DNA from: Anaerohalosphaera lusitana
Lineage (GTDB): Bacteria > Planctomycetota > Phycisphaerae > Sedimentisphaerales > Anaerohalosphaeraceae
DNA length: 64,000 nt
Assembly (NCBI RefSeq): GCF_002007645.1
Contig: NZ_CP019791.1
Span: 3,960,593-4,024,592 of the forward strand
Reading direction: 5' to 3'
Position 1 is the stretch's first letter. Every line of letters starts with the position of its first letter. The notes below the pieces were generated by a model. The model made no database searches. It had not been told where the DNA came from and saw only the letters and a program-made list of their open reading frames with translations. Position numbers and translations under genes: made by a program. Below are positions 1 to 64,000 of the stretch, one piece after another.

Positions 1-226
1 GCGGAGCGAGCTCCTCGGTGGGGTCCGGCCCTAGTACCTGCTGACCTGCCTGCCTCGCCTGCTCACCGATCACCAGTGTGGTCGTGTGCGAATTGCTTAT
101 AGCGGTGCTGACCGGTTGCTCCGCCTCGTTGGATCCTAGAAGATCTGGAAGTCCGTTGATCAGGAAAGCGATAATGACTACAAACACAAGCCCCAGCAGT
201 AAGCCCACCTTTGCATCTGATGTCAT
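1..226 (-). CDS. Membrane-anchored protein, 3' part cut by window edge
   Basis: An open frame starts with ATG at 226 and runs off the left edge, so only the first 75 codons are visible. The start is supported by an AAAGGAG ribosome site about 7 bases upstream. Residues about 7-23 (VGLLLGLVFVVIIAFLI) form one N-terminal membrane segment, followed by a polar linker, so this is probably a single-pass protein with its bulk outside the cytoplasm. It lies 19 bases downstream of rsmH, where many bacteria carry ftsL or ftsI, but the visible sequence shows no recognisable FtsL or FtsI motif. Its function cannot be named from this part. Confidence 0.7.
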   Translation of the reverse strand, partial: MTSDAKVGLLLGLVFVVIIAFLINGLPDLLGSNEAEQPVSTAISNSHTTTLVIGEQARQAGQQVLGPDPTEELAP

Positions 227-245
227 ATTGGAACTCCTTTCCCGA

Positions 246-1157
246 TTATAATCTCTCAGCTATCCTTAGCTTCGCACTTCGCGACCTGGGATTGTCTCGT
301 ATCTCGGCCCTGTCTGCTGTCAGCGGTTTTTTGTTTACTATCCTGTATACGCCCTGGTCCGCTTTGGCCTTGAAGTCGTTTTTGACGATCCGATCTTCAA
401 GGCTGTGGAAACTTATTATGGCGATTTTTCCATGTTTTTTCAATACTTTTGGTGCGTTATTAAGCAGTTTTTCCAGGTTTCCGAGCTCGTCATTAACTGC
501 TATCCGCAAGGCCTGGAACGTCCTGGTCGCAGGATGTATCTTAAACCTCCTGCCTCTCGGCGGCTGATTCAATGCCTTACAGATAATCGCCGCCAACTGT
601 CCTGTCGTACTGATGGGCCCTGCCTTGCGTCGTTCCACGATAAAACGTGCTATCCGCCGCGATGCCCTCTCTTCGCCGTACCTGTAAATTATATCGGCAA
701 GATCCTTCTCATCTGTCCTGTTTACAATATCAGCAGCGGTTGTGGGCAGCCGATCGTCCAGCCGCATATCCAGTCGGGCGTTCTCCTGAAAGCTCATGCC
801 CCTGTCCGGATCCATCAACTGGGCGGAGCAGAAACCAAGGTCGGCCAGGATGAAATCAGCCCCCTCGACGCCCTGCTCGGCGAGAATTTCTTCGATCTGC
901 GCGAAATTCTCACGTATCAGTACGACCCTGCACTCAAGGTCACTCAGTTCCAACTGGGCCCTGGTGAGGCTTTTTTCATCCACATCCAGTCCAATAATTG
1001 TCCCTCCAGGGCTCATTTTACTACCGAACAGCGAACTGTGACCTCCATGTCCCAATGTCGCATCGACCATTACCCCGTCCGTGGGGACTGTGATCTGTTC
1101 GGCCAGAATACCTGCCAGCACCGGAATGTGCTCTGTTGATCTTTCCTTGTCGCTCAC
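246..1157 (-). CDS. rsmH: 16S rRNA (cytosine(1402)-N(4))-methyltransferase RsmH, canonical copy
   Basis: This is a SAM-dependent methyltransferase that N4-methylates C1402 in the P-site region of 16S rRNA. The 303-residue length is normal. Family landmarks are all present: HIPVLAGIL near the N-terminus, the SAM-binding DATLGHGGHS, DRGMSFQ, LDMRLD, YGEERASRRIARFI, HPATRTFQALRIAVNDEL, ISFHSLEDRIVK and the C-terminal NPRSRSAKLR. The start is GTG at 1157, preceded by AAGGACCGG. It sits in an mraZ - small gene - rsmH order typical of the head of a division/cell wall cluster. A second, divergent rsmH lies at 49397-50395; this copy keeps the standard motifs and is the likely housekeeping enzyme. Confidence 0.95.
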   Translation of the reverse strand: MSDKERSTEHIPVLAGILAEQITVPTDGVMVDATLGHGGHSSLFGSKMSPGGTIIGLDVDEKSLTRAQLELSDLECRVVLIRENFAQIEEILAEQGVEGADFILADLGFCSAQLMDPDRGMSFQENARLDMRLDDRLPTTAADIVNRTDEKDLADIIYRYGEERASRRIARFIVERRKAGPISTTGQLAAIICKALNQPPRGRRFKIHPATRTFQALRIAVNDELGNLEKLLNNAPKVLKKHGKIAIISFHSLEDRIVKNDFKAKADQGVYRIVNKKPLTADRAEIRDNPRSRSAKLRIAERL

Positions 1158-1183
1158 ACCGGTCCTTAAAACTTAAAACTGGT

Positions 1184-1387
1184 TCAGCTCAGTGCGACCG
1201 CGTTTTCAGCCAGTCTTTGCACGTCAGACGAAAATTCGACATCCGCGAACAGATTGCAGCGTTTCTTGAGCCGCTCGAGTCTTTCGGCAAGGACCGACAC
1301 AGAAGCCTGGACAGCCTCGTCGTTGTTTCGTGCGTTAGAAATCGCGTCCCTTACAATTTCCAGTTCATTGCTCTTCGCTGCAATCAT
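1184..1387 (-). CDS. Small conserved-position protein between mraZ and rsmH
   Basis: This is a 67-residue protein starting at ATG 1387, with AGGGAGAAAG just upstream. A longer reading frame exists but would overlap mraZ, so the internal ATG is preferred. The gene begins 11 bases after the mraZ stop and ends 26 bases before rsmH, so it is almost certainly co-transcribed with them. The sequence is helical and charged (NNDEAVQASVSVLAERLERL), suggesting a short coiled coil, with a single Cys and no membrane segment. I do not recognise the family. It is not FtsL, which normally follows rsmH and has a membrane helix. Confidence 0.6.
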   Translation of the reverse strand: MIAAKSNELEIVRDAISNARNNDEAVQASVSVLAERLERLKKRCNLFADVEFSSDVQRLAENAVALS

Positions 1388-1398
1388 AATCTTTCTCC

Positions 1399-1878
1399 CT
1401 AAAGATCCAGTTCGCGGCTCTCGTTCTGCAATACAGATTTGCGTGCCTGCATCATCTGCTGCTGGTACTGGGCGAGATTGTCCGCAAGATACTGCTCCCA
1501 ATCTTCGGTGTTCCATACCTCGATGTGGTCCCTCGCGCCAACCAGCGTAATGCTGTCGCTCAGCCGAGCCCTTCTTCTTATTTTGTCTCCGAGAAGCAAT
1601 CGTCCCTGCCGATCCAACTCTACCTTGCTGGCCAGGGCGAAGCTTAGCCTTTCAAATGCTACCGCTTCGTCCGGGGCAGCCGTCCCTGGCGCACCGGCAA
1701 GGGCGATCTTCTTAAAACACTTTTCCGGATAGAGGCAAAGAATCCCATTCGCCCCCAGAACCAGATAAAAATCACTGCCGTATTCTTCGGAATCGATCTG
1801 GCTGCGCAACTTGTTCGTGACAAAAAGCCTTCCTTTGCCGTCGACCGTGTGCTCGTATTCGCCTGTTAACATTAGCAT
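1399..1878 (-). CDS. mraZ: Transcriptional regulator MraZ
   Basis: MraZ is an AbrB-fold DNA-binding protein that represses the division/cell wall cluster, usually including its own gene. The duplicated family motif is visible: GEYEHTVDGKGRLFV near the N-terminus and KVELDRQGRLLL in the second half. The start was set at ATG 1878 (MLMLTGEYEHT), because MraZ proteins begin a few residues before the GEY motif. The open frame extends upstream to 1941 but those residues do not fit the family. From 1878 the protein has about 159 residues, slightly longer than usual because of a Gln-rich tail (QYQQQMMQ). It is first in the operon; a candidate operator lies about 200 bases upstream. Confidence 0.9.
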   Translation of the reverse strand: MLMLTGEYEHTVDGKGRLFVTNKLRSQIDSEEYGSDFYLVLGANGILCLYPEKCFKKIALAGAPGTAAPDEAVAFERLSFALASKVELDRQGRLLLGDKIRRRARLSDSITLVGARDHIEVWNTEDWEQYLADNLAQYQQQMMQARKSVLQNESRELDL

Positions 1879-2076
1879 GGTTTTTGTCCCACCAGCGTTA
1901 TTCCTTATGGGATACTTTACCACTTTGCCCCACACAGTCAATCACTAAAACCACTTTTTTGCAAAATAGTCGACGATTCAGAGACCTGAAAAAGTGCTAT
2001 CAGCGCGCAGCAAGTCCACCATACACAAGATGTTGCGAGGATTACTGGCTGGAAAATAATATCTGGTGCAGCAGGC

Positions 2077-2102
2077 GTGGGAGGCAATCCCACAATCCCC
2101 CA
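2077..2102 (-). promoter_or_regulatory. Candidate MraZ operator (TGGG direct repeats)
   Basis: On the minus strand the order is TGGGG, five bases, TGGGA, five bases, TCCCA, so two TGGGN boxes lie on a 10-base period. The last two also form a perfect 6-base inverted repeat (GTGGGA/TCCCAC, 2077-2093). MraZ is known to bind tandem TGGGN boxes with 5-base spacers. The site lies between the end of the M48 peptidase gene and mraZ. Assignment is by motif only. Confidence 0.5.
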
Positions 2103-2112
2103 CAGAAAATTG

Positions 2113-2838
2113 TTACTTTTTCTGGGAGATTACCCTTTTTACGACCGCGATCCGCTCTCTTGCGGGCGGATGCGTGGAGAAATATACACTCAACCCATTG
2201 CCCTCTTTGCCCAGCTTCGCCAGTCGGCCCAGCAGTTTTTCGGGCGCTGAACGGTCGAATTTGCCTGCCAGTATGAGCTTGGCGCCTATCTGGTCGGCCT
2301 CATGCTCATTGTCCTGCGAGTATGCGCTTTCGAGAAACTTCACCCCCACCTGCTGGATCCAGCCCTTGGCAGCAATGCCGCCCGGCGCAGCACGCGAGAT
2401 GGTCTTGATGGCGGAATGACTCAGCAACCGTTCCATGGAGTGTCCCTTTATGACATGGCCCATCTCGTGCCCCATGACAAATGCCAGTTCGGACTCGTCG
2501 GAATCGCATAGTTTCACGAGCGAATCCGTCACAAAAATAAAGCCGCCGGGCAGTGCAAATGCATTGGGTTTTGGATCGCTTATTAAATAAAACGAGAATC
2601 TGCGTTCCTGATTTCTTAGGCTTTTTCGCAGCTTTTCGCCTATTTCTTCCAGCTTTTGGGTGGTTTTGTCGTCGTTTACCTGCTTTACCGACCCCAGTGC
2701 CTGGGCCGCAAGATCCTTACCCACGTCATATTCAGCGGCAATCGCCTCGGCCTGCGTACCCGCGATGTTCTGCCAGACCCACTTGCCCTTGCGGACCTTA
2801 GGGCCCAGTTTTTTGCCTAAACTGTAGAACAGACTCAC
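2113..2838 (-). CDS. M48-family zinc metallopeptidase, soluble
   Basis: This is a gluzincin-type zinc endopeptidase of the M48 (HtpX/Oma1/BepA-like) family. The catalytic HEMGH is at residues 124-128 and the third ligand motif EHEAD at about 178-182. The conserved PNAFALPGGFIFV segment upstream matches the family. No signal peptide or membrane helix is visible, so it is probably cytoplasmic, unlike HtpX. The start is GTG at 2838 with GAGGTGATC upstream. It is 241 residues long and monocistronic, and its promoter must lie in the large gap towards 3.0 kb. A role in protein quality control is inferred from the family; the substrate is unknown. Confidence 0.85.
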   Translation of the reverse strand: MSLFYSLGKKLGPKVRKGKWVWQNIAGTQAEAIAAEYDVGKDLAAQALGSVKQVNDDKTTQKLEEIGEKLRKSLRNQERRFSFYLISDPKPNAFALPGGFIFVTDSLVKLCDSDESELAFVMGHEMGHVIKGHSMERLLSHSAIKTISRAAPGGIAAKGWIQQVGVKFLESAYSQDNEHEADQIGAKLILAGKFDRSAPEKLLGRLAKLGKEGNGLSVYFSTHPPARERIAVVKRVISQKK

Positions 2839-3003
2839 TGATCACCTCAGAATTAACTACTTTTACCGCTTCCAACTATAACAGAGTCAGCCCGAAGATT
2901 AAAGTGGTATATGGCTCACATCCGGTCTGATACTGATAAAACTACGGAATTCAGGCCCGAGCAGTTCTGTAATCCCCTATCTTGAGACGAGGTTCTGCCC
3001 CGA

Positions 3004-3034
3004 TTGACACATTCGACTAAAACTGCGATATTAT
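3004..3034 (+). promoter_or_regulatory. Candidate sigma-70 promoter
   Basis: TTGACA at 3004-3009 is followed after 17 bases by GATATT, or after 19 bases by TATTAT (3029-3034). It points at the small ORF starting at 3074, which has its own ribosome site. Confidence 0.5.
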
Positions 3035-3073
3035 CGGCGTAAAACGAAAGAAGGGAAAAGGGAGAAAACTGAA

Positions 3074-3241
3074 ATGAAGGACAACTCAAAACATTACCGG
3101 GGAGCGGCGAGCGGAAGAGAAAGGTCGAGCAATAAGAACAAACACGACAGAATTTTAGCGGACGCCGTCGAAACTGCTATGCAACTGATGGAAGGGCTGA
3201 AAAGCAGCAGTTATGACACCGCAAATACGCAGGGCAAGTAA
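3074..3241 (+). CDS. Small basic protein, 55 residues
   Basis: An ATG at 3074 preceded by AAGGGAG opens a 55-codon frame ending in TAA at 3241. The protein starts MKDNSKHYRGAASGRERSS, is very basic in its first half, and has a short amphipathic helix (ILADAVETAMQLMEGL) in the second. A promoter-like TTGACA lies 65 bases upstream and a hairpin terminator about 220 bases downstream. I do not recognise the family. The 3' region up to the terminator may be a long untranslated tail or a structured RNA. Confidence 0.4.
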   Translation: MKDNSKHYRGAASGRERSSNKNKHDRILADAVETAMQLMEGLKSSSYDTANTQGK

Positions 3242-3633
3242 TACGACGACAATAAACAGTATCATCGACCACGACAGCGGTAGTATTAGAACATGCCCGG
3301 CGCTGAAACGTACATTAGATAGGCAGCGGCTCTGAAAAATAGCTATTACAGCTATGAGGTTTAAAAAGGGTACGCCTAAGTAAGATTTACAATTTAGAAG
3401 TTAGTCTGGAAAAGACACAAGAGGCAGTACCAAAAAAGCTGAAATAAAGGAAAGAGCCGCAAAGGCAAGGGAGGAACATTGATTCGTCTCTTGCCTTTTA
3501 TTTTGTCGTCAAACTATTGAAAAACCTCTGAAAACTGTCTACCCGCCGCGAAATTTGAGAAACACATTGATTTTTTGAGCCTTTTCATGTGCAATAGTTA
3601 TGTGCAATCTTAATAGTACATCGAGGTGAGGCA
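3242..3633. other. Non-coding stretch between the small ORF and the phosphoesterase gene
   Basis: About 390 bases with no supportable gene on either strand. It contains the hairpin terminator at 3461-3505. The last 120 bases presumably hold the promoter of the phosphoesterase/pgsA pair, but I could not assign clear -35/-10 boxes. Confidence 0.5.
3461..3505 (+). terminator. Rho-independent-like terminator
   Basis: The arms AAAGGCAAG and CTTGCCTTT, with an inner GAG/CTC pair, flank a loop and are followed by TTTTATTTT. It ends the transcript that would start near 3040. Confidence 0.65.
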
Positions 3634-4521
3634 ATGAGTGATAACAGCAGAGATATTTTCGTCATAAGTGATCTTCACATGGGGGACGGCGGGCCGCGGG
3701 ATAACCTTGCGACCGAGGGTAAAGAGTCACAGATAGACCGTTTCCTGGATCATGTCGCAGCCGAAGACGGAGAGCTGATCATACTGGGTGATCTGTTCGA
3801 TTTCTGGCAGGCACACGTGGGCAACGTTCTCGCACTTCGAAAGAACTATCTGGACCGCTTTGCGGAAATGGGTGCTACATATGTCACCGGCAACCATGAC
3901 GCGGACCTGGAGGCACTGATCGGCACTGATTTTCTCAAGCATCCCTTTTTTGAGAGAATGGTCGGACCTTTTGAACGCACCATCGGAGGGCGAAAGTTCA
4001 AGTTCATTCACGGCCATGAGGTAGAGCCTTTCAGCAGCTACGATACGCCGGGGTGGGGCCGGATATTCGCCATACTGGTGGGCATCATGGAGGACAAGAA
4101 GGGATCTCCTCTGCTGTCCGCGGGCGGCCTTGGCGAGAGATCCATGCTTGGGTTGAGCAGGGTTTTCATGGGGCTTTGGAACCTCTTCGTGAACAGCTTT
4201 GAGAAGACAAAAAAGCGTAAAAAGACTCATCCGCACCATGTCGAAGATGAACTGACACCGGCTCAAAGGCCTGAACATACCAAAAAAATTGTATCGCTTT
4301 TCCGCAAGCATCTCGAAGAGAACGGCTATGATGCGATCATTGCAGGTCATACCCACCGGGTAGGCAGCCTGGGCGATTGGTACTTCAACAGCGGCTGCTG
4401 GGTCGGCATGCGGGAGAATTTCCTGAAAATATCGCCGGAGGGTGAGGTTGTCGTCTATGACTGGACCGATGACGGGCCGGTGGCACGTAAAGGCAATAAC
4501 CAGGAGAGCGTGGTCCAATAG
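3634..4521 (+). CDS. LpxH-like calcineurin-fold metallophosphoesterase
   Basis: This is a two-metal phosphoesterase of the family that includes UDP-2,3-diacylglucosamine diphosphatase (LpxH), which acts in lipid A synthesis. Metal-binding motifs in order are ISDLHMGD (residues 11-18), GDLFDFW (about 51), GNHD (about 86), HGHE (about 126) and GHTHR (about 236). The protein has 295 residues against about 240 for classical LpxH. The extra segment (about 150-200) contains a hydrophobic stretch and a basic KKRKKTHPHH run, which could aid membrane association. The start ATG follows GAGGTGAGG. The phospholipid gene pgsA starts 44 bases downstream, which supports an envelope-lipid role. The true substrate is not proven. 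Confidence 0.8.
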   Translation: MSDNSRDIFVISDLHMGDGGPRDNLATEGKESQIDRFLDHVAAEDGELIILGDLFDFWQAHVGNVLALRKNYLDRFAEMGATYVTGNHDADLEALIGTDFLKHPFFERMVGPFERTIGGRKFKFIHGHEVEPFSSYDTPGWGRIFAILVGIMEDKKGSPLLSAGGLGERSMLGLSRVFMGLWNLFVNSFEKTKKRKKTHPHHVEDELTPAQRPEHTKKIVSLFRKHLEENGYDAIIAGHTHRVGSLGDWYFNSGCWVGMRENFLKISPEGEVVVYDWTDDGPVARKGNNQESVVQ

Positions 4522-4565
4522 TCAGCAGGTGCACATAACAGTCCAATAAGATCAAAAGGGATATC

Positions 4566-5210
4566 ATGCAACTGACAATTGCCAACAAGATAACGATAGT
4601 TCGAATACTGCTGATCGCTCCGTATGTGATCTCCCTTCTCAAGATGAACCAGTATGAGAACGGCCAGTTGCTGCGATATACCGCTTTCGCGATCTTTCTG
4701 CTGATGTGCATAAGCGATGTGGTAGACGGCTATATGGCACGTGTCAAAAAACAGGTCACACGGCTCGGCTCTTTCCTCGATCCGATGGCTGATAAGCTGC
4801 TGATGATGAGTTCGAGCATTCTGCTCGCTACGCCCGCGACAGCGGTTGAAGGTTTTGTGCTTCCAACGGAAGTGGCGGTCCTGATCATTGGAAAGGATCT
4901 GCTGCTGCTTCTTGGTTTTCTGGTTCTGTATATGATGATAGGCAGGGTCCATGTCGTGCCGGGAGTTGTGGGTAAATTCGCGGCGTTTCTGCAGCTTGTG
5001 ATGGTGGCGAGTATTCTGATCGGGCCTGAAATGTCCAAAGCGATCGGGGTCTGGCCGATCATTGTCAGCTCAATGTGGTGGACCGCTGCAGCGCTGGCGA
5101 TACTGGCAACGATGATCTATCTCAACTACGGCAAAAAGGTCATCGAGTCGGAGGCGTACAGTGATGACGAAGCAGCCAGCGACCGGACCGATGAAAACGG
5201 GAAACAATAA
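4566..5210 (+). CDS. pgsA: CDP-diacylglycerol-glycerol-3-phosphate 3-phosphatidyltransferase-like protein
   Basis: This is an integral-membrane enzyme of the CDP-alcohol phosphatidyltransferase family; PgsA makes phosphatidylglycerol phosphate from CDP-diacylglycerol and glycerol 3-phosphate. The signature DG-x2-AR-x8-G-x3-D-x3-D is intact, from DGYMAR to DPMAD at about residues 57-79. Several hydrophobic helices cover the rest, and the C-terminus is acidic (SDDEAASDRTDE). The 214-residue length is typical. A ribosome site AAAAGGG precedes ATG 4566. Substrate choice within the family cannot be read with certainty, but the N-terminal IANKITIVRILL resembles PgsA. Confidence 0.85.
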   Translation: MQLTIANKITIVRILLIAPYVISLLKMNQYENGQLLRYTAFAIFLLMCISDVVDGYMARVKKQVTRLGSFLDPMADKLLMMSSSILLATPATAVEGFVLPTEVAVLIIGKDLLLLLGFLVLYMMIGRVHVVPGVVGKFAAFLQLVMVASILIGPEMSKAIGVWPIIVSSMWWTAAALAILATMIYLNYGKKVIESEAYSDDEAASDRTDENGKQ

Positions 5211-5368
5211 CCGCACCACAATTAAACCTGCTTCACTTTACCCTGACATCTAAAACAAGGATTTTCCTGCGCCTCTCTCAGCATTCATCCGATTGCGTAA
5301 ATCCGACACCCATGTAAAGATAAGGTCATAATCGCAACGGATTTTAGCATTAATGCATTGAGGAGCAA

Positions 5369-7411
5369 ATGCAGGATAAACAGAACGCGAACGAAAAACA
5401 TAATAAGCACCAGGAACACGAGAAACACGAAAATCACGGCGATCACCATGAACACATGATGCAGGAGTTTAAGGTAAAGTTCTGGGTATCGCTGGTACTG
5501 ACAGTACCCGTGCTGGTGTTCTCGGACATGATCCAGTCATTTCTGCAGTTGGAGGAGAAAATTGAGTTTACGGGTGAGCAGTATATTCAGCTAGTACTCG
5601 CGACCGTGATATATTTCTATGGCGGCTTGCCGTTTCTAAAAGGCCTTTACAAAGAGCTGAAGAAGAAACAACCGGGAATGATGACCCTGATCGGAATGGC
5701 CATAACCGTCGCTTATGTCTACAGTGCGGCCGTGACAGTCGGTTTGCCGGGCAAAGTGTTCTACTGGGAGCTTGCTACGCTGATAGATGTGATGCTGCTT
5801 GGTCACTGGATCGAAATGCGGTCCGTAAAGAGTGCTTCCGGTGCGGTTGAATCGCTCGTGAAACTGCTGCCCTCAGAGGCACACCGACTAAAGGATGACG
5901 GCTCTACGGAAGATGTGCCTGTCAGTGAGTTGAATAAAGAGGACATCGTCCTGATAAAGCCGGGCGAGAAGGTGCCCACCGACGGCATCATTACGGAGGG
6001 CCACACATCTGTTAACGAATCCATGCTGACAGGAGAGAGCACGCCTGTCGAAAAGAAGGAAGAAGACGAAGTGATAGGCGGATCCGTCAATGGTGAATCG
6101 GCTATCAAGATCCAGGTCGAAAAAACCGGCGAAGAGACATATCTTTCTCAGATCGTGGAGATGGTAAAGCAGTCTCAAAGCTCGCATTCAAAGACCCAAC
6201 GGCTGGCTGACCGTGCGGCCTTCTGGCTGACGGTTATAGCAATTTCGGTGGCAGTCGTGACGTTCGCGGGATGGCTGATCGGAGGTGCGGATTTTGTTTT
6301 CGCGATGGGTCGGGCAGTGACGGTGATGGTTATTACGTGTCCGCACGCACTTGGTCTTGCTATACCGCTGGTGGTAGCGGTGACGACCACACTTGGGGCG
6401 AACAACGGTTTGCTCATACGCCAGCGTACCGCGTTCGAGGAGGCACGCAAGATAGATGCGATAGTTTTCGATAAGACGGGCACACTTACGGAAGGCTCTT
6501 TCGGCGTGGACAGGATCATAACGCTGGACGAGAACACGAATGAGAATACTGTACTGCAGATGGCGGCCAGCGTGGAGAGCCAGTCGGAGCATCCGATCGC
6601 ACGTGGTATCGTTGAGATGGGCGATGAGAAAGACATCAGCATTAAAGAAATTCAGAAATTCGAGGCGATTTCCGGCAAAGGCGCACAGGCCGAGGTTGAG
6701 GGTAAGAAGGTGCTGGTGGTAAGCCCCGGTTACCTGGAAGAGAACAGTATCAGCACGGACAATGCCGCGGTGAACGAGGCACGGGAAAGAGGCAAGACCG
6801 TAGTTTATGTGCTTGCCGGTGACAAGCCGATCGGAGCGATCTCACTTTCCGACCGGGTTCGGCCTGAAAGCAAAAAGGCGATAGCGGCACTCAAGGAACA
6901 AGGCGTGAAGACGATGATGATCACCGGTGACGCAGAAGCGGTAGCTAAAAGTGTGGCCGAGGAGATAGGGCTGGACGATTATTTTGCGGAAGTGCTGCCG
7001 GACAGAAAACGCGAAAAAATAAAACAGCTTCAAGATGAAGGAATGATCGTAGCAATGGTAGGCGACGGCATAAATGATGCGCCGGCGCTGGCACAAGCCG
7101 ATGTTGGGATAGCGATCGGTGCGGGAACTGATGTTGCGATGGAATCCGCAGATATAGTTCTGGTCAGATCCGATCCCAGGGATGTGCTGGCTGTTTTGAA
7201 TATCTCGAAAGCGAGTTATCGCAAGATGATACAGAATCTGTGGTGGGCAGCAGGATACAATATTGTAGCGATTCCGCTAGCAGCGGGCGTGCTCGCGTGG
7301 GCGGGCATTTTGCTGCACCCGGCGGTTGGCGCACTGATCATGTCGGTATCGACAGTAATTGTTGCGATCAACGCCGGGTTAATGAAGAAGATGCAAGTCC
7401 GAATTCAGTAG
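5369..7411 (+). CDS. copB: CopB-type P1B ATPase (copper/silver exporter)
   Basis: This is a P-type ATPase that pumps a transition metal ion out of the cytoplasm. The N-terminus (residues 11-30) is a His-rich metal-binding tail in place of a CxxC domain. The intramembrane motif is CPH (324-326), the mark of the CopB (P1B-3) subgroup rather than CPC. Also visible are TGES (221-224, actuator), DKTGTLTEG (368, phosphorylated Asp) and [10 protein letters not shown] (hinge). The 680-residue length is usual. ATG 5369 follows a TGAGGAGC site. No metal regulator is adjacent. Cu(I)/Cu(II)/Ag(I) specificity is inferred from the motif. Confidence 0.9.
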
Positions 7412-7440
7412 TTAAGTAAGTATTAGGAAAGGGGTACACC

Positions 7441-8598
7441 ATGAATCTCACTAATAAAGACATTAGAAAGCTCATCCAATTTGAGGGGACACCCTGCGTC
7501 TCGATCTATCTTCCTACACATATATCCAGCCCCGATACGATGGAGGGCCCTATCAGACTTAAGAATCTGTTTGCTGAGACCAAACGCAGGCTGGAAGAGA
7601 TATCGCCCGATCTGCTCGAGAAAATGAGTAAAGAACTGGGCAGGATAAACGATATGCTGAATGACATTCCGTTCTGGCAGTTCCAGAATCACGGGCTGGC
7701 GATTTTCATGGCGCCATCGTTTTTTGAATACTATCAGACACCGATTAGTTTTGAAGAATTTTGTTATGTCGGTGAGTCTTTCAATGTCAAACCGCTGGCT
7801 GAACTGCTGAGTGAGCAGACATCCGCTTACGTTCTTGCTGTGAACCGCAGGGAAGTTCATCTGTATGAGGTGGCAGGCGAGAAGATTTCCGAAAAGCAAC
7901 TGCGGAACACGATGAAGAGCATCCAAGAACTGACGCGCTATGACGACAGTGAGAAACAATTACAGCATCACAGCATGCCCAAAGGCAAGGCTGCCGGTAC
8001 GGGCACTATGTTTCATGGCCAGGGAACCGGCAGCGATAACAAGGAAGAGAAAAAACGCGCCGGCGAGTTCGTCAAGAAAGTGGTCGAAGGTGTGGAACGT
8101 GAGCTGCATGCCGACAACACGCCCGTTGTGCTTGTTGCGGACAGTTATGTTGCTCATCTGATCTATGAATCAAATCCCGAATTCAATCTGCAGATGGAAC
8201 ACGTTGACGAGAATCCTCATTACATAAGTGCAGCGGACATCCACAAAAAGGCGAAGCCGATACTGGATAAACTTGCGAATGCTCGGCTCTCCAATGTCGT
8301 CGCGCTGTACAAGAATCTGACCTCGTCGCAAAAAGCAACCGACGATCCGGCGCAGGTCATCAAGGCTGCTTACCAGGGCAGGATCGATACTCTGCTGGTG
8401 GATACAAATGAGTATGTATGGGGCAATTTTGATGCCGACAAGCAGGAGGCCGTTCTGGACGAGCATAGGCAATCCCACGACCAGGATCTCGCAAACAGTT
8501 CCGTAATGCACACACTGATGCACGACGGAAAGGTTTATGCGGTATCGAAAAGTGAGATCGAACATGAAGCTCCAATGGCAGCTATCTTACGATATTAA
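7441..8598 (+). CDS. baeRF-family (bacterial archaeo-eukaryotic release factor-like) protein
   Basis: The N-terminus has the pattern CVSIYLPTH followed by IRLKNLFAE, typical of bacterial homologues of the eRF1/Pelota fold. Around residues 190-200 lies FHGQGTGSDN, in the place of the catalytic loop of eRF1-type proteins. The protein has 385 residues and no signal peptide. Members of the family are proposed to act in ribosome rescue or RNA-related stress responses, but this is family-level speculation and no function has been shown. It starts at ATG 7441 with GAAAGGGG upstream, 29 bases after copB and 18 bases before the M50 protease gene, so the three may form one transcript. Confidence 0.75.
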   Translation: MNLTNKDIRKLIQFEGTPCVSIYLPTHISSPDTMEGPIRLKNLFAETKRRLEEISPDLLEKMSKELGRINDMLNDIPFWQFQNHGLAIFMAPSFFEYYQTPISFEEFCYVGESFNVKPLAELLSEQTSAYVLAVNRREVHLYEVAGEKISEKQLRNTMKSIQELTRYDDSEKQLQHHSMPKGKAAGTGTMFHGQGTGSDNKEEKKRAGEFVKKVVEGVERELHADNTPVVLVADSYVAHLIYESNPEFNLQMEHVDENPHYISAADIHKKAKPILDKLANARLSNVVALYKNLTSSQKATDDPAQVIKAAYQGRIDTLLVDTNEYVWGNFDADKQEAVLDEHRQSHDQDLANSSVMHTLMHDGKVYAVSKSEIEHEAPMAAILRY

Positions 8599-8616
8599 CA
8601 CCGGAAAGGATGATAA

Positions 8617-9789
8617 ATGTTTGGCAGAAAGATTAGACTGTTTACTCTGATGGGGTTCAAGGTTGGAATAGACCTGACGTGGTTTATTCTGGCTATACTT
8701 ATAACATGGTCCCTTGCTGAGGGTCTGTTCCCGTATCTGTACGAGGACCTGTCCACACGGGCATACTGGTGGATGGGGGTAGCAGGAGCGCTGGGACTGT
8801 TTGTTTCTATAGTGTTCCACGAATTCTGTCATTCGATCGTCGCCAGACGCTACGGACTGCCGATGAAAGGGATTACGCTGTTCATATTCGGCGGGGTGGC
8901 GGAAATGGATGAGGAGCCTCCGAGCCCGAAGGCGGAGTTTATGATGGCTATATTCGGGCCGATTTCCAGTATATTTCTGGGAGTGGTTCTGGTGGGAATT
9001 GCGTTTGTGGGTGAAAGCCTAAACTGGATACTGCCGGTGACCGGAGTGATCGAATATCTGGCGTGGCTGAATTTCATACTCGCTATATTCAATCTGATCC
9101 CGGCATTCCCGCTGGATGGCGGCCGGGTTCTGCGGTCGATACTTTGGCACTATAAGCATGATCTGCGCAAAGCGACCAAGACCGCGGCGAATTTCGGCTC
9201 CGCATTTGGCACGGTACTCATCATCCTCGGCGTTATAGTGTTTATCGGCGGGAATTTCATTGGCGGTATATGGTACTTTCTGATCGGAATGTTTATCAAG
9301 AACGCATCGCGGATGTCTTATCAGCATGTGCTCGTGAGAAAGACGCTGAGCGGGGAGCCGATAAGCAGGTTCATGAATACTGAGCCGGTCACTGTGCCCG
9401 CGGATGATACGGTACAGGATGTGATCGAGAAGTACTTTTATAAGTATCATTACAAGATGTTTCCCGTAATGAGAGGCGAAGATTTGGTCGGCTGTATTAC
9501 CAGCAGGAAGATCAAGGAGCTGAGCAGTAAGGATAGACAGACAAGCAAAGTGGGCGACCTTGCGATAAGCTGTTCCGAGGAGAATACCATCGGGCCGGAA
9601 ACGGATTCGATGGATGCACTGTCGCTGATGAACAAGACGGGCAACAGTCGGCTGCTTGTCGTTGAGGATGACAGGTTGAAAGGTATATTGACTTTGAAGG
9701 ATCTGCTGGAATTTCTCGCTTTGAAGGTCGACCTGGAAGAGGATGAAAACTTGAAGATCACGCCAGAATCGGCTGGGATAAAGAAGTAG
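8617..9789 (+). CDS. Site-2 protease family (M50) membrane metallopeptidase with CBS pair
   Basis: This is an intramembrane zinc protease of the S2P/SpoIVFB type. The HExxH motif is HEFCH (residues 68-72) within a membrane helix. The second metal site is PAFPLDGGRVL at about 163-173, where the Asp is the third ligand. Five to six hydrophobic helices cover residues 10-225. A C-terminal pair of CBS domains (about 245-365) probably senses adenine nucleotides, as in Rv2869c/SpoIVFB-like CBS proteases. ATG 8617 follows GGAAAGGATG. It is the last gene of the run, followed by a strong hairpin terminator. The substrate is unknown; anti-sigma factors are usual for the family. Confidence 0.88.
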   Translation: MFGRKIRLFTLMGFKVGIDLTWFILAILITWSLAEGLFPYLYEDLSTRAYWWMGVAGALGLFVSIVFHEFCHSIVARRYGLPMKGITLFIFGGVAEMDEEPPSPKAEFMMAIFGPISSIFLGVVLVGIAFVGESLNWILPVTGVIEYLAWLNFILAIFNLIPAFPLDGGRVLRSILWHYKHDLRKATKTAANFGSAFGTVLIILGVIVFIGGNFIGGIWYFLIGMFIKNASRMSYQHVLVRKTLSGEPISRFMNTEPVTVPADDTVQDVIEKYFYKYHYKMFPVMRGEDLVGCITSRKIKELSSKDRQTSKVGDLAISCSEENTIGPETDSMDALSLMNKTGNSRLLVVEDDRLKGILTLKDLLEFLALKVDLEEDENLKITPESAGIKK

Positions 9790-9809
9790 ACAAGTATTGA
9801 ATTTTAAAG

Positions 9810-9843
9810 GAGCCGACGGACGACGTGTCCGCCGGCTTTTTTT
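9810..9843 (+). terminator. Rho-independent terminator
   Basis: GCCGACGGAC pairs with GTCCGCCGGC around a short loop and is followed by seven Ts. It closes the copB-baeRF-protease run and lies directly against the end of the convergent gene at 9845. Confidence 0.85.
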
Positions 9844-9844
9844 A

Positions 9845-10687
9845 TCACTGCATATTTGCAGATTGATCGTCTTTCTGTTCGTCCAGTTCTTTTTGGGCCT
9901 GGACGGCTTTTTTTGACTTTGCTTCCTGCTGATCCTGTTCCTGTTTTTTACGGTTCTGTGTATTGACCGCTTCTTCATGGGCCGCATCACCACTGGGGCT
10001 GGATGGGCGGGTGTCGAGCTCCCTGAGGTTGTCTGATCGGCCGTACAGGATAAGCGTGTCACCCTCATATATCTCGGTGTCCGGGTAAGGCACACCGACA
10101 TACGTGCCGTCCGCTCTGAGGATACCAAGTATCGTTACACCTTCATTGCGCAGTCTGCAGTCCTTGAGCTGCTTGCCGACAAGCCAGTCATCGGATTTCA
10201 TCTTCAGCTCGTTCACGCTGTAATCGCCGCTTAGTCTGAGCAGGCTGGCGTAGTCGCGTGTGTCGAGGTCCGTCCATTTTGTGAGTAATTTCTGGATGGC
10301 AATTTCCAGGTACTTATCCATGAGCTTGCTGACGGCAAGGAGCCAGAGCACCGCTACGCCGCCGAGGATCCAGAAGAGAAGCAAAAGGCGACGGCCTTCT
10401 GCTTCCGGACCGGAGAACGACAGGATCAGCGAAATGATGATCGTGACGAAGCCTGCACTGCGAACGACCATCAGGAGCATTATAATCTGTCGGCGGACGG
10501 GGTGGTTGACGACTTGCTCTGCTTCACTGGTGGTGAACCCCGTGCCGGTGAAGGCTGAACGAGCCTGAAACCGGGCGGCCTGCTGGGAAAGGCCGGTCAT
10601 TGTGAGCGCAACCGTCGCGACCCGGGTTATCACGAGTGATAACCCAAGGGCCGTGAGGAACGCTATAACGCCTATAACTCCAAACAT
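9845..10687 (-). CDS. Membrane protein with TrkA-C (RCK_C) domain
   Basis: The N-terminal half (residues 1-120) has three hydrophobic helices around the conserved segment FTGTGFTTSEAEQVVNHPVR. A soluble TrkA-C type domain follows at about 150-225 (VGKQLKDCRLRNEGVTILGI, then EGDTLILYGR). The last 50 residues are a Lys/Gln/Glu-rich charged tail. TrkA-C domains bind small ligands and usually regulate ion channels or transporters. No transporter domain is present here, so this may be a regulatory membrane subunit. The gene follows the phosphoketolase-like gene by 10 bases and is the last of the operon. Function is unassigned beyond the domain. Confidence 0.75.
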   Translation of the reverse strand: MFGVIGVIAFLTALGLSLVITRVATVALTMTGLSQQAARFQARSAFTGTGFTTSEAEQVVNHPVRRQIIMLLMVVRSAGFVTIIISLILSFSGPEAEGRRLLLLFWILGGVAVLWLLAVSKLMDKYLEIAIQKLLTKWTDLDTRDYASLLRLSGDYSVNELKMKSDDWLVGKQLKDCRLRNEGVTILGILRADGTYVGVPYPDTEIYEGDTLILYGRSDNLRELDTRPSSPSGDAAHEEAVNTQNRKKQEQDQQEAKSKKAVQAQKELDEQKDDQSANMQ

Positions 10688-10697
10688 GCTTTAATGC

Positions 10698-13163
10698 TTA
10701 AACTGAGACATGTTCATGACTGATGTATCGCAGACACTCGGGATCGCCGTTGCCGAAGACAGCTTCGCGTTCTTCGTTTTCGAGAAACTCGTCGACATTT
10801 TTGCCTAGCAGATCAGCGACATTGACCAGCACGTGAGCCCAGGTACAGCGATTCGCAAACATCATGCCGAAGACGTCCAGTGTGCCGCCGCGATTCATAT
10901 AGCCCATGAATCGGGTTTGATCTGTACCGGTATCAAACGGACGAAGCACGCCTGCAACGGGCTCAGGCCTGCAATGACTGATGAACACTCTCTTGCTGAC
11001 CTCGGCCGGGAAGAGCTTGTCGCGGATGGCCTGTGATGTCATCGCTTGCTCTTCGAAACTGTCGCGCGGCTGGCGGAATTTGGCAGGTTCCATGATGTAG
11101 TTAATGTTGTGACCTATGCCGATCTTGTCCAGTCTTTCGGATGCCTGCAGGATCGCTTCGAGCTGATAGGAGCCGATAGCAGTGAGATTAACCTGCGGCT
11201 TTGCGTCCATTCTCAGGCACACGCCGCCCTGCTCGGCAAGGTCCGACGCAGTGTCATGCGCAAAGACATCAAGTACGGGCCGTTTGGGCGTAACCAGAGT
11301 CCAAATCTGGCCGGTGGTTTGATAGGCCCTCTGTATTGCAGCGACGGCAGAATTGGAATCAGCGGGGAAAAGCACACGCGAGACGTCGGCCATTTCGTTC
11401 ATGAGCGCTTCGCAGAATGTCGGATCCTGGTGCGAGACCTCATTCTTGCCGTTCTCCCAGGCGTGAGAGGTCGGGAAGATCGCAACGCTGAGCCATTTCG
11501 GCGGCCTGCCGACCTCGTTCTGGTGTCTGGCGAAGATCAGCTCCTGACGTACCGCGCCGAGCATCTTCACCGCGAAAGCTTCGTAGCTGGCGACGAGGTT
11601 AATCCCGCCGCGATTGGCAAGAGCGCTGCAAACTACGGCTTCTTCGTTCAGCGCGGTGACCACCTTTCCATCAATCGCCTCGGCTGCACCTGGTTCCGGG
11701 TCGGTCACACGGTGCTTGAGGAAATCCAGCGTCTTATCCATACGGTTGCTGCGCATTTCGTCCGGGTTGCCCACGCGGGGTCTGAGGTGCGGATTGTCCT
11801 TGACCAGTTCACAGAAATATGCGTCGACAGCACGCATCGGCGAAGACATCTTGCCCGGCTCGAGCTCGTGCCACTGAGCGGCGGGCAGAGAAGGCAGCTC
11901 GACTTCGCGTGTGATTATAGAATGATCCTTCTCCTGTACTCGGTCGCTCTTGCTGTGGTTGTTCAGCAGCTCAACGGCAGTGTTAAGTTCCTCCTCGGGC
12001 ACCCAAAGCTCTCTGACCGCAGAGTTGAAGTTTTGCTGTGCCTGCGGATCGCCTCTCATCTTCGAACCGAGGGGCAGGTTGTGAGCAGCGTTGGTGCCTG
12101 CATTGGGCAGGCCGAAACCTTTTGGCACATCAGCTATTGTGTAGGGCAGCGGAACAGGATATTTTTCGGTGCCTGCTTCGACTGCCTTTTTGTGACCGAT
12201 GAGGCGTTCTTCCATTTCCCAGATCGCCCATGCGTATGCAGCAGGATCACAGCCGTCGATGTCGATCGGCTCGAAACCGTAGAGTTCTAGGTGTTCGCGG
12301 AACCATTCCGTTCCGCCGGCCATCGTGACCGTCGTTCGCTGGTCGATGCGTCTGCCGTTGGATATCATTATCGGCGCGACCAGGCCGTTGTCTTCGCCGC
12401 GCCACCAGCGAGGAGCCCAGTCTCCGCCCTTCTGCTCTTCGAATGCTCCATCGCTGAGAAAGGTTACCAGACGATCACCTGGCTGAGTCATGTGAGGATA
12501 GTAAAGTTCTGCAAACCCGAGGTAACCGCCTTCGATCATGCCGCCGGCCGTATTTGCGTTGACATGGCTGCCGACCGGTGATTCCGGGTATCCGTCGGGC
12601 CTGACTTTCTGCAGGTAGAAATCGCGAACAAAACGCGAAAGCCCCTGATCGGTAAAGTTGTACCGCTCAAGGTAGGGCTCGGTCAGGTTGCCCACGATCA
12701 GGTTGCAGGAGTCAATTGCAGAAACACAGTGCCCCTGCCCCATGAGCCAGGATCTTGTGATTCCGGTCAGGCTGTTTACCGCGAGATAGCCGGCGTATGC
12801 TATGGCCATGTTCAAGGATCCGCCGGTATGGCCTTCAGGCTCTTCCTTGAAGTCTTCCTCGGTCAGGTCCCTGCCTTCCAGGTAGACGTTGCGTGCGTAG
12901 GTCATATGCGCCACCAGCCACATGGCAGTACTCGCGACCCTGTCGGCAGCGTGTAAATAGTTGTATACATCTTCGGGTTTGTCGACCAGGCCCTTCATTG
13001 CGAGCTGATCCGCCATCTTGTGTACACGGGTCTGGGTTATATCCTCGTGCCTGATCACGCCGTAACCGGCCGCCCATTTTGCAAATGCCTTGCTGCTCTG
13101 GCGGCATAGACGGGCGCGGTCCTTGATGCGCTGCATTTTATCTAACTTTTTGTCCATGATCAT
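10698..13163 (-). CDS. Divergent phosphoketolase-family thiamine-diphosphate enzyme
   Basis: This 821-residue protein has the overall plan of xylulose-5-P/fructose-6-P phosphoketolases: an N-terminal TPP-binding region, a middle pyrimidine-binding region and a C-terminal domain. Motifs are shifted from the canonical forms: GHTGG (111-115) stands where Xfp has GHWGTTPG, GQGHC (142-146) where it has GPGHGG, and LSDGAFEEQ where it has GDGEAETG. Some related genomes label such proteins xylulose 5-phosphate 3-epimerase. The reaction is therefore uncertain: acetyl-phosphate formation or another TPP chemistry on pentose phosphates. A transaldolase-like gene lies 29 bases upstream, supporting a sugar-phosphate role. 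Start ATG 13163 has AGGAAAGG upstream. Confidence 0.75.
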   Translation of the reverse strand: MIMDKKLDKMQRIKDRARLCRQSSKAFAKWAAGYGVIRHEDITQTRVHKMADQLAMKGLVDKPEDVYNYLHAADRVASTAMWLVAHMTYARNVYLEGRDLTEEDFKEEPEGHTGGSLNMAIAYAGYLAVNSLTGITRSWLMGQGHCVSAIDSCNLIVGNLTEPYLERYNFTDQGLSRFVRDFYLQKVRPDGYPESPVGSHVNANTAGGMIEGGYLGFAELYYPHMTQPGDRLVTFLSDGAFEEQKGGDWAPRWWRGEDNGLVAPIMISNGRRIDQRTTVTMAGGTEWFREHLELYGFEPIDIDGCDPAAYAWAIWEMEERLIGHKKAVEAGTEKYPVPLPYTIADVPKGFGLPNAGTNAAHNLPLGSKMRGDPQAQQNFNSAVRELWVPEEELNTAVELLNNHSKSDRVQEKDHSIITREVELPSLPAAQWHELEPGKMSSPMRAVDAYFCELVKDNPHLRPRVGNPDEMRSNRMDKTLDFLKHRVTDPEPGAAEAIDGKVVTALNEEAVVCSALANRGGINLVASYEAFAVKMLGAVRQELIFARHQNEVGRPPKWLSVAIFPTSHAWENGKNEVSHQDPTFCEALMNEMADVSRVLFPADSNSAVAAIQRAYQTTGQIWTLVTPKRPVLDVFAHDTASDLAEQGGVCLRMDAKPQVNLTAIGSYQLEAILQASERLDKIGIGHNINYIMEPAKFRQPRDSFEEQAMTSQAIRDKLFPAEVSKRVFISHCRPEPVAGVLRPFDTGTDQTRFMGYMNRGGTLDVFGMMFANRCTWAHVLVNVADLLGKNVDEFLENEEREAVFGNGDPECLRYISHEHVSV

Positions 13164-13192
13164 ATCGTAAACCTTTCCTGTTGGTTGTTATT

Positions 13193-14476
13193 TTATTTAT
13201 GCTCATCAATAATTTTGAAAACGTGCTCGTCCATTTCGTCCTGGTCGGCCTTGAAGCTGGACAGGCCCGCCAGATTCATCAAGCTGTCCAACCCAATACT
13301 GCCGCTGGTAAGAGCTTCCTGCCAGTTGCCAAGTTTCGGAATTTTGCCCTCTTCGTAACTCGTCTGCTTTTGACTCTCATCCCATTCGACGAAGACGTCG
13401 CCACAGCCGTGCTCACTGAAGAAACCGACCAGGTCCTCGGGTGTAAAACTGTCGACGTTTTCGTTGTCCAGATCATCCATACACGCTACGATCTTTTCGT
13501 CGACTCTCCAAAGTGTATCGAAGCCTAGCTTTTCCTGGTCCGCGTCGGCCTTGATACCCGGGGCATACTCATGGGCTCTTCTGTCCTGTATCTCATCGAT
13601 ACCGATTTCCATTTCGGCAAACTGCTTAGCTGCTTTGGGCGGCATCGTTATCACGTCAACACCAGCAAGGTCCACGATCTGCTGTCCACTGCGAACGCTT
13701 GCGGCTATCTGCTGGCTCACCGTCTTGCCGTGCTGCCTTAGTCGGGCGACTGCGGCCTGGGATGCAAGCGTGGCCTTTTCGCCCACGTACTCGCCTGTAC
13801 CGAGTCCGTTCTTTTCAGTAAAGCTGTTGAGCCTGCCGAGAAAGACATTGAGATATGCCGGGTTAGCAAGCCTTGCGGTGACATAATTCTGCCTTGCGGA
13901 AAAACCGAGCGTGAGATTGATCGGAACATTTTCTTTGGACAATCTGCGGCTGGCCAGAACGCCTGCCGGGGTAAACGGGATCTTGACATAAACCCGCTCA
14001 GGGCAGATCGCATAGTAGCGGCGAGCGTATCCGAGAGAACCTTCAAGATCGTATGCAAGGTCGGTATGCTCTTCGAGAGATACGAAGGCATCGAACTTTT
14101 CTATCAGCTTCAAGCCGTGGATCGCATTGAGGATAAAAGCGAGTTCGAGCTTGAACTCCTGTTCACCTTCACAGCCTTCCTGCTTGAGCAGCTTAAAGGC
14201 CTCCGGAATGAGATCGTCATACACACCCGACTGGATCTCGCGATTGAGCAGAGTATTATTCACTGTCAGTGCTGAGAATTCCCGCGTCCAGTTTTCCAGG
14301 GTCGCTTCTATGTTCCCCGTATCGAGCCAGAGAGCGGTCCCTATTTCCCGCAGTCTGTTCCATTTTGGGTCCGGCCTGAACTGCGATGACAACCTGTCGA
14401 AATTTGGTGAAAAGTCTCGTAGAACGAATGCCTGAATAGTTTTGATGAAATCCGTCTTATGTTTTGTTATAGACAT
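13193..14476 (-). CDS. Transaldolase-family protein, long form
   Basis: Transaldolases move a three-carbon dihydroxyacetone unit between sugar phosphates through a lysine Schiff base. The family features seen are LWLDTGNIEATL near residue 50, TVNNTLLNREI in the position of the usual TxNPxL, VYVKIPFTPAG with the probable catalytic Lys at about 165, and INLTLGFSARQ. The protein has 427 residues, much longer than TalB (about 317); the extra C-terminal part carries no motif I know. The start was placed at ATG 14476, seven bases after an ideal AAGGAGG; the longer frame would overlap the upstream gene. It probably works with the adjacent phosphoketolase-like enzyme. Confidence 0.8.
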   Translation of the reverse strand: MSITKHKTDFIKTIQAFVLRDFSPNFDRLSSQFRPDPKWNRLREIGTALWLDTGNIEATLENWTREFSALTVNNTLLNREIQSGVYDDLIPEAFKLLKQEGCEGEQEFKLELAFILNAIHGLKLIEKFDAFVSLEEHTDLAYDLEGSLGYARRYYAICPERVYVKIPFTPAGVLASRRLSKENVPINLTLGFSARQNYVTARLANPAYLNVFLGRLNSFTEKNGLGTGEYVGEKATLASQAAVARLRQHGKTVSQQIAASVRSGQQIVDLAGVDVITMPPKAAKQFAEMEIGIDEIQDRRAHEYAPGIKADADQEKLGFDTLWRVDEKIVACMDDLDNENVDSFTPEDLVGFFSEHGCGDVFVEWDESQKQTSYEEGKIPKLGNWQEALTSGSIGLDSLMNLAGLSSFKADQDEMDEHVFKIIDEHK

Positions 14477-14502
14477 GCTAGCCTCCTTTTTTCTAATCAG
14501 TC

Positions 14503-15285
14503 TCATTCAGATTGACATTTGGGACAGAAGTATGTGCTTCTGTTGTTTACTTTTATCATTTTTATTTTCCCATCACATCGCGGGCACTTTTTACCTGCTC
14601 TTCGATGGGGCAGCAGATAGGTATTCGGCATTTTAGATGGGTCCGCATCGGCCTCTATCGAACGATTCAGCACCTTGATCATGTTCTTATAAAGTTTGCT
14701 GCAAGCCTTGTCATCCAGGTCGGATGTTTTGAGCTTTGGATGCATTTTGCTGTTGAAGAGTATTTCGTCGGAATAGATGTTGCCGATACCCGCTATGGTC
14801 TGCTGGTTCATCAGAAAAGACTTCAGACCAGCAGTTTTGCTGTTGAGCAGTTCGCAGAATTGCTTTTCGCTGATGTCCAGTGCGTCCGGGCCCAGAGATT
14901 CTTTTTCAATGAAGGTGTCGCTGCTCTCTGTAAGTCCGACCTTACCAAGCATTCGTCTGCAAACGTAATCCAGTTCATGTCCGTTCTCGAAATTGAACTG
15001 GACGCGAGTATACTTCACCGGGCCGTTATCAGATTGCTCGTAGCTGAGCTGGCCGGTCATGCCGAAATGGAAGTAGAGAGTGGCAGAGCCGCTTTTGACG
15101 AACAGGTTCTTGCCATGTCGCCTGGTATTTTCAAATTCGTTGCCCTTGACAGCTTTTGAAAGCTTTGACTGACTGACACCTTCAAGAATGCGTTTGTCAT
15201 GAACTTTTACGCCGGTCATTTTATGATGCAGAGACGTCGAGTCAAGGTAACGTTTGAATGTTTCTACATCGGGCAGTTCGGGCAT
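14503..15285 (-). CDS. mutM: Fpg/Nei-family DNA glycosylase
   Basis: This is a base-excision repair enzyme that removes oxidised bases and nicks the abasic site. The N-terminus MPELPDVETF supplies the catalytic Pro (after Met removal) and Glu. A helix-two-turn-helix segment lies at about residues 160-205, with GIGNIYSDEILF typical of the family. A C-terminal zinc finger has CPRC and CPKC pairs at about 238-258. The 260-residue length is normal. Fpg proteins usually have PELPEVE; the Asp here is an accepted variant. It lies 30 bases downstream of polX, forming a repair pair. Whether it prefers 8-oxoG (Fpg) or pyrimidine lesions (Nei) is not clear from sequence. Confidence 0.85.
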   Translation of the reverse strand: MPELPDVETFKRYLDSTSLHHKMTGVKVHDKRILEGVSQSKLSKAVKGNEFENTRRHGKNLFVKSGSATLYFHFGMTGQLSYEQSDNGPVKYTRVQFNFENGHELDYVCRRMLGKVGLTESSDTFIEKESLGPDALDISEKQFCELLNSKTAGLKSFLMNQQTIAGIGNIYSDEILFNSKMHPKLKTSDLDDKACSKLYKNMIKVLNRSIEADADPSKMPNTYLLPHRRAGKKCPRCDGKIKMIKVNNRSTYFCPKCQSE

Positions 15286-15315
15286 TTGAGCACCTCATTG
15301 TTTCGGATATGCAGA

Positions 15316-17040
15316 TCATTTCTTTTTCAGCATTGAATGGAGCTGTTTGAGTGTATGGGTGTTTAGTACGTCTTTCTTCTCGAGCCAGCCCCGGCGTGCC
15401 TGGCTTACACCGAACCTGATATAGTCCAGATGATTGACCTGATGGGAATCGGTCGATATCACAACCTTGACGCCCATGTCTTTGGCCATTTTGCAGTTTA
15501 TGTCCGTCAGATCCAGGCGGTCGGGATGGCTGTTAACTTCAAGGAAACAGCCGTTATCTTTTGCAGCCTTGACGATCTTCTCCATATCGAGCTGCAGGGG
15601 TTCTCGTTCATTGATGAGTCTTCCGGAGGGGTGACCCAGAATATTGAAATGTTTGTTCTTCATAGCCTTGATCACCCGCTCGGTCTGTTCTGAGCGAGAA
15701 AGATCGAAATAAGAATGGATCGAACAAACTACGATGTCCAGCTTTTCAAGCGTTTCATCCGGCAGATCCAGCGAACCGTCTTTGAGAATGTCGACCTCGG
15801 TCCCTTTTAGAATTGTGAAGTCTTTGAGCTTCTTGTTGAGCTTGTCAATCTCTGCTATTTGCCGTTCGACGTCTTCAGGCTTTAAACCGTGGGCGACTGT
15901 CACTCTCTTGGAATGATCCGTCATGGCCATATAATCGTATCCCAGATCCTTTGCAGCCTTGGCCATTTCTTCGATCGTGTTGTGACCGTCGGTGTATTTG
16001 GAATGGCAATGCAGGTCGCCCCTGATATCATCCTGCTGAAGGATATCAGGCAGTTTATCTTTCTGAGCCGCTTCGATCTCACCCCGGTCCTCCCGCAGTT
16101 CGGGCGGCACATATGCCATCCCCAGCCTATCATATATTTCTTCCTCGGTCTTGCCGGCCAGACGATCGTCACCCTTGAATATGCCGTATTCGTTGACCTT
16201 CCACTTTTTCCGGATGGCTATCTTACGAAGTGCAATATTGTGTTCTTTGGAGCCTGTGAAATACACCATCGCAGCACCGAAGCTGACCTGAGGCATGACC
16301 CTAAGATCCACCTGTATACCGGATCGCAACAGCACGGATGACTTTGTCTCGCCCTCCGCGACCACCTTCTCCACATCCTCATAGTCAGAGAAATACTTCA
16401 TGACATCAGTGCCTTTTTTACAGGTGGCCAGGATGTCTATATCTCTTACTGTCTCCTTGCGTCTTCGATAGCTGCCGGCAACGTCAAGCGATTTAATGTC
16501 GTCATTTTTCCGCAGATATTCCAGCAGTGGTTCTGCAATGCGGTCCGCTTTGTCGAGCCGTATTCTTCCACGCTTCTGCTGTTTTACCCTCTGAATGCCC
16601 TCCAGTATCGACTCCTCAGTTTTCTTACCGAAACCCTCGAGGTCGCGGATCTTTCCGTCTTTAGCCGCCTTTTCGAGATCGTCCAGACTTTCAACGCCCA
16701 GCTCCTTATACATAGTCGCCACACGTTTGGGACCTAGCCCCCCAACATCCAGCAATCGGCTCAGGTCCTCCGGCACCTCCTTTTTGAGGTCCTCCAGCAT
16801 AGGCAGTGAGCCCGTGCCCAGTATCTGCTCGATCTTGCCTGCCAGATCTTTGCCTATGCCGGGCAGATCCGACAGATCTTTGCCGGACGAAATATACCCG
16901 CCTACGTCCTCGCTCAAGCTGCTGACGGTTCTGGCGGCGTTGCGGTAAGCTCTGACACGAAATGTGTTTGCCCCCTGTATCTCAAGAAGGTCCGCCAGTT
17001 CGGTCAGCACATCTGCTATATCATCATTGTTGATAGGCAC
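15316..17040 (-). CDS. polX: DNA polymerase/3'-5' exonuclease PolX
   Basis: This is a family X polymerase for gap filling in base-excision repair, fused to a PHP nuclease. Domain order: helix-hairpin-helix repeats at residues 1-150 (DLPGIGKDLAGKIEQIL, LLDVGGLGPKRVATMY), the nucleotidyltransferase core with AGSYRRRKETVRDIDIL at about 193-210, and a PHP domain from about residue 340 with DLHCHSKYTDG and MTDHSKRV, whose His and Asp residues bind metals. The 574-residue length is standard. Start is GTG at 17040. It lies 13 bases after the flavoprotein gene and just before the DNA glycosylase, consistent with joint expression. Confidence 0.93.
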   Translation of the reverse strand: MPINNDDIADVLTELADLLEIQGANTFRVRAYRNAARTVSSLSEDVGGYISSGKDLSDLPGIGKDLAGKIEQILGTGSLPMLEDLKKEVPEDLSRLLDVGGLGPKRVATMYKELGVESLDDLEKAAKDGKIRDLEGFGKKTEESILEGIQRVKQQKRGRIRLDKADRIAEPLLEYLRKNDDIKSLDVAGSYRRRKETVRDIDILATCKKGTDVMKYFSDYEDVEKVVAEGETKSSVLLRSGIQVDLRVMPQVSFGAAMVYFTGSKEHNIALRKIAIRKKWKVNEYGIFKGDDRLAGKTEEEIYDRLGMAYVPPELREDRGEIEAAQKDKLPDILQQDDIRGDLHCHSKYTDGHNTIEEMAKAAKDLGYDYMAMTDHSKRVTVAHGLKPEDVERQIAEIDKLNKKLKDFTILKGTEVDILKDGSLDLPDETLEKLDIVVCSIHSYFDLSRSEQTERVIKAMKNKHFNILGHPSGRLINEREPLQLDMEKIVKAAKDNGCFLEVNSHPDRLDLTDINCKMAKDMGVKVVISTDSHQVNHLDYIRFGVSQARRGWLEKKDVLNTHTLKQLHSMLKKK

Positions 17041-17053
17041 TGTGTGTACGCCT

Positions 17054-18454
17054 CTACATGCAAAGGTTTATTGTGTGATTCTTACGGACTTTACGATCGG
17101 TGTAATTCTCCGCCATCTCCGAGAATATCTCCTGAAAGCTTGGGTGAGCATGTATAGTATTGAATATAGTGCTCAATTTGATATTGTTTTTGATAGAGAG
17201 AACCGCTTCATGGATCATATCTACGGCATGATCACCCCACCAATAGGCTTCAACCAACTGGCCGGTTTCCTTGACTATCCGCAAAACAACTTTACCCTGC
17301 GCATAACCGTAAATCTTAGCTGTCCCGCTCTCAGTATATGGGTACTTCATCAAGGCAAGATCAGCAGGATCAAATTCGATATCACGATTCTTAACGATCG
17401 CAACCTGCGGATTCGTATAGATTCCTATCGGCACGATGTTCCGCTCGTCAGTCAGCGACCCGCCTGCCGCATTGTCACCCGCCACACGGCCCATCCTTTC
17501 AGCGAGATGGGCGTACTGCATATGCTCAGCAACATCGCCGGCAGCATAAATATGATCGATGTTTGTTCGGCAGCACTCATCGACTGCTATTATACCTTCG
17601 CGGGTGTCAACGCCGGCATTTTCGAGCCCGATGTTTTCTATATTCGCGGCCCTTCCCACCGATACAAGCACATGGCTGACTTGTATCTCTCTGCCGTTCA
17701 CATCTACGCTGAGTCCATCGGAAGTTTCCTTAATGCCACAAACCTGGGTATCCAGAAGTATTTCGCAACCGCTGCCGCTCAGGGAAGATGTTATGAAACC
17801 GCTTATCTCGGAATTATCCATGGTTGGGACAAGTTTGTCGGCCATTTCTACGAGGTGGGTTCTGATACCAAGCTGCGAATAGGCAGTTGCAAATTCGCAA
17901 CCGATGACGCCGCCTCCAATGATCAATATGCTCTCCGGCAGATCAGCGGCTTGGAGAGCGTCGTCGGAGACCATGATTCTTTTATTTTGCCAGGGAGCGA
18001 AGCCGGGCCTGATCGGGTGCGAACCGGTCGCGATCACTATCGAATCAGCCCTTATCTCATGAGTTCCATCATGCGCATCGATCGACAACGAATGCCTACC
18101 CGTCAAACGGGCGGAGCCGCGATAAATTGTTATATCATCCCTTGAAGCCATCCCGGATTCGGTCTTTTCACGCAGTTCCAGGACAAGGTCATGCACCCTT
18201 TTCATGAATGCGCGTCCATCGATCGATCCGCTTACTTCAACACCCGGCACAACACTATGTAAATTTTTCATCGACCAATATTGATTGGAAGCATAGAGCA
18301 TTGCCTTAGCGGGCATACAGCCGAGATTCAGGCACACTCCGCCGAAATGAGAATCCTGTATGATACACGCATTCGCTCCTCGGCGGGCAGCCTGCTTAAC
18401 CGCTGCGCTGCCGGCACTTCCTCCGCCAATTACTGCCACATCAAAGCTCTGCAT
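17054..18454 (-). CDS. Dihydrolipoamide dehydrogenase-like flavoprotein disulfide reductase
   Basis: This is a class I pyridine nucleotide-disulfide oxidoreductase. The FAD-binding GGGSAG is at residues 10-15, the redox-active pair Cys41/Cys46 in GGVCLNLGCMPAKA, the NAD(P)-binding GGGVIGCE in the middle, and the second FAD motif YAAGDVA near 300. The C-terminal HAHPSFQE gives the His-Glu catalytic pair of lipoamide dehydrogenases. The 466-residue length is normal. AAGGAG precedes ATG 18454. No 2-oxoacid dehydrogenase genes are nearby; it could serve as the L-protein of the glycine cleavage system encoded at 39.8-44.5 kb or as a mercuric-reductase-like enzyme. Lpd-like activity is the simplest reading. 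Confidence 0.8.
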   Translation of the reverse strand: MQSFDVAVIGGGSAGSAAVKQAARRGANACIIQDSHFGGVCLNLGCMPAKAMLYASNQYWSMKNLHSVVPGVEVSGSIDGRAFMKRVHDLVLELREKTESGMASRDDITIYRGSARLTGRHSLSIDAHDGTHEIRADSIVIATGSHPIRPGFAPWQNKRIMVSDDALQAADLPESILIIGGGVIGCEFATAYSQLGIRTHLVEMADKLVPTMDNSEISGFITSSLSGSGCEILLDTQVCGIKETSDGLSVDVNGREIQVSHVLVSVGRAANIENIGLENAGVDTREGIIAVDECCRTNIDHIYAAGDVAEHMQYAHLAERMGRVAGDNAAGGSLTDERNIVPIGIYTNPQVAIVKNRDIEFDPADLALMKYPYTESGTAKIYGYAQGKVVLRIVKETGQLVEAYWWGDHAVDMIHEAVLSIKNNIKLSTIFNTIHAHPSFQEIFSEMAENYTDRKVRKNHTINLCM

Positions 18455-18528
18455 AAATATCTCCTTCCGCCGGGCTCATTGCAACACGCGCCGCCGAGTC
18501 AAAAACAGCACCGCATGCAGCTTAAAGA

Positions 18529-19272
18529 TCATGACCAGTATTTCGGTCGGCCATAGTAATCATAAAGCCGTATCTCAAGTTCACGGTTTACGCCCTCCTC
18601 CGGATCAAATTCAGGACTCTCCTTGACTGCCTGCCGGTCCACATCCATCTGCACGGATTTTTCGGCCCAGTCTATATCTCTAGCCCACTGGGGAGGGATG
18701 ATAACTTTCTTGCCGGGCAGCCAGTTATGGGTGTCTACAACCAGATAACGTATCATGTCATTTTTGGTTTCGACTATGATGTCGTCGACATGGCCAATTT
18801 TGCCGTCACTGGCATGTATGTGATAGCCGCGGACCTCCCGGATGCTGCGCAAATGCGTGCTTTCGATCTGCTCTTCACTGCGTTCGCCGGGGTCAGCTTC
18901 CATCGGCGGCATGGCAATGACGCCGCCTGTTTCCGCTGTAAACTGTCCGGTCCAGTATGGCGCCCAGCCGTAGTACTTGTGGAGCTCGACCTCGTACTGC
19001 TTGGAGACCGGCATGTCCGCAGAAATCTCGGGACTGTTCTTTACCTTCTCGCGGGTCAGTTCAACCGGCAGTACCCTGTCCGGAACCGTAACGTTTTCGA
19101 TGCAGACAGGCGAAAGCAGGACTTTCCTGCCGGGCAGCCATTTACCCGTATCGACCACCACATATCGTATCTTCCAGCCGCGGTCGTCAAAATAGTAATC
19201 GTAAACAGTACCGATGTTTCCGTCGGTCGCTTCAACGTTGAAATCTATCAAATAGTTGGCACTAAGAAGCAT
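18529..19272 (-). CDS. Protein with two PRC-barrel domains
   Basis: Two PRC-barrel units are recognisable: residues about 1-75 (DGNIGTVYDYYFDD, RYVVVDTGKWLPG) and about 130-205 (DGKIGHVDDIIVET, RYLVVDTHNWLPGKKV). The internal repetition of RYxVVDTxxWLPG is striking. PRC-barrels occur in RNA-processing and photosynthetic reaction-centre proteins and as stand-alone proteins linked to stress. There is no signal peptide, so it is probably cytoplasmic. The start at 19272 is preferred over an ATG two codons upstream, because AAGGAG lies about 6 bases before it. It is flanked by the BON-domain protein gene and the flavoprotein gene on the same strand. Biological role is unknown. Confidence 0.8.
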   Translation of the reverse strand: MLLSANYLIDFNVEATDGNIGTVYDYYFDDRGWKIRYVVVDTGKWLPGRKVLLSPVCIENVTVPDRVLPVELTREKVKNSPEISADMPVSKQYEVELHKYYGWAPYWTGQFTAETGGVIAMPPMEADPGERSEEQIESTHLRSIREVRGYHIHASDGKIGHVDDIIVETKNDMIRYLVVDTHNWLPGKKVIIPPQWARDIDWAEKSVQMDVDRQAVKESPEFDPEEGVNRELEIRLYDYYGRPKYWS

Positions 19273-19315
19273 GATCATCTCCTTGTAGAATTAAATTTCC
19301 ACACTTAATAATGAC

Positions 19316-20818
19316 CTAGAAGTAACCAAAGTAATAATACGGATGCATATCGCGACTGGCCGGAGGAAGCTGCTCATCCTCATTGTTCCTTACATCGAGA
19401 TCGCTCTTTACCTTTTCCGCACCGCCTTCATATGCATTCTCGATCGCAGCCAGCACTTCCTGCCAATCGTTAACTGTACCCGTGAGAATAGCTGTACCGT
19501 CCTGAACCATCACATTAACGTCTTCGGCCTCAACGAAAACAGTCCAGAACAGCTCATCTCTGATATCCTCCTTGATCTGCTGATCGGACTTCCACAGATA
19601 CTCGGCATCTTCGGCATCGACTACGCTTATCCTGTTGTCAATCGCCGCGACGCCCTTTATTTGCGAAGCTATGTTTTCCGCCATATTTTTTTCGGTTATA
19701 TTCTGAACGTTGCCGTAAAGGTAAACCTTTTGATTTCTAACAGTGACAGTGATCTCATGAGGCTCGGTGACCGTGTGCCTTTTGAGAGCAACTCTGATCT
19801 TCCCGGCAATAGCATCATCTGAAGGCACCTCCTGCGGCCTTACCTTCAGCTTATTCGAAACCTGCCATACGCCCGTAACATTCGATGCATCGTCTTCTGC
19901 CGCGTTTTTCTCGTACAGACTAGCGACCGTACCCCTAAGCGTCGCTTTATGCCCCCTAATATCAATGCGAATATTCTCACGGTTCACTCTTACATCCGAA
20001 CTCAGTGCCGAAGCAACAGCCGCTTCAACATTGACCGCCGTAGAATCCTGCATCTCGGTTGGATATTCCTTCCAGGGCTTCACGATCAGATCAGAAGAAT
20101 CGACTCGTTTGACGCCAAGTATAAATGCGTTCCTCCTTGCCCTGCCCATCTGAAAAACACTGCCGGTTTCGCCGCTCAAGACAGCGACTCCATCCTTCAC
20201 AGCAACATCTATACTCTGCGCATTGAGATAAGGATCGTATTTCATGTTCTGTCTTATCTCCGCTGCGAGCTCGGAATCCGGCCGATCGATCTTCACAGAG
20301 ACCTCGATCTCATTTCTGACGGACCTGACCCCTGCAATCGATTCTGCGATCTTCTCGGCGATACGTTTTTCCGTGATGGATTTAACCTCCCCGCCAACAC
20401 TTACAACGCCATTCTCAACCTTGACATCCAGCGCCATCAGTTCGGTAACAGGATTGTCCTCCAATGCCTGCTTCACATTCTGTCGGATAGCCTGGTCGGG
20501 AATCTCTATCGGACGAACAACGAGCTCATCACGTACTTCAACGACCCCCAGTATACTGCCGGCAATATTTAATGCCCTTTCTTTAGCGATCAGATTGTCG
20601 ACCGATCCGTCCAGTGTCACAATCCCTTCATTGACGCGTATGTCCACCAGATGAGGCGATACAACGTCGTCTTTTTCCATCTGGCGCATGATCGCATCAT
20701 TGATATCAGAATCGGACTTGATCACCGCACCGCAGCTAACCGACCCCAGAAATGAAATGATCAGAACACTAACAAGAAATCCATATGCTGAAAACAAATT
20801 CCTGTTTTTCAAATTCAT
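19316..20818 (-). CDS. Exported protein with six tandem BON domains
   Basis: An N-terminal hydrophobic segment ends in GSVSC at about residue 29, which could be a weak lipobox or a normal signal cleavage site. Six BON repeats follow, each with the pattern of a helix then V-x-V-x-G-x-V-x-L-x-G and a second helix: about 38-103, 109-176, 180-245, 260-325, 330-395 and 405-475. BON domains bind phospholipid surfaces, as in OsmY and DolP, and are tied to envelope stress. Six copies is more than the two in OsmY. The C-terminus is Tyr-rich (YYYFGYF). The gene stands 44 bases upstream of the PRC-barrel gene on the same strand. Confidence 0.85.
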   Translation of the reverse strand: MNLKNRNLFSAYGFLVSVLIISFLGSVSCGAVIKSDSDINDAIMRQMEKDDVVSPHLVDIRVNEGIVTLDGSVDNLIAKERALNIAGSILGVVEVRDELVVRPIEIPDQAIRQNVKQALEDNPVTELMALDVKVENGVVSVGGEVKSITEKRIAEKIAESIAGVRSVRNEIEVSVKIDRPDSELAAEIRQNMKYDPYLNAQSIDVAVKDGVAVLSGETGSVFQMGRARRNAFILGVKRVDSSDLIVKPWKEYPTEMQDSTAVNVEAAVASALSSDVRVNRENIRIDIRGHKATLRGTVASLYEKNAAEDDASNVTGVWQVSNKLKVRPQEVPSDDAIAGKIRVALKRHTVTEPHEITVTVRNQKVYLYGNVQNITEKNMAENIASQIKGVAAIDNRISVVDAEDAEYLWKSDQQIKEDIRDELFWTVFVEAEDVNVMVQDGTAILTGTVNDWQEVLAAIENAYEGGAEKVKSDLDVRNNEDEQLPPASRDMHPYYYFGYF

Positions 20819-20949
20819 GTACTTCCCTTCAATGAATTAGCATGATCTCATTCGTTACATCCTCTCTTGTACCAGATGCCAGGCACCATCGAAATCAGGG
20901 TTTTACTGAATCCCCCCTTCCTTTTTCCTGACACGTATGAGTAACCGCA

Positions 20950-23295
20950 TCATTCAAGGATCAAGTCCGCAATGACGGGCCTGTGATCGGACGCGATCCT
21001 TGCCAAATGAGTATCACCTGTCTCACATTGCGCCACCGCAATCGGCCCCCTGTAGAAAATATGATCCACTCGAATGAGCGGGTATCTTCCCCAGAAACTG
21101 CGAAGACGTCGCCTCCTGCCATTGTCGATCTCATCAAAGTGCTTCATGCATCTCTGATAAAGTGCGGATCCAGCCGGGAAGTTGAAGTCGCCGCAGAAGA
21201 TTACGGGCCTTCCTGTATCTTCGTTACCAAGCCAATCGCTGCTTAGCAACTCGTCCACCTGCAGAGCCTTCTCTGAAGCATTTAGCCCCAGATGCGTATT
21301 CAGGATCCGGACAGAGTTGCCGTCAACCTCAATCTCAGCAAGTATAGCGCCCCGCGGTTCACGTCTGGGTTTTCCTTGTCTGCCGCAAATAGCACCTGCC
21401 TTTATCAGTTTCAACGGAAAGCGGCTGAGAATCGCATCACCGTATTGCTCTTCTTCGATCCGCATTGCGGGATGAAAATGGAGATCCATGCGCAGCAGGT
21501 CAGCTATCGTCTGTGCCTGATCCCGTCCGAATGTCCGCCGTCTTCCGACATCCAGTTCCTGCAAAGCTACAACGTCCGGCTCATATTGCTCGATCACCTT
21601 GGCCACGCGCAAAGGGCTGATCCTGCCGTCCATCCCCTTGCAACTGTGAACATTGTAAGTCATTATGCGCAACGCCTTGCGGGTTCGATCGAGATCGCCC
21701 GGCTGACTCTGATCGGGCATTCTTTTCTGCAATCTCAAAACAGCATTACGGATATCGGTCGGCCTTAGATAGCCTTTTTCGCCTGTGTCAAATATCCCGG
21801 TCGGCGCCAGACAGAAACCCTCTGCTTCCTCGGCAAGTATTCCGCCGTGTGAGCCGTTTTCAACTGCGAACGAATAATATTCGTCGCGCGACTGGAAGCC
21901 GCTTATTATGATATCACCTGCGTTTTCATGATGACAGGCAGACATAAAATCGCTGACCATTTCATCGTAAGCGACACGGTCCACATCGAAAAACTCATCA
22001 GCCTGCTCAGGAAGGGTCCATCTTCTCTCGCCTTTCATTGCAACGACCGATCCTCCATCCGCGGTTAGAAATACGAGCGGCACAGCTTCGTTTCTGGCCA
22101 GTGTATTTGCGAATGATCGCTTCTGTTCCAACGTCATACTCTTTGGAAGATAGACCTGCCCGACCGGACCAAGAGCAGTCACAATAGGACTCTCACCAAG
22201 ATGCCGGTGACCGCCGAGCCGCTCCTCCACGATCACGCCAAGCCTGTTGAGGAAATTCTGATTGGATTTCTTCTCGCCGTCGTCCGAGACATTTCGAGAA
22301 TCATGATATATCTCTCTAACCACTCTCTCCAGACTCTTGCCGTGCGTTTTTGCATACGGTATTGTGTCGACCTGTCCATGATCTGAATATACCCATATAT
22401 CGTAATCGCGACCCGCCCGATGGCCCGCCTTCCAGATCCTTTTGATCGCACTGTCGATACCTTTGAGCGTCCAGTGGGCGAATTTCGACGTTGCCCCACG
22501 CCGATGGGACTGATCGTGATATCCCATGAAATTCGCATGTATTATGCCCAACCCACGCGCCATATCCATCTTCACGCCGATAACAGTGATCTCCCGCATC
22601 ATTATGCAAAGGGCAACACGGGAAGGAACAAACTTGAGCTCCTTCCAGAGATCACGCCCCCTGACAAGTCCCCGGAAAAAATCGAATACCGCAATAACGG
22701 TTTCTACCACCAGCAGAGCACCCACACGTAAAAGAGCGAACCAGTGCATTAGAACCGCAAGTACGAATCCAAGCGTTTTCCACCTCTTGAAAATGGGAGC
22801 AAAGCCAAGACTGGCCACGCAGAAGTGCGGATCGTCGGCTCCGCCTGTGTAAATATTCGAATAACTGCTTCCCTTATCGCACAGGCCCTCGCCCTGTGAA
22901 CTCAATCGCTTTTCCATGACCTTTGCATCACTCGGATTGAAAAGTGCCATCACCCTGCCGCTCTCTTTATCGAGAAAGCTGAAAGACGGAACCGAACATT
23001 TGACCCCGTAAAATATCTCACCCTGAACAGCAGGCGTGGAACAAGGCATGCCTGAATAGTGATAGTGCAGTTTATATTTCTGCTTGTCGAGAAGGTGCTT
23101 CAGAAAAGGCAGCTTACCGTCTGCCATGGCTTTTTCCATCTGGCGGTGCGATAAAGCATCTATCTGTATAAGCACAATGCGCCGTTCCGGAGCTGCCCCT
23201 TTGCGTCTGGGCGATGCGACCAGGCGTATGAGCCATTCACTTCGGTTGAAAATCTTGCGTATTTTTCTAAAAAACACTTCCGGTATGTGCAGCAT
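20950..23295 (-). CDS. Fusion of alkaline-phosphatase-superfamily phosphodiesterase and endonuclease/exonuclease/phosphatase domain
   Basis: This is a 781-residue two-domain protein. Residues about 38-535 resemble type I phosphodiesterase/nucleotide pyrophosphatases: IVLIQIDALS with the first metal Asp, a PCSTPAVQGE segment holding the candidate nucleophile Thr, FMGYHDQSHRRG, and VYSDHGQ. A hydrophobic stretch at about 175-215 may dip into the membrane. Residues about 541-781 are an EEP (DNase I/exonuclease III/sphingomyelinase) domain with MTYNVHSCKG, QELDVG, CGDFNFP and the terminal SDHRPVI. Both halves keep plausible catalytic residues and are predicted to cleave phosphodiesters. The start overlaps the glycosyltransferase stop (TAATG), so translation is coupled. 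A role in phosphoglycan or phospholipid turnover is inferred from the operon only. Confidence 0.82.
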   Translation of the reverse strand: MLHIPEVFFRKIRKIFNRSEWLIRLVASPRRKGAAPERRIVLIQIDALSHRQMEKAMADGKLPFLKHLLDKQKYKLHYHYSGMPCSTPAVQGEIFYGVKCSVPSFSFLDKESGRVMALFNPSDAKVMEKRLSSQGEGLCDKGSSYSNIYTGGADDPHFCVASLGFAPIFKRWKTLGFVLAVLMHWFALLRVGALLVVETVIAVFDFFRGLVRGRDLWKELKFVPSRVALCIMMREITVIGVKMDMARGLGIIHANFMGYHDQSHRRGATSKFAHWTLKGIDSAIKRIWKAGHRAGRDYDIWVYSDHGQVDTIPYAKTHGKSLERVVREIYHDSRNVSDDGEKKSNQNFLNRLGVIVEERLGGHRHLGESPIVTALGPVGQVYLPKSMTLEQKRSFANTLARNEAVPLVFLTADGGSVVAMKGERRWTLPEQADEFFDVDRVAYDEMVSDFMSACHHENAGDIIISGFQSRDEYYSFAVENGSHGGILAEEAEGFCLAPTGIFDTGEKGYLRPTDIRNAVLRLQKRMPDQSQPGDLDRTRKALRIMTYNVHSCKGMDGRISPLRVAKVIEQYEPDVVALQELDVGRRRTFGRDQAQTIADLLRMDLHFHPAMRIEEEQYGDAILSRFPLKLIKAGAICGRQGKPRREPRGAILAEIEVDGNSVRILNTHLGLNASEKALQVDELLSSDWLGNEDTGRPVIFCGDFNFPAGSALYQRCMKHFDEIDNGRRRRLRSFWGRYPLIRVDHIFYRGPIAVAQCETGDTHLARIASDHRPVIADLILE

Positions 23296-24578
23296 TACCG
23301 TTCCTCAACCGTTGCATGAGAAGAAAACATCTCGCCGGCAGCATTTGCATATTTAAGAAACAGATCCCACTCCGCCTTGAGCGATTCCAGCAGCAAAGTC
23401 CAGTTGCGTTCGCGTTTCTCAGGGTCCCTTCTTTTGTGTGAAAGGACACTCTCATATTCGGCAAGCATCTTGTCGGAGCAGTTATTCATGGAATAATCCT
23501 CCGCCGTCTGTCTTGCAGCGGATCTCATGCTGCCTTTTTCATCTTCACTTAGATCGTGGTATTTTGAGAGCATCCGCGCGAATCTATCGCAATCCGAATC
23601 TTCTTCCAGAAGGTAGCCATTGCTTCCGTGTTCGAGAACATCGTTAACACCGGGTGCTTTAAGTGCGACCACCGGGCACCCTGCAGCCATTGCCTCAGCC
23701 AGAACCATACCCTGAGTCTCCGTCAACGAGGAAAACGCAAAGACATCCGCTGCGTGGTAAGAGTCTATAAGATCCTGATCCGACTTCATGCCTGCAAACA
23801 CAGCCCTGTCAGCAACGTCTGTACCATCAAACAGAGACTCCAGATTCTTACGGCTAGGCCCGTCTCCAACGATCAGCAACTTTGCGTCTGGTTTTGCCTG
23901 TAGAAATTTTTTAGCCGACTGGCAGAGAAATTTCAGGTTCTTCTCCTCGGCAAGACGACCAACGTGCCCCACCACAAAGTCGTCGGGGTCCAAACCGACC
24001 TGCTGTCTGAATCTGGCACCGTCTCCCTGTGCATATTTATCCGTATCCACCCCGGTCGGTATAACTGTTATAGGCGTTTTAACGCCGCGTTTTCGCAGCA
24101 CATCGGCAACGCTGTTGCTGGGCGCAATTACCTGGTCGCAGAGATTCGCATAGCCTTTCGTAAAAGTAATAACAAACTGCCTGACCCTGTCCGAGGTGAG
24201 ATTAACATTGTGAATGTACCGCTCATACATCGTATGATAGGTGAAAACCAGGGGCAGATCATACCTTGCTGCAATTCGCATTGCGGTGCTGCCTATCAGG
24301 AAAGGAAAATGCGAATGAACTATCTCGGGCTGGAACTTCTCAATGTGCTTATGCAGGCTTCCCGGCAGCGGTAATGTCGCAGGAAAACCGATGTCGTTGA
24401 AATTCTTTATTGCAGAGACGCGCACCACGCCTTCTTCTTTGTAGTCCTGATCAGCCTTGGGCGCAACTATCAGAACCTGGTGTCCCTTTTCGCGGAAACA
24501 CTGCGTGAAGGTGCGAATCGACTTATCCACGCCGCCAAAATATGGAGCGTAAGTATTTGTCATCATTAGTATGTTCAT
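23295..24578 (-). CDS. Glycosyltransferase family 4 protein
   Basis: This is a GT-B fold retaining glycosyltransferase. The N-terminus MTNTYAPYFGGVDKSI has the acceptor-side glycine loop of the family. Donor-binding features are VGHVGRLAEEKNL at about 210 and the EX7E region FAFSSLTETQGMVLAEAMA. The protein resembles diacylglycerol glucosyltransferases and other 1,2-diacylglycerol or mannosyl transferases of GT4, but donor and acceptor cannot be fixed. Length is 427 residues. It starts 4 bases after the glycosidase gene and overlaps the next gene, so the three form one operon. A charged C-terminal extension (about 385-427) is extra to the fold. Confidence 0.88.
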   Translation of the reverse strand: MNILMMTNTYAPYFGGVDKSIRTFTQCFREKGHQVLIVAPKADQDYKEEGVVRVSAIKNFNDIGFPATLPLPGSLHKHIEKFQPEIVHSHFPFLIGSTAMRIAARYDLPLVFTYHTMYERYIHNVNLTSDRVRQFVITFTKGYANLCDQVIAPSNSVADVLRKRGVKTPITVIPTGVDTDKYAQGDGARFRQQVGLDPDDFVVGHVGRLAEEKNLKFLCQSAKKFLQAKPDAKLLIVGDGPSRKNLESLFDGTDVADRAVFAGMKSDQDLIDSYHAADVFAFSSLTETQGMVLAEAMAAGCPVVALKAPGVNDVLEHGSNGYLLEEDSDCDRFARMLSKYHDLSEDEKGSMRSAARQTAEDYSMNNCSDKMLAEYESVLSHKRRDPEKRERNWTLLLESLKAEWDLFLKYANAAGEMFSSHATVEER

Positions 24579-24582
24579 CGTC

Positions 24583-26862
24583 CTATGTGCCGGCCTTGTT
24601 TACAACGGTACGCTTCTGGCCCTCCTCAACATACGTTCGTTCGTAACTAGGTATATCTACCACCACCTGCGGCCGTTTACCGCTAAAATCTTCATCAAGA
24701 CTCACAGTGACCTTATCATCACCAAATTCAAACGCAACTCTGACCTCGCCCCACAAGGTCGGCGCAGGTCCTATAGTGATCTTTTCACCTTCCCTACACC
24801 AATCTTTCCGAATGCCCTTGCCCAGCACGAGTTCACTGTCCGATGTATCTTCGAAAACCAGACAGTTTCTGAGATACAGAACCCATTCACATGCCGCCCA
24901 TACATGCTGTCCGTCGCCCATGCAGCCGCCCTCGGTACGGGGGTGGATCGCTTCTGGCCATTGCCCTGTCGAACTGGCGAGCCTGCTTATCGAATCAGCC
25001 AGCATGCCGTGCCTTTCATCGCCTGCCTGCATAAGAACCTGAGCAATGTGCAATGTCAGATATGCGTTTATGCCTGAATGCGATATGTCCAGGAAGAAAC
25101 CGTCCTTGTGAAGACAATGCTCCACCAGGTATTCCGCTGTAGCGAGCAGCCTTTCGTCGTTCGATTCAAATACCTGACAGGGATAGCCGGCAGACATACA
25201 CCCCACAGTCCCCGAATCCAGCCTGCGATTGCAGGAAACCGGCATCGCACGCGTACCCAATCGCTGATGCGCCTTTTCCAGACTGGCGTCTATGGCTTTG
25301 AGGATTGCGGCAGCTTTTTGCGAATATTTATTCGAAAGCTCGGCTTCATTCTGGGCTTCCATCATTTCCGCGGCAGATCGCAGACCAGCCACCGCCCAGA
25401 AGTCGTCCCAGTAATAGTAATCATTCGGTCCGAAATGCTCGGCGCTGAAACCGGCGGGCAAGAGACCCGTATGCGCTTTGTCACCCTTGCTGCTGGTGCA
25501 TTTACGGCAGATCCAGTTCGCACCTTTCTCCACGGCCCGGATCATATCACCGGAAAGCTTCCGGCCTGTCATCTTCCAGTACTTATAGATGATCCATAAG
25601 GCCTGGCCGTTAGAATCCCACTCACCCTGCTGCGACAGGAAATAACCAGTCGGCATCTGCCTGTCCGGATAGGTAGCGAGCACGCTTTCGACGCGTTTTG
25701 GGAAATTCGCACAAAGCATCGCATGCAGAATAAACGAAGCATCTCTGAACCAGAATCTTTTATAAGTAAACGGACCCGGGAAGACTTCCTCGTCCGTGGC
25801 GTGCAGAAGCAGTGTGCGGATCGCGTTCTCATACAGGTACTGCTTGCGTTTGTCCGGGATACTCACCCGGCAATAGTCCCCCACAGCCCTGCCCCAGTCA
25901 TCCTCGCGAGCATTCGCCTGGTAAGTAATGCGTTTCTTTTCGTGATGCTTTCTCGGTTCCAGAGGAATATTGATTTTTATCTCTCGTTGTTTGCCGGGCT
26001 CGATCTTGAAAAGGGCCGCAGCGTTGGCCATGCCTACATCACACAGAACATGATCCTGCCCGCCCTTGGATGTCAACTGGTTTGCTACATCACCCTGCTC
26101 GTATTTACTGCCCAGGCTGACATCGGCAGGCGTTTCAAAGTTTATGGTATCTTTCGAATTGATCTTCCAGGTCCTGCCGTCTTTGAAGGCGATCTCATGT
26201 ACGAAACTGATGCCCTCGGAATTGCACGGCCTGACGCTGGCTGCGATATAGCCTTCTTCGCTCATCGACCCGCGCAGCCTGATCGCACATTGCGGAACGC
26301 CGTCCTGCAGTTCAACGTTCATCGTCGAAAGCAGCTTATGACCGTCGGGACTGAATCGCGTCGCAACAGCGATATCTTTGCCGTAGAACAACCTCTGCTG
26401 CACATCTTCCCGACGTCTTGAAGGTGCCATCACGTTACCCTTACTGTCAACCAGCCAGAAATCGATAGACCAGCCATCCCAGTGCGGAGTCACAAGCCCC
26501 GTCGGGTCAACGATCGGCAAATAGTCATACCCAGGCAGACCCGCTGCCGTCCAGTTTCTTTCTGTCAGGTTGATGTACGTAAGCGAGAAGGCCCGCGGAA
26601 TGAACGCTTCCTCGGCCGGGTTAAACTGCCTGTGAACCCACCACGGCCAGACCCAGTCCGAATTCTGCGGTATCGCCCTGCTGTTGATCAGCCCGCGAGC
26701 GTGAAACATCGCGCTTGCACGGACGAGCTCCATTGGGCCGGCAACTTCGGACGGCTGAGCAAATCTTTGAAAATATGACCACAGCGAAATCGGGTCCAGA
26801 AAACCATGACGCTTCGCTGCCTTACTGATGAATAACTTCCAGGGAAGCCATTTTAACCACAT
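24583..26862 (-). CDS. Six-hairpin (alpha/alpha) glycoside hydrolase-like protein
   Basis: A 759-residue protein whose middle and C-terminal part (about 340-690) has the repeated aromatic and acidic pattern of (alpha/alpha)6-barrel glycosidases of the GH15/amylo-1,6-glucosidase group: FTYKRFWFRDASFILHAML, QQGEWDSNGQALWIIYKYW, DYYYWDDFWAVAGL and WPEAIHPRTEGGCMGDGQ. These carry several candidate catalytic Asp/Glu residues. The first 330 residues look like a beta-sandwich N-domain. No signal peptide is visible, so it would act in the cytoplasm. It is the first gene of the three-gene glycan operon. Exact substrate is unknown; an alpha-glucan or a glycosylated lipid product is possible. Confidence 0.75.
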   Translation of the reverse strand: MWLKWLPWKLFISKAAKRHGFLDPISLWSYFQRFAQPSEVAGPMELVRASAMFHARGLINSRAIPQNSDWVWPWWVHRQFNPAEEAFIPRAFSLTYINLTERNWTAAGLPGYDYLPIVDPTGLVTPHWDGWSIDFWLVDSKGNVMAPSRRREDVQQRLFYGKDIAVATRFSPDGHKLLSTMNVELQDGVPQCAIRLRGSMSEEGYIAASVRPCNSEGISFVHEIAFKDGRTWKINSKDTINFETPADVSLGSKYEQGDVANQLTSKGGQDHVLCDVGMANAAALFKIEPGKQREIKINIPLEPRKHHEKKRITYQANAREDDWGRAVGDYCRVSIPDKRKQYLYENAIRTLLLHATDEEVFPGPFTYKRFWFRDASFILHAMLCANFPKRVESVLATYPDRQMPTGYFLSQQGEWDSNGQALWIIYKYWKMTGRKLSGDMIRAVEKGANWICRKCTSSKGDKAHTGLLPAGFSAEHFGPNDYYYWDDFWAVAGLRSAAEMMEAQNEAELSNKYSQKAAAILKAIDASLEKAHQRLGTRAMPVSCNRRLDSGTVGCMSAGYPCQVFESNDERLLATAEYLVEHCLHKDGFFLDISHSGINAYLTLHIAQVLMQAGDERHGMLADSISRLASSTGQWPEAIHPRTEGGCMGDGQHVWAACEWVLYLRNCLVFEDTSDSELVLGKGIRKDWCREGEKITIGPAPTLWGEVRVAFEFGDDKVTVSLDEDFSGKRPQVVVDIPSYERTYVEEGQKRTVVNKAGT

Positions 26863-26887
26863 ATCACTTTGCCGGAATTGAACTTAA

Positions 26888-27400
26888 TTAGCTTATATGC
26901 GCTGCGCACATATTGTTGATCTCTCTGAAGAATGCAGGAAGGTCATCGGGCACTCTGCTCGTTATGAGGTTGCCGTCAACCACAACTTCTTCATCAACGT
27001 AGGTAGCACCCGCCGCCTTGAGATCGTCGCGTATCGCCTTGTAGCACGTTGCTCTGCGTCCCTTGAGCACATCCGCTGACACAAGGACCTGGCCGCCGTG
27101 ACAGATCGCAGCCACACATTTGCCCGCCTCCATCATTTGCCGTGTCACCTCCAAAGCCCTGCTGTAAAGACGCACGGTTTCTGGCGATTTACCGCCGGGA
27201 AGTATCAGCAGGTCGTAATCATCGGCATGAATGCTGGACAGTGATTCATTAATATCGACCGGATATCCATGCTTGCCGTGCACCTTGCCCTTTTCGGGCC
27301 CAGCGACGTCAACAGGTATGCCAGCTTCCTTGAGCCTGTAAAATGGATAGTAGAATTCCATATCCTCTACCCCACCGGCTACGAGTATCAAAGCTTTCAT
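26888..27400 (-). CDS. DJ-1/PfpI family protein
   Basis: This is a 170-residue class I glutamine amidotransferase-like protein of the PfpI/YhbO/YajL group. The nucleophile elbow is AAICHGG, with the conserved Cys followed by His, and a conserved Glu near the N-terminus (VEDMEFYYP) pairs with it. Members act as protein deglycases or proteases in carbonyl and oxidative stress. The start was set at ATG 27400 (MKALILVAGG), which has AAAGGGG upstream; the frame extends seven codons further without support. It is a single gene, downstream of the regulator's divergent promoter region. Confidence 0.85.
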   Translation of the reverse strand: MKALILVAGGVEDMEFYYPFYRLKEAGIPVDVAGPEKGKVHGKHGYPVDINESLSSIHADDYDLLILPGGKSPETVRLYSRALEVTRQMMEAGKCVAAICHGGQVLVSADVLKGRRATCYKAIRDDLKAAGATYVDEEVVVDGNLITSRVPDDLPAFFREINNMCAAHIS

Positions 27401-27753
27401 GTATATCCCCTTTCTGAACAAGTAAATCAGTTTGTAATTCTTACCATGAGTTTAACGGCAGCATTCTGTGCGCGAAATAGGGGATTTGCTCATTTATACC
27501 CGCCCTTAACCTTAAAATCTCATCCGGCACCTGCCGCACTTTTTTCGTGAGAAACCAGCAACAAAAAGGCCTGGAGAATGCTACATTTCCTTAATTTAGC
27601 TGCTACAAAAGCGTATTAACGACCAAAGTATGAATTTTATGTTGTTGCCGGAACGTTTTGTGCACATTTACCATACTTGACTTTGACCGCCATCTCGTTT
27701 ATTATATGAGTTAATTGTATTGAAGAACTCCAATCCCCGAGAGGAATAATCTA
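27401..27753. other. Divergent intergenic promoter region
   Basis: A region of about 350 bases between the PfpI gene (minus) and the response regulator gene (plus). It contains the promoter at 27677-27705. No other gene or strong hairpin was seen. Confidence 0.5.
27677..27705 (+). promoter_or_regulatory. Candidate sigma-70 promoter of the response regulator
   Basis: TTGACT at 27677-27682 and TATTAT at 27700-27705 are separated by exactly 17 bases, about 50 bases before the ATG at 27754. Confidence 0.6.
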
Positions 27754-28407
27754 ATGGGCATTAGAATTTTGATTGCCGATGATCACGGCATCGTCAGGCA
27801 GGGAATAAAGGAAATTGTAAGCCAGCACGAAGACATGGAAGTCATCGGCGAAGCGGCGGATGGGCTTACGACCTTGAAACTGGTCCGGGACCTAAAACCC
27901 GACATAGTATTGATGGATATAAGCATGCCCGACCTCAACGGGGTCGAGACCACACGCGAGATCAAACGTGATTATCCCGATGTGAAAATAATCGGCCTCT
28001 CGATGCACTCAGCCAAGAAATTCATCAGCGAAATGCTCAAGGCCGGCGCATCCGGCTACCTCCTCAAGGACACGGGCTTTGAAGAGCTCATCAATGCCAT
28101 TACCGTCGTCAGTTCCGGACAGAATTATCTCAGCCCGGCCATTACCGAGACAGTGGTGGAAAATTATGTCCGCAACTCCCCGGAAAGACCAAACTCCGTC
28201 TTTTCAACGCTCACAAAGCGGGAACGACAGATACTGCAGTCACTGGCCGAAGGCAAAACCACAAAGCAGACTGCCAAGGACCTGTTCATTAGCCCCAAGA
28301 CGGTCGAAGCACACAGGCTCAACGTCATGAACAAACTTGGCATCGACAACGTCGCAATGCTCACAAAGTACGCTATCCAGGAAGGCCTGACCTCACCTGA
28401 ACCATAA
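27754..28407 (+). CDS. NarL/FixJ-family response regulator
   Basis: This is a two-domain regulator of 217 residues. The receiver domain (1-120) has the acidic pair in IADDHG, the phospho-acceptor Asp in DIVLMDISMP at about residue 54, and the Lys in YLLKDTG. The C-terminal LuxR-type helix-turn-helix (about 148-210) has LTKRERQILQSLAEGKTTKQTA and the recognition helix SPKTVEAHRLNVMNKL. No histidine kinase is next to it, so it is an orphan here. It is flanked by convergent sulfur-transport genes and a divergent PfpI gene. Its targets cannot be read from the sequence. Confidence 0.92.
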   Translation: MGIRILIADDHGIVRQGIKEIVSQHEDMEVIGEAADGLTTLKLVRDLKPDIVLMDISMPDLNGVETTREIKRDYPDVKIIGLSMHSAKKFISEMLKAGASGYLLKDTGFEELINAITVVSSGQNYLSPAITETVVENYVRNSPERPNSVFSTLTKRERQILQSLAEGKTTKQTAKDLFISPKTVEAHRLNVMNKLGIDNVAMLTKYAIQEGLTSPEP

Positions 28408-28424
28408 TAGGCAGTCGCGATCGC

Positions 28425-28979
28425 CTAAGCATAAACCTCCAACAGCACAAGCGAAACTATGATCGCTATTTCCATAGCTATCACGATTACCAGCCGGTTT
28501 ACCTTGAGTAAGTCGGGAATAGTAAGTTTACCAAAGTCCCCCTTGTTGAGAATTTTTGCATCGAGCGTTGAAAACCACCAGGCAAACAGCCCCGCTCCGA
28601 GCATCTGACCCGGAATTCCGCCTAGAAGAGCATCCAATGACCCCTGACCCGCAGCACCGGTAACTGTACCAGGACAGTAGCCAAGCAGACCGAAACCAAC
28701 CCCGAAAATGATACCGCCAATCAGCGACGCACCCACTGACCCTTTTTTAATGTGCAGTCTGACAAGGCCCAGTTTTTCCAGCACGAATATGCCCGGCATT
28801 CCAACCGCGATCGCCATCAAAATCACCTTGGCGACCGTGAAATCTTCAAGCAGCAACTGACCAATCAGAATGTTGTATTCTGTCACCCCGCCTTTCTGCA
28901 GCAGAAATCCGAACACAATCCCAGTGATCAAACCGATCACCAGTTGAATACCTTTGGCTGCATGCAAACCCTTAAGCAC
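28425..28979 (-). CDS. YeeE/YedE family transporter, C-terminal-half subunit
   Basis: This is a membrane protein of 184 residues with four to five helices. The conserved GYCPGTVTGAAGQGS segment marks the second half of YeeE/YedE thiosulfate or sulfur-compound transporters. Start is GTG at 28979, just after a GAGGGG site and 11 bases from the stop of the partner gene; the longer open frame upstream is only a shadow of that partner. With the 28991-29629 gene it forms a split (PmpA/PmpB-like) transporter. The conserved Cys in GYCPG is the candidate sulfur-relay residue. Confidence 0.82.
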   Translation of the reverse strand: MLKGLHAAKGIQLVIGLITGIVFGFLLQKGGVTEYNILIGQLLLEDFTVAKVILMAIAVGMPGIFVLEKLGLVRLHIKKGSVGASLIGGIIFGVGFGLLGYCPGTVTGAAGQGSLDALLGGIPGQMLGAGLFAWWFSTLDAKILNKGDFGKLTIPDLLKVNRLVIVIAMEIAIIVSLVLLEVYA

Positions 28980-28990
28980 GAAACCCCCCC

Positions 28991-29629
28991 TCAGATAAAG
29001 AAACCATAATACAGGACCATAGCAGTGAGAACACCGCTGGCAAACAGACTGATCAAAACGATCCAACTGCTGACCGCAAGCTGGAGTGTACCGCTGATGC
29101 CATGCCCACTGGTGCACCCGCGTGCCCATCGGGCACCGAGGCCCATAACAGCACCACCGACCAGTGCGAAGATCCATCTGAGCAGACCCGACGGGCCGGC
29201 TGTCTCCTGCCACACAGTAGGAACCATCCTCAGTACAAATCTGCCGCTAAGCTGGGCAGACAGAAACGCACCAATGAAAATGCCAAGCACAAACATCCAC
29301 TCCCAGTCAACCTTAGGCGGAAATTTCTGGTAATAAGCATTCTCTTCCACAGTCCTGCGCTGAAACAGTTTCTGCACCATTCCAGCAGTACGCGCATAAG
29401 CAGTGGAAACGCCGATAGGATGATCCGAAAGCACAAAAGTGAACATGCTCAGCACACCTATTCCCGCGCCTACCCAATATGGAGACCACCTCAAATCCGT
29501 GAGTAGACTTCCATCCTCACCTTGCACGGCTGAACCGGATTCTTCCGCCTGCGCCATCGCAGGAATTACTGTGAAGCAAAGAGTAACCGCAAACAGTAAG
29601 GCAATAGCTGCACCCTTATTGCGAAACAT
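28991..29629 (-). CDS. YeeE/YedE family transporter, N-terminal-half subunit with signal peptide
   Basis: A signal peptide-like N-terminus (about 1-27, ending PAMAQAEE) precedes a hydrophobic protein of 212 residues. The family mark is WARGCTSGHGISG at about 168-180, with the conserved Cys thought to handle the sulfur substrate. At the N-terminal side, LSDHPIGVSTAYARTAG also fits the family. An ideal CTGGAGG ribosome site precedes ATG 29629. It works together with the downstream half-transporter. The preceding genes encode a rhodanese-MBL protein and a DsrE-like protein, so import or export of a reduced sulfur species is the likely job. Confidence 0.85.
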   Translation of the reverse strand: MFRNKGAAIALLFAVTLCFTVIPAMAQAEESGSAVQGEDGSLLTDLRWSPYWVGAGIGVLSMFTFVLSDHPIGVSTAYARTAGMVQKLFQRRTVEENAYYQKFPPKVDWEWMFVLGIFIGAFLSAQLSGRFVLRMVPTVWQETAGPSGLLRWIFALVGGAVMGLGARWARGCTSGHGISGTLQLAVSSWIVLISLFASGVLTAMVLYYGFFI

Positions 29630-29651
29630 CTATTTTCCTCCAGATTACACT

Positions 29652-31019
29652 TTAAGAAGTTACAGGACATCCCAGCTTTGAGCACGCTGCCATCGAGCCC
29701 AGGCAGTCCTCCACAAATCTAAAGCCGTTCATCTTCAGATAAGAGGCCGCGATGATAGCACGTCTGCCGCTTCCGCAGAACGTGGTGATCAGTTTATTGC
29801 GGTCCAACTGATCGATCTGTCTGGGCAAATACCCAAGGTACATATGCTGAGCGATCGGCAGGTGCCCTTTTTCGAATTCCGATACGGTCCGCACATCCAG
29901 CAAAGTAAAGTCCGTTTGATTCTCGATCCTCTTCTTCAATTCTTGCGCATGAACAGCCGGGATCATGTCGTAGATGAGCCCGCTCTTTTCCCACTGGTGA
30001 ATACCCTGCCCGAGATACCCAACGACATTGTCGTAACCGAGCCGGCAGAGGTGCCTTACCGCCTGCCCCACGTCGGCTTTGTTTTCAACAACCAGGCCGA
30101 TCGGTTGGTCATAAGGTATAAGCCATCCTGCATAGGCTGGTATCATGTTCAGCGGAATCGCCAGACTGCCCGGAATAAAGCAGCCTGCAAAAGCTTCCGG
30201 ACTCCTAGCATCCAATACTAACATTCCACTGTCCTGACTCTTCTCGAAAGTCGAGACATTCATTCTTTTCACCGGCTTTTGCATATCCTTTTCGGGCGGC
30301 CCGAATTGGTTGTATTCCTCCATCTTCTTGAAGTAAGGAGGCTGATAGTGATGCTCATTAACCTTGTAGTTAACGAATTCGCCCTTGTCGGTCTTCTGCA
30401 GCACAGGATTGTGCTTTCTTTCGTATCCAATCGTTGAGAACTCCCGTGATGCCATTCCCGACCCGCAGACCGAGCCCGCTCCATGAGCAGGATAGAGAAT
30501 GACATCGTCACCCAGAGGCAGCAGTTTATTGAAAATGCTCTCATACAAAAGTCCTGCGACCTCCTCTGCCCTGTCAGGGAAAAAGTCGGTACGCCCAACA
30601 TCACCTATAAACAACGCATCTCCGGTAAACACACCAACAGGGTCATCACTGAAGTTGCTGTCGATCACAGCTATCGAAATACTGTCGAACGTATGGCCGG
30701 GCGTTTCAAGAATTTTCAGCTTAAGATCGCCTATCTCAAACTCATTCCCTTCACTCACCGACTGCCCATACGAGAATTTCGTTGCACCGCTGTGATATAT
30801 CTGCGATCCGGTTTTGTCCATCAAAGGCAGAGAACCGATCACATAATCCTCATTGCGATGCGTTTCGAAAATGTGCGTTATATTCACTCCCTTCTCACGC
30901 GCCATTTGCAGATAAACGTCTATGTCCCGTCTGGGATCGATCACTGCTGCCTGGCCGCCGCTTCCGAGCATGTACGACAGATGAGCAATACCTTCTGATT
31001 TGATCTTTTCTAAAAACAT
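29652..31019 (-). CDS. MBL-fold protein with two rhodanese domains (persulfide-metabolism type)
   Basis: Residues about 1-245 are a metallo-beta-lactamase domain of the ETHE1-like/persulfide dioxygenase type: ETHRNEDYVIGS, LETPGHTFDSIS, FTGDALFIGDVGRTDF and YPAHGAGSVCG. The usual HxHxDH is HRNEDY here, but the three iron ligands (first His, PGHT His, GDALF Asp) remain. Two rhodanese domains follow. The first lacks the catalytic Cys (VVENKADVGQA), while the second has TFCGSGRRA with a CxxGxR loop. The start was set at ATG 31019 (MFLEKIK) after AAGGGAG, giving 455 residues; an upstream extension has no support. It probably oxidises or transfers persulfide sulfur in the cytoplasm. Confidence 0.87.
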   Translation of the reverse strand: MFLEKIKSEGIAHLSYMLGSGGQAAVIDPRRDIDVYLQMAREKGVNITHIFETHRNEDYVIGSLPLMDKTGSQIYHSGATKFSYGQSVSEGNEFEIGDLKLKILETPGHTFDSISIAVIDSNFSDDPVGVFTGDALFIGDVGRTDFFPDRAEEVAGLLYESIFNKLLPLGDDVILYPAHGAGSVCGSGMASREFSTIGYERKHNPVLQKTDKGEFVNYKVNEHHYQPPYFKKMEEYNQFGPPEKDMQKPVKRMNVSTFEKSQDSGMLVLDARSPEAFAGCFIPGSLAIPLNMIPAYAGWLIPYDQPIGLVVENKADVGQAVRHLCRLGYDNVVGYLGQGIHQWEKSGLIYDMIPAVHAQELKKRIENQTDFTLLDVRTVSEFEKGHLPIAQHMYLGYLPRQIDQLDRNKLITTFCGSGRRAIIAASYLKMNGFRFVEDCLGSMAACSKLGCPVTS

Positions 31020-31048
31020 CACTGCTCCCTTCTTGTAATGTGATCCGC

Positions 31049-31561
31049 TTAAAATCTTATATATGCATGTCCGCGAAGCTGCAGGTCGATTATTCTGGGG
31101 TATGCTCCTGCAACGATTTTGATGCCTTCGAGAACATCCTGCTGTGTCCAGCCGTTGTTCCGCATTGTCGATGCGCAAAGCTCGACACTGACACCACGGT
31201 TCAAAAGCTGCTTGACTACACTCTTGTTAGGATTTTCACTGCGAGTCTCATCCGCCCGGTCATATTGACTGTCTTTGAGCAACCAGTAGCCCGCATCACC
31301 ATGCAAAACAGCATGAGCGTAAACCTCGCCAGAATCGACCCCAAGTTTCTCATACGCCTTCATCAACTTGTTAACATAATACAAACCTGCACCCACCCCC
31401 TGCTTCCTGTCATCTGTTTTGATCTGATAAACCATTCGTATATCATCGTGAATGCCAAGGCCGATCGGTTCATCAGGATCGCCCGGCCTTGAAGCAAATC
31501 CAGCCATATAGACGGCAATTATGATGACTGCAGCTAGTAATACTACTACTGTCCGTTTCAT
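31049..31561 (-). CDS. DsrE-like protein with N-terminal membrane anchor
   Basis: A hydrophobic segment at about residues 4-21 (VVVLLAAVIIIAVYMAGF) acts as anchor or uncleaved signal. The rest resembles DsrE/DsrF-like small sulfur-carrier proteins, with HAVLHGDAGYWLL and SVELCASTMRNNGW; the Cys is in the place of the sulfur-binding Cys of the family. Length is 170 residues. An AGAGGAG site precedes ATG 31561. It is the first gene of the sulfur operon, ahead of the MBL-rhodanese gene by 29 bases. The anchoring suggests sulfur relay at the membrane, possibly on the periplasmic side. Confidence 0.75.
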   Translation of the reverse strand: MKRTVVVLLAAVIIIAVYMAGFASRPGDPDEPIGLGIHDDIRMVYQIKTDDRKQGVGAGLYYVNKLMKAYEKLGVDSGEVYAHAVLHGDAGYWLLKDSQYDRADETRSENPNKSVVKQLLNRGVSVELCASTMRNNGWTQQDVLEGIKIVAGAYPRIIDLQLRGHAYIRF

Positions 31562-31673
31562 AGTTTCTCCTCTGAAAGAGCCCCAAAGCAGTACAATGAT
31601 AAAAAATAACAGTATTTTTGATATAAGCGAAATGCGTATTTGGTATTAGCAAAATCCTGAAATCCCATTCAAT

Positions 31674-31704
31674 AAAAAAGACGGAGCTTTGTAGAAGCCC
31701 CGTC
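31674..31704 (-). terminator. Rho-independent terminator
   Basis: On the minus strand GACGGGGCTT pairs with AAGCTCCGTC and is followed by six Ts. It ends the transcript of the 31739-33364 gene. Confidence 0.85.
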
Positions 31705-31738
31705 ATTAAACCAATCGTTGATTGTTGCATCAAATAAG

Positions 31739-33364
31739 CTAGCGACTGTAAGTGCCCCCTTCACGAACATCGCCTTCTTCCTCAAGTTCCATTTCCTGTT
31801 CAGACTGCATATCGATCGTTTCCTGCTGCATCATCTGGTCAGTGTCAGTCTGACCTTCAATCTGCCACTGGGGCTGACCTTGCTCGTCACGAAGCTGAAG
31901 AGTCTGACCATCCTTCTTGATCTCACTTGCCATGATAACGGTCTTACCGTCAACCTTGGTCTTACTTCCGGTTATGGTCACTTCGTCACCGGAACCAAAT
32001 GAAACATTCTTCTTTTGACAGTGGCTCTTTGGACCGCAATAAACAGTGACAGATTCGCCCTGGTCTGTTTCTACCTTAAGTCTCAAACCGGGCTCAGCCT
32101 TCCTGTCAGGCATAAAGGTACCAACACTCTTTACTGTTCCCTTTATGGTCTTGACCTCGTCTGCCTTGTAGCTCTTGTTGTACTCGCTGCCTTCTTTCCA
32201 TGCGGCCGTCTTCTCATCTTCACCAGGCACGAATCCAAACACTTCCCACTGGGGCTGCCCGAATTCTTCGTGGATATTCTGAGCGAACTGCTTGTCGGAG
32301 AGCTTCTGTATCTGGTCTTCCTCTATCTGTGCCATCTTCAGAGTTTCCTGATCTACGTCAAGAAGTGCCACATTGTTTTCTGACTGCAGTTCAAGAGACG
32401 TCCATGGAACAGCGGCCATTTCTTCTCCTATGCCCCAGAAACCGCCATAGGATACGAATCCATAAGCCACTTTACCCTGCTGCTGCTCGACGATCACATC
32501 TTCGAGCTGACCGAGCTGCTGGCCGTCAGGCTGATTAACATTGTAGCCGATCAAACTCGTAAGCATGTAAAGCTTTTCAGGTTCTGACTTGGCAGTCTGC
32601 TGCCAACTGCTCTGCTGCTTCATGCTCTGCTGGTCCTTGTCCCACTCGGATTTGGCTTTATCCCAGGACTTTTTGTCCCACTCAGTTGTCTGATCCTTCG
32701 ACTTCTCCTGCCACTTTGACTTCTCGCTCTTGGCCTTCTCATGCATACTTGTACCAGAACCGTCGAGCTTCCACTCATACTCACTCTGCTGATCTTCTCT
32801 TTGCCACGGCTTCTGCTGCTCTTTCTGCTGTTGCTGCTGTTCCTGCTGCCATGACTTCTGCTGCGTCTGAGTTTCGCCATAGAAGCTCTTTACCTCCTGT
32901 TTGAGGCTTTCGCTGCTCACCTCTGCAGGAGTAACTTCCTGGATCGTAGGAGCATTTCGCAACTCGCTCTTCTGCATTTTCACCTGACAGGGCTCACCTT
33001 CGGCCGTCTTTTGAAACGCGCTCCAGGGAGCCGGCACCAGACCTTGATCGGTGGATACTATAACATATTTCACAGAATTGTCCGTTCCGTTGATCACAAC
33101 TTCCTGTATCTCACCGACATTCTGACCGGACTTGTCCTGCACTTCCTTGCCGATGAGCTTATTCGCACTCATCAGCTCGCCGATCTGCTGTTGCTGCTCC
33201 TGCGTCCACTTCTGATTCATCTGTTCCTGTTTCTGCTTCTGCTGCTTGTCCTGCTCAAGCCCCATTTCACCTTCGTGCTCAGCAGCTTGCAACCCTGCTG
33301 AGGTGGAAATGAGAACGGCAGCCAGCATCCACAACAATGACTTTTTCCTCAATAACAAGTTCAT
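31739..33364 (-). CDS. Secreted Gln-rich PRC-barrel protein
   Basis: This is a 541-residue exported protein with a clean signal peptide (about 1-28, ending LQAAE). Regions in order: a Gln/Lys-rich linker; PRC-barrel one (about 68-160); a low-complexity stretch (about 165-270) rich in Q, K, W and E with repeated KSKWQEK and SWDKAKSEWDK units; PRC-barrel two (about 275-360); and an OB-like C-terminal domain (about 400-495) with a Cys pair in VYCGPKSHCQ. The last 40 residues are acidic. ATG 33364 has GGGGGT upstream. I know no function for this arrangement; a periplasmic or surface stress role is a guess. It has its own terminator. Confidence 0.78.
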   Translation of the reverse strand: MNLLLRKKSLLWMLAAVLISTSAGLQAAEHEGEMGLEQDKQQKQKQEQMNQKWTQEQQQQIGELMSANKLIGKEVQDKSGQNVGEIQEVVINGTDNSVKYVIVSTDQGLVPAPWSAFQKTAEGEPCQVKMQKSELRNAPTIQEVTPAEVSSESLKQEVKSFYGETQTQQKSWQQEQQQQQKEQQKPWQREDQQSEYEWKLDGSGTSMHEKAKSEKSKWQEKSKDQTTEWDKKSWDKAKSEWDKDQQSMKQQSSWQQTAKSEPEKLYMLTSLIGYNVNQPDGQQLGQLEDVIVEQQQGKVAYGFVSYGGFWGIGEEMAAVPWTSLELQSENNVALLDVDQETLKMAQIEEDQIQKLSDKQFAQNIHEEFGQPQWEVFGFVPGEDEKTAAWKEGSEYNKSYKADEVKTIKGTVKSVGTFMPDRKAEPGLRLKVETDQGESVTVYCGPKSHCQKKNVSFGSGDEVTITGSKTKVDGKTVIMASEIKKDGQTLQLRDEQGQPQWQIEGQTDTDQMMQQETIDMQSEQEMELEEEGDVREGGTYSR

Positions 33365-33663
33365 AATTTTACCCCCAATAAATTTCAGTTAAATACTACG
33401 GAAGTAGTCCAGCCAACACGACTAGAAACCGCTACCACCGTCTTCCAAACTACCATTGCTTCACATTAAAGTATAGACCAGCAATTTGCGTTTGCAATCA
33501 GGCGTGGTTATGAAAGCGCTATAATAACCAGCACCGAGGGGGCATAGTATGAGGGTAATCCATCAGGAGTAATGAGACATATGCACTCACCCTTGATGGA
33601 TCGACAGGAATGGTAAAACAAAAAGGCCTGACCAGCTATTTGCCTGGCCAGGCCCTGTTTTAT
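33365..33663. other. Intergenic region with terminator and long inverted repeat
   Basis: No gene is seen. It holds the promoter region of the PRC-barrel gene, the terminator of the DUF1570 gene (33618-33654), and an inverted repeat with arms ATCCATCA and TGATGGAT at 33558-33601. Confidence 0.5.
33618..33654 (-). terminator. Rho-independent terminator
   Basis: Minus-strand arms GGCCTGGCCAG and CTGGTCAGGCC close on an 8-base loop and are followed by TTTTTGTTTT. It ends the DUF1570 gene. Confidence 0.9.
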
Positions 33664-34641
33664 CTATTTATGGGACGTGAGCTCTTGCACAAAATCAAGC
33701 CATTCGGCATTGAGCTTTTCGAATGAACCCGCCGATTGCGCGAGCTCCTGGTAAAGGGAGAATTCGCTCCGCCAGCCTGGTTCGGTCTCATACAGTCTGG
33801 CAGTATAAGCCTTGAGCAACTCTGGCTTGCGCTCCATCATGAACTTAAAGAAACCCCATGCCTGGGCATAAAGATCCTTCGCTTCGTCATTGTCGCCTTT
33901 CACACCAACCTCCGTGACAAACTCATCGAGACGCCTGAGCCTGCCTTCTTTGAAAAGTTCAACCAGGCGTTTCCTCCTGATCTCATTGTCCTTATTGTAA
34001 TAACCGTTTTCAAGGTAAGTGGCAAGCCCTTCAGAATACCACAAAGGGTACATGACATGGCGTTTCTGAAGACCGCTGTTAAAAGCCAGTTGGTGTGCAG
34101 CTTCATGCTGGATCTTGGTAAGGCTTTCATCTCCTTCTGCAGCCATAGCCATAATACTGCTGTTTTCAGAACCGAATCTGTCGCCATCCTCTTTAGCAAT
34201 TTCGCTCGTGTCAAAGCTGGATTTGACCACGGCAACTCGATTCGTTCGGGAAGAGTAGTAACCTTTAATTCCCCCGAGATTGACGCGGTCTATCTTTTGA
34301 GCATAATTTTCAAAATCTTCAAGATCTTCAAAAGAAACCCAGGTCAGTTCCTCACTTGGTTTGCGCAACTCAAAACCTTTTTTCTTGAACAGATCCCTGA
34401 ACTGGCTGTTCAACAGCTCCAGCAAACTTGCCATCCTCGCCGCTTCGTCCGGTTCGGAATCGTGTACAACCATGAAATTGCGTGTCTCGAGCTTTGCAAA
34501 CCGCTTGCCGAGCTCGCCATTTAATCGAGAAGGAAGCTGCTGATCGCCACTTTTAGCCGACGCTTCGGGTGAAAACGAAAACACTGCAGCAAAGGCCAAA
34601 ACCAGTAAGAGCGTAATGTTTCTGGTAAAGTTTTTTCTCAT
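33664..34641 (-). CDS. Exported DUF1570/MA-like putative metallopeptidase
   Basis: A signal peptide (about 1-29, ending EASAKS) is followed by a 295-residue mature protein of the DUF1570/peptidase MA-like group common in Planctomycetes. The zinc motif HEAAHQ lies at about residue 183, and EGLATYLEN about 25 residues later supplies the third ligand, the gluzincin pattern. The N-terminal part has NFMVVHDSEPDEAARMASLLE, typical of the group. It is monocistronic with its own terminator. The ribosome site at ATG 34641 is weak. Proteolysis is inferred from the motif; no substrate is known. Confidence 0.8.
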   Translation of the reverse strand: MRKNFTRNITLLLVLAFAAVFSFSPEASAKSGDQQLPSRLNGELGKRFAKLETRNFMVVHDSEPDEAARMASLLELLNSQFRDLFKKKGFELRKPSEELTWVSFEDLEDFENYAQKIDRVNLGGIKGYYSSRTNRVAVVKSSFDTSEIAKEDGDRFGSENSSIMAMAAEGDESLTKIQHEAAHQLAFNSGLQKRHVMYPLWYSEGLATYLENGYYNKDNEIRRKRLVELFKEGRLRRLDEFVTEVGVKGDNDEAKDLYAQAWGFFKFMMERKPELLKAYTARLYETEPGWRSEFSLYQELAQSAGSFEKLNAEWLDFVQELTSHK

Positions 34642-35054
34642 AACTAAGGTATAACACCCAAAAAAGTAACCTGGGTTATCATTATGCCAAAACGCTTACA
34701 ACGATTCTACACGAACAAACACGTATACCCGAATGGGCAGTCAAAATCAGGGACTGGGAAGAACACCCAACCCGTCAGATTCGATACAAACAAAAAGAGC
34801 CCGGTCAGGCTCTTGTACTGTCGAACTACATCAGCAGCAGACTTCAGAAAAATCTACTTATTCTTAGAGATTGCAAGCTGCGATGGGTAGATTTCACCAT
34901 GCATACTCTCAGGTATACTCTGTGTTCAAAAAATATTACGCCGCAAACCAAAAGTGTTACGAAATAGTAACTTTTACTAATGAATAAGGCTTGCTTTATG
35001 CCTATTTCGCCCCTAAACTATTCGCGACATTCAAATAATTATCTGGTGGATACA
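34642..35054. other. Intergenic region upstream of the Fur-family gene
   Basis: About 400 bases separating divergent genes. It contains the inverted repeat at 34956-34971. Short open frames here have no ribosome site or family resemblance. The first 25 codons of the longest Fur-family frame (from 34980) lie in this region and are considered untranslated. Confidence 0.45.
34956..34971. promoter_or_regulatory. Candidate operator, inverted repeat GTTAC-N6-GTAAC
   Basis: A perfect 5-base inverted repeat in an AT-rich context, about 85 bases before the proposed Fur-family start. Such palindromes are typical of autoregulatory Fur/PerR boxes, although this one does not match the classical consensus. 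Confidence 0.4.
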
Positions 35055-35507
35055 ATGACAAACGCATCTTCGCAAAATGATTTTACGCACAAGTGCAACG
35101 CCAAAGGCATCAAGGTGACGCCCCAAAGAGCACTTATCTATAAGATATTGTCGGAATCTAAACTTCACCCATCCGCTGAACAGGTTTACAAGGACCTGAC
35201 AGAATTTTTCCCAAACGCCTCTCTAGACACTGTTTATCGCACTCTTAAGACATTCGCCGATGCCGGCATTGTGGAATGCGTAGAAAGCTTCGGCCCCCCC
35301 GCTCGCTACGACGCAAACACCGCAAGCCATCACCACATACATTGCATCAATTGTGGCAAGATACTGGACATAGACAAATCCGAACTGGGCGAATTCGATG
35401 TTCCGCAAAGCTTCATAAAAAAATACTGCATCCAGAGAAAGAGACTCCTTCTCGAAGGCATATGCCTGCCCTGCCAAAAGGATGCGCCCGCAGAAAACCT
35501 GCCCTGA
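35055..35507 (+). CDS. Fur/PerR-family transcriptional regulator
   Basis: This is a metal-dependent regulator of about 150 residues. The winged-helix part has TPQRALIYKILSES, HPSAEQVYKDL and the recognition region SLDTVYRTLKTF. The metal and dimer part has ASHHHIHCINCGKI and a second Cys pair in CLPC, so a structural Zn(Cys4) site is likely, with the His cluster forming the sensor site. This is closer to PerR than to Zur or Nur, but the subtype cannot be fixed. The start was chosen at ATG 35055 (MTNASSQNDF) after GGTGG; an ATG at 34980 is possible and would add 25 unconserved residues. It lies upstream of the ergothioneine-type cluster in the same direction. Confidence 0.85.
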   Translation: MTNASSQNDFTHKCNAKGIKVTPQRALIYKILSESKLHPSAEQVYKDLTEFFPNASLDTVYRTLKTFADAGIVECVESFGPPARYDANTASHHHIHCINCGKILDIDKSELGEFDVPQSFIKKYCIQRKRLLLEGICLPCQKDAPAENLP

Positions 35508-35786
35508 AACGCATTTCTCCCTAACACATCGACTCAAAATATCTGAGACATACCCGCCCGCAGATCGCAGTTTTGAACGCCTGATCACCGCCGTTAATCG
35601 AAATCGTCGCAGTTAAAGCTCGGGCAGAACCCAACTCAGCAGTTTCCGAAGTCAATGCTCCTGGATTCAACGACTTTGAAAAACCGTCCACTATCAACCT
35701 TGACGGCATAGATATGTGTTCTAGAATTTGATTAGTCGCTGCATAGATCGTCTCTTATCACGTCAGGGAGAATCAGGGGAGCAGAT

Positions 35787-37085
35787 ATGAGCAATCAAGG
35801 GCAAGTAACTACAGCCGAACTGTCAAAAAAGCTGGGCAAGCCGCACGTAAAGATAGTGGATACCCGCCCCGTCGAAGCATATAATGGATGGCGTTTGAGA
35901 GGAGAACAAAGGGGCGGCCACATTCAAACCGCCAAAAGTCTGCCCGCCAAATGGACCAGCTACATTGACTTACCCGACATTGTCCGCTCCAAAGGCATAG
36001 AGCCTGATGACGAAGTCATCCTGTATGGATATGATGCTCAGGACTGCGAACGCCCCGCAAAATGTTTCAACCGCGCCGGCTTCGGCAATATCAGCGTATA
36101 CAACGGTTTCCTGAACGAGTGGTCGGCAGACGATTCCCTTCCGATGTCCCGGCTCGAGCGATACAAAAACCTTGTCTCCGCGCAGTGGCTCAAGGACCTG
36201 ATCACCAACACCGCCGCCGAATACGACAATGACAACTTTGTCATCTGCCACGCACATTACCGAAATCCGGATGCCTACACATCCGGCCATATACCATCGG
36301 CGATACCGCTTGATACAAACTGGCTCGAATCGTCAGAAACCTGGAACCGCCGCTCACCCCAGGAATTACAGCAGACACTGCAGAACCTCGGCATCACCCA
36401 CGAAACAACCGTAATACTCTACGGCCGATTCTCGTTTCCTAAAAACAGCGATTCATTCCCCGGCAGCAGCGCAGGCCAGCTCGCAGCCATGCGATGTGCC
36501 GCAATCATGATGTACGCAGGCGTCAGGAACATTCGAATACTCAACGGCGGACTGCAGGCCTGGCTCGACGAAGAATTTGACCTGAGCACCGAAGAAATAA
36601 AACCGAAACCCGTTTCGAGTTTCGGCCGCGACATCCCAGCCAACCCGAATGTATTCATCGACACACCCCAGGCAAAACAGGTCCTGCGGGCCGAAGACCA
36701 GAATCTCGTATCCGTCCGCAGTTGGCCCGAATTTATCGGCAAGGTCAGCGGCTACAACTATATCGAAAAGACCGGCCGAATCCCCGGAGCCGTATTCGGC
36801 AACTGCGGCAGCGACGCATATCACATGGAAAACTACCGCAACCTCGACCATACCACACGCGAGTATCATGAAATCGAGCAGCTATGGAAACAAGCAGGCA
36901 TAACACCCGACAAGCTAAACGCATTTTACTGCGGCACTGGTTGGCGAGGCAGCGAAGCATTCATGAACGCATGGCTTATGGACTGGCCGCGAATATGCGT
37001 CTACGACGGCGGCTGGTTTGAATGGAGCAGCGACCCTGCTAACCCCATCGAAATAGGTGAACCGGCAACGAGCATGGCCTCATGA
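35787..37085 (+). CDS. eanB: EanB-like triple-rhodanese hercynine sulfurtransferase
   Basis: A 432-residue cytoplasmic protein with three rhodanese-like domains: about 8-120, 130-265 and 285-415. Only the third has a catalytic loop, FYCGTGWRG, with Cys382; the second has none and the first carries no CxxGxR. In the EanB of Chlorobium limicola, as I recall it, the key residues are Tyr353, Tyr411, Cys412 and Thr414. Here Tyr323, Tyr381, Cys382 and Thr384 lie at the same mutual spacing. EanB moves sulfur from polysulfide directly onto the imidazole of hercynine, giving ergothioneine without oxygen. The next gene is an EgtD-type methyltransferase, as in the known pair. The start has GGGGAGCAG. 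Alternative reading: a general thiosulfate sulfurtransferase. Confidence 0.8.
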   Translation: MSNQGQVTTAELSKKLGKPHVKIVDTRPVEAYNGWRLRGEQRGGHIQTAKSLPAKWTSYIDLPDIVRSKGIEPDDEVILYGYDAQDCERPAKCFNRAGFGNISVYNGFLNEWSADDSLPMSRLERYKNLVSAQWLKDLITNTAAEYDNDNFVICHAHYRNPDAYTSGHIPSAIPLDTNWLESSETWNRRSPQELQQTLQNLGITHETTVILYGRFSFPKNSDSFPGSSAGQLAAMRCAAIMMYAGVRNIRILNGGLQAWLDEEFDLSTEEIKPKPVSSFGRDIPANPNVFIDTPQAKQVLRAEDQNLVSVRSWPEFIGKVSGYNYIEKTGRIPGAVFGNCGSDAYHMENYRNLDHTTREYHEIEQLWKQAGITPDKLNAFYCGTGWRGSEAFMNAWLMDWPRICVYDGGWFEWSSDPANPIEIGEPATSMAS

Positions 37086-37110
37086 TCGATCTAAGTGGAG
37101 ACAGACAACA

Positions 37111-38112
37111 ATGGCAACTCAGACAATCACAAAACGGACCGGCACAAAAGTTTCAATCACAAATTACCTGACAGAGACAGACAGCAATGAACTGATAGAA
37201 TTGATACTGTCGGACCTGAACAGAACTCCCAGAAGAATATCGAGCAGATTCTTCTATGACGAGTACGGATCGGAACTGTTCGAGAAGATAACGACACTGC
37301 CCGAATATTATCTCACGCGTATCGAAAAGCGGCTTCTCCAAAATGTTGCACAAAGCATCGCACCGACATGCAAAGAAATTGACATCGTTGAGCTCGGAAG
37401 CGGCGATTGCTCCAAAATATCCATCCTGCTGAACGCTTTTAATGCAAGGCATCGCAAAACGATACGATACGTTCCCGTAGACGTCAGTGAATCAGCCATT
37501 AAGAAATCCGCTGACATCCTCTCTCACCAATTTCCCGATCTGCAGATCGAAGGCATTGCTGCAGACTTTCTCACCCAACTGCACGTAATCCCACAAACAA
37601 AAAACCACCTGTTCTGTTTTTTCGGAAGCACTCTCGGCAATCTCACACCTGAACATGCGTTCCAGTTTTTCACCCAGCTAGGAAACGTCATGATGCCCGG
37701 CGACTCGTTACTGCTGGGCCTGGACAGGGTCAAACCGCAGCATATCCTCGAAAAGGCATACAATGACACTCAGCAGGTCACATCAGCCTTTAACAAGAAC
37801 ATACTCAACGTCGTAAACCAGATCATCGGCTCCGACTTCAACCCGCAGACATTTCAGCACGTCGCTTTCTATAACGAACAGCACAACCGTGTCGAAATGC
37901 ATCTCAAAGCGAACGAACCGATGACAATAAATATGCCCTTTGCAAAGCGGAACCTGGTTCTGAGATCGAACGAAATGCTGCACACAGAAAACTCTTATAA
38001 GTTTGATGATCAGAGAATAGACGAACTTGTAAGCTCATCAGATTTGAAGATCACGAATTTCTATTCCGATAGGCAGGACTGGTTTTCAGTAATTTGGTTA
38101 ACGAAACCTTAG
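37111..38112 (+). CDS. eanA: EgtD/EanA-type L-histidine N-alpha-methyltransferase
   Basis: This SAM-dependent enzyme trimethylates histidine to hercynine, the first step of ergothioneine synthesis. The family signature FFYDEYGSELFEKIT followed by LPEYYLTR is at about residues 47-70, and the SAM motif ELGSGDCSKIS at 94-104. The start was set at ATG 37111 (MATQTITK), giving 333 residues; a frame opening 18 codons earlier overlaps the preceding stop. It follows the EanB-like gene by 25 bases and precedes a SufS-type cysteine desulfurase gene. No EgtB (oxygen-dependent sulfoxide synthase) is in the window, which fits the anaerobic route. Substrate choice of the EgtD fold is inferred from context. 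Confidence 0.85.
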   Translation: MATQTITKRTGTKVSITNYLTETDSNELIELILSDLNRTPRRISSRFFYDEYGSELFEKITTLPEYYLTRIEKRLLQNVAQSIAPTCKEIDIVELGSGDCSKISILLNAFNARHRKTIRYVPVDVSESAIKKSADILSHQFPDLQIEGIAADFLTQLHVIPQTKNHLFCFFGSTLGNLTPEHAFQFFTQLGNVMMPGDSLLLGLDRVKPQHILEKAYNDTQQVTSAFNKNILNVVNQIIGSDFNPQTFQHVAFYNEQHNRVEMHLKANEPMTINMPFAKRNLVLRSNEMLHTENSYKFDDQRIDELVSSSDLKITNFYSDRQDWFSVIWLTKP

Positions 38113-38127
38113 TAAGACTGCGATAAA

Positions 38128-39360
38128 ATGAACCAGGACTTCAATATCGAAAAAATACGTCAAGACTTCCCCATCCTCAGTCAGCAGGTTTACGGCAAAC
38201 CGCTGGCCTATCTCGACAACGCGGCCACAACGCAAAAGCCCCGATCAGTACTCGACGCCATCACCGACTATTACACAACCACCAACAGCAACATACACCG
38301 CGGAACACATGCGTTAAGTGAAAAAGCCAGCGGCGCCTACGAGACTGCTCGCAAAACTGTCCGCCATTTCCTCAACGCGGATCAGCCGGAAGAGATCATA
38401 TTCACCAGCGGAACAACAGCCTCTATCAACCTGGTCGCAGGATCGTTCACAGACAAATTTGTATCCCCAGGCGACGAGATAATCATCAGCCAGATGGAAC
38501 ATCATTCCAACCTCGTCCCCTGGCAAATACTCTGCAAAAAGACCGGCGCCATACTTAAGACCATACCCCTTCAGGACAGTTCCGCTTTGAGCCTGAATGC
38601 GATCGAAGAGCTGATATCCGACAAAACGAAATTGATCGCGGTCACCTATGTATCCAACGTGCTGGGCACCACAAATCCAATCAAGCGCATTGTCGACCTC
38701 GCACATTCTCACGGCAAACCGGTGCTCGTCGACGCGGCCCAGGCGGTCCAGCACATGCCCGTCGACGTACACGAGCTTGACTGCGATTTCCTCGCATTCT
38801 CGGGACACAAAATATATGCGGGCACAGGCATCGGAGTTCTGTACGCCAAATCTAAATGGCTGGAAAGCATCCCGCCCTGGAAAGGCGGCGGAGGCATGAT
38901 CAATTCCGTCAGCATCCGCAAAACATTCTACGCCGATCCGCCTCTCAAATTCGAAGCAGGCACACCGAACATCGCAGGCGCAATAAGCCTCGCAGCCGCT
39001 ATAGACTACATACAAAGCATCGGCATAGAAAAAATAGCGGCCCATGAAGCCGAAGTACTAAACTACATGCACGACAAACTGAGTTCCCTGCCGGGACTGA
39101 CGATCTACGGCTCCAAAAGCAATCGGCACGGTGCGATATCGTTCAATCTTGAAGACGTTGACAACTATGACGCGGGACTGATACTCGATAAAATGGGAGT
39201 CGCCGTCAGAACCGGCACACATTGCGCCGAGCCGCTAATGCAGCATTACGGAATAACCGGAACCATACGCGCCAGCATCGGCATGTACAACACAAAAGAA
39301 GAAGTCGACCGCCTGTACGAAGGTCTCAAAAAAGTCCAGGCCATGCTCCAGCTCACTTGA
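38128..39360 (+). CDS. sufS: SufS-type cysteine desulfurase
   Basis: This PLP enzyme takes sulfur from cysteine as a protein persulfide. The PLP Lys is in FSGHKIYAGTG at about residue 231, and the active-site Cys in RTGTHCAEP at about 366, the class II (SufS) arrangement. The N-terminus IRQDFPILSQQVYGKPLAYLDNAATTQKP is typical of the family, as is the 410-residue length. It begins 15 bases after the EgtD-like gene and is followed by sufE. No sufBCD genes are in the window, so here the pair may feed sulfur to the EanB-like enzyme, to Fe-S assembly elsewhere, or both. Confidence 0.93.
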   Translation: MNQDFNIEKIRQDFPILSQQVYGKPLAYLDNAATTQKPRSVLDAITDYYTTTNSNIHRGTHALSEKASGAYETARKTVRHFLNADQPEEIIFTSGTTASINLVAGSFTDKFVSPGDEIIISQMEHHSNLVPWQILCKKTGAILKTIPLQDSSALSLNAIEELISDKTKLIAVTYVSNVLGTTNPIKRIVDLAHSHGKPVLVDAAQAVQHMPVDVHELDCDFLAFSGHKIYAGTGIGVLYAKSKWLESIPPWKGGGGMINSVSIRKTFYADPPLKFEAGTPNIAGAISLAAAIDYIQSIGIEKIAAHEAEVLNYMHDKLSSLPGLTIYGSKSNRHGAISFNLEDVDNYDAGLILDKMGVAVRTGTHCAEPLMQHYGITGTIRASIGMYNTKEEVDRLYEGLKKVQAMLQLT

Positions 39361-39374
39361 TCCATCAGGCAGCC

Positions 39375-39785
39375 ATGACGATTAACGAAATACAGGATAA
39401 GATAATAGCCGAGATGTCACAGCTCGATGACTGGTTCGACGTTTACGAGTACCTGATCGAACTGGGCAAATCCCATCCTGCAATGGACGAATCGCTCAAA
39501 ACTCAGGAAAACGCCCTGCCCGGCTGCCAGTCCAAGGTCTGGCTCATAACCGACAAGCACAACAGCACCCTCCACTTCTCCGCGGACAGCGATTCAGCAA
39601 TAGTAAAGGGCCTTCTGGCACTGCTGCTCAAGGTGCTTAACGATCAATCGCCCAGCGAAATAGCCTCGGCGGATCTGTACTTCACCGAAAAGATCGGACT
39701 GACCAGCAACCTCTCACCCTCCCGCGCGAACGGCCTGGCAACGATCATCTCGCAGATAAAGGAACACGCCCGGGCACACTCATAG
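39375..39785 (+). CDS. sufE: SufE-family sulfur acceptor
   Basis: This small protein takes persulfide from SufS and stimulates its activity. The acceptor Cys lies in ENALPGCQSKVWL at about residue 51, the family hallmark, and DWFDVYEYLIELGK is the conserved N-terminal helix. The start was set at ATG 39375, 14 bases after the sufS stop, giving 136 residues; the longer frame starting inside sufS is not credible. It ends the eanB-eanA-sufS-sufE run. Confidence 0.92.
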   Translation: MTINEIQDKIIAEMSQLDDWFDVYEYLIELGKSHPAMDESLKTQENALPGCQSKVWLITDKHNSTLHFSADSDSAIVKGLLALLLKVLNDQSPSEIASADLYFTEKIGLTSNLSPSRANGLATIISQIKEHARAHS

Positions 39786-39794
39786 CAACCAAAA

Positions 39795-39823
39795 CAAAAA
39801 AGGCCGGCATATAAATACCGGCC
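39795..39823 (-). terminator. Terminator of the gcvPA-gcvPB operon
   Basis: GGCCGG and CCGGCC arms with a 10-base AT-rich loop; on the minus strand the hairpin is followed by TTTTTTGTTTT. On the plus strand there is no T tract, so termination there is doubtful. Confidence 0.8.
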
Positions 39824-39853
39824 TCTGATCATCATTATTTCCTGGCTGTTCTA

Positions 39854-41302
39854 TCAGCCGACATCCGCAAGATTAAGCTCTTTCGCCGCCTTCGTCTCAT
39901 CCAGCCTGCCGACTGCGGTCGTCAACGGCGCCTTTGTCAGCTCATCAGGCTCAGCCTCGGCCTTTTTCGCGATCCGGATCATCGCCTCGATAAAGCCGTC
40001 AATGGTCTCCTTGCTCTCCGTCTCGGTCGGCTCGACCATAAGAGCTTCCTTCACGATAAGCGGGAAGTACATCGTCGGCGGATGATACCCTTCGTCGATC
40101 AGCCCCTTCGCGATATCCATGCCGTGAACATCATGCTCGTTTTGCTTGCTCGCACTGAACACACATTCGTGCTTGCACACCTTGTCGACGGCGATCTCAA
40201 AATAGGGCTTGAGCTTTTCCTTGATGTAGTTCGCATTGAGAACCGCGTTCTCAGCGATCCTCGGCAACCCCTCCTTGCCGCACATCAGAATGTATGCATA
40301 CGCACGAAGCACGATACCAAAGTTGCCGTAGAACGGCGCGATATATCCAATCGAATTCGGTCTGTCATACTCGAGTGCATACGTACCGTCGTCACGCTTG
40401 ACCACGATCGAAACCGGCAGAAACTCAACCAGCCTTTCGCATACACCAACAGGCCCTGCACCAGGTCCGCCCCCGCCGTGCGGAGTCGCGAATGTCTTAT
40501 GCAGGTTCAGATGAACGATATCGAAACCCATATCGCCGGGCCTGACCTTGCCCACGATCGCATTGAGATTCGCACCGTCATAATACGCAAGCCCGTCAAC
40601 GCTGTGGATAATATCGCAAATTTCCTTCACATGCGGATTGAACAGACCAAGCGTATTCGGACACGTCAGCATCAACCCTGCAGTCTCATCATCCACCATA
40701 TCCTTGAGTACTTCCAGACACATCAGCCCTTCGTCATCACTGGGCACGACCTTGACCGTATAGCCCGCGATGGCAGCCGACGCAGGATTCGTACCGTGCG
40801 CACTGTCCGGCACCAGAATAGTTTTCTTCTTGTTGCCCTTCGCACGGTGATAAGCCGCCATCATCATAATACCTGTGAGCTCACCATGCGCTCCCGCCAT
40901 TGGCTGCATGGTAAACGCCGCCATCCCGCATATCTCACGCAGCGCGATATCCATATCGTAGATCACTTCCAAAGCGCCTTGCGTAAGCATACCGCCGCCT
41001 CGAAGCTGCGGCAGCAGCGGGTGAATATCCGAAAACCCCGGCATCGCAGCAATACGCTCAGCCATCTTCGGATTGTACTTCATCGTACACGAGCCAAGCG
41101 GATAGAAATTCGTGTCCACACCAAAGTTGGCACGTGACAGTTCGGTATAATGTCTCACCACATCCAGCTCGCTCAGCTCCGGCAAAGCGGGATCATCATC
41201 GCGAAGAAATTCTTCCTTCAGATGGATCGACGTCGGCACATCACTCGGAGCTACTTCGTGTCCGACCCGACCCTGTACAGATTTTTCGAATACGAGCTTC
41301 AT
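39854..41302 (-). CDS. gcvPB: Glycine dehydrogenase (decarboxylating) subunit 2
   Basis: This is the PLP-bearing half of the two-subunit P-protein of the glycine cleavage system, which decarboxylates glycine and passes the aminomethyl group to lipoyl-GcvH. The PLP Lys is in HLNLHKTFATPHGGGGPG, and YPLGSCTMKYNPK is the N-terminal family segment. The 482-residue length is standard. Its ATG overlaps the gcvPA stop by 4 bases, giving translational coupling. Two-subunit P-protein is common in anaerobes and Gram-positives, while proteobacteria usually have a fused form. Confidence 0.95.
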   Translation of the reverse strand: MKLVFEKSVQGRVGHEVAPSDVPTSIHLKEEFLRDDDPALPELSELDVVRHYTELSRANFGVDTNFYPLGSCTMKYNPKMAERIAAMPGFSDIHPLLPQLRGGGMLTQGALEVIYDMDIALREICGMAAFTMQPMAGAHGELTGIMMMAAYHRAKGNKKKTILVPDSAHGTNPASAAIAGYTVKVVPSDDEGLMCLEVLKDMVDDETAGLMLTCPNTLGLFNPHVKEICDIIHSVDGLAYYDGANLNAIVGKVRPGDMGFDIVHLNLHKTFATPHGGGGPGAGPVGVCERLVEFLPVSIVVKRDDGTYALEYDRPNSIGYIAPFYGNFGIVLRAYAYILMCGKEGLPRIAENAVLNANYIKEKLKPYFEIAVDKVCKHECVFSASKQNEHDVHGMDIAKGLIDEGYHPPTMYFPLIVKEALMVEPTETESKETIDGFIEAMIRIAKKAEAEPDELTKAPLTTAVGRLDETKAAKELNLADVG

Positions 41303-42630
41303 AGTATAGCCTCCAATGCGTCAGCAAGGGTGCTGATTTCCTGTTTCGTTCGCTTCTCCGTAACAGCAATGAGCAGAGCATTATCCATGCCCTCGTAATA
41401 CCTGCTCAGCGGGAACCCGGCCGCTATGCCCTTCTCGATCAGCTTGCTAACCACGTCAGTAGCATCAGTCGGCAGATCGATCACGAATTCATTATAGAAC
41501 CAGTTCTTGCCCCAACGCGCCTTCACGCCCGGCACCGCGGTCAGACGATCGAACGCATAACTCGCCTTGTCCGCACAGAGATTGGCAATATCTTTAAGCC
41601 CCTTCTTGCCCAGCAGAGACATATATATCGATGCCTGCAACGCACACAGTGCCTCGTTCGAACAGATATTCGAAGTCGCCTTGTCCCGCCTGATATGCTG
41701 CTCGCGAGCCTGCAGCGTCAGCACATAACCGCGATTGCCCTCACCGTCAGTAGTCTCCGCCGCGATTCGACCAGGCATCTTACGCATGAGTTTGCGAGTC
41801 GTCGCCAGAACGCCAAGATACGGCCCGCCGAACGAAAGCGGCAGACCCAGACACTGGCCTTCACCGACAACAATATCCGCACCCATCGAACCCGGCGTCT
41901 TGAGTATGCCCAGGCTCGTAGGATAGCAGCACATAATAAGCAGAGCACCCTTCTCGTGGGCTGCTTCCGCAATATCCGTAAAATCGTCAATACAGCCGAA
42001 AAAATTCGGGTTCTGCAGTATCACGGCCCCGGTTTCCTTATCGAGCTGCTCCAGGATCGCATCACGGTTCGCCCGCCCATCCGAATGTTTCGTCTCGTCC
42101 AGCTCGATATTGAGATTCTGCGTATATGAATGGATCATAACGCGGTAGATCGGATTGACCGAATCATCAATGATCACCTTATTGCGGCGAGTTTTGCGAA
42201 GCGCCATCATCATCGCTTCATACATCGCCGTCCCCCCGTCGTACATGGACGCGTTAGAAACCTCCATGCCGGTAAGTCTGCATATCATCGACTGAAATTC
42301 GTAAATCGCCTGAAGCGTCCCCTGCGATATCTCCGGCTGATAAGGTGTATAAGCCGTATAAAACTCACTTCGACCCGCCAGAGCAGGGATCGCCGCCGGA
42401 ATGAAATGATCGTAAAAACCGCCACCCAAAAAATAAGTCAGGTGAGTGGAATTCTTGCCGCTCAACGCCTGCAGACGAACTTGCAGCTCTTGTTCCGTGA
42501 GCCCTCTTTCAAGTTCAAGATTCTTGATCTTGAGCTCGTCAGGGATGTCAGCGAACAGATCATCCATAGTCAGACCAATAGCTTCGAGCATCTGCTGTTG
42601 CTGCTGGTCAGTATTGGAAATGAAAGGCAT
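41299..42630 (-). CDS. gcvPA: Glycine dehydrogenase (decarboxylating) subunit 1
   Basis: This is the first half of the split P-protein, forming the alpha2beta2 complex with GcvPB. Family features include the N-terminal PFISNTDQQQQQMLEAIG, FLGGGFYDHFIPA, FYTAYTPYQPEISQGTLQ and MTGMEVSNASMYDGGTA-type sequence at about 110-130. The PLP Lys is absent as expected for this subunit. ATG 42630 has GGGAG upstream. It is separated from gcvH by 180 bases containing a terminator, so it may depend on partial read-through or its own promoter. Confidence 0.95.
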   Translation of the reverse strand: MPFISNTDQQQQQMLEAIGLTMDDLFADIPDELKIKNLELERGLTEQELQVRLQALSGKNSTHLTYFLGGGFYDHFIPAAIPALAGRSEFYTAYTPYQPEISQGTLQAIYEFQSMICRLTGMEVSNASMYDGGTAMYEAMMMALRKTRRNKVIIDDSVNPIYRVMIHSYTQNLNIELDETKHSDGRANRDAILEQLDKETGAVILQNPNFFGCIDDFTDIAEAAHEKGALLIMCCYPTSLGILKTPGSMGADIVVGEGQCLGLPLSFGGPYLGVLATTRKLMRKMPGRIAAETTDGEGNRGYVLTLQAREQHIRRDKATSNICSNEALCALQASIYMSLLGKKGLKDIANLCADKASYAFDRLTAVPGVKARWGKNWFYNEFVIDLPTDATDVVSKLIEKGIAAGFPLSRYYEGMDNALLIAVTEKRTKQEISTLADALEAIL

Positions 42631-42761
42631 CAGTCATTTCTCCCAATTTACAATGTTCGATAAAACAAAAATGATCGCTCTGAACGATCAAAAGAATGGC
42701 AATTTATATCCGGCCCCTAACATATTATGAGTCTTGTCTGCAGCCGGAAAACTCCCGCCCC

Positions 42762-42799
42762 AAAAAAATGCGAACGCCTTTGAGTTTCAGGCGTTCGCA
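42762..42799 (-). terminator. Terminator between gcvH and gcvPA
   Basis: An 11-base perfect stem (TGCGAACGCCT/AGGCGTTCGCA) is followed on the minus strand by seven Ts. It would end the riboswitch-controlled gcvT-gcvH transcript. Confidence 0.88.
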
Positions 42800-42810
42800 C
42801 TAAGTATCCT

Positions 42811-43194
42811 TTAAACTTCGTCCTTGAAGAAATCCTTGTACTGATCGGAAGTCATAAGCTGCTCAACCTCGCTCGCATCAGACATTTCGATCTTTGCGAT
42901 CCATCCTTCGCCATAGCAGTCTTCGTTGACCTTTTCCGGCTCATCTTCAAGTGCTTCGTTCACCTCGGTCACCTTGCCGCTGATCGGACTGTAAACATCA
43001 CTTGCGGCCTTCGTGCTTTCCACAACCGCCAGCTCATCCTTCGCGCTCACTTCGCGATCGACCTCGGGCAGCTCAACATATGTGATCTCGCCCAATGCCT
43101 CCTGTGCATGGTCGGCAATACCAACCGTCGCGGTGCTGCCTTCAACTTTTACCCATTCGTGTTCCTTGGTGTAGTATAAACCATCAACTACCAT
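42811..43194 (-). CDS. gcvH: Glycine cleavage system H protein
   Basis: This is a lipoyl carrier protein of 127 residues that shuttles the aminomethyl and dihydrolipoyl arm between P-, T- and L-proteins. The lipoylated Lys lies in VVESTKAASDVYSP, with YYTKEHEWV at the start and GIADHAQEALGEI after it, all typical. A TTGGAG site precedes ATG 43194. It follows gcvT by 14 bases and is followed by a strong hairpin terminator. Confidence 0.96.
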   Translation of the reverse strand: MVVDGLYYTKEHEWVKVEGSTATVGIADHAQEALGEITYVELPEVDREVSAKDELAVVESTKAASDVYSPISGKVTEVNEALEDEPEKVNEDCYGEGWIAKIEMSDASEVEQLMTSDQYKDFFKDEV

Positions 43195-43208
43195 GTGTGT
43201 TCTCCAAT

Positions 43209-44486
43209 CTAAAATCTTGCGAATCTCGGCTCAACTGTTCCTGTTATATCTGCTTCGAGCTCTTGGCCCGGCTCTACGCTGTCGAGTTTACCCTTGGCTT
43301 TCTGCCCCTGGCTGCGTGCCAGATAGTACACGCCCACCGGATCCTCCTTCTTTACGGCATCTCTCGATACGAACGCCAGCGCGATCTGCTCCTCGCCAAC
43401 CTTCGTCGCGCTCAGTATCCAGCCGATACACTCACCGTCCTCGGTGAGAACTCCGTCGTCCTCACGAACCGGCCGAACGCCCTTCTGTCCGGGCAGCGAA
43501 AGCCGAACAACTTTCATTGTCCGGTTCTTATCATTTTCGAGCATTGCATCCTTACCGATAAAGAAAGGCTTGTCAAGCTTGACCGCCCAACTATAGCCAA
43601 CTTCCAAAGGACTGATCGCATGCTTGCCCGACAATTCATGACCATATAATGGCAGCCCCGCCTGTATACGCAAGCTGTCGCGTGCACCAAGACCGCAAGG
43701 CTTCACGCCGTACTTCTCACCCTTTTCCAGTATGAGCTCGAAAACCTGCCCCGCCGTTTCAGGATGAACGTAAATTTCAAAACCGGGCGACCCCGTGTAA
43801 CCCGTCGTCGAAACGATCACATCATTGCCCGCAATGCTAGTCTCGATGAACCTGAAGGGTTTCATTTCCGCAAGCTGCCCACCTGCCGCCTCATCCTCCA
43901 TCATTTCGCCAATTATATCCGCGGCTTTCGGCCCCTGCAAAGCAATGTCGACCCGCTGATCCTCACCGCTGGCCGGATCCCGCAGGTCTCGCATCGAAGG
44001 CATCGGATCAATCGCCGGAGCATCCGGATGGTCGACCTCAATATCGCCCGAAATGATCCCGCCGAACCACGCCTTGAGCTTTTCATTATTTACCGCGTTA
44101 ACGACCACCATAAACAGGTCTTCTCTTCGGCAGTAAATGATAATATCGTCAAGAATGTTCCCCGTCCCGTCAAGCACCTGAGAATACTGCGCCCGCCCGG
44201 AACTGAGCTTCTGGACATTGTTAACGGTCACCATGTCCAGAAAGTCAGCCGCCTTCGGCCCGGCAAACTCCAGCACACCCATGTGCGTACAGTCGAAAAC
44301 GCCTGCAGCCTCACGAACAGCCTCATGCTCATCTTTAATGGAGGAATACCGAACGGGCATAACATACCCGGCAAACGGTACGATACGGGATTGAGGAACC
44401 AGCCGACAATGCTGGTCATAAAGTGCACTTTTGCGCGGCTCGGCATCGGCTGCGGCAAATTCGAATCTTTGGCTCGTTTTTGTCAT
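43209..44486 (-). CDS. gcvT: Aminomethyltransferase (glycine cleavage T protein)
   Basis: GcvT transfers the methylene carbon from the aminomethyl-lipoyl arm to tetrahydrofolate, releasing ammonia. Visible features: IVPFAGYVMPVRYSSIKDEH near the N-terminus, CTHMGVLEF, YTGSPGFEIYV, and the C-terminal GDGV-type loop replaced by EDGECIGWI. It has 425 residues, longer than the usual 360; the extra part includes an N-terminal extension of about 20 residues and a C-terminal tail with EPGQELEADITG. AAGGA precedes ATG 44486. It is the first gene of the operon and directly follows the tandem glycine riboswitch. Confidence 0.93.
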   Translation of the reverse strand: MTKTSQRFEFAAADAEPRKSALYDQHCRLVPQSRIVPFAGYVMPVRYSSIKDEHEAVREAAGVFDCTHMGVLEFAGPKAADFLDMVTVNNVQKLSSGRAQYSQVLDGTGNILDDIIIYCRREDLFMVVVNAVNNEKLKAWFGGIISGDIEVDHPDAPAIDPMPSMRDLRDPASGEDQRVDIALQGPKAADIIGEMMEDEAAGGQLAEMKPFRFIETSIAGNDVIVSTTGYTGSPGFEIYVHPETAGQVFELILEKGEKYGVKPCGLGARDSLRIQAGLPLYGHELSGKHAISPLEVGYSWAVKLDKPFFIGKDAMLENDKNRTMKVVRLSLPGQKGVRPVREDDGVLTEDGECIGWILSATKVGEEQIALAFVSRDAVKKEDPVGVYYLARSQGQKAKGKLDSVEPGQELEADITGTVEPRFARF

Positions 44487-44540
44487 CGAATTGATCCTTA
44501 GTCACAAGAGTTAGATATAGCTGCATAAACATAACTATAC

Positions 44541-44710
44541 CCTCTGTCTCCACAACCTGAGATCTTTATCCCTTCGGTGCCGCTTATAGAGCGGGCTCTC
44601 CAGAGTACCGTCTAATCGCGATCCTTTTGCCTGAGAGTTTCGCCCCCACGTCTTCAGCAGAGACTTGCACCTTCGGCGTCCTCACAAACGACAAGGACCT
44701 CTCTCGCGAC
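44541..44710 (-). promoter_or_regulatory. Tandem glycine riboswitch
   Basis: The minus strand contains two glycine-aptamer-like units. The first has GAGAGA at its 5' end, GCCGAAGGTGCAAG in the middle and GAAACTCTCAGGCAAAAGG at the 3' end. The second has TCTGGAGAG, GCACCGAAGGGATAA and ATCTCAGG, then GACAGAGG. These are the consensus pieces of the glycine riboswitch, and the position 55-225 bases upstream of gcvT is classical. No clear terminator lies between the RNA and gcvT, so control may act on translation. Confidence 0.9.
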
Positions 44711-45109
44711 TATCAACCGATTCAGCGAAATTGTAACCATAGTAAACTTTACAAGTCAAGCACTTTCTCTCCCGAATTGGCACCGCTCAGCAAACACCGA
44801 ACAAATACGCCATTCCCCTGCCTGCACATCACCGCCAAAGCCAGTGGTCCCATAAAATCACGGCCCAGGATTGCTGAATCTGCTGTAATGACATCAAGCC
44901 CTAAATGACTGAAAGAACAGCTAAACCCCCGCCCATATAATACCGAGACCACTATGTGACAGTGATGCTCTTTGAACAGGCGGTGAAATCATTTTGTTTT
45001 AGCTTCGCAGTTTGACCGCCGAGAATCTGTTTCTTATTGTTTTGAATGTGTTGGGGGCCTGAGCCGGAAACCCGCATCCAATTTGGTTACTAGCTCATGG
45101 AATAAAATT
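44711..45109. other. Divergent intergenic region gcvT / chaperone operon
   Basis: Apart from the riboswitch promoter side and the promoter at 45012-45040, no gene or strong structure is seen. Confidence 0.45.
45012..45040 (+). promoter_or_regulatory. Candidate sigma-70 promoter of the chaperone operon
   Basis: TTGACC at 45012-45017 and TATTGT at 45035-45040 are spaced by 17 bases, 70 bases before the ATG at 45110. No CIRCE inverted repeat was seen, so HrcA control is not indicated. Confidence 0.6.
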
Positions 45110-46543
45110 ATGAGTAAAGTCTGGAAAATCTGGATCATCCTGTTCGTCACGGCAGGCGTACTGGGACTCGCAACCAGCGGTGCAGTAACGCTGGTCAAAA
45201 AATCTGCGGCTGCTTCCTATCAGCAGAAATTCCCAGAAGGCACGGAAAAACACCTGGAAAACTACGAAGAAATACTCGACCTTGCCCACCAGCCAGAACT
45301 GACAGAAGAACAGCTCAGACTGTTCCAGGAAAAGAAAAACGAACTTGCATCTGAGCAGGAAGATCTACTCAAGGCTGACCTGTGGGACCTTGCAACAGGC
45401 AAGAAACAGCCTTCCGTAATAGCAGATTTCATGTACGGCCAGGGCTGGCAGGAAAAAGTGAAGACCGAAAAAACCATCCATGCCGGCATGGAAATTCTCG
45501 CTATAGTGTCCACCGTTTCGCTCCTGACCGGTTTGATAGTGGCAGCCGGCGTCGGTGTAAAAGTCGCCACAGGATCAGCAAGATCAAAACACAAAGCGAA
45601 AAAGGAAGTCAAAAAGGCCAATAAGGCTGCACCTAAATTGCAGAAGGATACCTCTAAAAAAGCGGCCCCTGTTGAAAGACCCCAAGAGGCAAAACCCAGC
45701 CAAAAATCCGAAGATGACACCGAAGAGGACGAAGCCTCAGAACCCAAAAAGAAGCCCGGCCTCTTAAAGGCGGTAAAGACAGACTCAGCAAAGGAACATA
45801 AGACGCAAAGACAGCGTAATTTTGAGAAATACAAGGCTCAAAAAAGCAAAGAAGACGATCTGAAAGCACAGGCTGAAACCAGTGATCAGAAATCGGTCGA
45901 ACCCCAGGATGAAAAACCCAAAGTTGGAGCCTTCAGTTCTCAACGATTGAAACAGGCCGGCCTGACAGGTGTTCGCTTCGGCAACAATTCCGACGAATCT
46001 ACCCAGGGCGGGTTGTCCCAGCAGGTTGCCAAATTGCAGAACATGATGTCAACCGCACCCGTTAAAGAATCAATTTCTGAACTGACCGAGCAGATGTCAG
46101 CCATCCGCGAATTCGCATCACAGCAGCAGGACCGGTTCCGCCAGCTTCAGGATGGATACGACTGGAACATCATCAAACGATTCTGCCTGCGGATCATCCG
46201 CTGCATAGATAACCTCGATGCGAGGCTCGACTATCTGGCCGCTGAAGAGGAAGACACATCGGACCTGGAAGAGGTACGTGACGAGCTGCTTTTCGCACTC
46301 GAATCTAGCGGTGTCGAAAAATTCACACCCGATCTGTTAGCCGATTACAAAGGACTGGAACGTTACGCCGAAGCGGTGAGCCAGCGAGAAATGACCGAGG
46401 ACGAAGATCTGGTCGGCAAAGTCGCAAAGGTGGTAAGGCCCGGTTATCAGTATATTTTGAATGACAACGAAATCAAGGTCGTGCGTACGGCCCAGGTTAA
46501 ACTTTACAGTCAAAAACTAACTGCAGTAAGTGGGGTTAGATAG
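45110..46543 (+). CDS. Membrane-anchored protein with C-terminal GrpE-like domain
   Basis: A 477-residue protein with no overall family I can name. Membrane helix one is at about residues 4-26 and helix two at 127-151, so the N-terminal loop (27-126) lies on one side and the long C-terminal part on the other. Residues 155-300 are a charged, Lys/Glu/Pro-rich linker. The last 150 residues resemble GrpE: a long helical region, then IIRCIDNLDARL, then LEEVRDELLFALESSGVEKF and the beta-domain-like VGKVAKVVRPGYQYILNDNEIKVVRTAQVKL. GrpE is the nucleotide exchange factor of DnaK, and an Hsp70 gene follows only 2 bases after the stop. Start ATG 45110 was preferred to an upstream TTG. Confidence 0.75.
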   Translation: MSKVWKIWIILFVTAGVLGLATSGAVTLVKKSAAASYQQKFPEGTEKHLENYEEILDLAHQPELTEEQLRLFQEKKNELASEQEDLLKADLWDLATGKKQPSVIADFMYGQGWQEKVKTEKTIHAGMEILAIVSTVSLLTGLIVAAGVGVKVATGSARSKHKAKKEVKKANKAAPKLQKDTSKKAAPVERPQEAKPSQKSEDDTEEDEASEPKKKPGLLKAVKTDSAKEHKTQRQRNFEKYKAQKSKEDDLKAQAETSDQKSVEPQDEKPKVGAFSSQRLKQAGLTGVRFGNNSDESTQGGLSQQVAKLQNMMSTAPVKESISELTEQMSAIREFASQQQDRFRQLQDGYDWNIIKRFCLRIIRCIDNLDARLDYLAAEEEDTSDLEEVRDELLFALESSGVEKFTPDLLADYKGLERYAEAVSQREMTEDEDLVGKVAKVVRPGYQYILNDNEIKVVRTAQVKLYSQKLTAVSGVR

Positions 46544-46545
46544 TT

Positions 46546-48096
46546 ATGGGTAAGATAGCTGGAATCGATCTAGGTACAACGTATTCGGCCCTGGCCGTAC
46601 TTAACACGCTCGGCAAGCCTGAGATAATACCCAACAGCGAAGGTGAACGTATAACGCCTTCCGCGGTATTCTTCGACGACCAGGACGCCAACATCATCAG
46701 AGTCGGTATCGAAGCCGTTAACTCACGGCAGCTCAATCCCGACCGCTCGGTACGGTGGATAAAAAGACACATGGGCGAACCCTCCTTCAAGAAAAAGATC
46801 GAGGACAAGGACTGGAGCCCCGAAGAAATTTCGAGCCTCATCCTGAAAAAGCTTCGCAATGACTGCGGAAGCGCAAGCGAAGACATCAGTGATGTTGTGA
46901 TCTCCGTTCCCGCTCACTTCGATGAGGTCAGGCGTAAAGCCACAATGGACGCAGGTACGCTCGCAGGGCTCAATGTCGTCGCCATCGTCAACGAACCCGT
47001 TGCAGCCGCCCTGTTCTACGCGACAACTCAGAACGTCAGCGGCCGGGTCATGGTATACGACCTTGGCGGCGGTACATTCGACGTGACCGTTCTGGACGTA
47101 AAGGGCACCGAGATAGACATCGTATGCTCGCAGGGTGACCATGCCCTCGGCGGCATCGATTTCGACCGTAAAGTACTCGAGCTGTTCGAAAAAGCCTACC
47201 GCGAGAAATACGACGTCGAACTCATCGAAAGCGAAGAGGACCGGGCAAAATTCGAAGACGAAGCGGAAGATGTAAAGAAAACTCTCTCGCGAAGGCCCGT
47301 TGCCAAAAAGATCATTTACGGCCCCGCCGGCAGTCTCAGGCTCGAAATAACACGCGAACAGTTTGAAGAAGCGATAGCTCCCCTGCTCGCACGAACCGAC
47401 ATGCTGCTCGACGTAGTTCTGGAGGAAAGCAACTCCGCACCTCAGGACATAAATACAGTGCTCCTAGTCGGCGGAAGCACACGTGTGCCCGTCGTTCAGG
47501 AGAAATTGACAGAACGTTTCGGATTCGAACCCACGGTTGCCGTCAACGTCGACGAATGCGTCGCACTCGGTGCCGCTATCCACGCAGGCCTTACAAAAAT
47601 GCGAGTGATGCCCGCCGGCGTAAGTGCAGGCATCGCAGCAGGCCTAAAAGACGTCAAACTCACTGACGTATGCAACCACAGCTACGGCACAATATCCGCA
47701 CCCTACGACCAGGAGATGGGCCGCCACGTCATCGCAAATACTATCATCCTGAAAAAGAACACACCCCTGCCCTGCGAATCGACACAGACTTTCTACACCG
47801 TTGCCGAAGGCCAGACCGATCTGCAGGTCACCGTCACCCAGGGCGAGGACAGCGACCCCGACTTCGTGAACCACATCGCGACCGAAATATTCAAGATGCC
47901 CGAAGGCAGGTCAGCAAATTGTCCCATCAAGGTAACCTACAGTTACGACCTGAACCAGAGGATGCATTGCAAGTTCGAGGACGTCGAATCGGGCAAGACG
48001 CTCGAAGTGGAATTCTCCTCAGGCGATGACGGAGCACTGAGCAAAGAAAACGTTGTACGACATGCCGACGAGCTTCAGTCCTTCGACGTGAAGTAA
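46546..48096 (+). CDS. Short Hsp70 family chaperone without the C-terminal lid
   Basis: An Hsp70 with an intact ATPase domain: GIDLGTTYSA (6-15), VYDLGGGTFDVTVLD (170-184), NEPVAAAL (149-156) and VLLVGGSTRVP (305-315). The interdomain linker is LKDVKLTDV at about 367-375, unlike the DVLLLDV of DnaK. A beta-type substrate domain follows (about 377-505). The protein ends at residue 516, so the alpha-helical lid of DnaK (about 638 residues) is missing. This places it nearer to HscC-like or specialised Hsp70s. It is flanked by a membrane GrpE-like protein and a membrane J-domain-like protein, suggesting a dedicated, membrane-located chaperone cycle. The substrate is unknown. Confidence 0.9.
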   Translation: MGKIAGIDLGTTYSALAVLNTLGKPEIIPNSEGERITPSAVFFDDQDANIIRVGIEAVNSRQLNPDRSVRWIKRHMGEPSFKKKIEDKDWSPEEISSLILKKLRNDCGSASEDISDVVISVPAHFDEVRRKATMDAGTLAGLNVVAIVNEPVAAALFYATTQNVSGRVMVYDLGGGTFDVTVLDVKGTEIDIVCSQGDHALGGIDFDRKVLELFEKAYREKYDVELIESEEDRAKFEDEAEDVKKTLSRRPVAKKIIYGPAGSLRLEITREQFEEAIAPLLARTDMLLDVVLEESNSAPQDINTVLLVGGSTRVPVVQEKLTERFGFEPTVAVNVDECVALGAAIHAGLTKMRVMPAGVSAGIAAGLKDVKLTDVCNHSYGTISAPYDQEMGRHVIANTIILKKNTPLPCESTQTFYTVAEGQTDLQVTVTQGEDSDPDFVNHIATEIFKMPEGRSANCPIKVTYSYDLNQRMHCKFEDVESGKTLEVEFSSGDDGALSKENVVRHADELQSFDVK

Positions 48097-48118
48097 CTGA
48101 CTGCAAAGGAAGAAAAGA

Positions 48119-49345
48119 ATGGCCGGTGTATTGCTGATCATCATTATAGTTATCATGTGGGTCGGACTGGGCCTTACGGCGAAAAAACGCCAGGCACAGA
48201 ACGACCACAACAGCAGCATCAACCGGACCCAGCAAAAGGACGATGGTCACAAACGCCTCACCTGCCAGGTCGACCTACTAAGACAGGCCACCGAATCAGG
48301 CCAGGAAGACATTTTCTCCATCAGAATACGAGGCCAGATAAATGCCCCCGAAGCAGGACACGAAACTGATGCACAGGTGATACTGAGTGACATTACGGAG
48401 AATGAATCCTTCGCACAGCCTGTCCTCTGCACCGTCCAGAAGTGGCAGATGGAGGACTCGCCCGCATTCTATCATCGCGACTACTACGGCAAGCTGATGC
48501 AGCGATTATCTATGCTCAGCTACTGGACCGCTGTTCTCGAACTCCCCTGCAATACTCTAACCCTGCCCAGACGAGGCACACGCCGCCTCAAGTTTACCGT
48601 ATCGCTGCTAAGCCGTGGAACCGAAAACGAAATCGCAAGCGCGAGCACCATAATAACATACAAGTCCTCAAGGCCCGGCTACATAGATATAACAGAAAAT
48701 GCACGCGTCACAGAGACCCTGACGATTCAACTTGCGACCGCGGCACTCGGACCCGAAAACATCGAAAACGAATCCGCCGGAGCAGTCCTCGAAGATTGGA
48801 TCGCCGGCAAAATTGAAAGCATTGACGACGAGCAGGCCAGAAAGCACGTCCTCAACAGACTGGCCGATACCGCCCAGGACGCAGCGATCTTATGCAAGAG
48901 CGGCCAGGGGCTCGACACACTAGCGATATGCGAGAAGCTCGCATCCGTCAGTTCGATCGCCGACAGATACGCCGCAATGGAGCTTTTCCTTCAAATGCTC
49001 GCCTGCCATTACAACGGAAGCCCTGAGCACAACCTCGCCGCGACCCAGGCAGCCCAAGGCCTGCAGATAGAGCATGACAAGCTGCGAGCCATGGTGCAAA
49101 AGACACTTCCCATAATGGAAGCCGAACATCGCGACAGCAATTTCCTGCTGGGCATAACAGACGACATGCTGTCCGGAGACATTCGCAAAAAGCTCAGCTC
49201 CGAATACAAAAAATGGAATTCACGCGTGAACCATCCCGACGCAAAAGTCAGAGCAAAAGCCGACTTCATGCTTGAACTGATCGCCGACGCAAGAAGCAAT
49301 TGTACCACAGAAAAGATCGCAGCCGCCGGCAGCGAAGATCAATAG
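48119..49345 (+). CDS. Membrane-anchored TerB/J-domain-like protein (DjlA-like plan)
   Basis: A 408-residue protein starting with a membrane helix (about 3-20, GVLLIIIIVIMWVGLGLTA), then a beta-rich region (about 45-190) of unknown type. Residues about 205-335 form a helical domain reminiscent of TerB. The C-terminal part (about 345-393) looks like a J domain: LLGITDDM, then IRKKLSSEYKKWNSRVNHPD with the HPD at 372-374, then KADFMLELIADA as helix III. J domains stimulate Hsp70 ATPase, and TerB plus J is the plan of DjlA. AAGGAAG precedes ATG 48119. It is last in the operon with the GrpE-like and Hsp70 genes. The J call rests on my reading of the HPD region. Confidence 0.7.
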   Translation: MAGVLLIIIIVIMWVGLGLTAKKRQAQNDHNSSINRTQQKDDGHKRLTCQVDLLRQATESGQEDIFSIRIRGQINAPEAGHETDAQVILSDITENESFAQPVLCTVQKWQMEDSPAFYHRDYYGKLMQRLSMLSYWTAVLELPCNTLTLPRRGTRRLKFTVSLLSRGTENEIASASTIITYKSSRPGYIDITENARVTETLTIQLATAALGPENIENESAGAVLEDWIAGKIESIDDEQARKHVLNRLADTAQDAAILCKSGQGLDTLAICEKLASVSSIADRYAAMELFLQMLACHYNGSPEHNLAATQAAQGLQIEHDKLRAMVQKTLPIMEAEHRDSNFLLGITDDMLSGDIRKKLSSEYKKWNSRVNHPDAKVRAKADFMLELIADARSNCTTEKIAAAGSEDQ

Positions 49346-49396
49346 AAGCATTTTGCAAATAACTCCTGCAGGCTGTTCTAAGCCGCTTCCAATCAT

Positions 49397-50395
49397 CTAA
49401 GCCAACTGGGCCCACCTGAACCGAGCAGATGAACTCCGCGGATTCTTTCTTATCTCCCCCTGACGAGGCGTTATCGCACCTTTGCTTACAGCCTGATAAA
49501 CACCTTTTTTCAACCCCTCGCGAAACGCATTCTTGACCAACCGATCCTCCCCCGCATGGAAACTGATGATCCCAATGCGTCCCCCAGCCTTGACACACCC
49601 GGGAGCCGCCTCCAGAAGCTGCTCCAGCGCACCCAGCTCGTCGTTCACAAGTATACGCAAAGCCTGGAACGTACGCGCCGCCGGGTGAGCCCCGCCGAAC
49701 GACTGACTTTTCTGCTGCTTTTTCCACGTCGCCTCCGTCAACCCCTTTGCATTCAAAACGATCCGCTTCAACTGATCGACCCTGGTTATCGGCGCCGCCT
49801 GACGCTGTCCGCAGATAAACGCCGCGATCACCCCGCTGTCCGGCTCATCCGAATACTTCCATAACGCCTCAGCCAGCTCCTCTTCCGATATCTCAGCCAC
49901 CACGTCAGCAGCGGTCCTTTCCAGCCGGTCATCCATCCGCATATCCAGCGGACCGTCATTCTTGTAATGGATCCCCCGCCCCGGATCATCGATCTGCATA
50001 CTCGAAAGCCCGAGATCCGCAAATATAATATCCACCTTGGAAATTTCCAACTCTCCCAGCACCTCCTCCAGCTCGGAAAAATTGGCTCGGCGCGGAACAA
50101 ACGCATCACCGAACTTTTTTAGCCGCTTAGCGGTCCTCGCCAGCTCCTTCGCATCGCAGTCCAGACCGATCAGCCTCCCCTCCGGCCCTATCTTCTGCAG
50201 AAATTTCCGTGCGTGTCCCCCGTAACCAAGCGTACAGTCCACAACCGTCTGGCCCGGTCCGGGCTCGAGACAGTTAACCACCTCACTCACCATAATAGGC
50301 ACGTGCGTACCGGGCGCAGTCTTACCCCTCCCCGAACGCCGCCCGGCCTTATGCTTACCCTTCTTTTTTGTCGGTCGATTATTCACAGACACCAA
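49397..50395 (-). CDS. Divergent second RsmH-family methyltransferase
   Basis: A 332-residue paralogue of RsmH. Retained motifs: VDCTLGYGGHARKFL (SAM binding), FADLGLSSMQIDDPGRGI, GPLDMRMDDRL and HPAARTFQALRILVNDELGALE. Altered relative to the copy at 246-1157: YGEERASRR is YSDEPDSGV, HSLED is HAGED, and SRSAKLR is SSSARFR. The N-terminus has a basic Lys/Arg/Gly-rich extension of about 30 residues, suited to RNA binding. There is no ATG at the 5' end; it starts at TTG or GTG between 50395 and 50386 without a clear ribosome site. It may modify a different cytosine or RNA, but this is inference. Confidence 0.85.
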   Translation of the reverse strand: MVSVNNRPTKKKGKHKAGRRSGRGKTAPGTHVPIMVSEVVNCLEPGPGQTVVDCTLGYGGHARKFLQKIGPEGRLIGLDCDAKELARTAKRLKKFGDAFVPRRANFSELEEVLGELEISKVDIIFADLGLSSMQIDDPGRGIHYKNDGPLDMRMDDRLERTAADVVAEISEEELAEALWKYSDEPDSGVIAAFICGQRQAAPITRVDQLKRIVLNAKGLTEATWKKQQKSQSFGGAHPAARTFQALRILVNDELGALEQLLEAAPGCVKAGGRIGIISFHAGEDRLVKNAFREGLKKGVYQAVSKGAITPRQGEIRKNPRSSSARFRWAQLA

Positions 50396-50793
50396 TTATC
50401 GGACACATTGAAATTAAAACTAATTATTCGTCTCAACCAGCAAAAAAACCTTCCGCCGCCCCTCCAATTAGCCGGATACTACGAACTCTATCGCCGAATG
50501 TCAATTACAATGCCCACAAGTGCATCCCTCAGCCGAACCCCAACCTCAAACTCCTGAATTTAAAGAAGATACATCAACAAAGCCTTGCCAAAATAAGTAT
50601 TCTCGTAAATAATGGTTGTATGGATCGACACTGCACAATAGAAATCCGCTTAGACACAGCGCGTCCACACCGAAAAAAGGACTTATAAAAGTTGAATTTA
50701 AAGGCTGTTTCAGCCGATATTCTAGTATCGGCATTGCTATTGATCAGTTGCTCTGCCGCAAAAATGATTATTTAAACTAACAGGACCTGAAAA
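50396..50793. other. Divergent intergenic region
   Basis: About 400 bases between the second rsmH (minus) and the PilZ gene (plus). A perfect 7-base hairpin, GCCGATA-N6-TATCGGC, lies at 50713-50732 with no T tract. No gene is supportable. Confidence 0.5.
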
Positions 50794-51153
50794 ATGGATA
50801 CCGTGGCAACCCAAAACAGACGAATGCACGACAGACTCGAAATGGAACTGGACGTAATGTGCCAGACCGTCGGACTGTCAGGTGGCAAGCTTTTCACCGG
50901 CAAAACTGTCGACGTAAGTCAGGGCGGTGCACTCATCGAACTGCACGGCCAGGGTCTCCACGACGGCCAGCTCCTCAGCATCGAAATGTCCGTACCGCCT
51001 TCAGAAAATCTCTCCGAATTCGGCGGACGCATTTCCAACTACGGCAGGGTCCTCCGCACCGAAGACAACCTCTCAGAAGGCTTCAACCCCGGTTCAGACA
51101 TGGTCCAGCGAGTCGCAATCGAGTTCTGCGACAACTCACATTCCGGAATATAA
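50794..51153 (+). CDS. PilZ-domain protein
   Basis: This is a 119-residue stand-alone PilZ domain. The RxxxR half of the c-di-GMP site is seen in NRRMHDRLEMELD (residues 8-20) and the DxSxxG half in TVDVSQGGALIEL (about 38-50). Both halves are intact, so c-di-GMP binding is likely. An AGGACC site precedes ATG 50794. The next gene encodes a lipoprotein on the same strand, with about 60 bases between. The output is unknown; adhesion, motility or exopolysaccharide control are usual for the family. Confidence 0.85.
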   Translation: MDTVATQNRRMHDRLEMELDVMCQTVGLSGGKLFTGKTVDVSQGGALIELHGQGLHDGQLLSIEMSVPPSENLSEFGGRISNYGRVLRTEDNLSEGFNPGSDMVQRVAIEFCDNSHSGI

Positions 51154-51211
51154 TCACCCGATTTAGCCGACTGCATTTGACAACAGCTAACCGGTTTACT
51201 ATCATTCTGGA

Positions 51212-52093
51212 ATGAAAAAGCGAATTCTGGCTATCTTAGTCTGTGCAGCAGGCCTCGTCAGCGGATGCGGCGATGCCCGGCAAAAAACCGTTTCTAACGG
51301 AAAACTGCTCGAAGGCGTCACACTAGACGCGATCAAGCCCAGCGCACCGGCCGTACCCGACACAAAACAGCACCATTTCGCCGTCCACATCATCGAATTG
51401 CCCGCCGAAAACTTCCCTGCCCTCACCACCGCTTACGATTCCCTCACCAAAGGCCGCCTGAAGCACACCAACGAAAATATCTTCAACAGCAACGGTTTCG
51501 CTGTGCACAGAGCGGACATAAAACAATGGTCCCAGGCCGCCCAGATCCTCGAAAACGCACACGCACGCAGCAGGATATCACGAAACATCATTCTACCCGA
51601 ACAGGACGGCCACGATATAAGGATCGCATCGTCACGAAGACCGCAAAGAGTTTCATATGTCGACCTCACCGCAAGCTCCGTCCGAAAAACTCTTGACCCG
51701 GGAGAGATCGCCTGGCGAATGCATGCACGCGGCACCGACCAGCGAGGCCAGGCACTGGTCAGCATGGAGGCGGTTTTCAAACATTTCGACAGCGCAAAGC
51801 TCCGCACCCCCGGCAAGGATCCAAAAGAGGACGACCTTGTCTTTAAATTCAGCAAGTTCCGAACCCTCATCAACGAAGGCGAGTTCATCCTCCTCGGCCC
51901 GGCCAGATACGAAGCCGAAGCTCGCAACCTCGCCAATATGTTCTTCACAACCCACGCAGACTTCATAGTCCCAGCCGAAGACTCCGAAAAGAACCCCCAG
52001 GATGGCCCCATCATCAAGCGAAGCCATATCATCAAAAAGAACATCCCCATAATAAAGCTCTACCTAATCAGATGCGAACGAGTCGAAAACTGA
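51212..52093 (+). CDS. Predicted lipoprotein of unknown function
   Basis: A 293-residue protein with a lipoprotein signal: charged start MKKR, hydrophobic stretch, and lipobox LVSGC with Cys19. The mature part has no domain I recognise. It is mixed alpha/beta, with VHIIELPAENFPALTTAYDSL and two conserved-looking beta segments (SVSYVDLTA-like and EGEFILLGP), reminiscent of secretin N-domain or type II secretion-like folds, but this is not certain. Ribosome site is weak. It lies between the PilZ and TsaD genes on the same strand. Confidence 0.7.
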   Translation: MKKRILAILVCAAGLVSGCGDARQKTVSNGKLLEGVTLDAIKPSAPAVPDTKQHHFAVHIIELPAENFPALTTAYDSLTKGRLKHTNENIFNSNGFAVHRADIKQWSQAAQILENAHARSRISRNIILPEQDGHDIRIASSRRPQRVSYVDLTASSVRKTLDPGEIAWRMHARGTDQRGQALVSMEAVFKHFDSAKLRTPGKDPKEDDLVFKFSKFRTLINEGEFILLGPARYEAEARNLANMFFTTHADFIVPAEDSEKNPQDGPIIKRSHIIKKNIPIIKLYLIRCERVEN

Positions 52094-52232
52094 GCCCCAG
52101 GATATGACCGCCCCGCACCAACCGACATAACCACCCCCTTAGCCCTTCATACAGCCAGTTCGCACTTGGTGCCAAATTGTATGTACCGAGCATATTGACA
52201 GTTTGGTGTCTAGTGGGTACCATTCCCACACC

Positions 52233-53267
52233 ATGACCAATAAAAAACAAATAAACATACTCGGCATCGAGAGCAGTTGCGACGAAACCGCCGCAGCCGT
52301 GGTCACCAACGGCAGCCGCATCAGGTCCTCCGTCGTCGCCTCGCAGGAAGATATTCACCGCGAATGGGGCGGAGTCGTGCCCGAACTCGCATCACGCGCC
52401 CACCTCGAAAACATCTACCCCGTGATCAAAAAAGCGGTAGACGACGCGAACATCGACCTTCACGACATAGACGCCATCGCCATCGCCAATCAGCCCGGCC
52501 TGGTCGTCTCGCTCATTATCGGCGTCACAGCAGCAAAAACACTCGCCTTGACACTCGACAAACCCCTGATAAGCATAAACCACGTCCACGCACACCTCCA
52601 GGCCGCAATACTCGCCGAAGAAAACGTCGAACTGCCCGCCGCAGCCCTTATCGTCTCTGGCGGACACACAAACCTCTACGACTGCGAATCCCCGCTCGAC
52701 CTGCGTTTGCTCGGCTCGACCATAGACGACGCAGCAGGCGAAGCGTTCGACAAAGTCGCAAGCATCCTCGGCCTCGGCTACCCCGGCGGCCCCGTCATCG
52801 ACAAGGTCGCAAAGAAAGGCAACCCAACCGCCGTACGCTTCCCCCGTAGCATGATGGGCAAGGATTCGCTGGACTTCTCCTTCTCCGGCCTCAAAACCGC
52901 CGTACTCTACCACTGCCAGGGCCAGGACATGAAAGGCACCAGCCAGGTAGACAAAATGAGCGAACAGGAAATCGCCGACATCGCCGCATCCTTCCAGGCA
53001 GCGGTCGTCGAAGTACTCACCAGAAAAACAGAACTGGCCGCCCAACAGATCAAAGCCAGAACCGTTCTCGTCGGCGGCGGAGTAGGCGCAAACAGTGCCC
53101 TCCGTGAATCACTCACAAGATCCTGCGAAAAGTCCGGCCGAAACCTCCTGATCGCACCGATGAAGCTCTGCACCGACAACGCGGTCATGATAGCATCCCT
53201 GGCATATCACAAATACAAAGCGGGTCTCTTCGCGGACCTCACGCTCGAACCGAAAGCGAGAACTTAA
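52233..53267 (+). CDS. tsaD: tRNA N6-adenosine threonylcarbamoyltransferase TsaD
   Basis: TsaD transfers the threonylcarbamoyl group to A37 of ANN-decoding tRNAs, working with TsaB, TsaE and TsaC. The ASKHA-fold landmarks are present: LGIESSCDETAAAVV at the N-terminus, NHVHAHLQAA with the metal-binding HxxxH, SGGHTNLY, and GGGVGANSALRE. The start was set at ATG 52233 (MTNKKQINIL); the frame opens earlier at TTG but lacks support. Length is 344 residues, normal for the family. A small inverted repeat (GTGGG/CCCAC) lies just before the start. tsaB and tsaE are not in this window. Confidence 0.95.
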   Translation: MTNKKQINILGIESSCDETAAAVVTNGSRIRSSVVASQEDIHREWGGVVPELASRAHLENIYPVIKKAVDDANIDLHDIDAIAIANQPGLVVSLIIGVTAAKTLALTLDKPLISINHVHAHLQAAILAEENVELPAAALIVSGGHTNLYDCESPLDLRLLGSTIDDAAGEAFDKVASILGLGYPGGPVIDKVAKKGNPTAVRFPRSMMGKDSLDFSFSGLKTAVLYHCQGQDMKGTSQVDKMSEQEIADIAASFQAAVVEVLTRKTELAAQQIKARTVLVGGGVGANSALRESLTRSCEKSGRNLLIAPMKLCTDNAVMIASLAYHKYKAGLFADLTLEPKART

Positions 53268-53283
53268 GTATCGGGAGCCCAAA

Positions 53284-54060
53284 ATGGACGACAAGAAACT
53301 CACGCAATTACTTGCGGACGTTAAATCGGACCAGATAACCATTGATGACGCGGTCGAAAAACTTCGCCATCTGCCCTTCGAGGACATGGGCTTTGCCCGT
53401 ATAGACCACCACAGACACATCCGCTGCGGCTTCCCCGAAGTGATCTACTGCCCCGGCAAAACCACCGAACACATCGTCAAAATATTCCTCCTGCTCGCCA
53501 AAAAAGGCAACAACGTCATCGCCAGCCGCGCTGACCGCGAAGTCTACGACGCGATCGCCGCCCAACTCGACCACCCCGGCCTCCGCTACGAAGAACTCGC
53601 CCGCATGGTCATCCTCGACCAGTGCGACATGCCCCCCACCGAACACTACATCGCTGTCGTCACCGCAGGCACCGCCGACCTGCCCGTCGCCACCGAAGCA
53701 AAACTCACCGCCGAAACAATGGGTCAGCGGACCGAATTCGTCTGCGACGTCGGCGTCGCCGGCATCCACCGCCTGATCGGACACAGCAGGACAATGGAAA
53801 TACTCCGCGAAGCTTCGGTCGTCATCGTCGTCGCCGGCATGGAAGGAGCACTCGCCTCCGTCGTCGGCGGCCTCGTCAACTCCCCCGTCATCGGCGTTCC
53901 CACAAGCGTCGGTTACGGCGCCAACTTCCAGGGACTCTCCGCCCTGCTCACCATGCTCAACAGCTGCGCGTCAGGCATTACCGTGGTTAACATTGACAAC
54001 GGATTCGGTGCAGGCTATGCTGCAAGTATGATAAACGCAAGACTCGAAAAGCAGAGATAA
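53284..54060 (+). CDS. larB: LarB, nickel-pincer cofactor biosynthesis (NAMN carboxylase)
   Basis: LarB carboxylates and hydrolyses nicotinic acid adenine dinucleotide in making the nickel-pincer nucleotide cofactor of lactate racemase and related LarA enzymes. It is a PurE-like protein of 258 residues. Features: a helical N-domain, RCGFPEVIYCPGKT at about 48-61, VVTAGTADLPVA at about 121, and GMEGALASVVGGLVNSPVIGVPTSVGYG at about 178-205. A CGGGAG site precedes ATG 53284. larC, larE and larA are not visible here, so the rest of the pathway would be elsewhere. It is 16 bases after tsaD and 4 bases before the dehydratase gene. Confidence 0.93.
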   Translation: MDDKKLTQLLADVKSDQITIDDAVEKLRHLPFEDMGFARIDHHRHIRCGFPEVIYCPGKTTEHIVKIFLLLAKKGNNVIASRADREVYDAIAAQLDHPGLRYEELARMVILDQCDMPPTEHYIAVVTAGTADLPVATEAKLTAETMGQRTEFVCDVGVAGIHRLIGHSRTMEILREASVVIVVAGMEGALASVVGGLVNSPVIGVPTSVGYGANFQGLSALLTMLNSCASGITVVNIDNGFGAGYAASMINARLEKQR

Positions 54061-54064
54061 TACC

Positions 54065-54925
54065 ATGCAGGAAATAAAAACACTGCCGACACTAAAACCC
54101 AGGGCCCAGGATTCGCACAAGGGCACCTTCGGCAGGGTCCTGGTCGCAGGAGGCTCCTGGGGAATGAGCGGCGCCCCGGCAATGACCGCACTCTCGGCCC
54201 TGCGTTCCGGAGCGGGCCTGGTAAAAGTCGCATGCCCCGACTCCGTCCTGCCCACGATCGCCAGCATAAGCCCCTGCTACACAACCCTCAGCCTCGCAGA
54301 TGACGACGGCGCTATGGCCGGCGAAGCTGTCGGCCCATTACTCGCAGAAACCGAACAAAACGACGTGATCGCATTCGGCCCCGGCGTAACCACGGCCCGC
54401 GGAGTCCGAGACTGCCTCACCGCCTTATTGCGGGAAAAGGATTTGAAAATCGTCCTCGATGCGGACGGCCTCAACTGCCTCGCCAAAATTCACAGCAGAC
54501 ACGAAAAGGTCAGCGCATCCGCCGTCCTGACGCCCCACCCCGGAGAGATGAAACGCCTCTGGAAAGCATTGGTACGCGAAGATCAGCCCGCTGACCGCAT
54601 CGAACAGGCCGCAAAACTCGCATCATCCACCGGCACAGTTGTCACGCTCAAGGGAGCAGGCACCGTCGTAAGTGATGGCGAAAGATACTATGTCAACGAA
54701 ACCGGAAACCCCGGCATGTCCACCGGAGGAACCGGAGACGTGCTGACCGGCATCATAGCGGCACTGATCGGTCAGGGTCTGGACAATTTTGATGCCTCGG
54801 TACTCGGCGTACACCTCCACGGCCTCGCAGGTGACATCGCAGCCGAACGAACCGGACAGATATCCCTGATCGCAACAGACGTGATCGACGCCCTCCCGCA
54901 AGCATTTAGAAAGATTCAATCTTAA
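54065..54925 (+). CDS. nnrD: ADP-dependent NAD(P)H-hydrate dehydratase
   Basis: This repair enzyme dehydrates the S form of damaged NAD(P)HX. It is a ribokinase-like fold protein of 286 residues with the dehydratase domain only; the epimerase half (NnrE) found in fused forms is absent. Motifs: KGTFGRVLVAGGSWGMSGAP near the N-terminus, AFGPGVTT, VLDADGLN, LTPHPGEM and NPGMSTGGTGDVLTGI, the latter being the nucleotide-binding and catalytic Asp region. It begins 4 bases after larB. This puts nicotinamide-nucleotide repair next to a nicotinate-derived cofactor gene. Confidence 0.92.
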   Translation: MQEIKTLPTLKPRAQDSHKGTFGRVLVAGGSWGMSGAPAMTALSALRSGAGLVKVACPDSVLPTIASISPCYTTLSLADDDGAMAGEAVGPLLAETEQNDVIAFGPGVTTARGVRDCLTALLREKDLKIVLDADGLNCLAKIHSRHEKVSASAVLTPHPGEMKRLWKALVREDQPADRIEQAAKLASSTGTVVTLKGAGTVVSDGERYYVNETGNPGMSTGGTGDVLTGIIAALIGQGLDNFDASVLGVHLHGLAGDIAAERTGQISLIATDVIDALPQAFRKIQS

Positions 54926-54942
54926 ATCGAAAGGATACAACT

Positions 54943-55284
54943 ATGGCTAACCAGGCCAAAGATTTCTACGGCGAATGGAAGCACAAAACCAAGAAGATGC
55001 AGGAAATGGCTCCCGACACCGTAAAAGGCTTCGCAGGCATGTTCGAAAAGATCATGGGCGAAGGCGCGCTCAGCGTCAGGGAAAAAGAACTCGTCGCTCT
55101 CGGCATCGGCCTTTCCGAACAGTGCCAGCCGTGCATCTACCTGCACGTCCAGAAATGCCTCGCAGCCGGCGCAACCAAGGAGCAGATAATGGAAGCTGCC
55201 TCGGTCTCCGTCGTAATGAGCGGCGGCCCAGCCTTCACCCACCTCCCCGAAGTAATCGAGGCCCTCGAAGCACTGGAAGCCTAA
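54943..55284 (+). CDS. AhpD-like carboxymuconolactone decarboxylase family protein
   Basis: A helical protein of 113 residues with the redox motif EQCQPCIYLHVQ (Cys at about 62 and 65, His at about 69), the CxxC-x3-H pattern of AhpD-like disulfide reductases. The preceding REKELVALGIGLS segment is typical. It probably takes part in thiol or peroxide defence. GAAAGGA precedes ATG 54943. It is last in the tsaD-larB-nnrD run and is followed by a hairpin terminator. Confidence 0.88.
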   Translation: MANQAKDFYGEWKHKTKKMQEMAPDTVKGFAGMFEKIMGEGALSVREKELVALGIGLSEQCQPCIYLHVQKCLAAGATKEQIMEAASVSVVMSGGPAFTHLPEVIEALEALEA

Positions 55285-55305
55285 ACCAGCAACTCGCAAA
55301 ATCCA

Positions 55306-55339
55306 AAAGTCCGTCAGCCCCAAAGCTGCCGGACTTTTT
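55306..55339 (+). terminator. Rho-independent terminator
   Basis: AAAGTCCGTCAGC pairs with GCTGCCGGACTTT across a short loop, followed by TTTTT. It ends the tsaD-larB-nnrD-ahpD-like run. Confidence 0.88.
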
Positions 55340-55488
55340 CATGCTTCACCACCAACCAAAAACCATCACCCATATAAATGTGTCATTACGAGCGGCAATT
55401 TCAAACACACAAAAAAGCTGGCTCACCCAAAATACGCAAAAGGCAGAAAGTGTTATTTCACTGATCGCATCGCGTTTGCGCAGACCTT

Positions 55489-55554
55489 GTCATCCCGGCC
55501 CCCGAGCCGGGATCCAGAGAACACGGCGGGGGCGCATGCACGCCCAAAACAACA
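55489..55554. repeat. Palindromic intergenic repeat, copy 1
   Basis: GTCATCCCGG and CCGGGATCC-type arms form a hairpin, followed by CAGAGAACAC and GCATGCACGCCCAAAACAA. The head resembles the widespread bacterial GTCATCCCGG...CCGGGATCCAG repeats. Copy 2 lies 128 bases on. Confidence 0.7.
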
Positions 55555-55616
55555 GCAAACTAACAGAAAAGCATGATGCCCATAGCGCCATAACAAAACC
55601 AGCATCACGACCAACT

Positions 55617-55681
55617 GTCACCCCGGCCTCCGAGCCGGGGCCCAGAGAACACAACGAGCACGCATGCACGCCCAAAACAAG
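55617..55681. repeat. Palindromic intergenic repeat, copy 2
   Basis: A near-copy of the unit at 55489. Its arms are changed together (GTCACCCCGG with CCGGGGCCC), so the hairpin is preserved despite base changes, and the CAGAGAACAC and GCATGCACGCCCAAAACAA tails are kept. Confidence 0.7.
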
Positions 55682-55808
55682 CACCAACACCCAGCTCCAT
55701 AATACACCACTTGCACAAAAAACCCAAAACCACCCGCAAATAAAAAAAGGTTGTTCCCCCTCCACCAATCCGTTATAATCCAGCAAGCTCTTTACAAAAT
55801 CCATAATA

Positions 55809-56781
55809 TCCGCCCAAACTCACTAACCGCTACGACTCCGCCGCCACCGGCTATGACGTCATCTGCACCTACGACGACGCGGGCAACACCACCACCGACC
55901 AGAACGGCTACCAGTACACCTACGACTACGAAAACCGCATTATTCAGATCGAAAAGCCCGATGGCTCCGGCGACTGGGACACTGTCGTAAAATACGCCTA
56001 TGACGCATTAGGCCAGCGTATAAAGGTCGAAAAGTTCGTCAATGACCAGTCAAATGAGTCCACCCTTTACTACTACAACGACAACTGGCAGGTGCTGGCC
56101 GAATACGACGGCAGCGACAACTTCAAGCGGTACAGGAAGGCATTTCTGAAACTGCTTTTGAATTTGCGGCCTGAGATTTTTTCGGCTGGCAAGGCGTGCA
56201 AAATTGGCAATAGCCGTAACTATGGGCGATTTTGCACAACGCAGCCAGACGGAAAAAGGGCCGCCGCAAAGCAAAATGAGTTTCAAAATGACTTCCCGGT
56301 GTATGGCAACTACATCGACGAGCCTCTAATGACCAGCGACGGCAGCACGGACCTCTACTACGCCCACGACCACCTGTACAGCACCGCCGCCCTGATCGAC
56401 ACCGCAGGCAACGTCGTCGAACGCTGCGAATACAACGCATACGGCAAAGCGACCGTCTACAACGCCGACTACACGCAGAGCTGGGCTGTGTCGCAAAAAG
56501 AAAATCCGTACTTGTACACAGGCCGACGCCTGGATATACTGGACGGTGGCTCTTTAAAATTACAATATAGTCGCCACCGCTATTACGACCCCCAAACCGG
56601 CCGATTCCTGCAAAAAGACCCGTTGGGGATCGTGCCTGATGCTCTCCCACGAGGTCAAGTTATGCCAAAATTGCAGCTTACGGATGGCGCTAATTTCTAT
56701 TCATATGTAAATGCAAATCCAGCATACTGTTCAGACCCATTTGGCCTTTTGCGGTATTCTAGTGTCGTTTCAATTATCTAA
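55809..56781 (+). pseudogene. Truncated RHS/YD-repeat core protein fragment
   Basis: The open frame has no proper start and begins just after a TAA at about 55806, reading NRYDSAATGYDVICTYDDAG, a typical YD repeat. It runs through YVYGNYIDEPLM-like sequence and the RHS-associated core, ending RYYDPQTGRFLQKDPLG and ANFYSYVNANPAYCSDPFGL, the hallmark just before the variable C-terminal toxin. The 5' part of the gene is missing. The frame contains an inserted palindromic element (56134-56297), and an IS element splits it at 56755. The pre-insertion frame would continue at 57871 and stop at 57913. The IS then donates the final residues up to 56781. Confidence 0.85.
56134..56297. mobile_element. 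In-frame long-palindrome insertion (MITE-like or palindromic protein element)
   Basis: About 160 bases that form one long imperfect inverted repeat. The left end GGAAGGCATTTCTGAAACTG matches the reverse complement of the right end (GGAAGTCATTTTGAAACTC), and the inner parts also pair: TTTTTTCGGCTGGCAAGG against the complement of CAACGCAGCCAGACGGAAAAA, and GTGCAAAAT against ATTTTGCAC. It interrupts the RHS consensus between DNFKRY and VYGNYIDEP without breaking the frame, adding about 55 residues unlike RHS sequence. This resembles palindromic elements that insert within coding frames. Confidence 0.75.
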
Positions 56782-57318
56782 GTTTAACTTTTGCTGAGTT
56801 TTTCTGTTGCGATATGCTACGTATCTATTCAGTGCAGTTTTAAGCTCATGATGGTTTTGATAATTAGTTCCTCGTATTACGAATTCCTTAACATGGGTAA
56901 ACTGACATTCGATAGGGTTGAGCCATGATGCGTTGGTCGGCGTCCAGATCAGATGAATATTGTTCTCGCGACAGTACCGCAGAACCTTGTCCTTGCGGTG
57001 CGGCGAGAAATTGTCCAGTATCAGGTGTATCCGCTGGTTCGCAGGATACTTTTTCCTGGTCAGTTTCAAAACTTCCAAGAACTCCTGATGCCGCTTGCGT
57101 GGCCGAACATATCCCCAGAGCTTTTTCTGATGGACATCGTAAAACGCCAGCCAGTGCTGAACGCCGTGTTTGCGGGTATAGGTCGCAGGCAGCCTCTTGG
57201 GATGGTCGGTATGACAGTAATTTTGGCCCGGCTGAGGACGAACCTCCAGCGGTCCGAACTCGTCGAATGATATGGTCGGCCCGTTTGAAGCGGGCTGGTT
57301 TACGTATCTGCGAATCAG
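56770..57318 (-). CDS. IS630-family transposase, catalytic part (orfB, by -1 frameshift)
   Basis: This frame has no independent start in the right place; it continues the transposase after a -1 shift at the A8 run (57319-57326), giving LIRRYVNQPAS as the first residues. It carries the whole DDE triad: ISFDEFGPL, HLILDNFSPH and WLNPIECQF. Joined with the upstream frame it gives a protein of about 346 residues, the normal IS630 length. All catalytic residues are intact, so the element may still be active. Confidence 0.82.
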   Translation of the reverse strand: MIRRYVNQPASNGPTISFDEFGPLEVRPQPGQNYCHTDHPKRLPATYTRKHGVQHWLAFYDVHQKKLWGYVRPRKRHQEFLEVLKLTRKKYPANQRIHLILDNFSPHRKDKVLRYCRENNIHLIWTPTNASWLNPIECQFTHVKEFVIRGTNYQNHHELKTALNRYVAYRNRKTQQKLNLDN

Positions 57319-57809
57319 TTTTTTTTAGACTTGAGATCGGGGTCGTTGCACTCTTTCCATGTCTTTGTCCGCCGGAGCTTGACCTTCTTTTCACGCAGGA
57401 TGGTCCTGAGTGTTTCAATGCTGATCGTAGGAACGATCTTTTCCTGGACAAGATATTCACGCAGCTTTTCCAGCGACCACCGCTTGAAAGGGCAGTCCAG
57501 AAGGTCGGGCGGACATTTTGCAGTCTCGGCAATAATGGCCTTGTCGTCTTCGGTAAACTCCGGCGGTCTTCCCGGCCGGGGCTTGGGCTCCAACGCCTTA
57601 AGGCCGCGTTGGTTAAAGTCTTTGATGATGGCCCTGACATGGTGCGGCGAATAGTGAACCAGCTCGGCGATAGCAGGAACTTTATAGCCCTGGTTAGAGG
57701 CAAGAATGACTTGGCCGCGACGAATCTTGATTCGGCTTTTGCTGCTGCGGAGTATCCGCTGAATTTGCTGGCCTTCACTGGTACTGAGGTCTCTGGCGTA
57801 CAGACACAT
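57315..57809 (-). CDS. IS630-family transposase, DNA-binding part (orfA)
   Basis: A 164-residue N-terminal part of the transposase with two helix-turn-helix regions: GYKVPAIAELVHYSPHHVRAI at about 42-62, and the RWSLEKLREYL region with TISIETLRTILREK at about 110-140. It ends at TGA directly after an A8 run. The heptamer A-AAA-AAC just before the stop is a classical -1 slippery site, after which the catalytic frame continues. The arrangement points to programmed frameshifting, though a simple indel in the A run is possible. Confidence 0.82.
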   Translation of the reverse strand: MCLYARDLSTSEGQQIQRILRSSKSRIKIRRGQVILASNQGYKVPAIAELVHYSPHHVRAIIKDFNQRGLKALEPKPRPGRPPEFTEDDKAIIAETAKCPPDLLDCPFKRWSLEKLREYLVQEKIVPTISIETLRTILREKKVKLRRTKTWKECNDPDLKSKKN

Positions 57810-57900
57810 AAGAAATCCCTTTCTCTGCTTGTAAGCGTGAAATTATTTCTTCGTGTCATTCTATATAATACCAGATTATGCATGGCGCAAGTCTTAAATC

Positions 57901-58692
57901 ATGGAAAAGTTAAAATTATATTTTGGAAACGGCACTAGCATTGGAGCTCCAAAGGTCGATGGTACATCGTCTATTAGTTTTTATTCCGAGTCTGGTGACG
58001 GATGGGTTAAACTACATGTCAATGGAGATGAAAAATTTAAGCTTTCACTGCCTGATGCCGGTGTGTTCAAGGGCCTCTTTGACTACAAATGGCTTACTAA
58101 GAGTGCCTCTGGAGAAATTGTCGTGGAAATGTGCGATGGTTCGAAGTATAAGAAGTCATATAAAGCAGAAAAAAAGCATTATGAGAAAAATGGTTTGAAG
58201 GCTACTTACGGAGTTATTGAAAATCTAGGACTTCACTTTGTTTCATTAGAAGCCTCTGCTAAATATTTGGCATATGGAAATTACACAGGTAGTTCCAAAA
58301 TAAAATGGGTGTATGGCGCAGGTGTATGGACTAACAACATCTCTATATTTGGGGACTGGTATTATAATCGAGAAGCTGGAGATGCCAGAGGTTATTTGTA
58401 TAATGACCGTTCTCCTTTTGGGACAAGTGGAAACACCTCGGACAATTCAAATTATCACTCAGAGATTAAGTCAATGCCAGGCCATTGGGATCCTCCATCC
58501 AAACCAAAGTGGGGCGTGATGGCAAAGCTTATACATCCAACACGGGGGAAATGGTTTGTGTCAGGAATTCGTGTAAGTGGTCCAGCTGAATTAAAAGTTT
58601 CCGCAAGATTGGGAATAGGAGCTGCTGCTGGCAATGGCGTTGGTATAAAAAGAAAATTTGCTTTTTCACTGCCAGGTTTTCCTATTCAGTAG
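57901..58692 (+). CDS. Orphan ORF downstream of RHS core, possible toxin-tip or cargo gene
   Basis: A 263-residue protein of no family I recognise. It is rich in Gly, Lys, Tyr and Trp (KIKWVYGAGVWTNN, GDWYYNREAGDARGYLYN) with no signal peptide or membrane segment. Codon use is clearly more AT-rich than the chromosomal genes around, suggesting a different origin. Its ATG at 57901 overlaps the last 13 bases of the pre-insertion RHS frame, but in another frame, and it has no strong ribosome site. Position right after the RHS hypervariable junction suggests a C-terminal toxin module now in separate frame, or an accessory gene. The function is unknown. Confidence 0.6.
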   Translation: MEKLKLYFGNGTSIGAPKVDGTSSISFYSESGDGWVKLHVNGDEKFKLSLPDAGVFKGLFDYKWLTKSASGEIVVEMCDGSKYKKSYKAEKKHYEKNGLKATYGVIENLGLHFVSLEASAKYLAYGNYTGSSKIKWVYGAGVWTNNISIFGDWYYNREAGDARGYLYNDRSPFGTSGNTSDNSNYHSEIKSMPGHWDPPSKPKWGVMAKLIHPTRGKWFVSGIRVSGPAELKVSARLGIGAAAGNGVGIKRKFAFSLPGFPIQ

Positions 58693-58713
58693 CTGTAAAA
58701 AATAGGAGTTAAA

Positions 58714-59439
58714 ATGACATATAAAGCCATCAAAAACACCACCTTTATTACAGCTGTTTTATCCATCTTCATAGGAGCAATATGGTGGTTTTTATTTCCA
58801 CCTGCGAGTCGTGGCCTGAAAAACCCGATGACTAGGAAATATACTTTATTGAAATTAATTCGAAGGAATTCAATAAGCAACTTGCCAGAGCATTTCAGTT
58901 GTGATGGCAACGCCGATGTGAAATATTATGAGGCTACAGACAAAAACAAATCTACATATCACCTTGTGACAGTTACTTACGATGTTGCAGGATTGGGAGA
59001 TCGGAGTTATTCATTCGTTTTTGATTCTGAAGGCAAGTGTCTACTTAGGTCGAAGGATAGACCAAGATTTGATAACGGTTCAATGTTTGATATCACCAAC
59101 GATGGTTATATTGAGAAAGTTTTTATATATAATATAGATGACATGGCTGGAGATTTCGACGATATAAGTGCGATGGACAAAGCCATAAAAGTGTGGCGGC
59201 TGAGTGAAAATCCAGAACTTTTGTTGCATATTGAGTTTAAAGATGAGATTGCTCACGAATCTGGTGGCCCATTTGGATATCAGATTATGGCCATTGTCAA
59301 AGATCAAAGAGTTGAGCTTGTTAGCCTTGAGTTAAATGAAGTTTTTGCATCATTTTCATGGTCAGCTGAAAAAGAACAGTTTGTTTGCCAAGATTTTCAC
59401 CCAACAAGTATCTGGCAAGTTCTATGCCCTGTTAGGTGA
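58714..59439 (+). CDS. Membrane-anchored orphan protein, possible immunity partner
   Basis: A 241-residue protein with one N-terminal membrane helix (about 11-30, FITAVLSIFIGAIWWFLF) and a soluble remainder of mixed charge. No domain is recognised. Like the ORF before it, it is AT-rich relative to neighbours. It starts 21 bases after that ORF, so the two are likely co-transcribed. In polymorphic-toxin loci the gene next to the toxin tip often encodes immunity, and membrane-anchored immunity proteins exist, but here this is positional inference only. An AGGAGTT site precedes ATG 58714. Confidence 0.6.
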   Translation: MTYKAIKNTTFITAVLSIFIGAIWWFLFPPASRGLKNPMTRKYTLLKLIRRNSISNLPEHFSCDGNADVKYYEATDKNKSTYHLVTVTYDVAGLGDRSYSFVFDSEGKCLLRSKDRPRFDNGSMFDITNDGYIEKVFIYNIDDMAGDFDDISAMDKAIKVWRLSENPELLLHIEFKDEIAHESGGPFGYQIMAIVKDQRVELVSLELNEVFASFSWSAEKEQFVCQDFHPTSIWQVLCPVR

Positions 59440-59995
59440 ATTAAGAAACTGATATGGAACGACCTCTGTCAATGCCATAAATGTGCTTTGCGATTATTTT
59501 CTCATTTTTGTTTCAAACAACTGGCAAATGCAGGCTGCTTCGACGCTGAATCAGTCTGATATTCGTGGATTAGTCCGCCATGGGCGGCCCAGAGCCAACA
59601 CGTAAATTCTTCGTTGGCACATCCTGAGCTGAACTAAGAAAACAATGAAAGCCGGACACCCCGAGTTAAATAAAAAGGGTCAGACACCTTTAATATGTTC
59701 ATAAGTGCTTTATTAACAAGGGCTTACCTGTCTCGCACACCTTGGCCCACGTCAGCAGCCCCATGATTGAAATCCACCGACACACCCCAAACGGTCAATC
59801 CCTGGATGAATAACATCCACCACCAAGAACGACCGACCCCGACCATCCCCCGCACCCACCAGCCGCATAATATTAATGAAAAAAGTTCGCCGAGAATGGA
59901 CCCTCCAAAAAGTACGTCGGAGGCGCGGCTGTTAAATTCTGCGGCGGCTCACCTAACATACACCACTCACCAAAACGACCAACACGAACCAATTA
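59440..59995. other. Non-coding accessory stretch
   Basis: About 550 bases between the accessory ORFs and the threonine aldolase gene. It contains a short hairpin-like string AAAAAGGGTCAGACACCTTT at about 59679-59698, of a type seen near REP-associated repeats. Nothing else is supportable. Confidence 0.5.
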
Positions 59996-61039
59996 TCACT
60001 GCAGTTCCCCGGCCACTCCACCAAGAACATCAAGCGCGGTCTCGACATCGCCTGCCGAAATACCGCAATGAGTCACCATCCGAAACCGTCCCGGCCCAAG
60101 CGCCAGAAACAGCACCCCCCGCTCAGCCATCTTCGCCACCAGCTCATCCGCCCCGATCTTATCCATCGCCAGATCAAAATACACGATATTCGTCTCAACC
60201 GCCTCCGCATCCAGACTGAACATGCCCGTCTCAGCCAGCCCCCGCGCAAGCTCCTTCGCATTGGCGTGGTCCTCACTCAGCCGGTCAACCATATCCTCCA
60301 GCGCGACGATCCCCGCAGCCGCCAGCACCCCCGCCTGCCGCATCCCCCCGCCAAGCAGTTTCCGCGCACGCCTGGCCTCATAAACAAAATCCTTCCGCCC
60401 GCATACCACCGAACCAACCGGCGCAGAAAGCCCCTTCGACAGACACACACTGACCGAATCGAACGGCTCAGCCAGCTCACGCACATCTATCCCCAGCGCA
60501 ACCGCGGCATTGTAAACACGCGCTCCATCAAGATGCATCTTCAGGGCGTGCTTGTCCGCGATCTCGCGAACCTCCCAGCAATATTCCGGCCTCAGAACCC
60601 GCCCGCCGCACTTGTTCTGAGTATTCTCCAGGCAGATCAGCCGAGTCCGCGGAAAGTGCACATTCTCCGCCCGCACCGCATGCTCGATATCCTCCAGTCT
60701 AAGCGTACCGTCCGCCTGATTTGGTATCGTGTGCGGCTGAATCCCCCCTGCCGCCGACATCCCCCCAGCCTCATAAACGAACATATGAGCCTTATCACCC
60801 AGTATCACCTCACTGCCCCGCGGACAATGCACCATCGCCGAAACCAGGTTCCCCATCGTCCCGCTCGGCACAAAGATCGCCGCCTCGGTCCCCAGCTTAT
60901 CCACCGCCAGCCGTTCGAGCTTCTGCACCGTAGGATCATCACCCAGCACATCATCTCCCACAGAAGCATCCCTCATGGCTTCCCGCATCCTTACTGTCGG
61001 CTGCGTCACCGTATCGCTGCGAAGGTCTATCACGCCCAT
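59996..61039 (-). CDS. ltaE: Low-specificity L-threonine aldolase
   Basis: This PLP enzyme splits L-threonine or allo-threonine to glycine and acetaldehyde. The N-terminus IDLRSDTVTQPT is the family signature; FVPSGTMGN lies near 60 and the PLP Lys is in SVCLSKGLSAPVGS at about 195. The start was set at ATG 61039 (MGVIDLRSD) after GAGGATT, giving 347 residues; the frame extends 31 codons upstream without support. Its product glycine could feed the riboswitch-controlled glycine cleavage system, but the genes are 15 kb apart. Confidence 0.92.
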   Translation of the reverse strand: MGVIDLRSDTVTQPTVRMREAMRDASVGDDVLGDDPTVQKLERLAVDKLGTEAAIFVPSGTMGNLVSAMVHCPRGSEVILGDKAHMFVYEAGGMSAAGGIQPHTIPNQADGTLRLEDIEHAVRAENVHFPRTRLICLENTQNKCGGRVLRPEYCWEVREIADKHALKMHLDGARVYNAAVALGIDVRELAEPFDSVSVCLSKGLSAPVGSVVCGRKDFVYEARRARKLLGGGMRQAGVLAAAGIVALEDMVDRLSEDHANAKELARGLAETGMFSLDAEAVETNIVYFDLAMDKIGADELVAKMAERGVLFLALGPGRFRMVTHCGISAGDVETALDVLGGVAGELQ

Positions 61040-61628
61040 AACAATCCTCAAAAAATAAACACAGATCCGAGGACAGTATAGGGACTCTTCCCCCGATTGG
61101 CAAGTACACTCACCGGCTTGACCCTGGCACAAAGTAGAAGCTTTTCTGCGACTGTTTTCTTACTCCTACTTTTTATGACGATCATCGATCACGCAAGAAA
61201 CCCGTCGATCTACAAATATGTCTCTCCGGTCGTGGTGCTCAAGATCATGACCGCCACAGCCGCAGCCAGTATCGCGACCAGCAGCACAGTCTTCCCTCCT
61301 ATCGCTCTGCAGCGAAGCATAAGGCTCGTTACCCCCTTTGGAAAAGATGTTCTTAAAAACAAACAACTTCGTATTCAGCATAGGTCCCCCCTCTTTGCAT
61401 ACTCTAAGTTACTCATACCATTGTGAATTCAACATCTGCTATATTCATGCAATTTATACGCTCAGTCAATAGGGGCCATCCCGAATCTTACCTGGAGGTT
61501 TAGGTTCTGCATTGCATAAGGACAAACAATTACCCCCAGTACAGGCCCACAGCTTGCAATACAGCTAAGAGCATGTAGAATAGGCACTAAGAAAAATCAG
61601 CAACTAATGACATTAAGGGAGTTTCGTA
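61040..61628. other. Intergenic region with a possible tiny membrane protein gene
   Basis: About 590 bases. The only plausible gene is the small minus-strand ORF at 61210-61320. Promoters for the aldolase (minus) and YjbQ (plus) genes must lie here, but no clear boxes were assigned. Confidence 0.45.
61210..61320 (-). CDS. Tiny single-pass membrane protein, possibly frameshifted
   Basis: An ATG at 61320 opens a 36-residue frame ending TAG, with a clear membrane helix (TVLLVAILAAAVAVMIL) flanked by basic residues on the N-side. An AAGGGGG string lies about 11 bases upstream. A second ATG about 60 bases further upstream (61379) has a better GAGGGGGG site and codes for MLNTKLFVFKNIFSKG in another frame. 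Loss of one G in the GGGGG run at about 61334-61338 would join the two into one protein of about 56 residues. So this is either a real mini-protein, or a gene broken by a single-base indel. Confidence 0.45.
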   Translation of the reverse strand: MLRCRAIGGKTVLLVAILAAAVAVMILSTTTGETYL

Positions 61629-62045
61629 ATGAAGAGCTTTAGGAAAGAACTATGGTTTGAAACCACCAAACGCAGACAACTCATCAACATCACACCGGAC
61701 GTAGAGGATTGCCTCGAAAAATCCGGCATCCAGGAGGGCTTCGCACTTGTAAACGCCATGCACATCAGCGCCTCGGTCTTCATCAACGACGACGAATCGG
61801 GACTGCACCATGATTTCGAGGTCTGGCTCGAAAAGCTCGCACCCGAAAAACCCTACAGCCAGTACAAGCACAACGGCTTCGAGGACAATGCCGACGCCCA
61901 TCTCAAACGCACTATCATGGGCAGAGAAGTCGTCGTCGCAATAACAGACGGCAAGCTCGACTTCGGACCATGGGAACAGATTTTCTACGGCGAATTCGAC
62001 GGCAAACGCAAAAAACGCGTCCTCGTCAAGATGATCGGCGAATAA
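61629..62045 (+). CDS. YjbQ family (secondary thiamine-phosphate synthase-like) protein
   Basis: A 138-residue protein of the YjbQ/UPF0047 family. The typical [20 protein letters not shown] segment (about 36-55) and [31 protein letters not shown] (about 96-126) are both present. YjbQ proteins show weak thiamine-phosphate synthase activity, but their main role is not known. AAGGGAG precedes ATG 61629. It is a likely partner in transcription of the LysE-type gene 65 bases downstream. Confidence 0.9.
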
Positions 62046-62109
62046 AACCGACTCAAGTTTTGACGTGTAATTTCAGGACAATGGTGCATTAGTTTCAATC
62101 GGAGCCGAC

Positions 62110-62727
62110 TTGGCAGAATTCTTATTCAGTACGGTGATAATATCCCTCTCAGGCGTGATGGCCCCCGGCGCAATGACCGCCGCCACCCTCGCCCACGGCA
62201 CCAGGCACCGTCACGCCGGAGCCCTGATCACCGCAGGCCATGCCGTCGTCGAACTGCCCCTGATCGCCTTCCTGCTGATCGGCCTGGCCACTTTCCTGCA
62301 GAACCCGGCCGTAAAAATCGCCGTCGGCATCGCAGGAGGCGGATTCCTTTGCTATATGGGATACGGCATGCTCAAGGACATGCGCAACGCAGAATTCAAG
62401 GCCGGCAGCATGGGCTCGCAAAAACCCTTGACCGCAGGCATAATCCTCTCCGCAACGAATCCCTATTTCCTCATCTGGTGGGCGACCATCGGCGTAAAAC
62501 TCGCCCTCGAAGCAAAAGAATTCAGCATGCTCGCCCTCGTCCTCTTCGCAACTCTGCACCTGACCTGCGACCTCATCTGGCTCGAGTTCCTCAGCCACGC
62601 ATCATACCAGGGCAGCAAAATAATGGGCGACAAACTCCAGAAATGGGTACTCGGAATTTGCGGCACCGCCCTGCTCTTCTTCGGCATAAAATTCCTATAC
62701 GACGCCGCCACTGACCTCATCGGCTGA
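62110..62727 (+). CDS. LysE/RhtB-family membrane exporter
   Basis: A 205-residue integral membrane protein with six helices. The N-terminal SLSGVMAPGAMTAATLAHGTRH matches the LysE/RhtB pattern of PGP and a following GxxxG, and ATNPYFLIWWATIGVKLAL is the conserved middle segment. The family exports amino acids or other small metabolites; the substrate is unknown. Start is TTG at 62110 with GGAGCC upstream. Confidence 0.85.
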   Translation: MAEFLFSTVIISLSGVMAPGAMTAATLAHGTRHRHAGALITAGHAVVELPLIAFLLIGLATFLQNPAVKIAVGIAGGGFLCYMGYGMLKDMRNAEFKAGSMGSQKPLTAGIILSATNPYFLIWWATIGVKLALEAKEFSMLALVLFATLHLTCDLIWLEFLSHASYQGSKIMGDKLQKWVLGICGTALLFFGIKFLYDAATDLIG

Positions 62728-62749
62728 ACTGAAAATCTCTACAGAGCTA

Positions 62750-64000
62750 TCACAGCCGCCTGAATTCGTTGCCCCCCGGCTCATCCTCTTCCCCATCGGC
62801 ACTATCTTCACCCCCAGTCCTTTCAGCATCCCCGGCACTCCCCTCATCCCCAGCATCATCCTCACTATCGTCCCCCTCGCCTTCCTCTAAATCCCTGGAT
62901 TCTTCCCCCCGCTCAAGCCTCTCATCCTCAACGTCCTCACCCGGCTCCACGCCCTGCTCGTCCACACCCATCTCATCCGAACGGCCACGCTTCATCTCAT
63001 CGATGTCCAGCGTCTCAACAGCCTCAACATCCGCACCTTCAACATCACCCTCATCGCCCGCCCCAGAATCTGCATCCTCAACCCCAGCAGCACTCGCACA
63101 AAGATCCCCGCCCATAACCTCCTTCAGCGTAAGATTCCGATACGTATCCCGGCACCTCTCAACGACACCGTCAATATTCGTCGGCAGCTCACCCGTCTCC
63201 ACCTTGAAAGTAGCCTTCTCCGTCGACTCGATGATCTCATCCACACTGATATTCTCAGCATCCGTCGCCAGCACATAACCCTCGACCGGCTCACTCGTCT
63301 GGAACAGCAGCCCCCGGGCGGTCAGATGCTTGAGTATCTTACTCACAAAAGCCGCAGGTAGCCGCAGACTCTCACAAACATCCTCAGAACTCACCGGTGA
63401 ACGGTTACAGAAATACGACCGGTAAATAAACCCCATTATCTTCACGACCGCAAAATCGCTCGCAATGAAATACCCCTCCCGCCGCTGCATCTTCGTGATC
63501 TCACTATCGCTCAGGCTCTTCAGATTCTGCGTCGTATACGTCACCTGCAGCCCAAACAGCACGATCAGCCACGTCACATATATCCACAGCACAGTCAGCG
63601 GGATCAGCCCCAGCATCCCGTAAACCGCATTGTACGGCACAAGCTCCGTCACATACATTCCAAACGCCCACTTAGCCGCACCCCAGATCAGCGCCGCCAC
63701 CGCCGCACCCCAAAGCGCGGGCCCAGCCTTGACCTTCGTATTCGGCAGAACGAAATACAAAAAGAAAAATGCGATCGTGCTGATAGCGTACGTAACCAGC
63801 GGGCGAATGAATTCCAGAAACCCCTCCGTCTGCCAGTTCTCGAGAACGAGATACCTCGTACTCACATAAAAACCCACACCAAGCAGCAGCGGCGTCAAAG
63901 TCAGCAGCGCCCAGTAGTTCACCAGCCTCCGCAGAAAATCCCTCCCCCGCTCCGCGTTCCATATACGATTAAACGCCTTCTCGATCGTAGTCAGCAAACC
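62750..64000 (-). CDS. YihY/virulence factor BrkB family protein, 5' end outside window
   Basis: The frame is open to the right edge, so the N-terminus is missing. The visible part starts inside the YihY fold: EKAFNRIWNAERGRDFLRRLVNYWALLTLTPLL, then four more membrane helices and VPYNAVYGMLGLIPLTVLWIYVTW, a family hallmark. After the membrane part a winged-helix-like domain occurs (about 190-260, SSEDVCESLRLPAAFVSKILKHLTARGLLF), resembling Rrf2-type DNA-binding domains. The last 110 residues are an extremely acidic Glu/Asp/Gly tail. Function of YihY is not established. Confidence 0.85.
   Translation of the reverse strand, partial: GLLTTIEKAFNRIWNAERGRDFLRRLVNYWALLTLTPLLLGVGFYVSTRYLVLENWQTEGFLEFIRPLVTYAISTIAFFFLYFVLPNTKVKAGPALWGAAVAALIWGAAKWAFGMYVTELVPYNAVYGMLGLIPLTVLWIYVTWLIVLFGLQVTYTTQNLKSLSDSEITKMQRREGYFIASDFAVVKIMGFIYRSYFCNRSPVSSEDVCESLRLPAAFVSKILKHLTARGLLFQTSEPVEGYVLATDAENISVDEIIESTEKATFKVETGELPTNIDGVVERCRDTYRNLTLKEVMGGDLCASAAGVEDADSGAGDEGDVEGADVEAVETLDIDEMKRGRSDEMGVDEQGVEPGEDVEDERLERGEESRDLEEGEGDDSEDDAGDEGSAGDAERTGGEDSADGEEDEPGGNEFRRL

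Follow-up and report, generated by a model that had tools for sequence, protein, structure and literature searches.

A predicted membrane-tethered Hsp70 system of Planctomycetota: a lidless Hsp70 encoded in one gene row with a GrpE-like and a J-like membrane protein

The window analyzed here, a stretch of 64,000 nucleotides of Anaerohalosphaera lusitana DNA, harbors three consecutive genes on the forward (+) strand, to which all features below belong. Gene 1 (45110..46543) encodes a predicted membrane-anchored GrpE-like protein of 477 aa, gene 2 (46546..48096) an Hsp70 of 516 aa, and gene 3 (48119..49345) a protein of 408 aa in which a membrane helix, a beta-sandwich, a TerB-like helical domain and a J-like hairpin follow each other. 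The ORF coordinates gave spacers of 2 and 22 bases, in agreement with the order, strand and gaps described in a first-pass annotation of this DNA. The ATG at 45110 corresponds to the start of most family members of gene 1, while the longest ORF begins at a TTG (45083) and gives 486 aa.

The complete trio, with orthologues of gene 1, was present in 61 of 80 related loci, all 80 of them from Planctomycetota, and 17 of the 19 incomplete loci were cut by contig ends. Intergenic gaps in the complete loci were mostly below 100 bases. The co-occurrence of the three genes, on which the annotation had let its proposal of a shared function depend, was thus found in relatives; it was confined to Planctomycetota and, where group codes were known, to one order. 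A gene 3 match was detected in 48 of 98 genomes, the own genome counted. Four weak phylum matches of gene 1 (18.9-22.6 bits, partial) were taken as chance, and an apparent fusion of the Hsp70 to gene 3 in one genome, an open frame of 1077 aa, turned out to be a stop-to-stop artefact covering two separate ORFs. The A. lusitana genome has a separate canonical set of housekeeping genes on the same contig as the trio, with dnaK, dnaJ and grpE starting at 229166, 4123354 and 4124553; none of these lies nearby, as had been stated. CIRCE heat-shock sites were not found, and promoter and terminator scans gave counts about equal to those in shuffled sequence. In a literature search of open-licence papers no recognised report of the trio or of a membrane-anchored GrpE was encountered, nor any paper with the phrase 'membrane-anchored GrpE'.

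The product of gene 2 matched the Hsp70 profile PF00012 with 345 bits, and the match extends to residue 508, so that the substrate-binding beta domain is present. In 62 of 62 trio Hsp70s the sequence ends 16-21 residues past the position of DnaK 508, compared with 135-148 residues in 29 DnaKs, and therefore the lid is absent, as had been claimed for this 516-residue protein. For the comparison with DnaK, sequence was obtained from 29 of 30 dnaK loci (locus L198 was dropped). D8, K70, P143, R151, E171, T199, D201 and D393 (DnaK numbering) were conserved in all 62 trio Hsp70s, leaving the ATPase residues intact at the level of the alignment. Among the substrate-binding residues F426 and T428 were found in 62 of 62, and I401, M404 and A429 were changed. 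The interdomain linker DVKLTDVCNHSYG (47650..47688) replaces DVLLLDVTPLSLG of DnaK in the alignment; the positions of L390 and L392 are mostly polar, and L391 and D393 are retained throughout. A tree with 35 of the 62 trio Hsp70s joined these in a single long-branched clade with a support of 100, separate from DnaK, HscA and HscC and thus outside all three described bacterial types. HscC, represented by one sequence and the nearest named Hsp70, grouped as sister to this clade with a support of 85, a grouping that is unsure because the branches are long.

Two membrane helices had been proposed for gene 1, and both the hydropathy scan and an AlphaFold model agree with this. Helix 1 (45110..45163) is a long helix in the model, and helix 2 (45494..45550) was assigned from hydropathy and the mean net charge of 58 sequences. 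Exactly two hydrophobic helices were detected in 55 of 62 family members; the scan is crude, since in 17 of 62 members it marks one stretch of the Hsp70, too. The side rich in K and R follows helix 2, and this suggests that the GrpE part is located in the cytoplasm. In front of the GrpE domain the protein has, apart from these helices, a helical loop whose predicted place is outside and a long linker of low model confidence.

The GrpE-like domain itself (46019..46501) matched PF01025 with 36.1-36.5 bits. The match was recovered by a genome search and with the C-terminal part of gene 1 alone, which reached 36.5 bits against Pfam at a cut-off of 25.8; the full-length protein gave no GrpE match against either Pfam or NCBIfam, and phmmer against PDB sequences gave nothing useful. 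The best five Foldseek matches were GrpE (E 1.6e-5 to 1DKG), and the top six VIA matches were all GrpE chains with Z of 9.4-12.4, the next row having 8.4, although the rmsd of the GrpE matches was large (6.9-39.6). Profile and structure thus both support the GrpE-like assignment made from the first reading. Gene 1 is a predicted membrane-anchored GrpE with putative exchange activity. In the trio Hsp70s the loop known in DnaK as the 'GrpE signature' is shorter, which speaks against the reading that we favor below; in HscA and HscC, a shortened loop goes with not using GrpE (PMC8215388).

Gene 3 yielded an AlphaFold model with a pLDDT of 91.5. Its N-terminal membrane helix (48122..48193), part of the initial description, was found in the model as helix 2-25, with low confidence at the ends, and hydropathy flagged an anchor in 44 of 62 members. 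It is followed by a beta-sandwich domain (residues 45-184, 48251..48670), for which VIA matched beta-sandwich domains with Z up to 8.6, a similarity that shows a common fold only. The helical domain behind it (residues 188-329, 48680..49105) had been called TerB-like. This holds for the family, in which 44 of 60 members matched PF05099 at E values up to 1 (best 7.7e-14), and not for the A. lusitana copy, which gave no PF05099 match at the same limit. As for gene 1, phmmer against PDB sequences was of no use. The gene 3 profile matched only designed helical proteins, and a profile of the C-terminal segment mainly designs and one Pvc4 row (E 0.72); both results were taken as effects of composition. 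Neither a J nor a TerB chain was seen among the 50 matches listed by Foldseek or the 50 listed by VIA, but these lists were filled by the beta-sandwich and therefore do not test the J or TerB parts.

The HPD tripeptide of J-domains and the Hsp70 arginine that it contacts are treated as central to the coupling of J proteins to Hsp70. The C-terminus of gene 3 (residues 335-406, 49121..49336) forms three helices in the AlphaFold model (340-344, 352-367 and 375-406), and the HPD reported for residues 372-374 (49232..49240) is indeed present. Family-wide it is not conserved: HPD was found in 14 of 62 members, namely in 14 of 22 in the part of the tree to which the window belongs and in 0 of 40 in the rest. 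D374 is retained in 55 of 62. Fully conserved (62 of 62) are instead Y363, K365, W366, R369 and V370, which form an EYxKWNxRV core of the segment. PF00226 did not match the copy of the window; weak matches were obtained with it in 4 of 43 C-terminal segments, the best one at E 0.032, and with RPT in 7 of 43. In an hhalign profile comparison of 156 sequence windows, the best windows scored 20.0 and an unrelated one, little behind, 18.7; the J homology is thus not significant by this comparison, which is a point against our main reading.

The other side of the contact has changed as well. J-domain contacts on DnaK include Arg167, Gln378 and Asp477 (PMC8215388). Arg167, present in 29 of 29 housekeeping DnaKs, was found in 0 of 62 trio Hsp70s, in which its position is Gly (53 of 62) or Ala (9 of 62; Ala146 in the window, codon 46981..46983). 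Gln378, with which the HPD aspartate also interacts, was retained in 5 of 62 compared with 29 of 29 DnaKs, and the position of Asp477 is Ser in 56 of 62. Pro419, which HPD contacts in DnaK, was found in 62 of 62; this too is to be set against the main reading. From secondary structure, the DjlA-like domain order and the weak matches of relatives, a remote J-like fold of the gene 3 C-terminus is likely. The J assignment that the annotation based on HPD is thus only partly right: the tripeptide in the own copy and the J-like helices agree with it, and the missing PF00226 match, the restricted occurrence of HPD and the loss of Arg167 make it doubtful. That this segment acts as a usual J-domain is doubtful, and from the alignments the usual HPD-Arg167 trigger looks replaced in the trio systems.

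These data bear on the explanation given in the annotation, a standard Hsp70 cycle relocated to the membrane, in which gene 3 would provide a functional J-domain of the HPD type and gene 1 the GrpE. It would fit the HPD in the helical-hairpin loop of the window's gene 3, the majority of HPD in the window's part of the tree (which itself counts against our main reading), the invariant Pro419 and the weak PF00226 matches. However, HPD is missing in 48 of 62 members, and those that have it are also paired with an Hsp70 without Arg167 and, for the most part, without Gln378 and Asp477. In the model, moreover, HPD lies directly before helix III, and the conserved Asp, which mostly has a Pro behind it, resembles a helix cap. 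We therefore consider an ordinary cycle unlikely.

A pilB-type gene was detected about 130 bases or less upstream of the trio, on the same strand and in one case overlapping, in 14 of 61 complete loci. Of these upstream genes 12 were compared, and all had one and the same A. lusitana gene as best match. This linkage occurs in 14 of 34 scorable rows of one branch of 40 rows and in none of the 20 from the part of the tree that includes the window, so that pilB linkage and HPD sit in different parts of the tree; the restriction to one branch goes against the main reading. Among 39 genomes, uncorrected for kinship, 20 of the 21 that have gene 1 also have pilB, compared with 6 of the 18 that lack gene 1. 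In A. lusitana, pilB lies about 690 kb from the trio inside an apparently complete pil operon, which likewise counts against the main reading. Hsp70s near PilB have been described elsewhere: cyanobacterial DnaK1/DnaJ3/GrpE is associated with PilB in the available part of the report (PMC9239167), and Myxococcus StkA is placed downstream of PilB in the part available of another (PMC5544727).

The trio could also be an HscC-like system serving membrane proteins in general, such as transporters or metal efflux, without a special tie to pili. HscC too is served by membrane-anchored J proteins, DjlB and DjlC (PMC8215388), its linker LTDIC resembles the LTDVC of the trio, it is the nearest named Hsp70 in the tree, and a pilB gene upstream is absent in 40 of 54 scorable rows, including all 20 in the window's part. 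Yet in HscC Arg167 is retained and the lid shortened, and HscC is believed to work without GrpE (PMC8215388); its grouping with the trio is unsure, and the pilB linkage and co-occurrence would be left unexplained. This explanation appears to us rather unlikely.

The reading that we favor, with a confidence just short of even, is that of a dedicated membrane Hsp70 system, triggered via a rewired contact, with the type IV filament machine as likeliest client. The system would be held on the inner face of the cytoplasmic membrane, where the two helices and the long disordered linker of gene 1 would tether a GrpE-type nucleotide exchange factor, and the single N-terminal helix of gene 3 would tether an adaptor of beta-sandwich, TerB and J-like parts in a DjlA-type layout. 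The soluble lidless Hsp70 would cycle between the two: the J-like hairpin of gene 3 may trigger ATP hydrolysis via the EYxKWNxRV contact in place of HPD-Arg167, and the GrpE domain of gene 1 may release ADP. Client binding by an Hsp70 without a lid is probably brief, and the protein would therefore act locally, as a remodeller or switch, rather than in general protein folding. PilB with its platform is proposed as the likeliest client because within one large branch a pilB-type gene often lies directly upstream. Sequences and models show the gene row and its conservation, the GrpE domain, the missing lid, the intact ATPase residues, the losses of Arg167 and of most HPD, the predicted anchors and the pilB linkage of that branch; that the three proteins cycle directly, by a new trigger and in connection with pili, is what we infer. 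A more far-reaching version, which we put forward tentatively and hold to be rather less than probable, is that the trio Hsp70s form a fourth bacterial Hsp70 class with an own anchored exchange factor and adaptor, in which the widely conserved HPD-Arg167 trigger is replaced by an EYxKWNxRV-Gly/Ala contact and which works locally, as a motor or switch of the type IV filament machine beside PilB.

In the trio lineage Arg167 is lost throughout and HPD mostly, yet an intact ATPase, the GrpE and the J-like partner stay in one gene row. The lineage thus offers a natural case in which to study other ways of triggering an Hsp70 and the abilities of a lidless one. If true, membrane tethering together with the pilB tie of one branch would mean that a type IV filament machine includes a built-in chaperone, and would add another case to the Hsp70-pilus links of cyanobacteria and Myxococcus.

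A similar gene content is known from GAP1-N2 neighbourhoods, a regulatory or conflict module with HSP70, GrpE and a DnaJ-FNIII protein. According to the accessible portion of the source, Hsp70 and GrpE are paired there with a beta-sandwich/DnaJ protein, and some features of these systems point to a location near the membrane (PMC7159879); in gene 3, too, a beta-sandwich and a J-like segment are combined. In contrast, no GTPase was noticed in neighbour clusters of at least 4 loci, few of which were annotated, and the trio has the narrow distribution described above; we regard such a module as very unlikely.

Among characterized systems, HscC with DjlB and DjlC of E. coli is similar to the trio in combining a specialised, divergent Hsp70, with an LTD-C linker, and membrane-anchored J proteins, whose motif HPE, in the part of the source available, departs from HPD as in most gene 3 proteins (PMC13254874). 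The lid is shortened in HscC and absent in the trio, Arg167 is present in the former and lost in the latter, and the trio has a tethered GrpE, whereas HscC is believed to work without one (PMC8215388); DjlB and DjlC are tail-anchored with an N-terminal J-domain, whereas gene 3 has an N-terminal anchor and a C-terminal J-like part. The order of gene 3 is that of DjlA, namely an N-terminal membrane helix, TerB and a C-terminal J or J-like domain. DjlA, whose partner is DnaK (PMC8215388), has HPD and no such beta-sandwich, and the helix II-loop region of gene 3 is longer; of the DjlA-type traits, the anchor (44 of 62) and TerB (44 of 60) are common in gene 3, whereas HPD is found in only 14 of 62 and the J profile matches weakly. 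GrpE proper shares domain and fold with gene 1, which adds two membrane helices, a helical loop and a long linker. The mitochondrial Pam16/Pam18 motor works with a soluble GrpE and a lidded Hsp70. This import motor is eukaryotic and the trio bacterial, but it likewise has J-type parts at the membrane, one of them with a degenerate HPD, and a local Hsp70, as far as the available text of the source goes (PMC13254874). MxDnaK2 and MXAN_6672 of Myxococcus resemble the trio in that a paralogous Hsp70 and a GrpE homologue of its own share an operon; this operon has two genes, and the part of the report at hand mentions neither a membrane anchor nor a J-like third gene (PMC11019930). Cyanobacterial DnaK1/DnaJ3/GrpE and Myxococcus StkA are Hsp70s tied to pilus motors or PilB and, in the available portions of these papers, are not described as a membrane-tethered three-gene operon (PMC9239167, PMC5544727, PMC4319316). 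The Nostoc genome, according to the same partial texts, has a single GrpE homologue, which is therefore not dedicated to its pilus Hsp70 system, in the way that gene 1 would be to the trio.

The three genes lie on the plus strand in the order and with the spacing that the first-pass annotation had described, gene 1 ending at window position 46543, the Hsp70 gene (gene 2) at 46546-48096 and gene 3 at 48119-49345 (gaps of 2 and 22 bases). The window covers positions 3960593-4024592 of a one-contig genome of 4.25 Mb, in which a separate canonical set was found far from the trio: one copy of dnaK (229166-230965), one Pfam-detectable dnaJ (4123354) and grpE (4124553). Since these genes sit elsewhere, the trio comes on top of the housekeeping set. 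The minus strand of the same genome encodes another short Hsp70, of 512 aa, together with a GrpE-like protein of its own (locus L039, C1:2191000-2207000). The flanking genes encode a HerA-like ATPase, a VWA protein, a RuvB-like AAA protein and a further protein with a possible J-like start, and a Cas3-like gene, recognized by reading the sequence, lies nearby; L039 gives the impression of a distinct regulatory or defence island.

A gene 3 match was present in 48 of 98 genomes, the window's own included. Scanning the gene 3 alignment against the GTDB species collection yielded 84 loci, and all 80 that were examined are labelled Planctomycetota, mostly Phycisphaerae, Sedimentisphaerales or unnamed Planctomycetota; one labelled Kuenenia may be a mis-binned MAG. 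Gene 1, the Hsp70 and gene 3 were complete and in the same order in 61 of the 80 loci, mostly with intergenic gaps below 100 bases, so that the trio is conserved across genome neighbourhoods. Among the 19 incomplete loci, 17 had a trio ORF running off the contig end (one also with the Hsp70 in pieces), one had gene 3 split in two, and one was a solitary second gene 3 (L149), which shares chromosome CP070715.1 with the full trio L117 at a distance of about 29 kb. Gene 1 was detected in 21 of 39 near-complete genomes of the window's order, in families with 12/14, 8/13 and 1/1 carriers and in 0/11 genomes over three other families. In 294 genomes sampled across the phylum, gene 1 had five strong matches, every one within the window's family; four others were weak and partial.

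The GrpE-like part proposed for the C-terminus of gene 1 was confirmed by profile (PF01025, 36.5 bits, cut-off 25.8) and by fold. In a structure model built from 62 sequences (mean pLDDT 77, linker of low confidence), the first five Foldseek rows were GrpE. With VIA the first six rows were GrpE (Z 9.4-12.4, rmsd 6.9-39.6) and the next, unrelated row had Z 8.4; as Z under about 13 can reflect a common arrangement in helical folds, the GrpE case rests on profile and fold jointly. The two membrane helices preceding this part were likewise recovered, with exactly two in 55 of 62 members by hydropathy. Because most of the positive charge follows the second helix, the sequence suggests that the GrpE domain is cytoplasmic, at the tip of a linker of about 150 residues.

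The catalytic and allosteric residues D8, K70, P143, R151, E171, T199, D201 and D393 are retained in all 62 trio Hsp70s. These proteins do lack the helical lid, ending 16-21 residues past DnaK position 508, compared with 135-148 in 29 DnaKs of the order. In a tree that took in 35 of the 62, they formed one clade (support 100) separate from DnaK and HscA, with HscC nearest (support 85; long branches); the window's Hsp70 is about 32% identical to each of E. coli DnaK, HscC and HscA. The GrpE-signature loop is shortened, like that of HscA and HscC, a feature linked in PMC8215388 with not using GrpE; this speaks against a straightforward GrpE reading. We remain highly confident that the trio is a module with gene 1 as its GrpE anchor.

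The J-domain contact site of the Hsp70 has changed. The same source describes bonds of HPD Asp35 to Arg167 and Gln378 and of J-domain Lys48 to Asp477, and contact of HPD Pro34 with Pro419 (PMC8215388). In the trio Hsp70s the Arg167 position is Gly (53/62) or Ala (9/62), whereas it is Arg in 29/29 housekeeping DnaKs, and Gln378 is retained in 5/62 versus 29/29; the two partners of the HPD aspartate are therefore wholly and largely lost, respectively. Position 477 is Ser in 56/62, and Pro419 is retained in 62/62.

The gene 3 model was good (pLDDT 91.5) and comprises the expected N-terminal membrane helix (residues 2-25), a beta-sandwich (about 45-184), helices at 188-329 and C-terminal helices at 340-344, 352-367 and 375-406. 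The TerB-like middle proposed earlier held at family level (PF05099, E up to 1, in 44 of 60 members; best 7.7e-14); the window's own copy had no PF05099 match. The anchor-TerB-J order is that of DjlA, with which the TerB and J parts aligned collinearly in hhalign (P 7e-4, probability only 27%). Alone, the J part was weak (best of 156 windows, 20.0 versus 18.7), as were the only Pfam families matching at least four of 43 C-terminal segments, DnaJ (best E 0.032) and RPT (0.064), which we take to belong to the same Pfam clan. HPD occurs in 14/62 members, all among the 22 rows on the window's side of the tree; none of the 40 rows of the other branch (support 88) has it. Its third position is Asp in 55/62 and the next residue Pro in 43/62, as in a helix cap; G345, Y363, K365, W366, R369, V370 and A381 are invariant. 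A remote J-like fold is likely, and the assignment as a canonical J domain doubtful, given the rarity of HPD, the weak profiles and the loss of Arg167. In our reading, the C-terminus would be a divergent J-like hairpin in which HPD is not the working motif, opposite an Hsp70 without the HPD site; this is less sure in the window's own lineage, because HPD is the majority form there. That gene 3 is J-like but non-canonical we regard as reasonably probable.

A gene of the type II/IV secretion ATPase family immediately precedes the trio in 14 of the 61 complete loci, on the same strand and no more than about 130 bases away (in one locus with an overlap of about 40 bases); both of the two checked by Pfam were T2SSE with MshEN. 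The window genome has 15 secretion ATPase genes over the cut-off, and the 12 upstream ATPases compared all best matched the same one (55-69% identity), which, from reading the sequences, appears to sit in an operon of pilM/N/O-like genes, pilB, pilT, pilC and pilins. In this genome about 690 kb separate the trio from pilB. On the Hsp70 tree (54 scorable rows, 14 with and 40 without linkage; 8 unscored), pilB linkage required eight changes and was more clustered than in any of 500 shuffles. All linked loci fell in the 40-row branch (14 of 34 scorable rows, the deepest included), and none of the 20 scorable rows on the window's side of the tree was linked. Across 39 genomes, a pilB orthologue (at least 57% identity) was found in 20/21 with gene 1 and 6/18 without (Fisher p 7e-5, kinship ignored); one of these six, G007, carries a gene 3 fragment. 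A tie to the type IV filament machine is a tentative proposal for the group, and less likely still for the window's own copy.

Pilus-type genes also recur near the trio without direct adjacency, since a second secretion-ATPase-like gene lies 1.4-3.9 kb upstream on the opposite strand in nine loci (L096, L100, L110, L125, L126, L127, L129, L139 and L158) and L096, L111, L126 and L158 have what reads as a pilC-like gene upstream. A membrane protein of about 620 aa (L137:1031-2959; KSFMTAGPTLHYSH; one copy a fragment) is encoded about 185-357 bases upstream of the trio in nine loci, each of them on the window's side of the tree; the one copy tried had no Pfam match. Downstream on the same strand, L129 (9216-10487) and eight more loci encode a PQQ/BamB-like beta-propeller protein whose N-terminus is hydrophobic (one of nine run against Pfam).

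Our searches of open-licence papers turned up neither a membrane-anchored GrpE nor a description of this trio. PMC9239167 describes, in Nostoc, association of DnaK1 and DnaJ3 with GrpE with the pilus motors, and of DnaK1 with PilB; a DnaK1-PilB contact was, according to that paper, not seen in Synechocystis. Myxococcus StkA is described as an Hsp70 acting downstream of PilB (PMC5544727, PMC4319316), and a Myxococcus operon of two genes is reported to pair a paralogous Hsp70 with a GrpE of its own (PMC11019930). HscC is described as using J proteins that are anchored in the membrane and carry HPE motifs (PMC8215388, PMC13254874), and GAP1-N2 conflict systems are reported to combine an Hsp70, a GrpE and a DnaJ-FNIII protein (PMC7159879).
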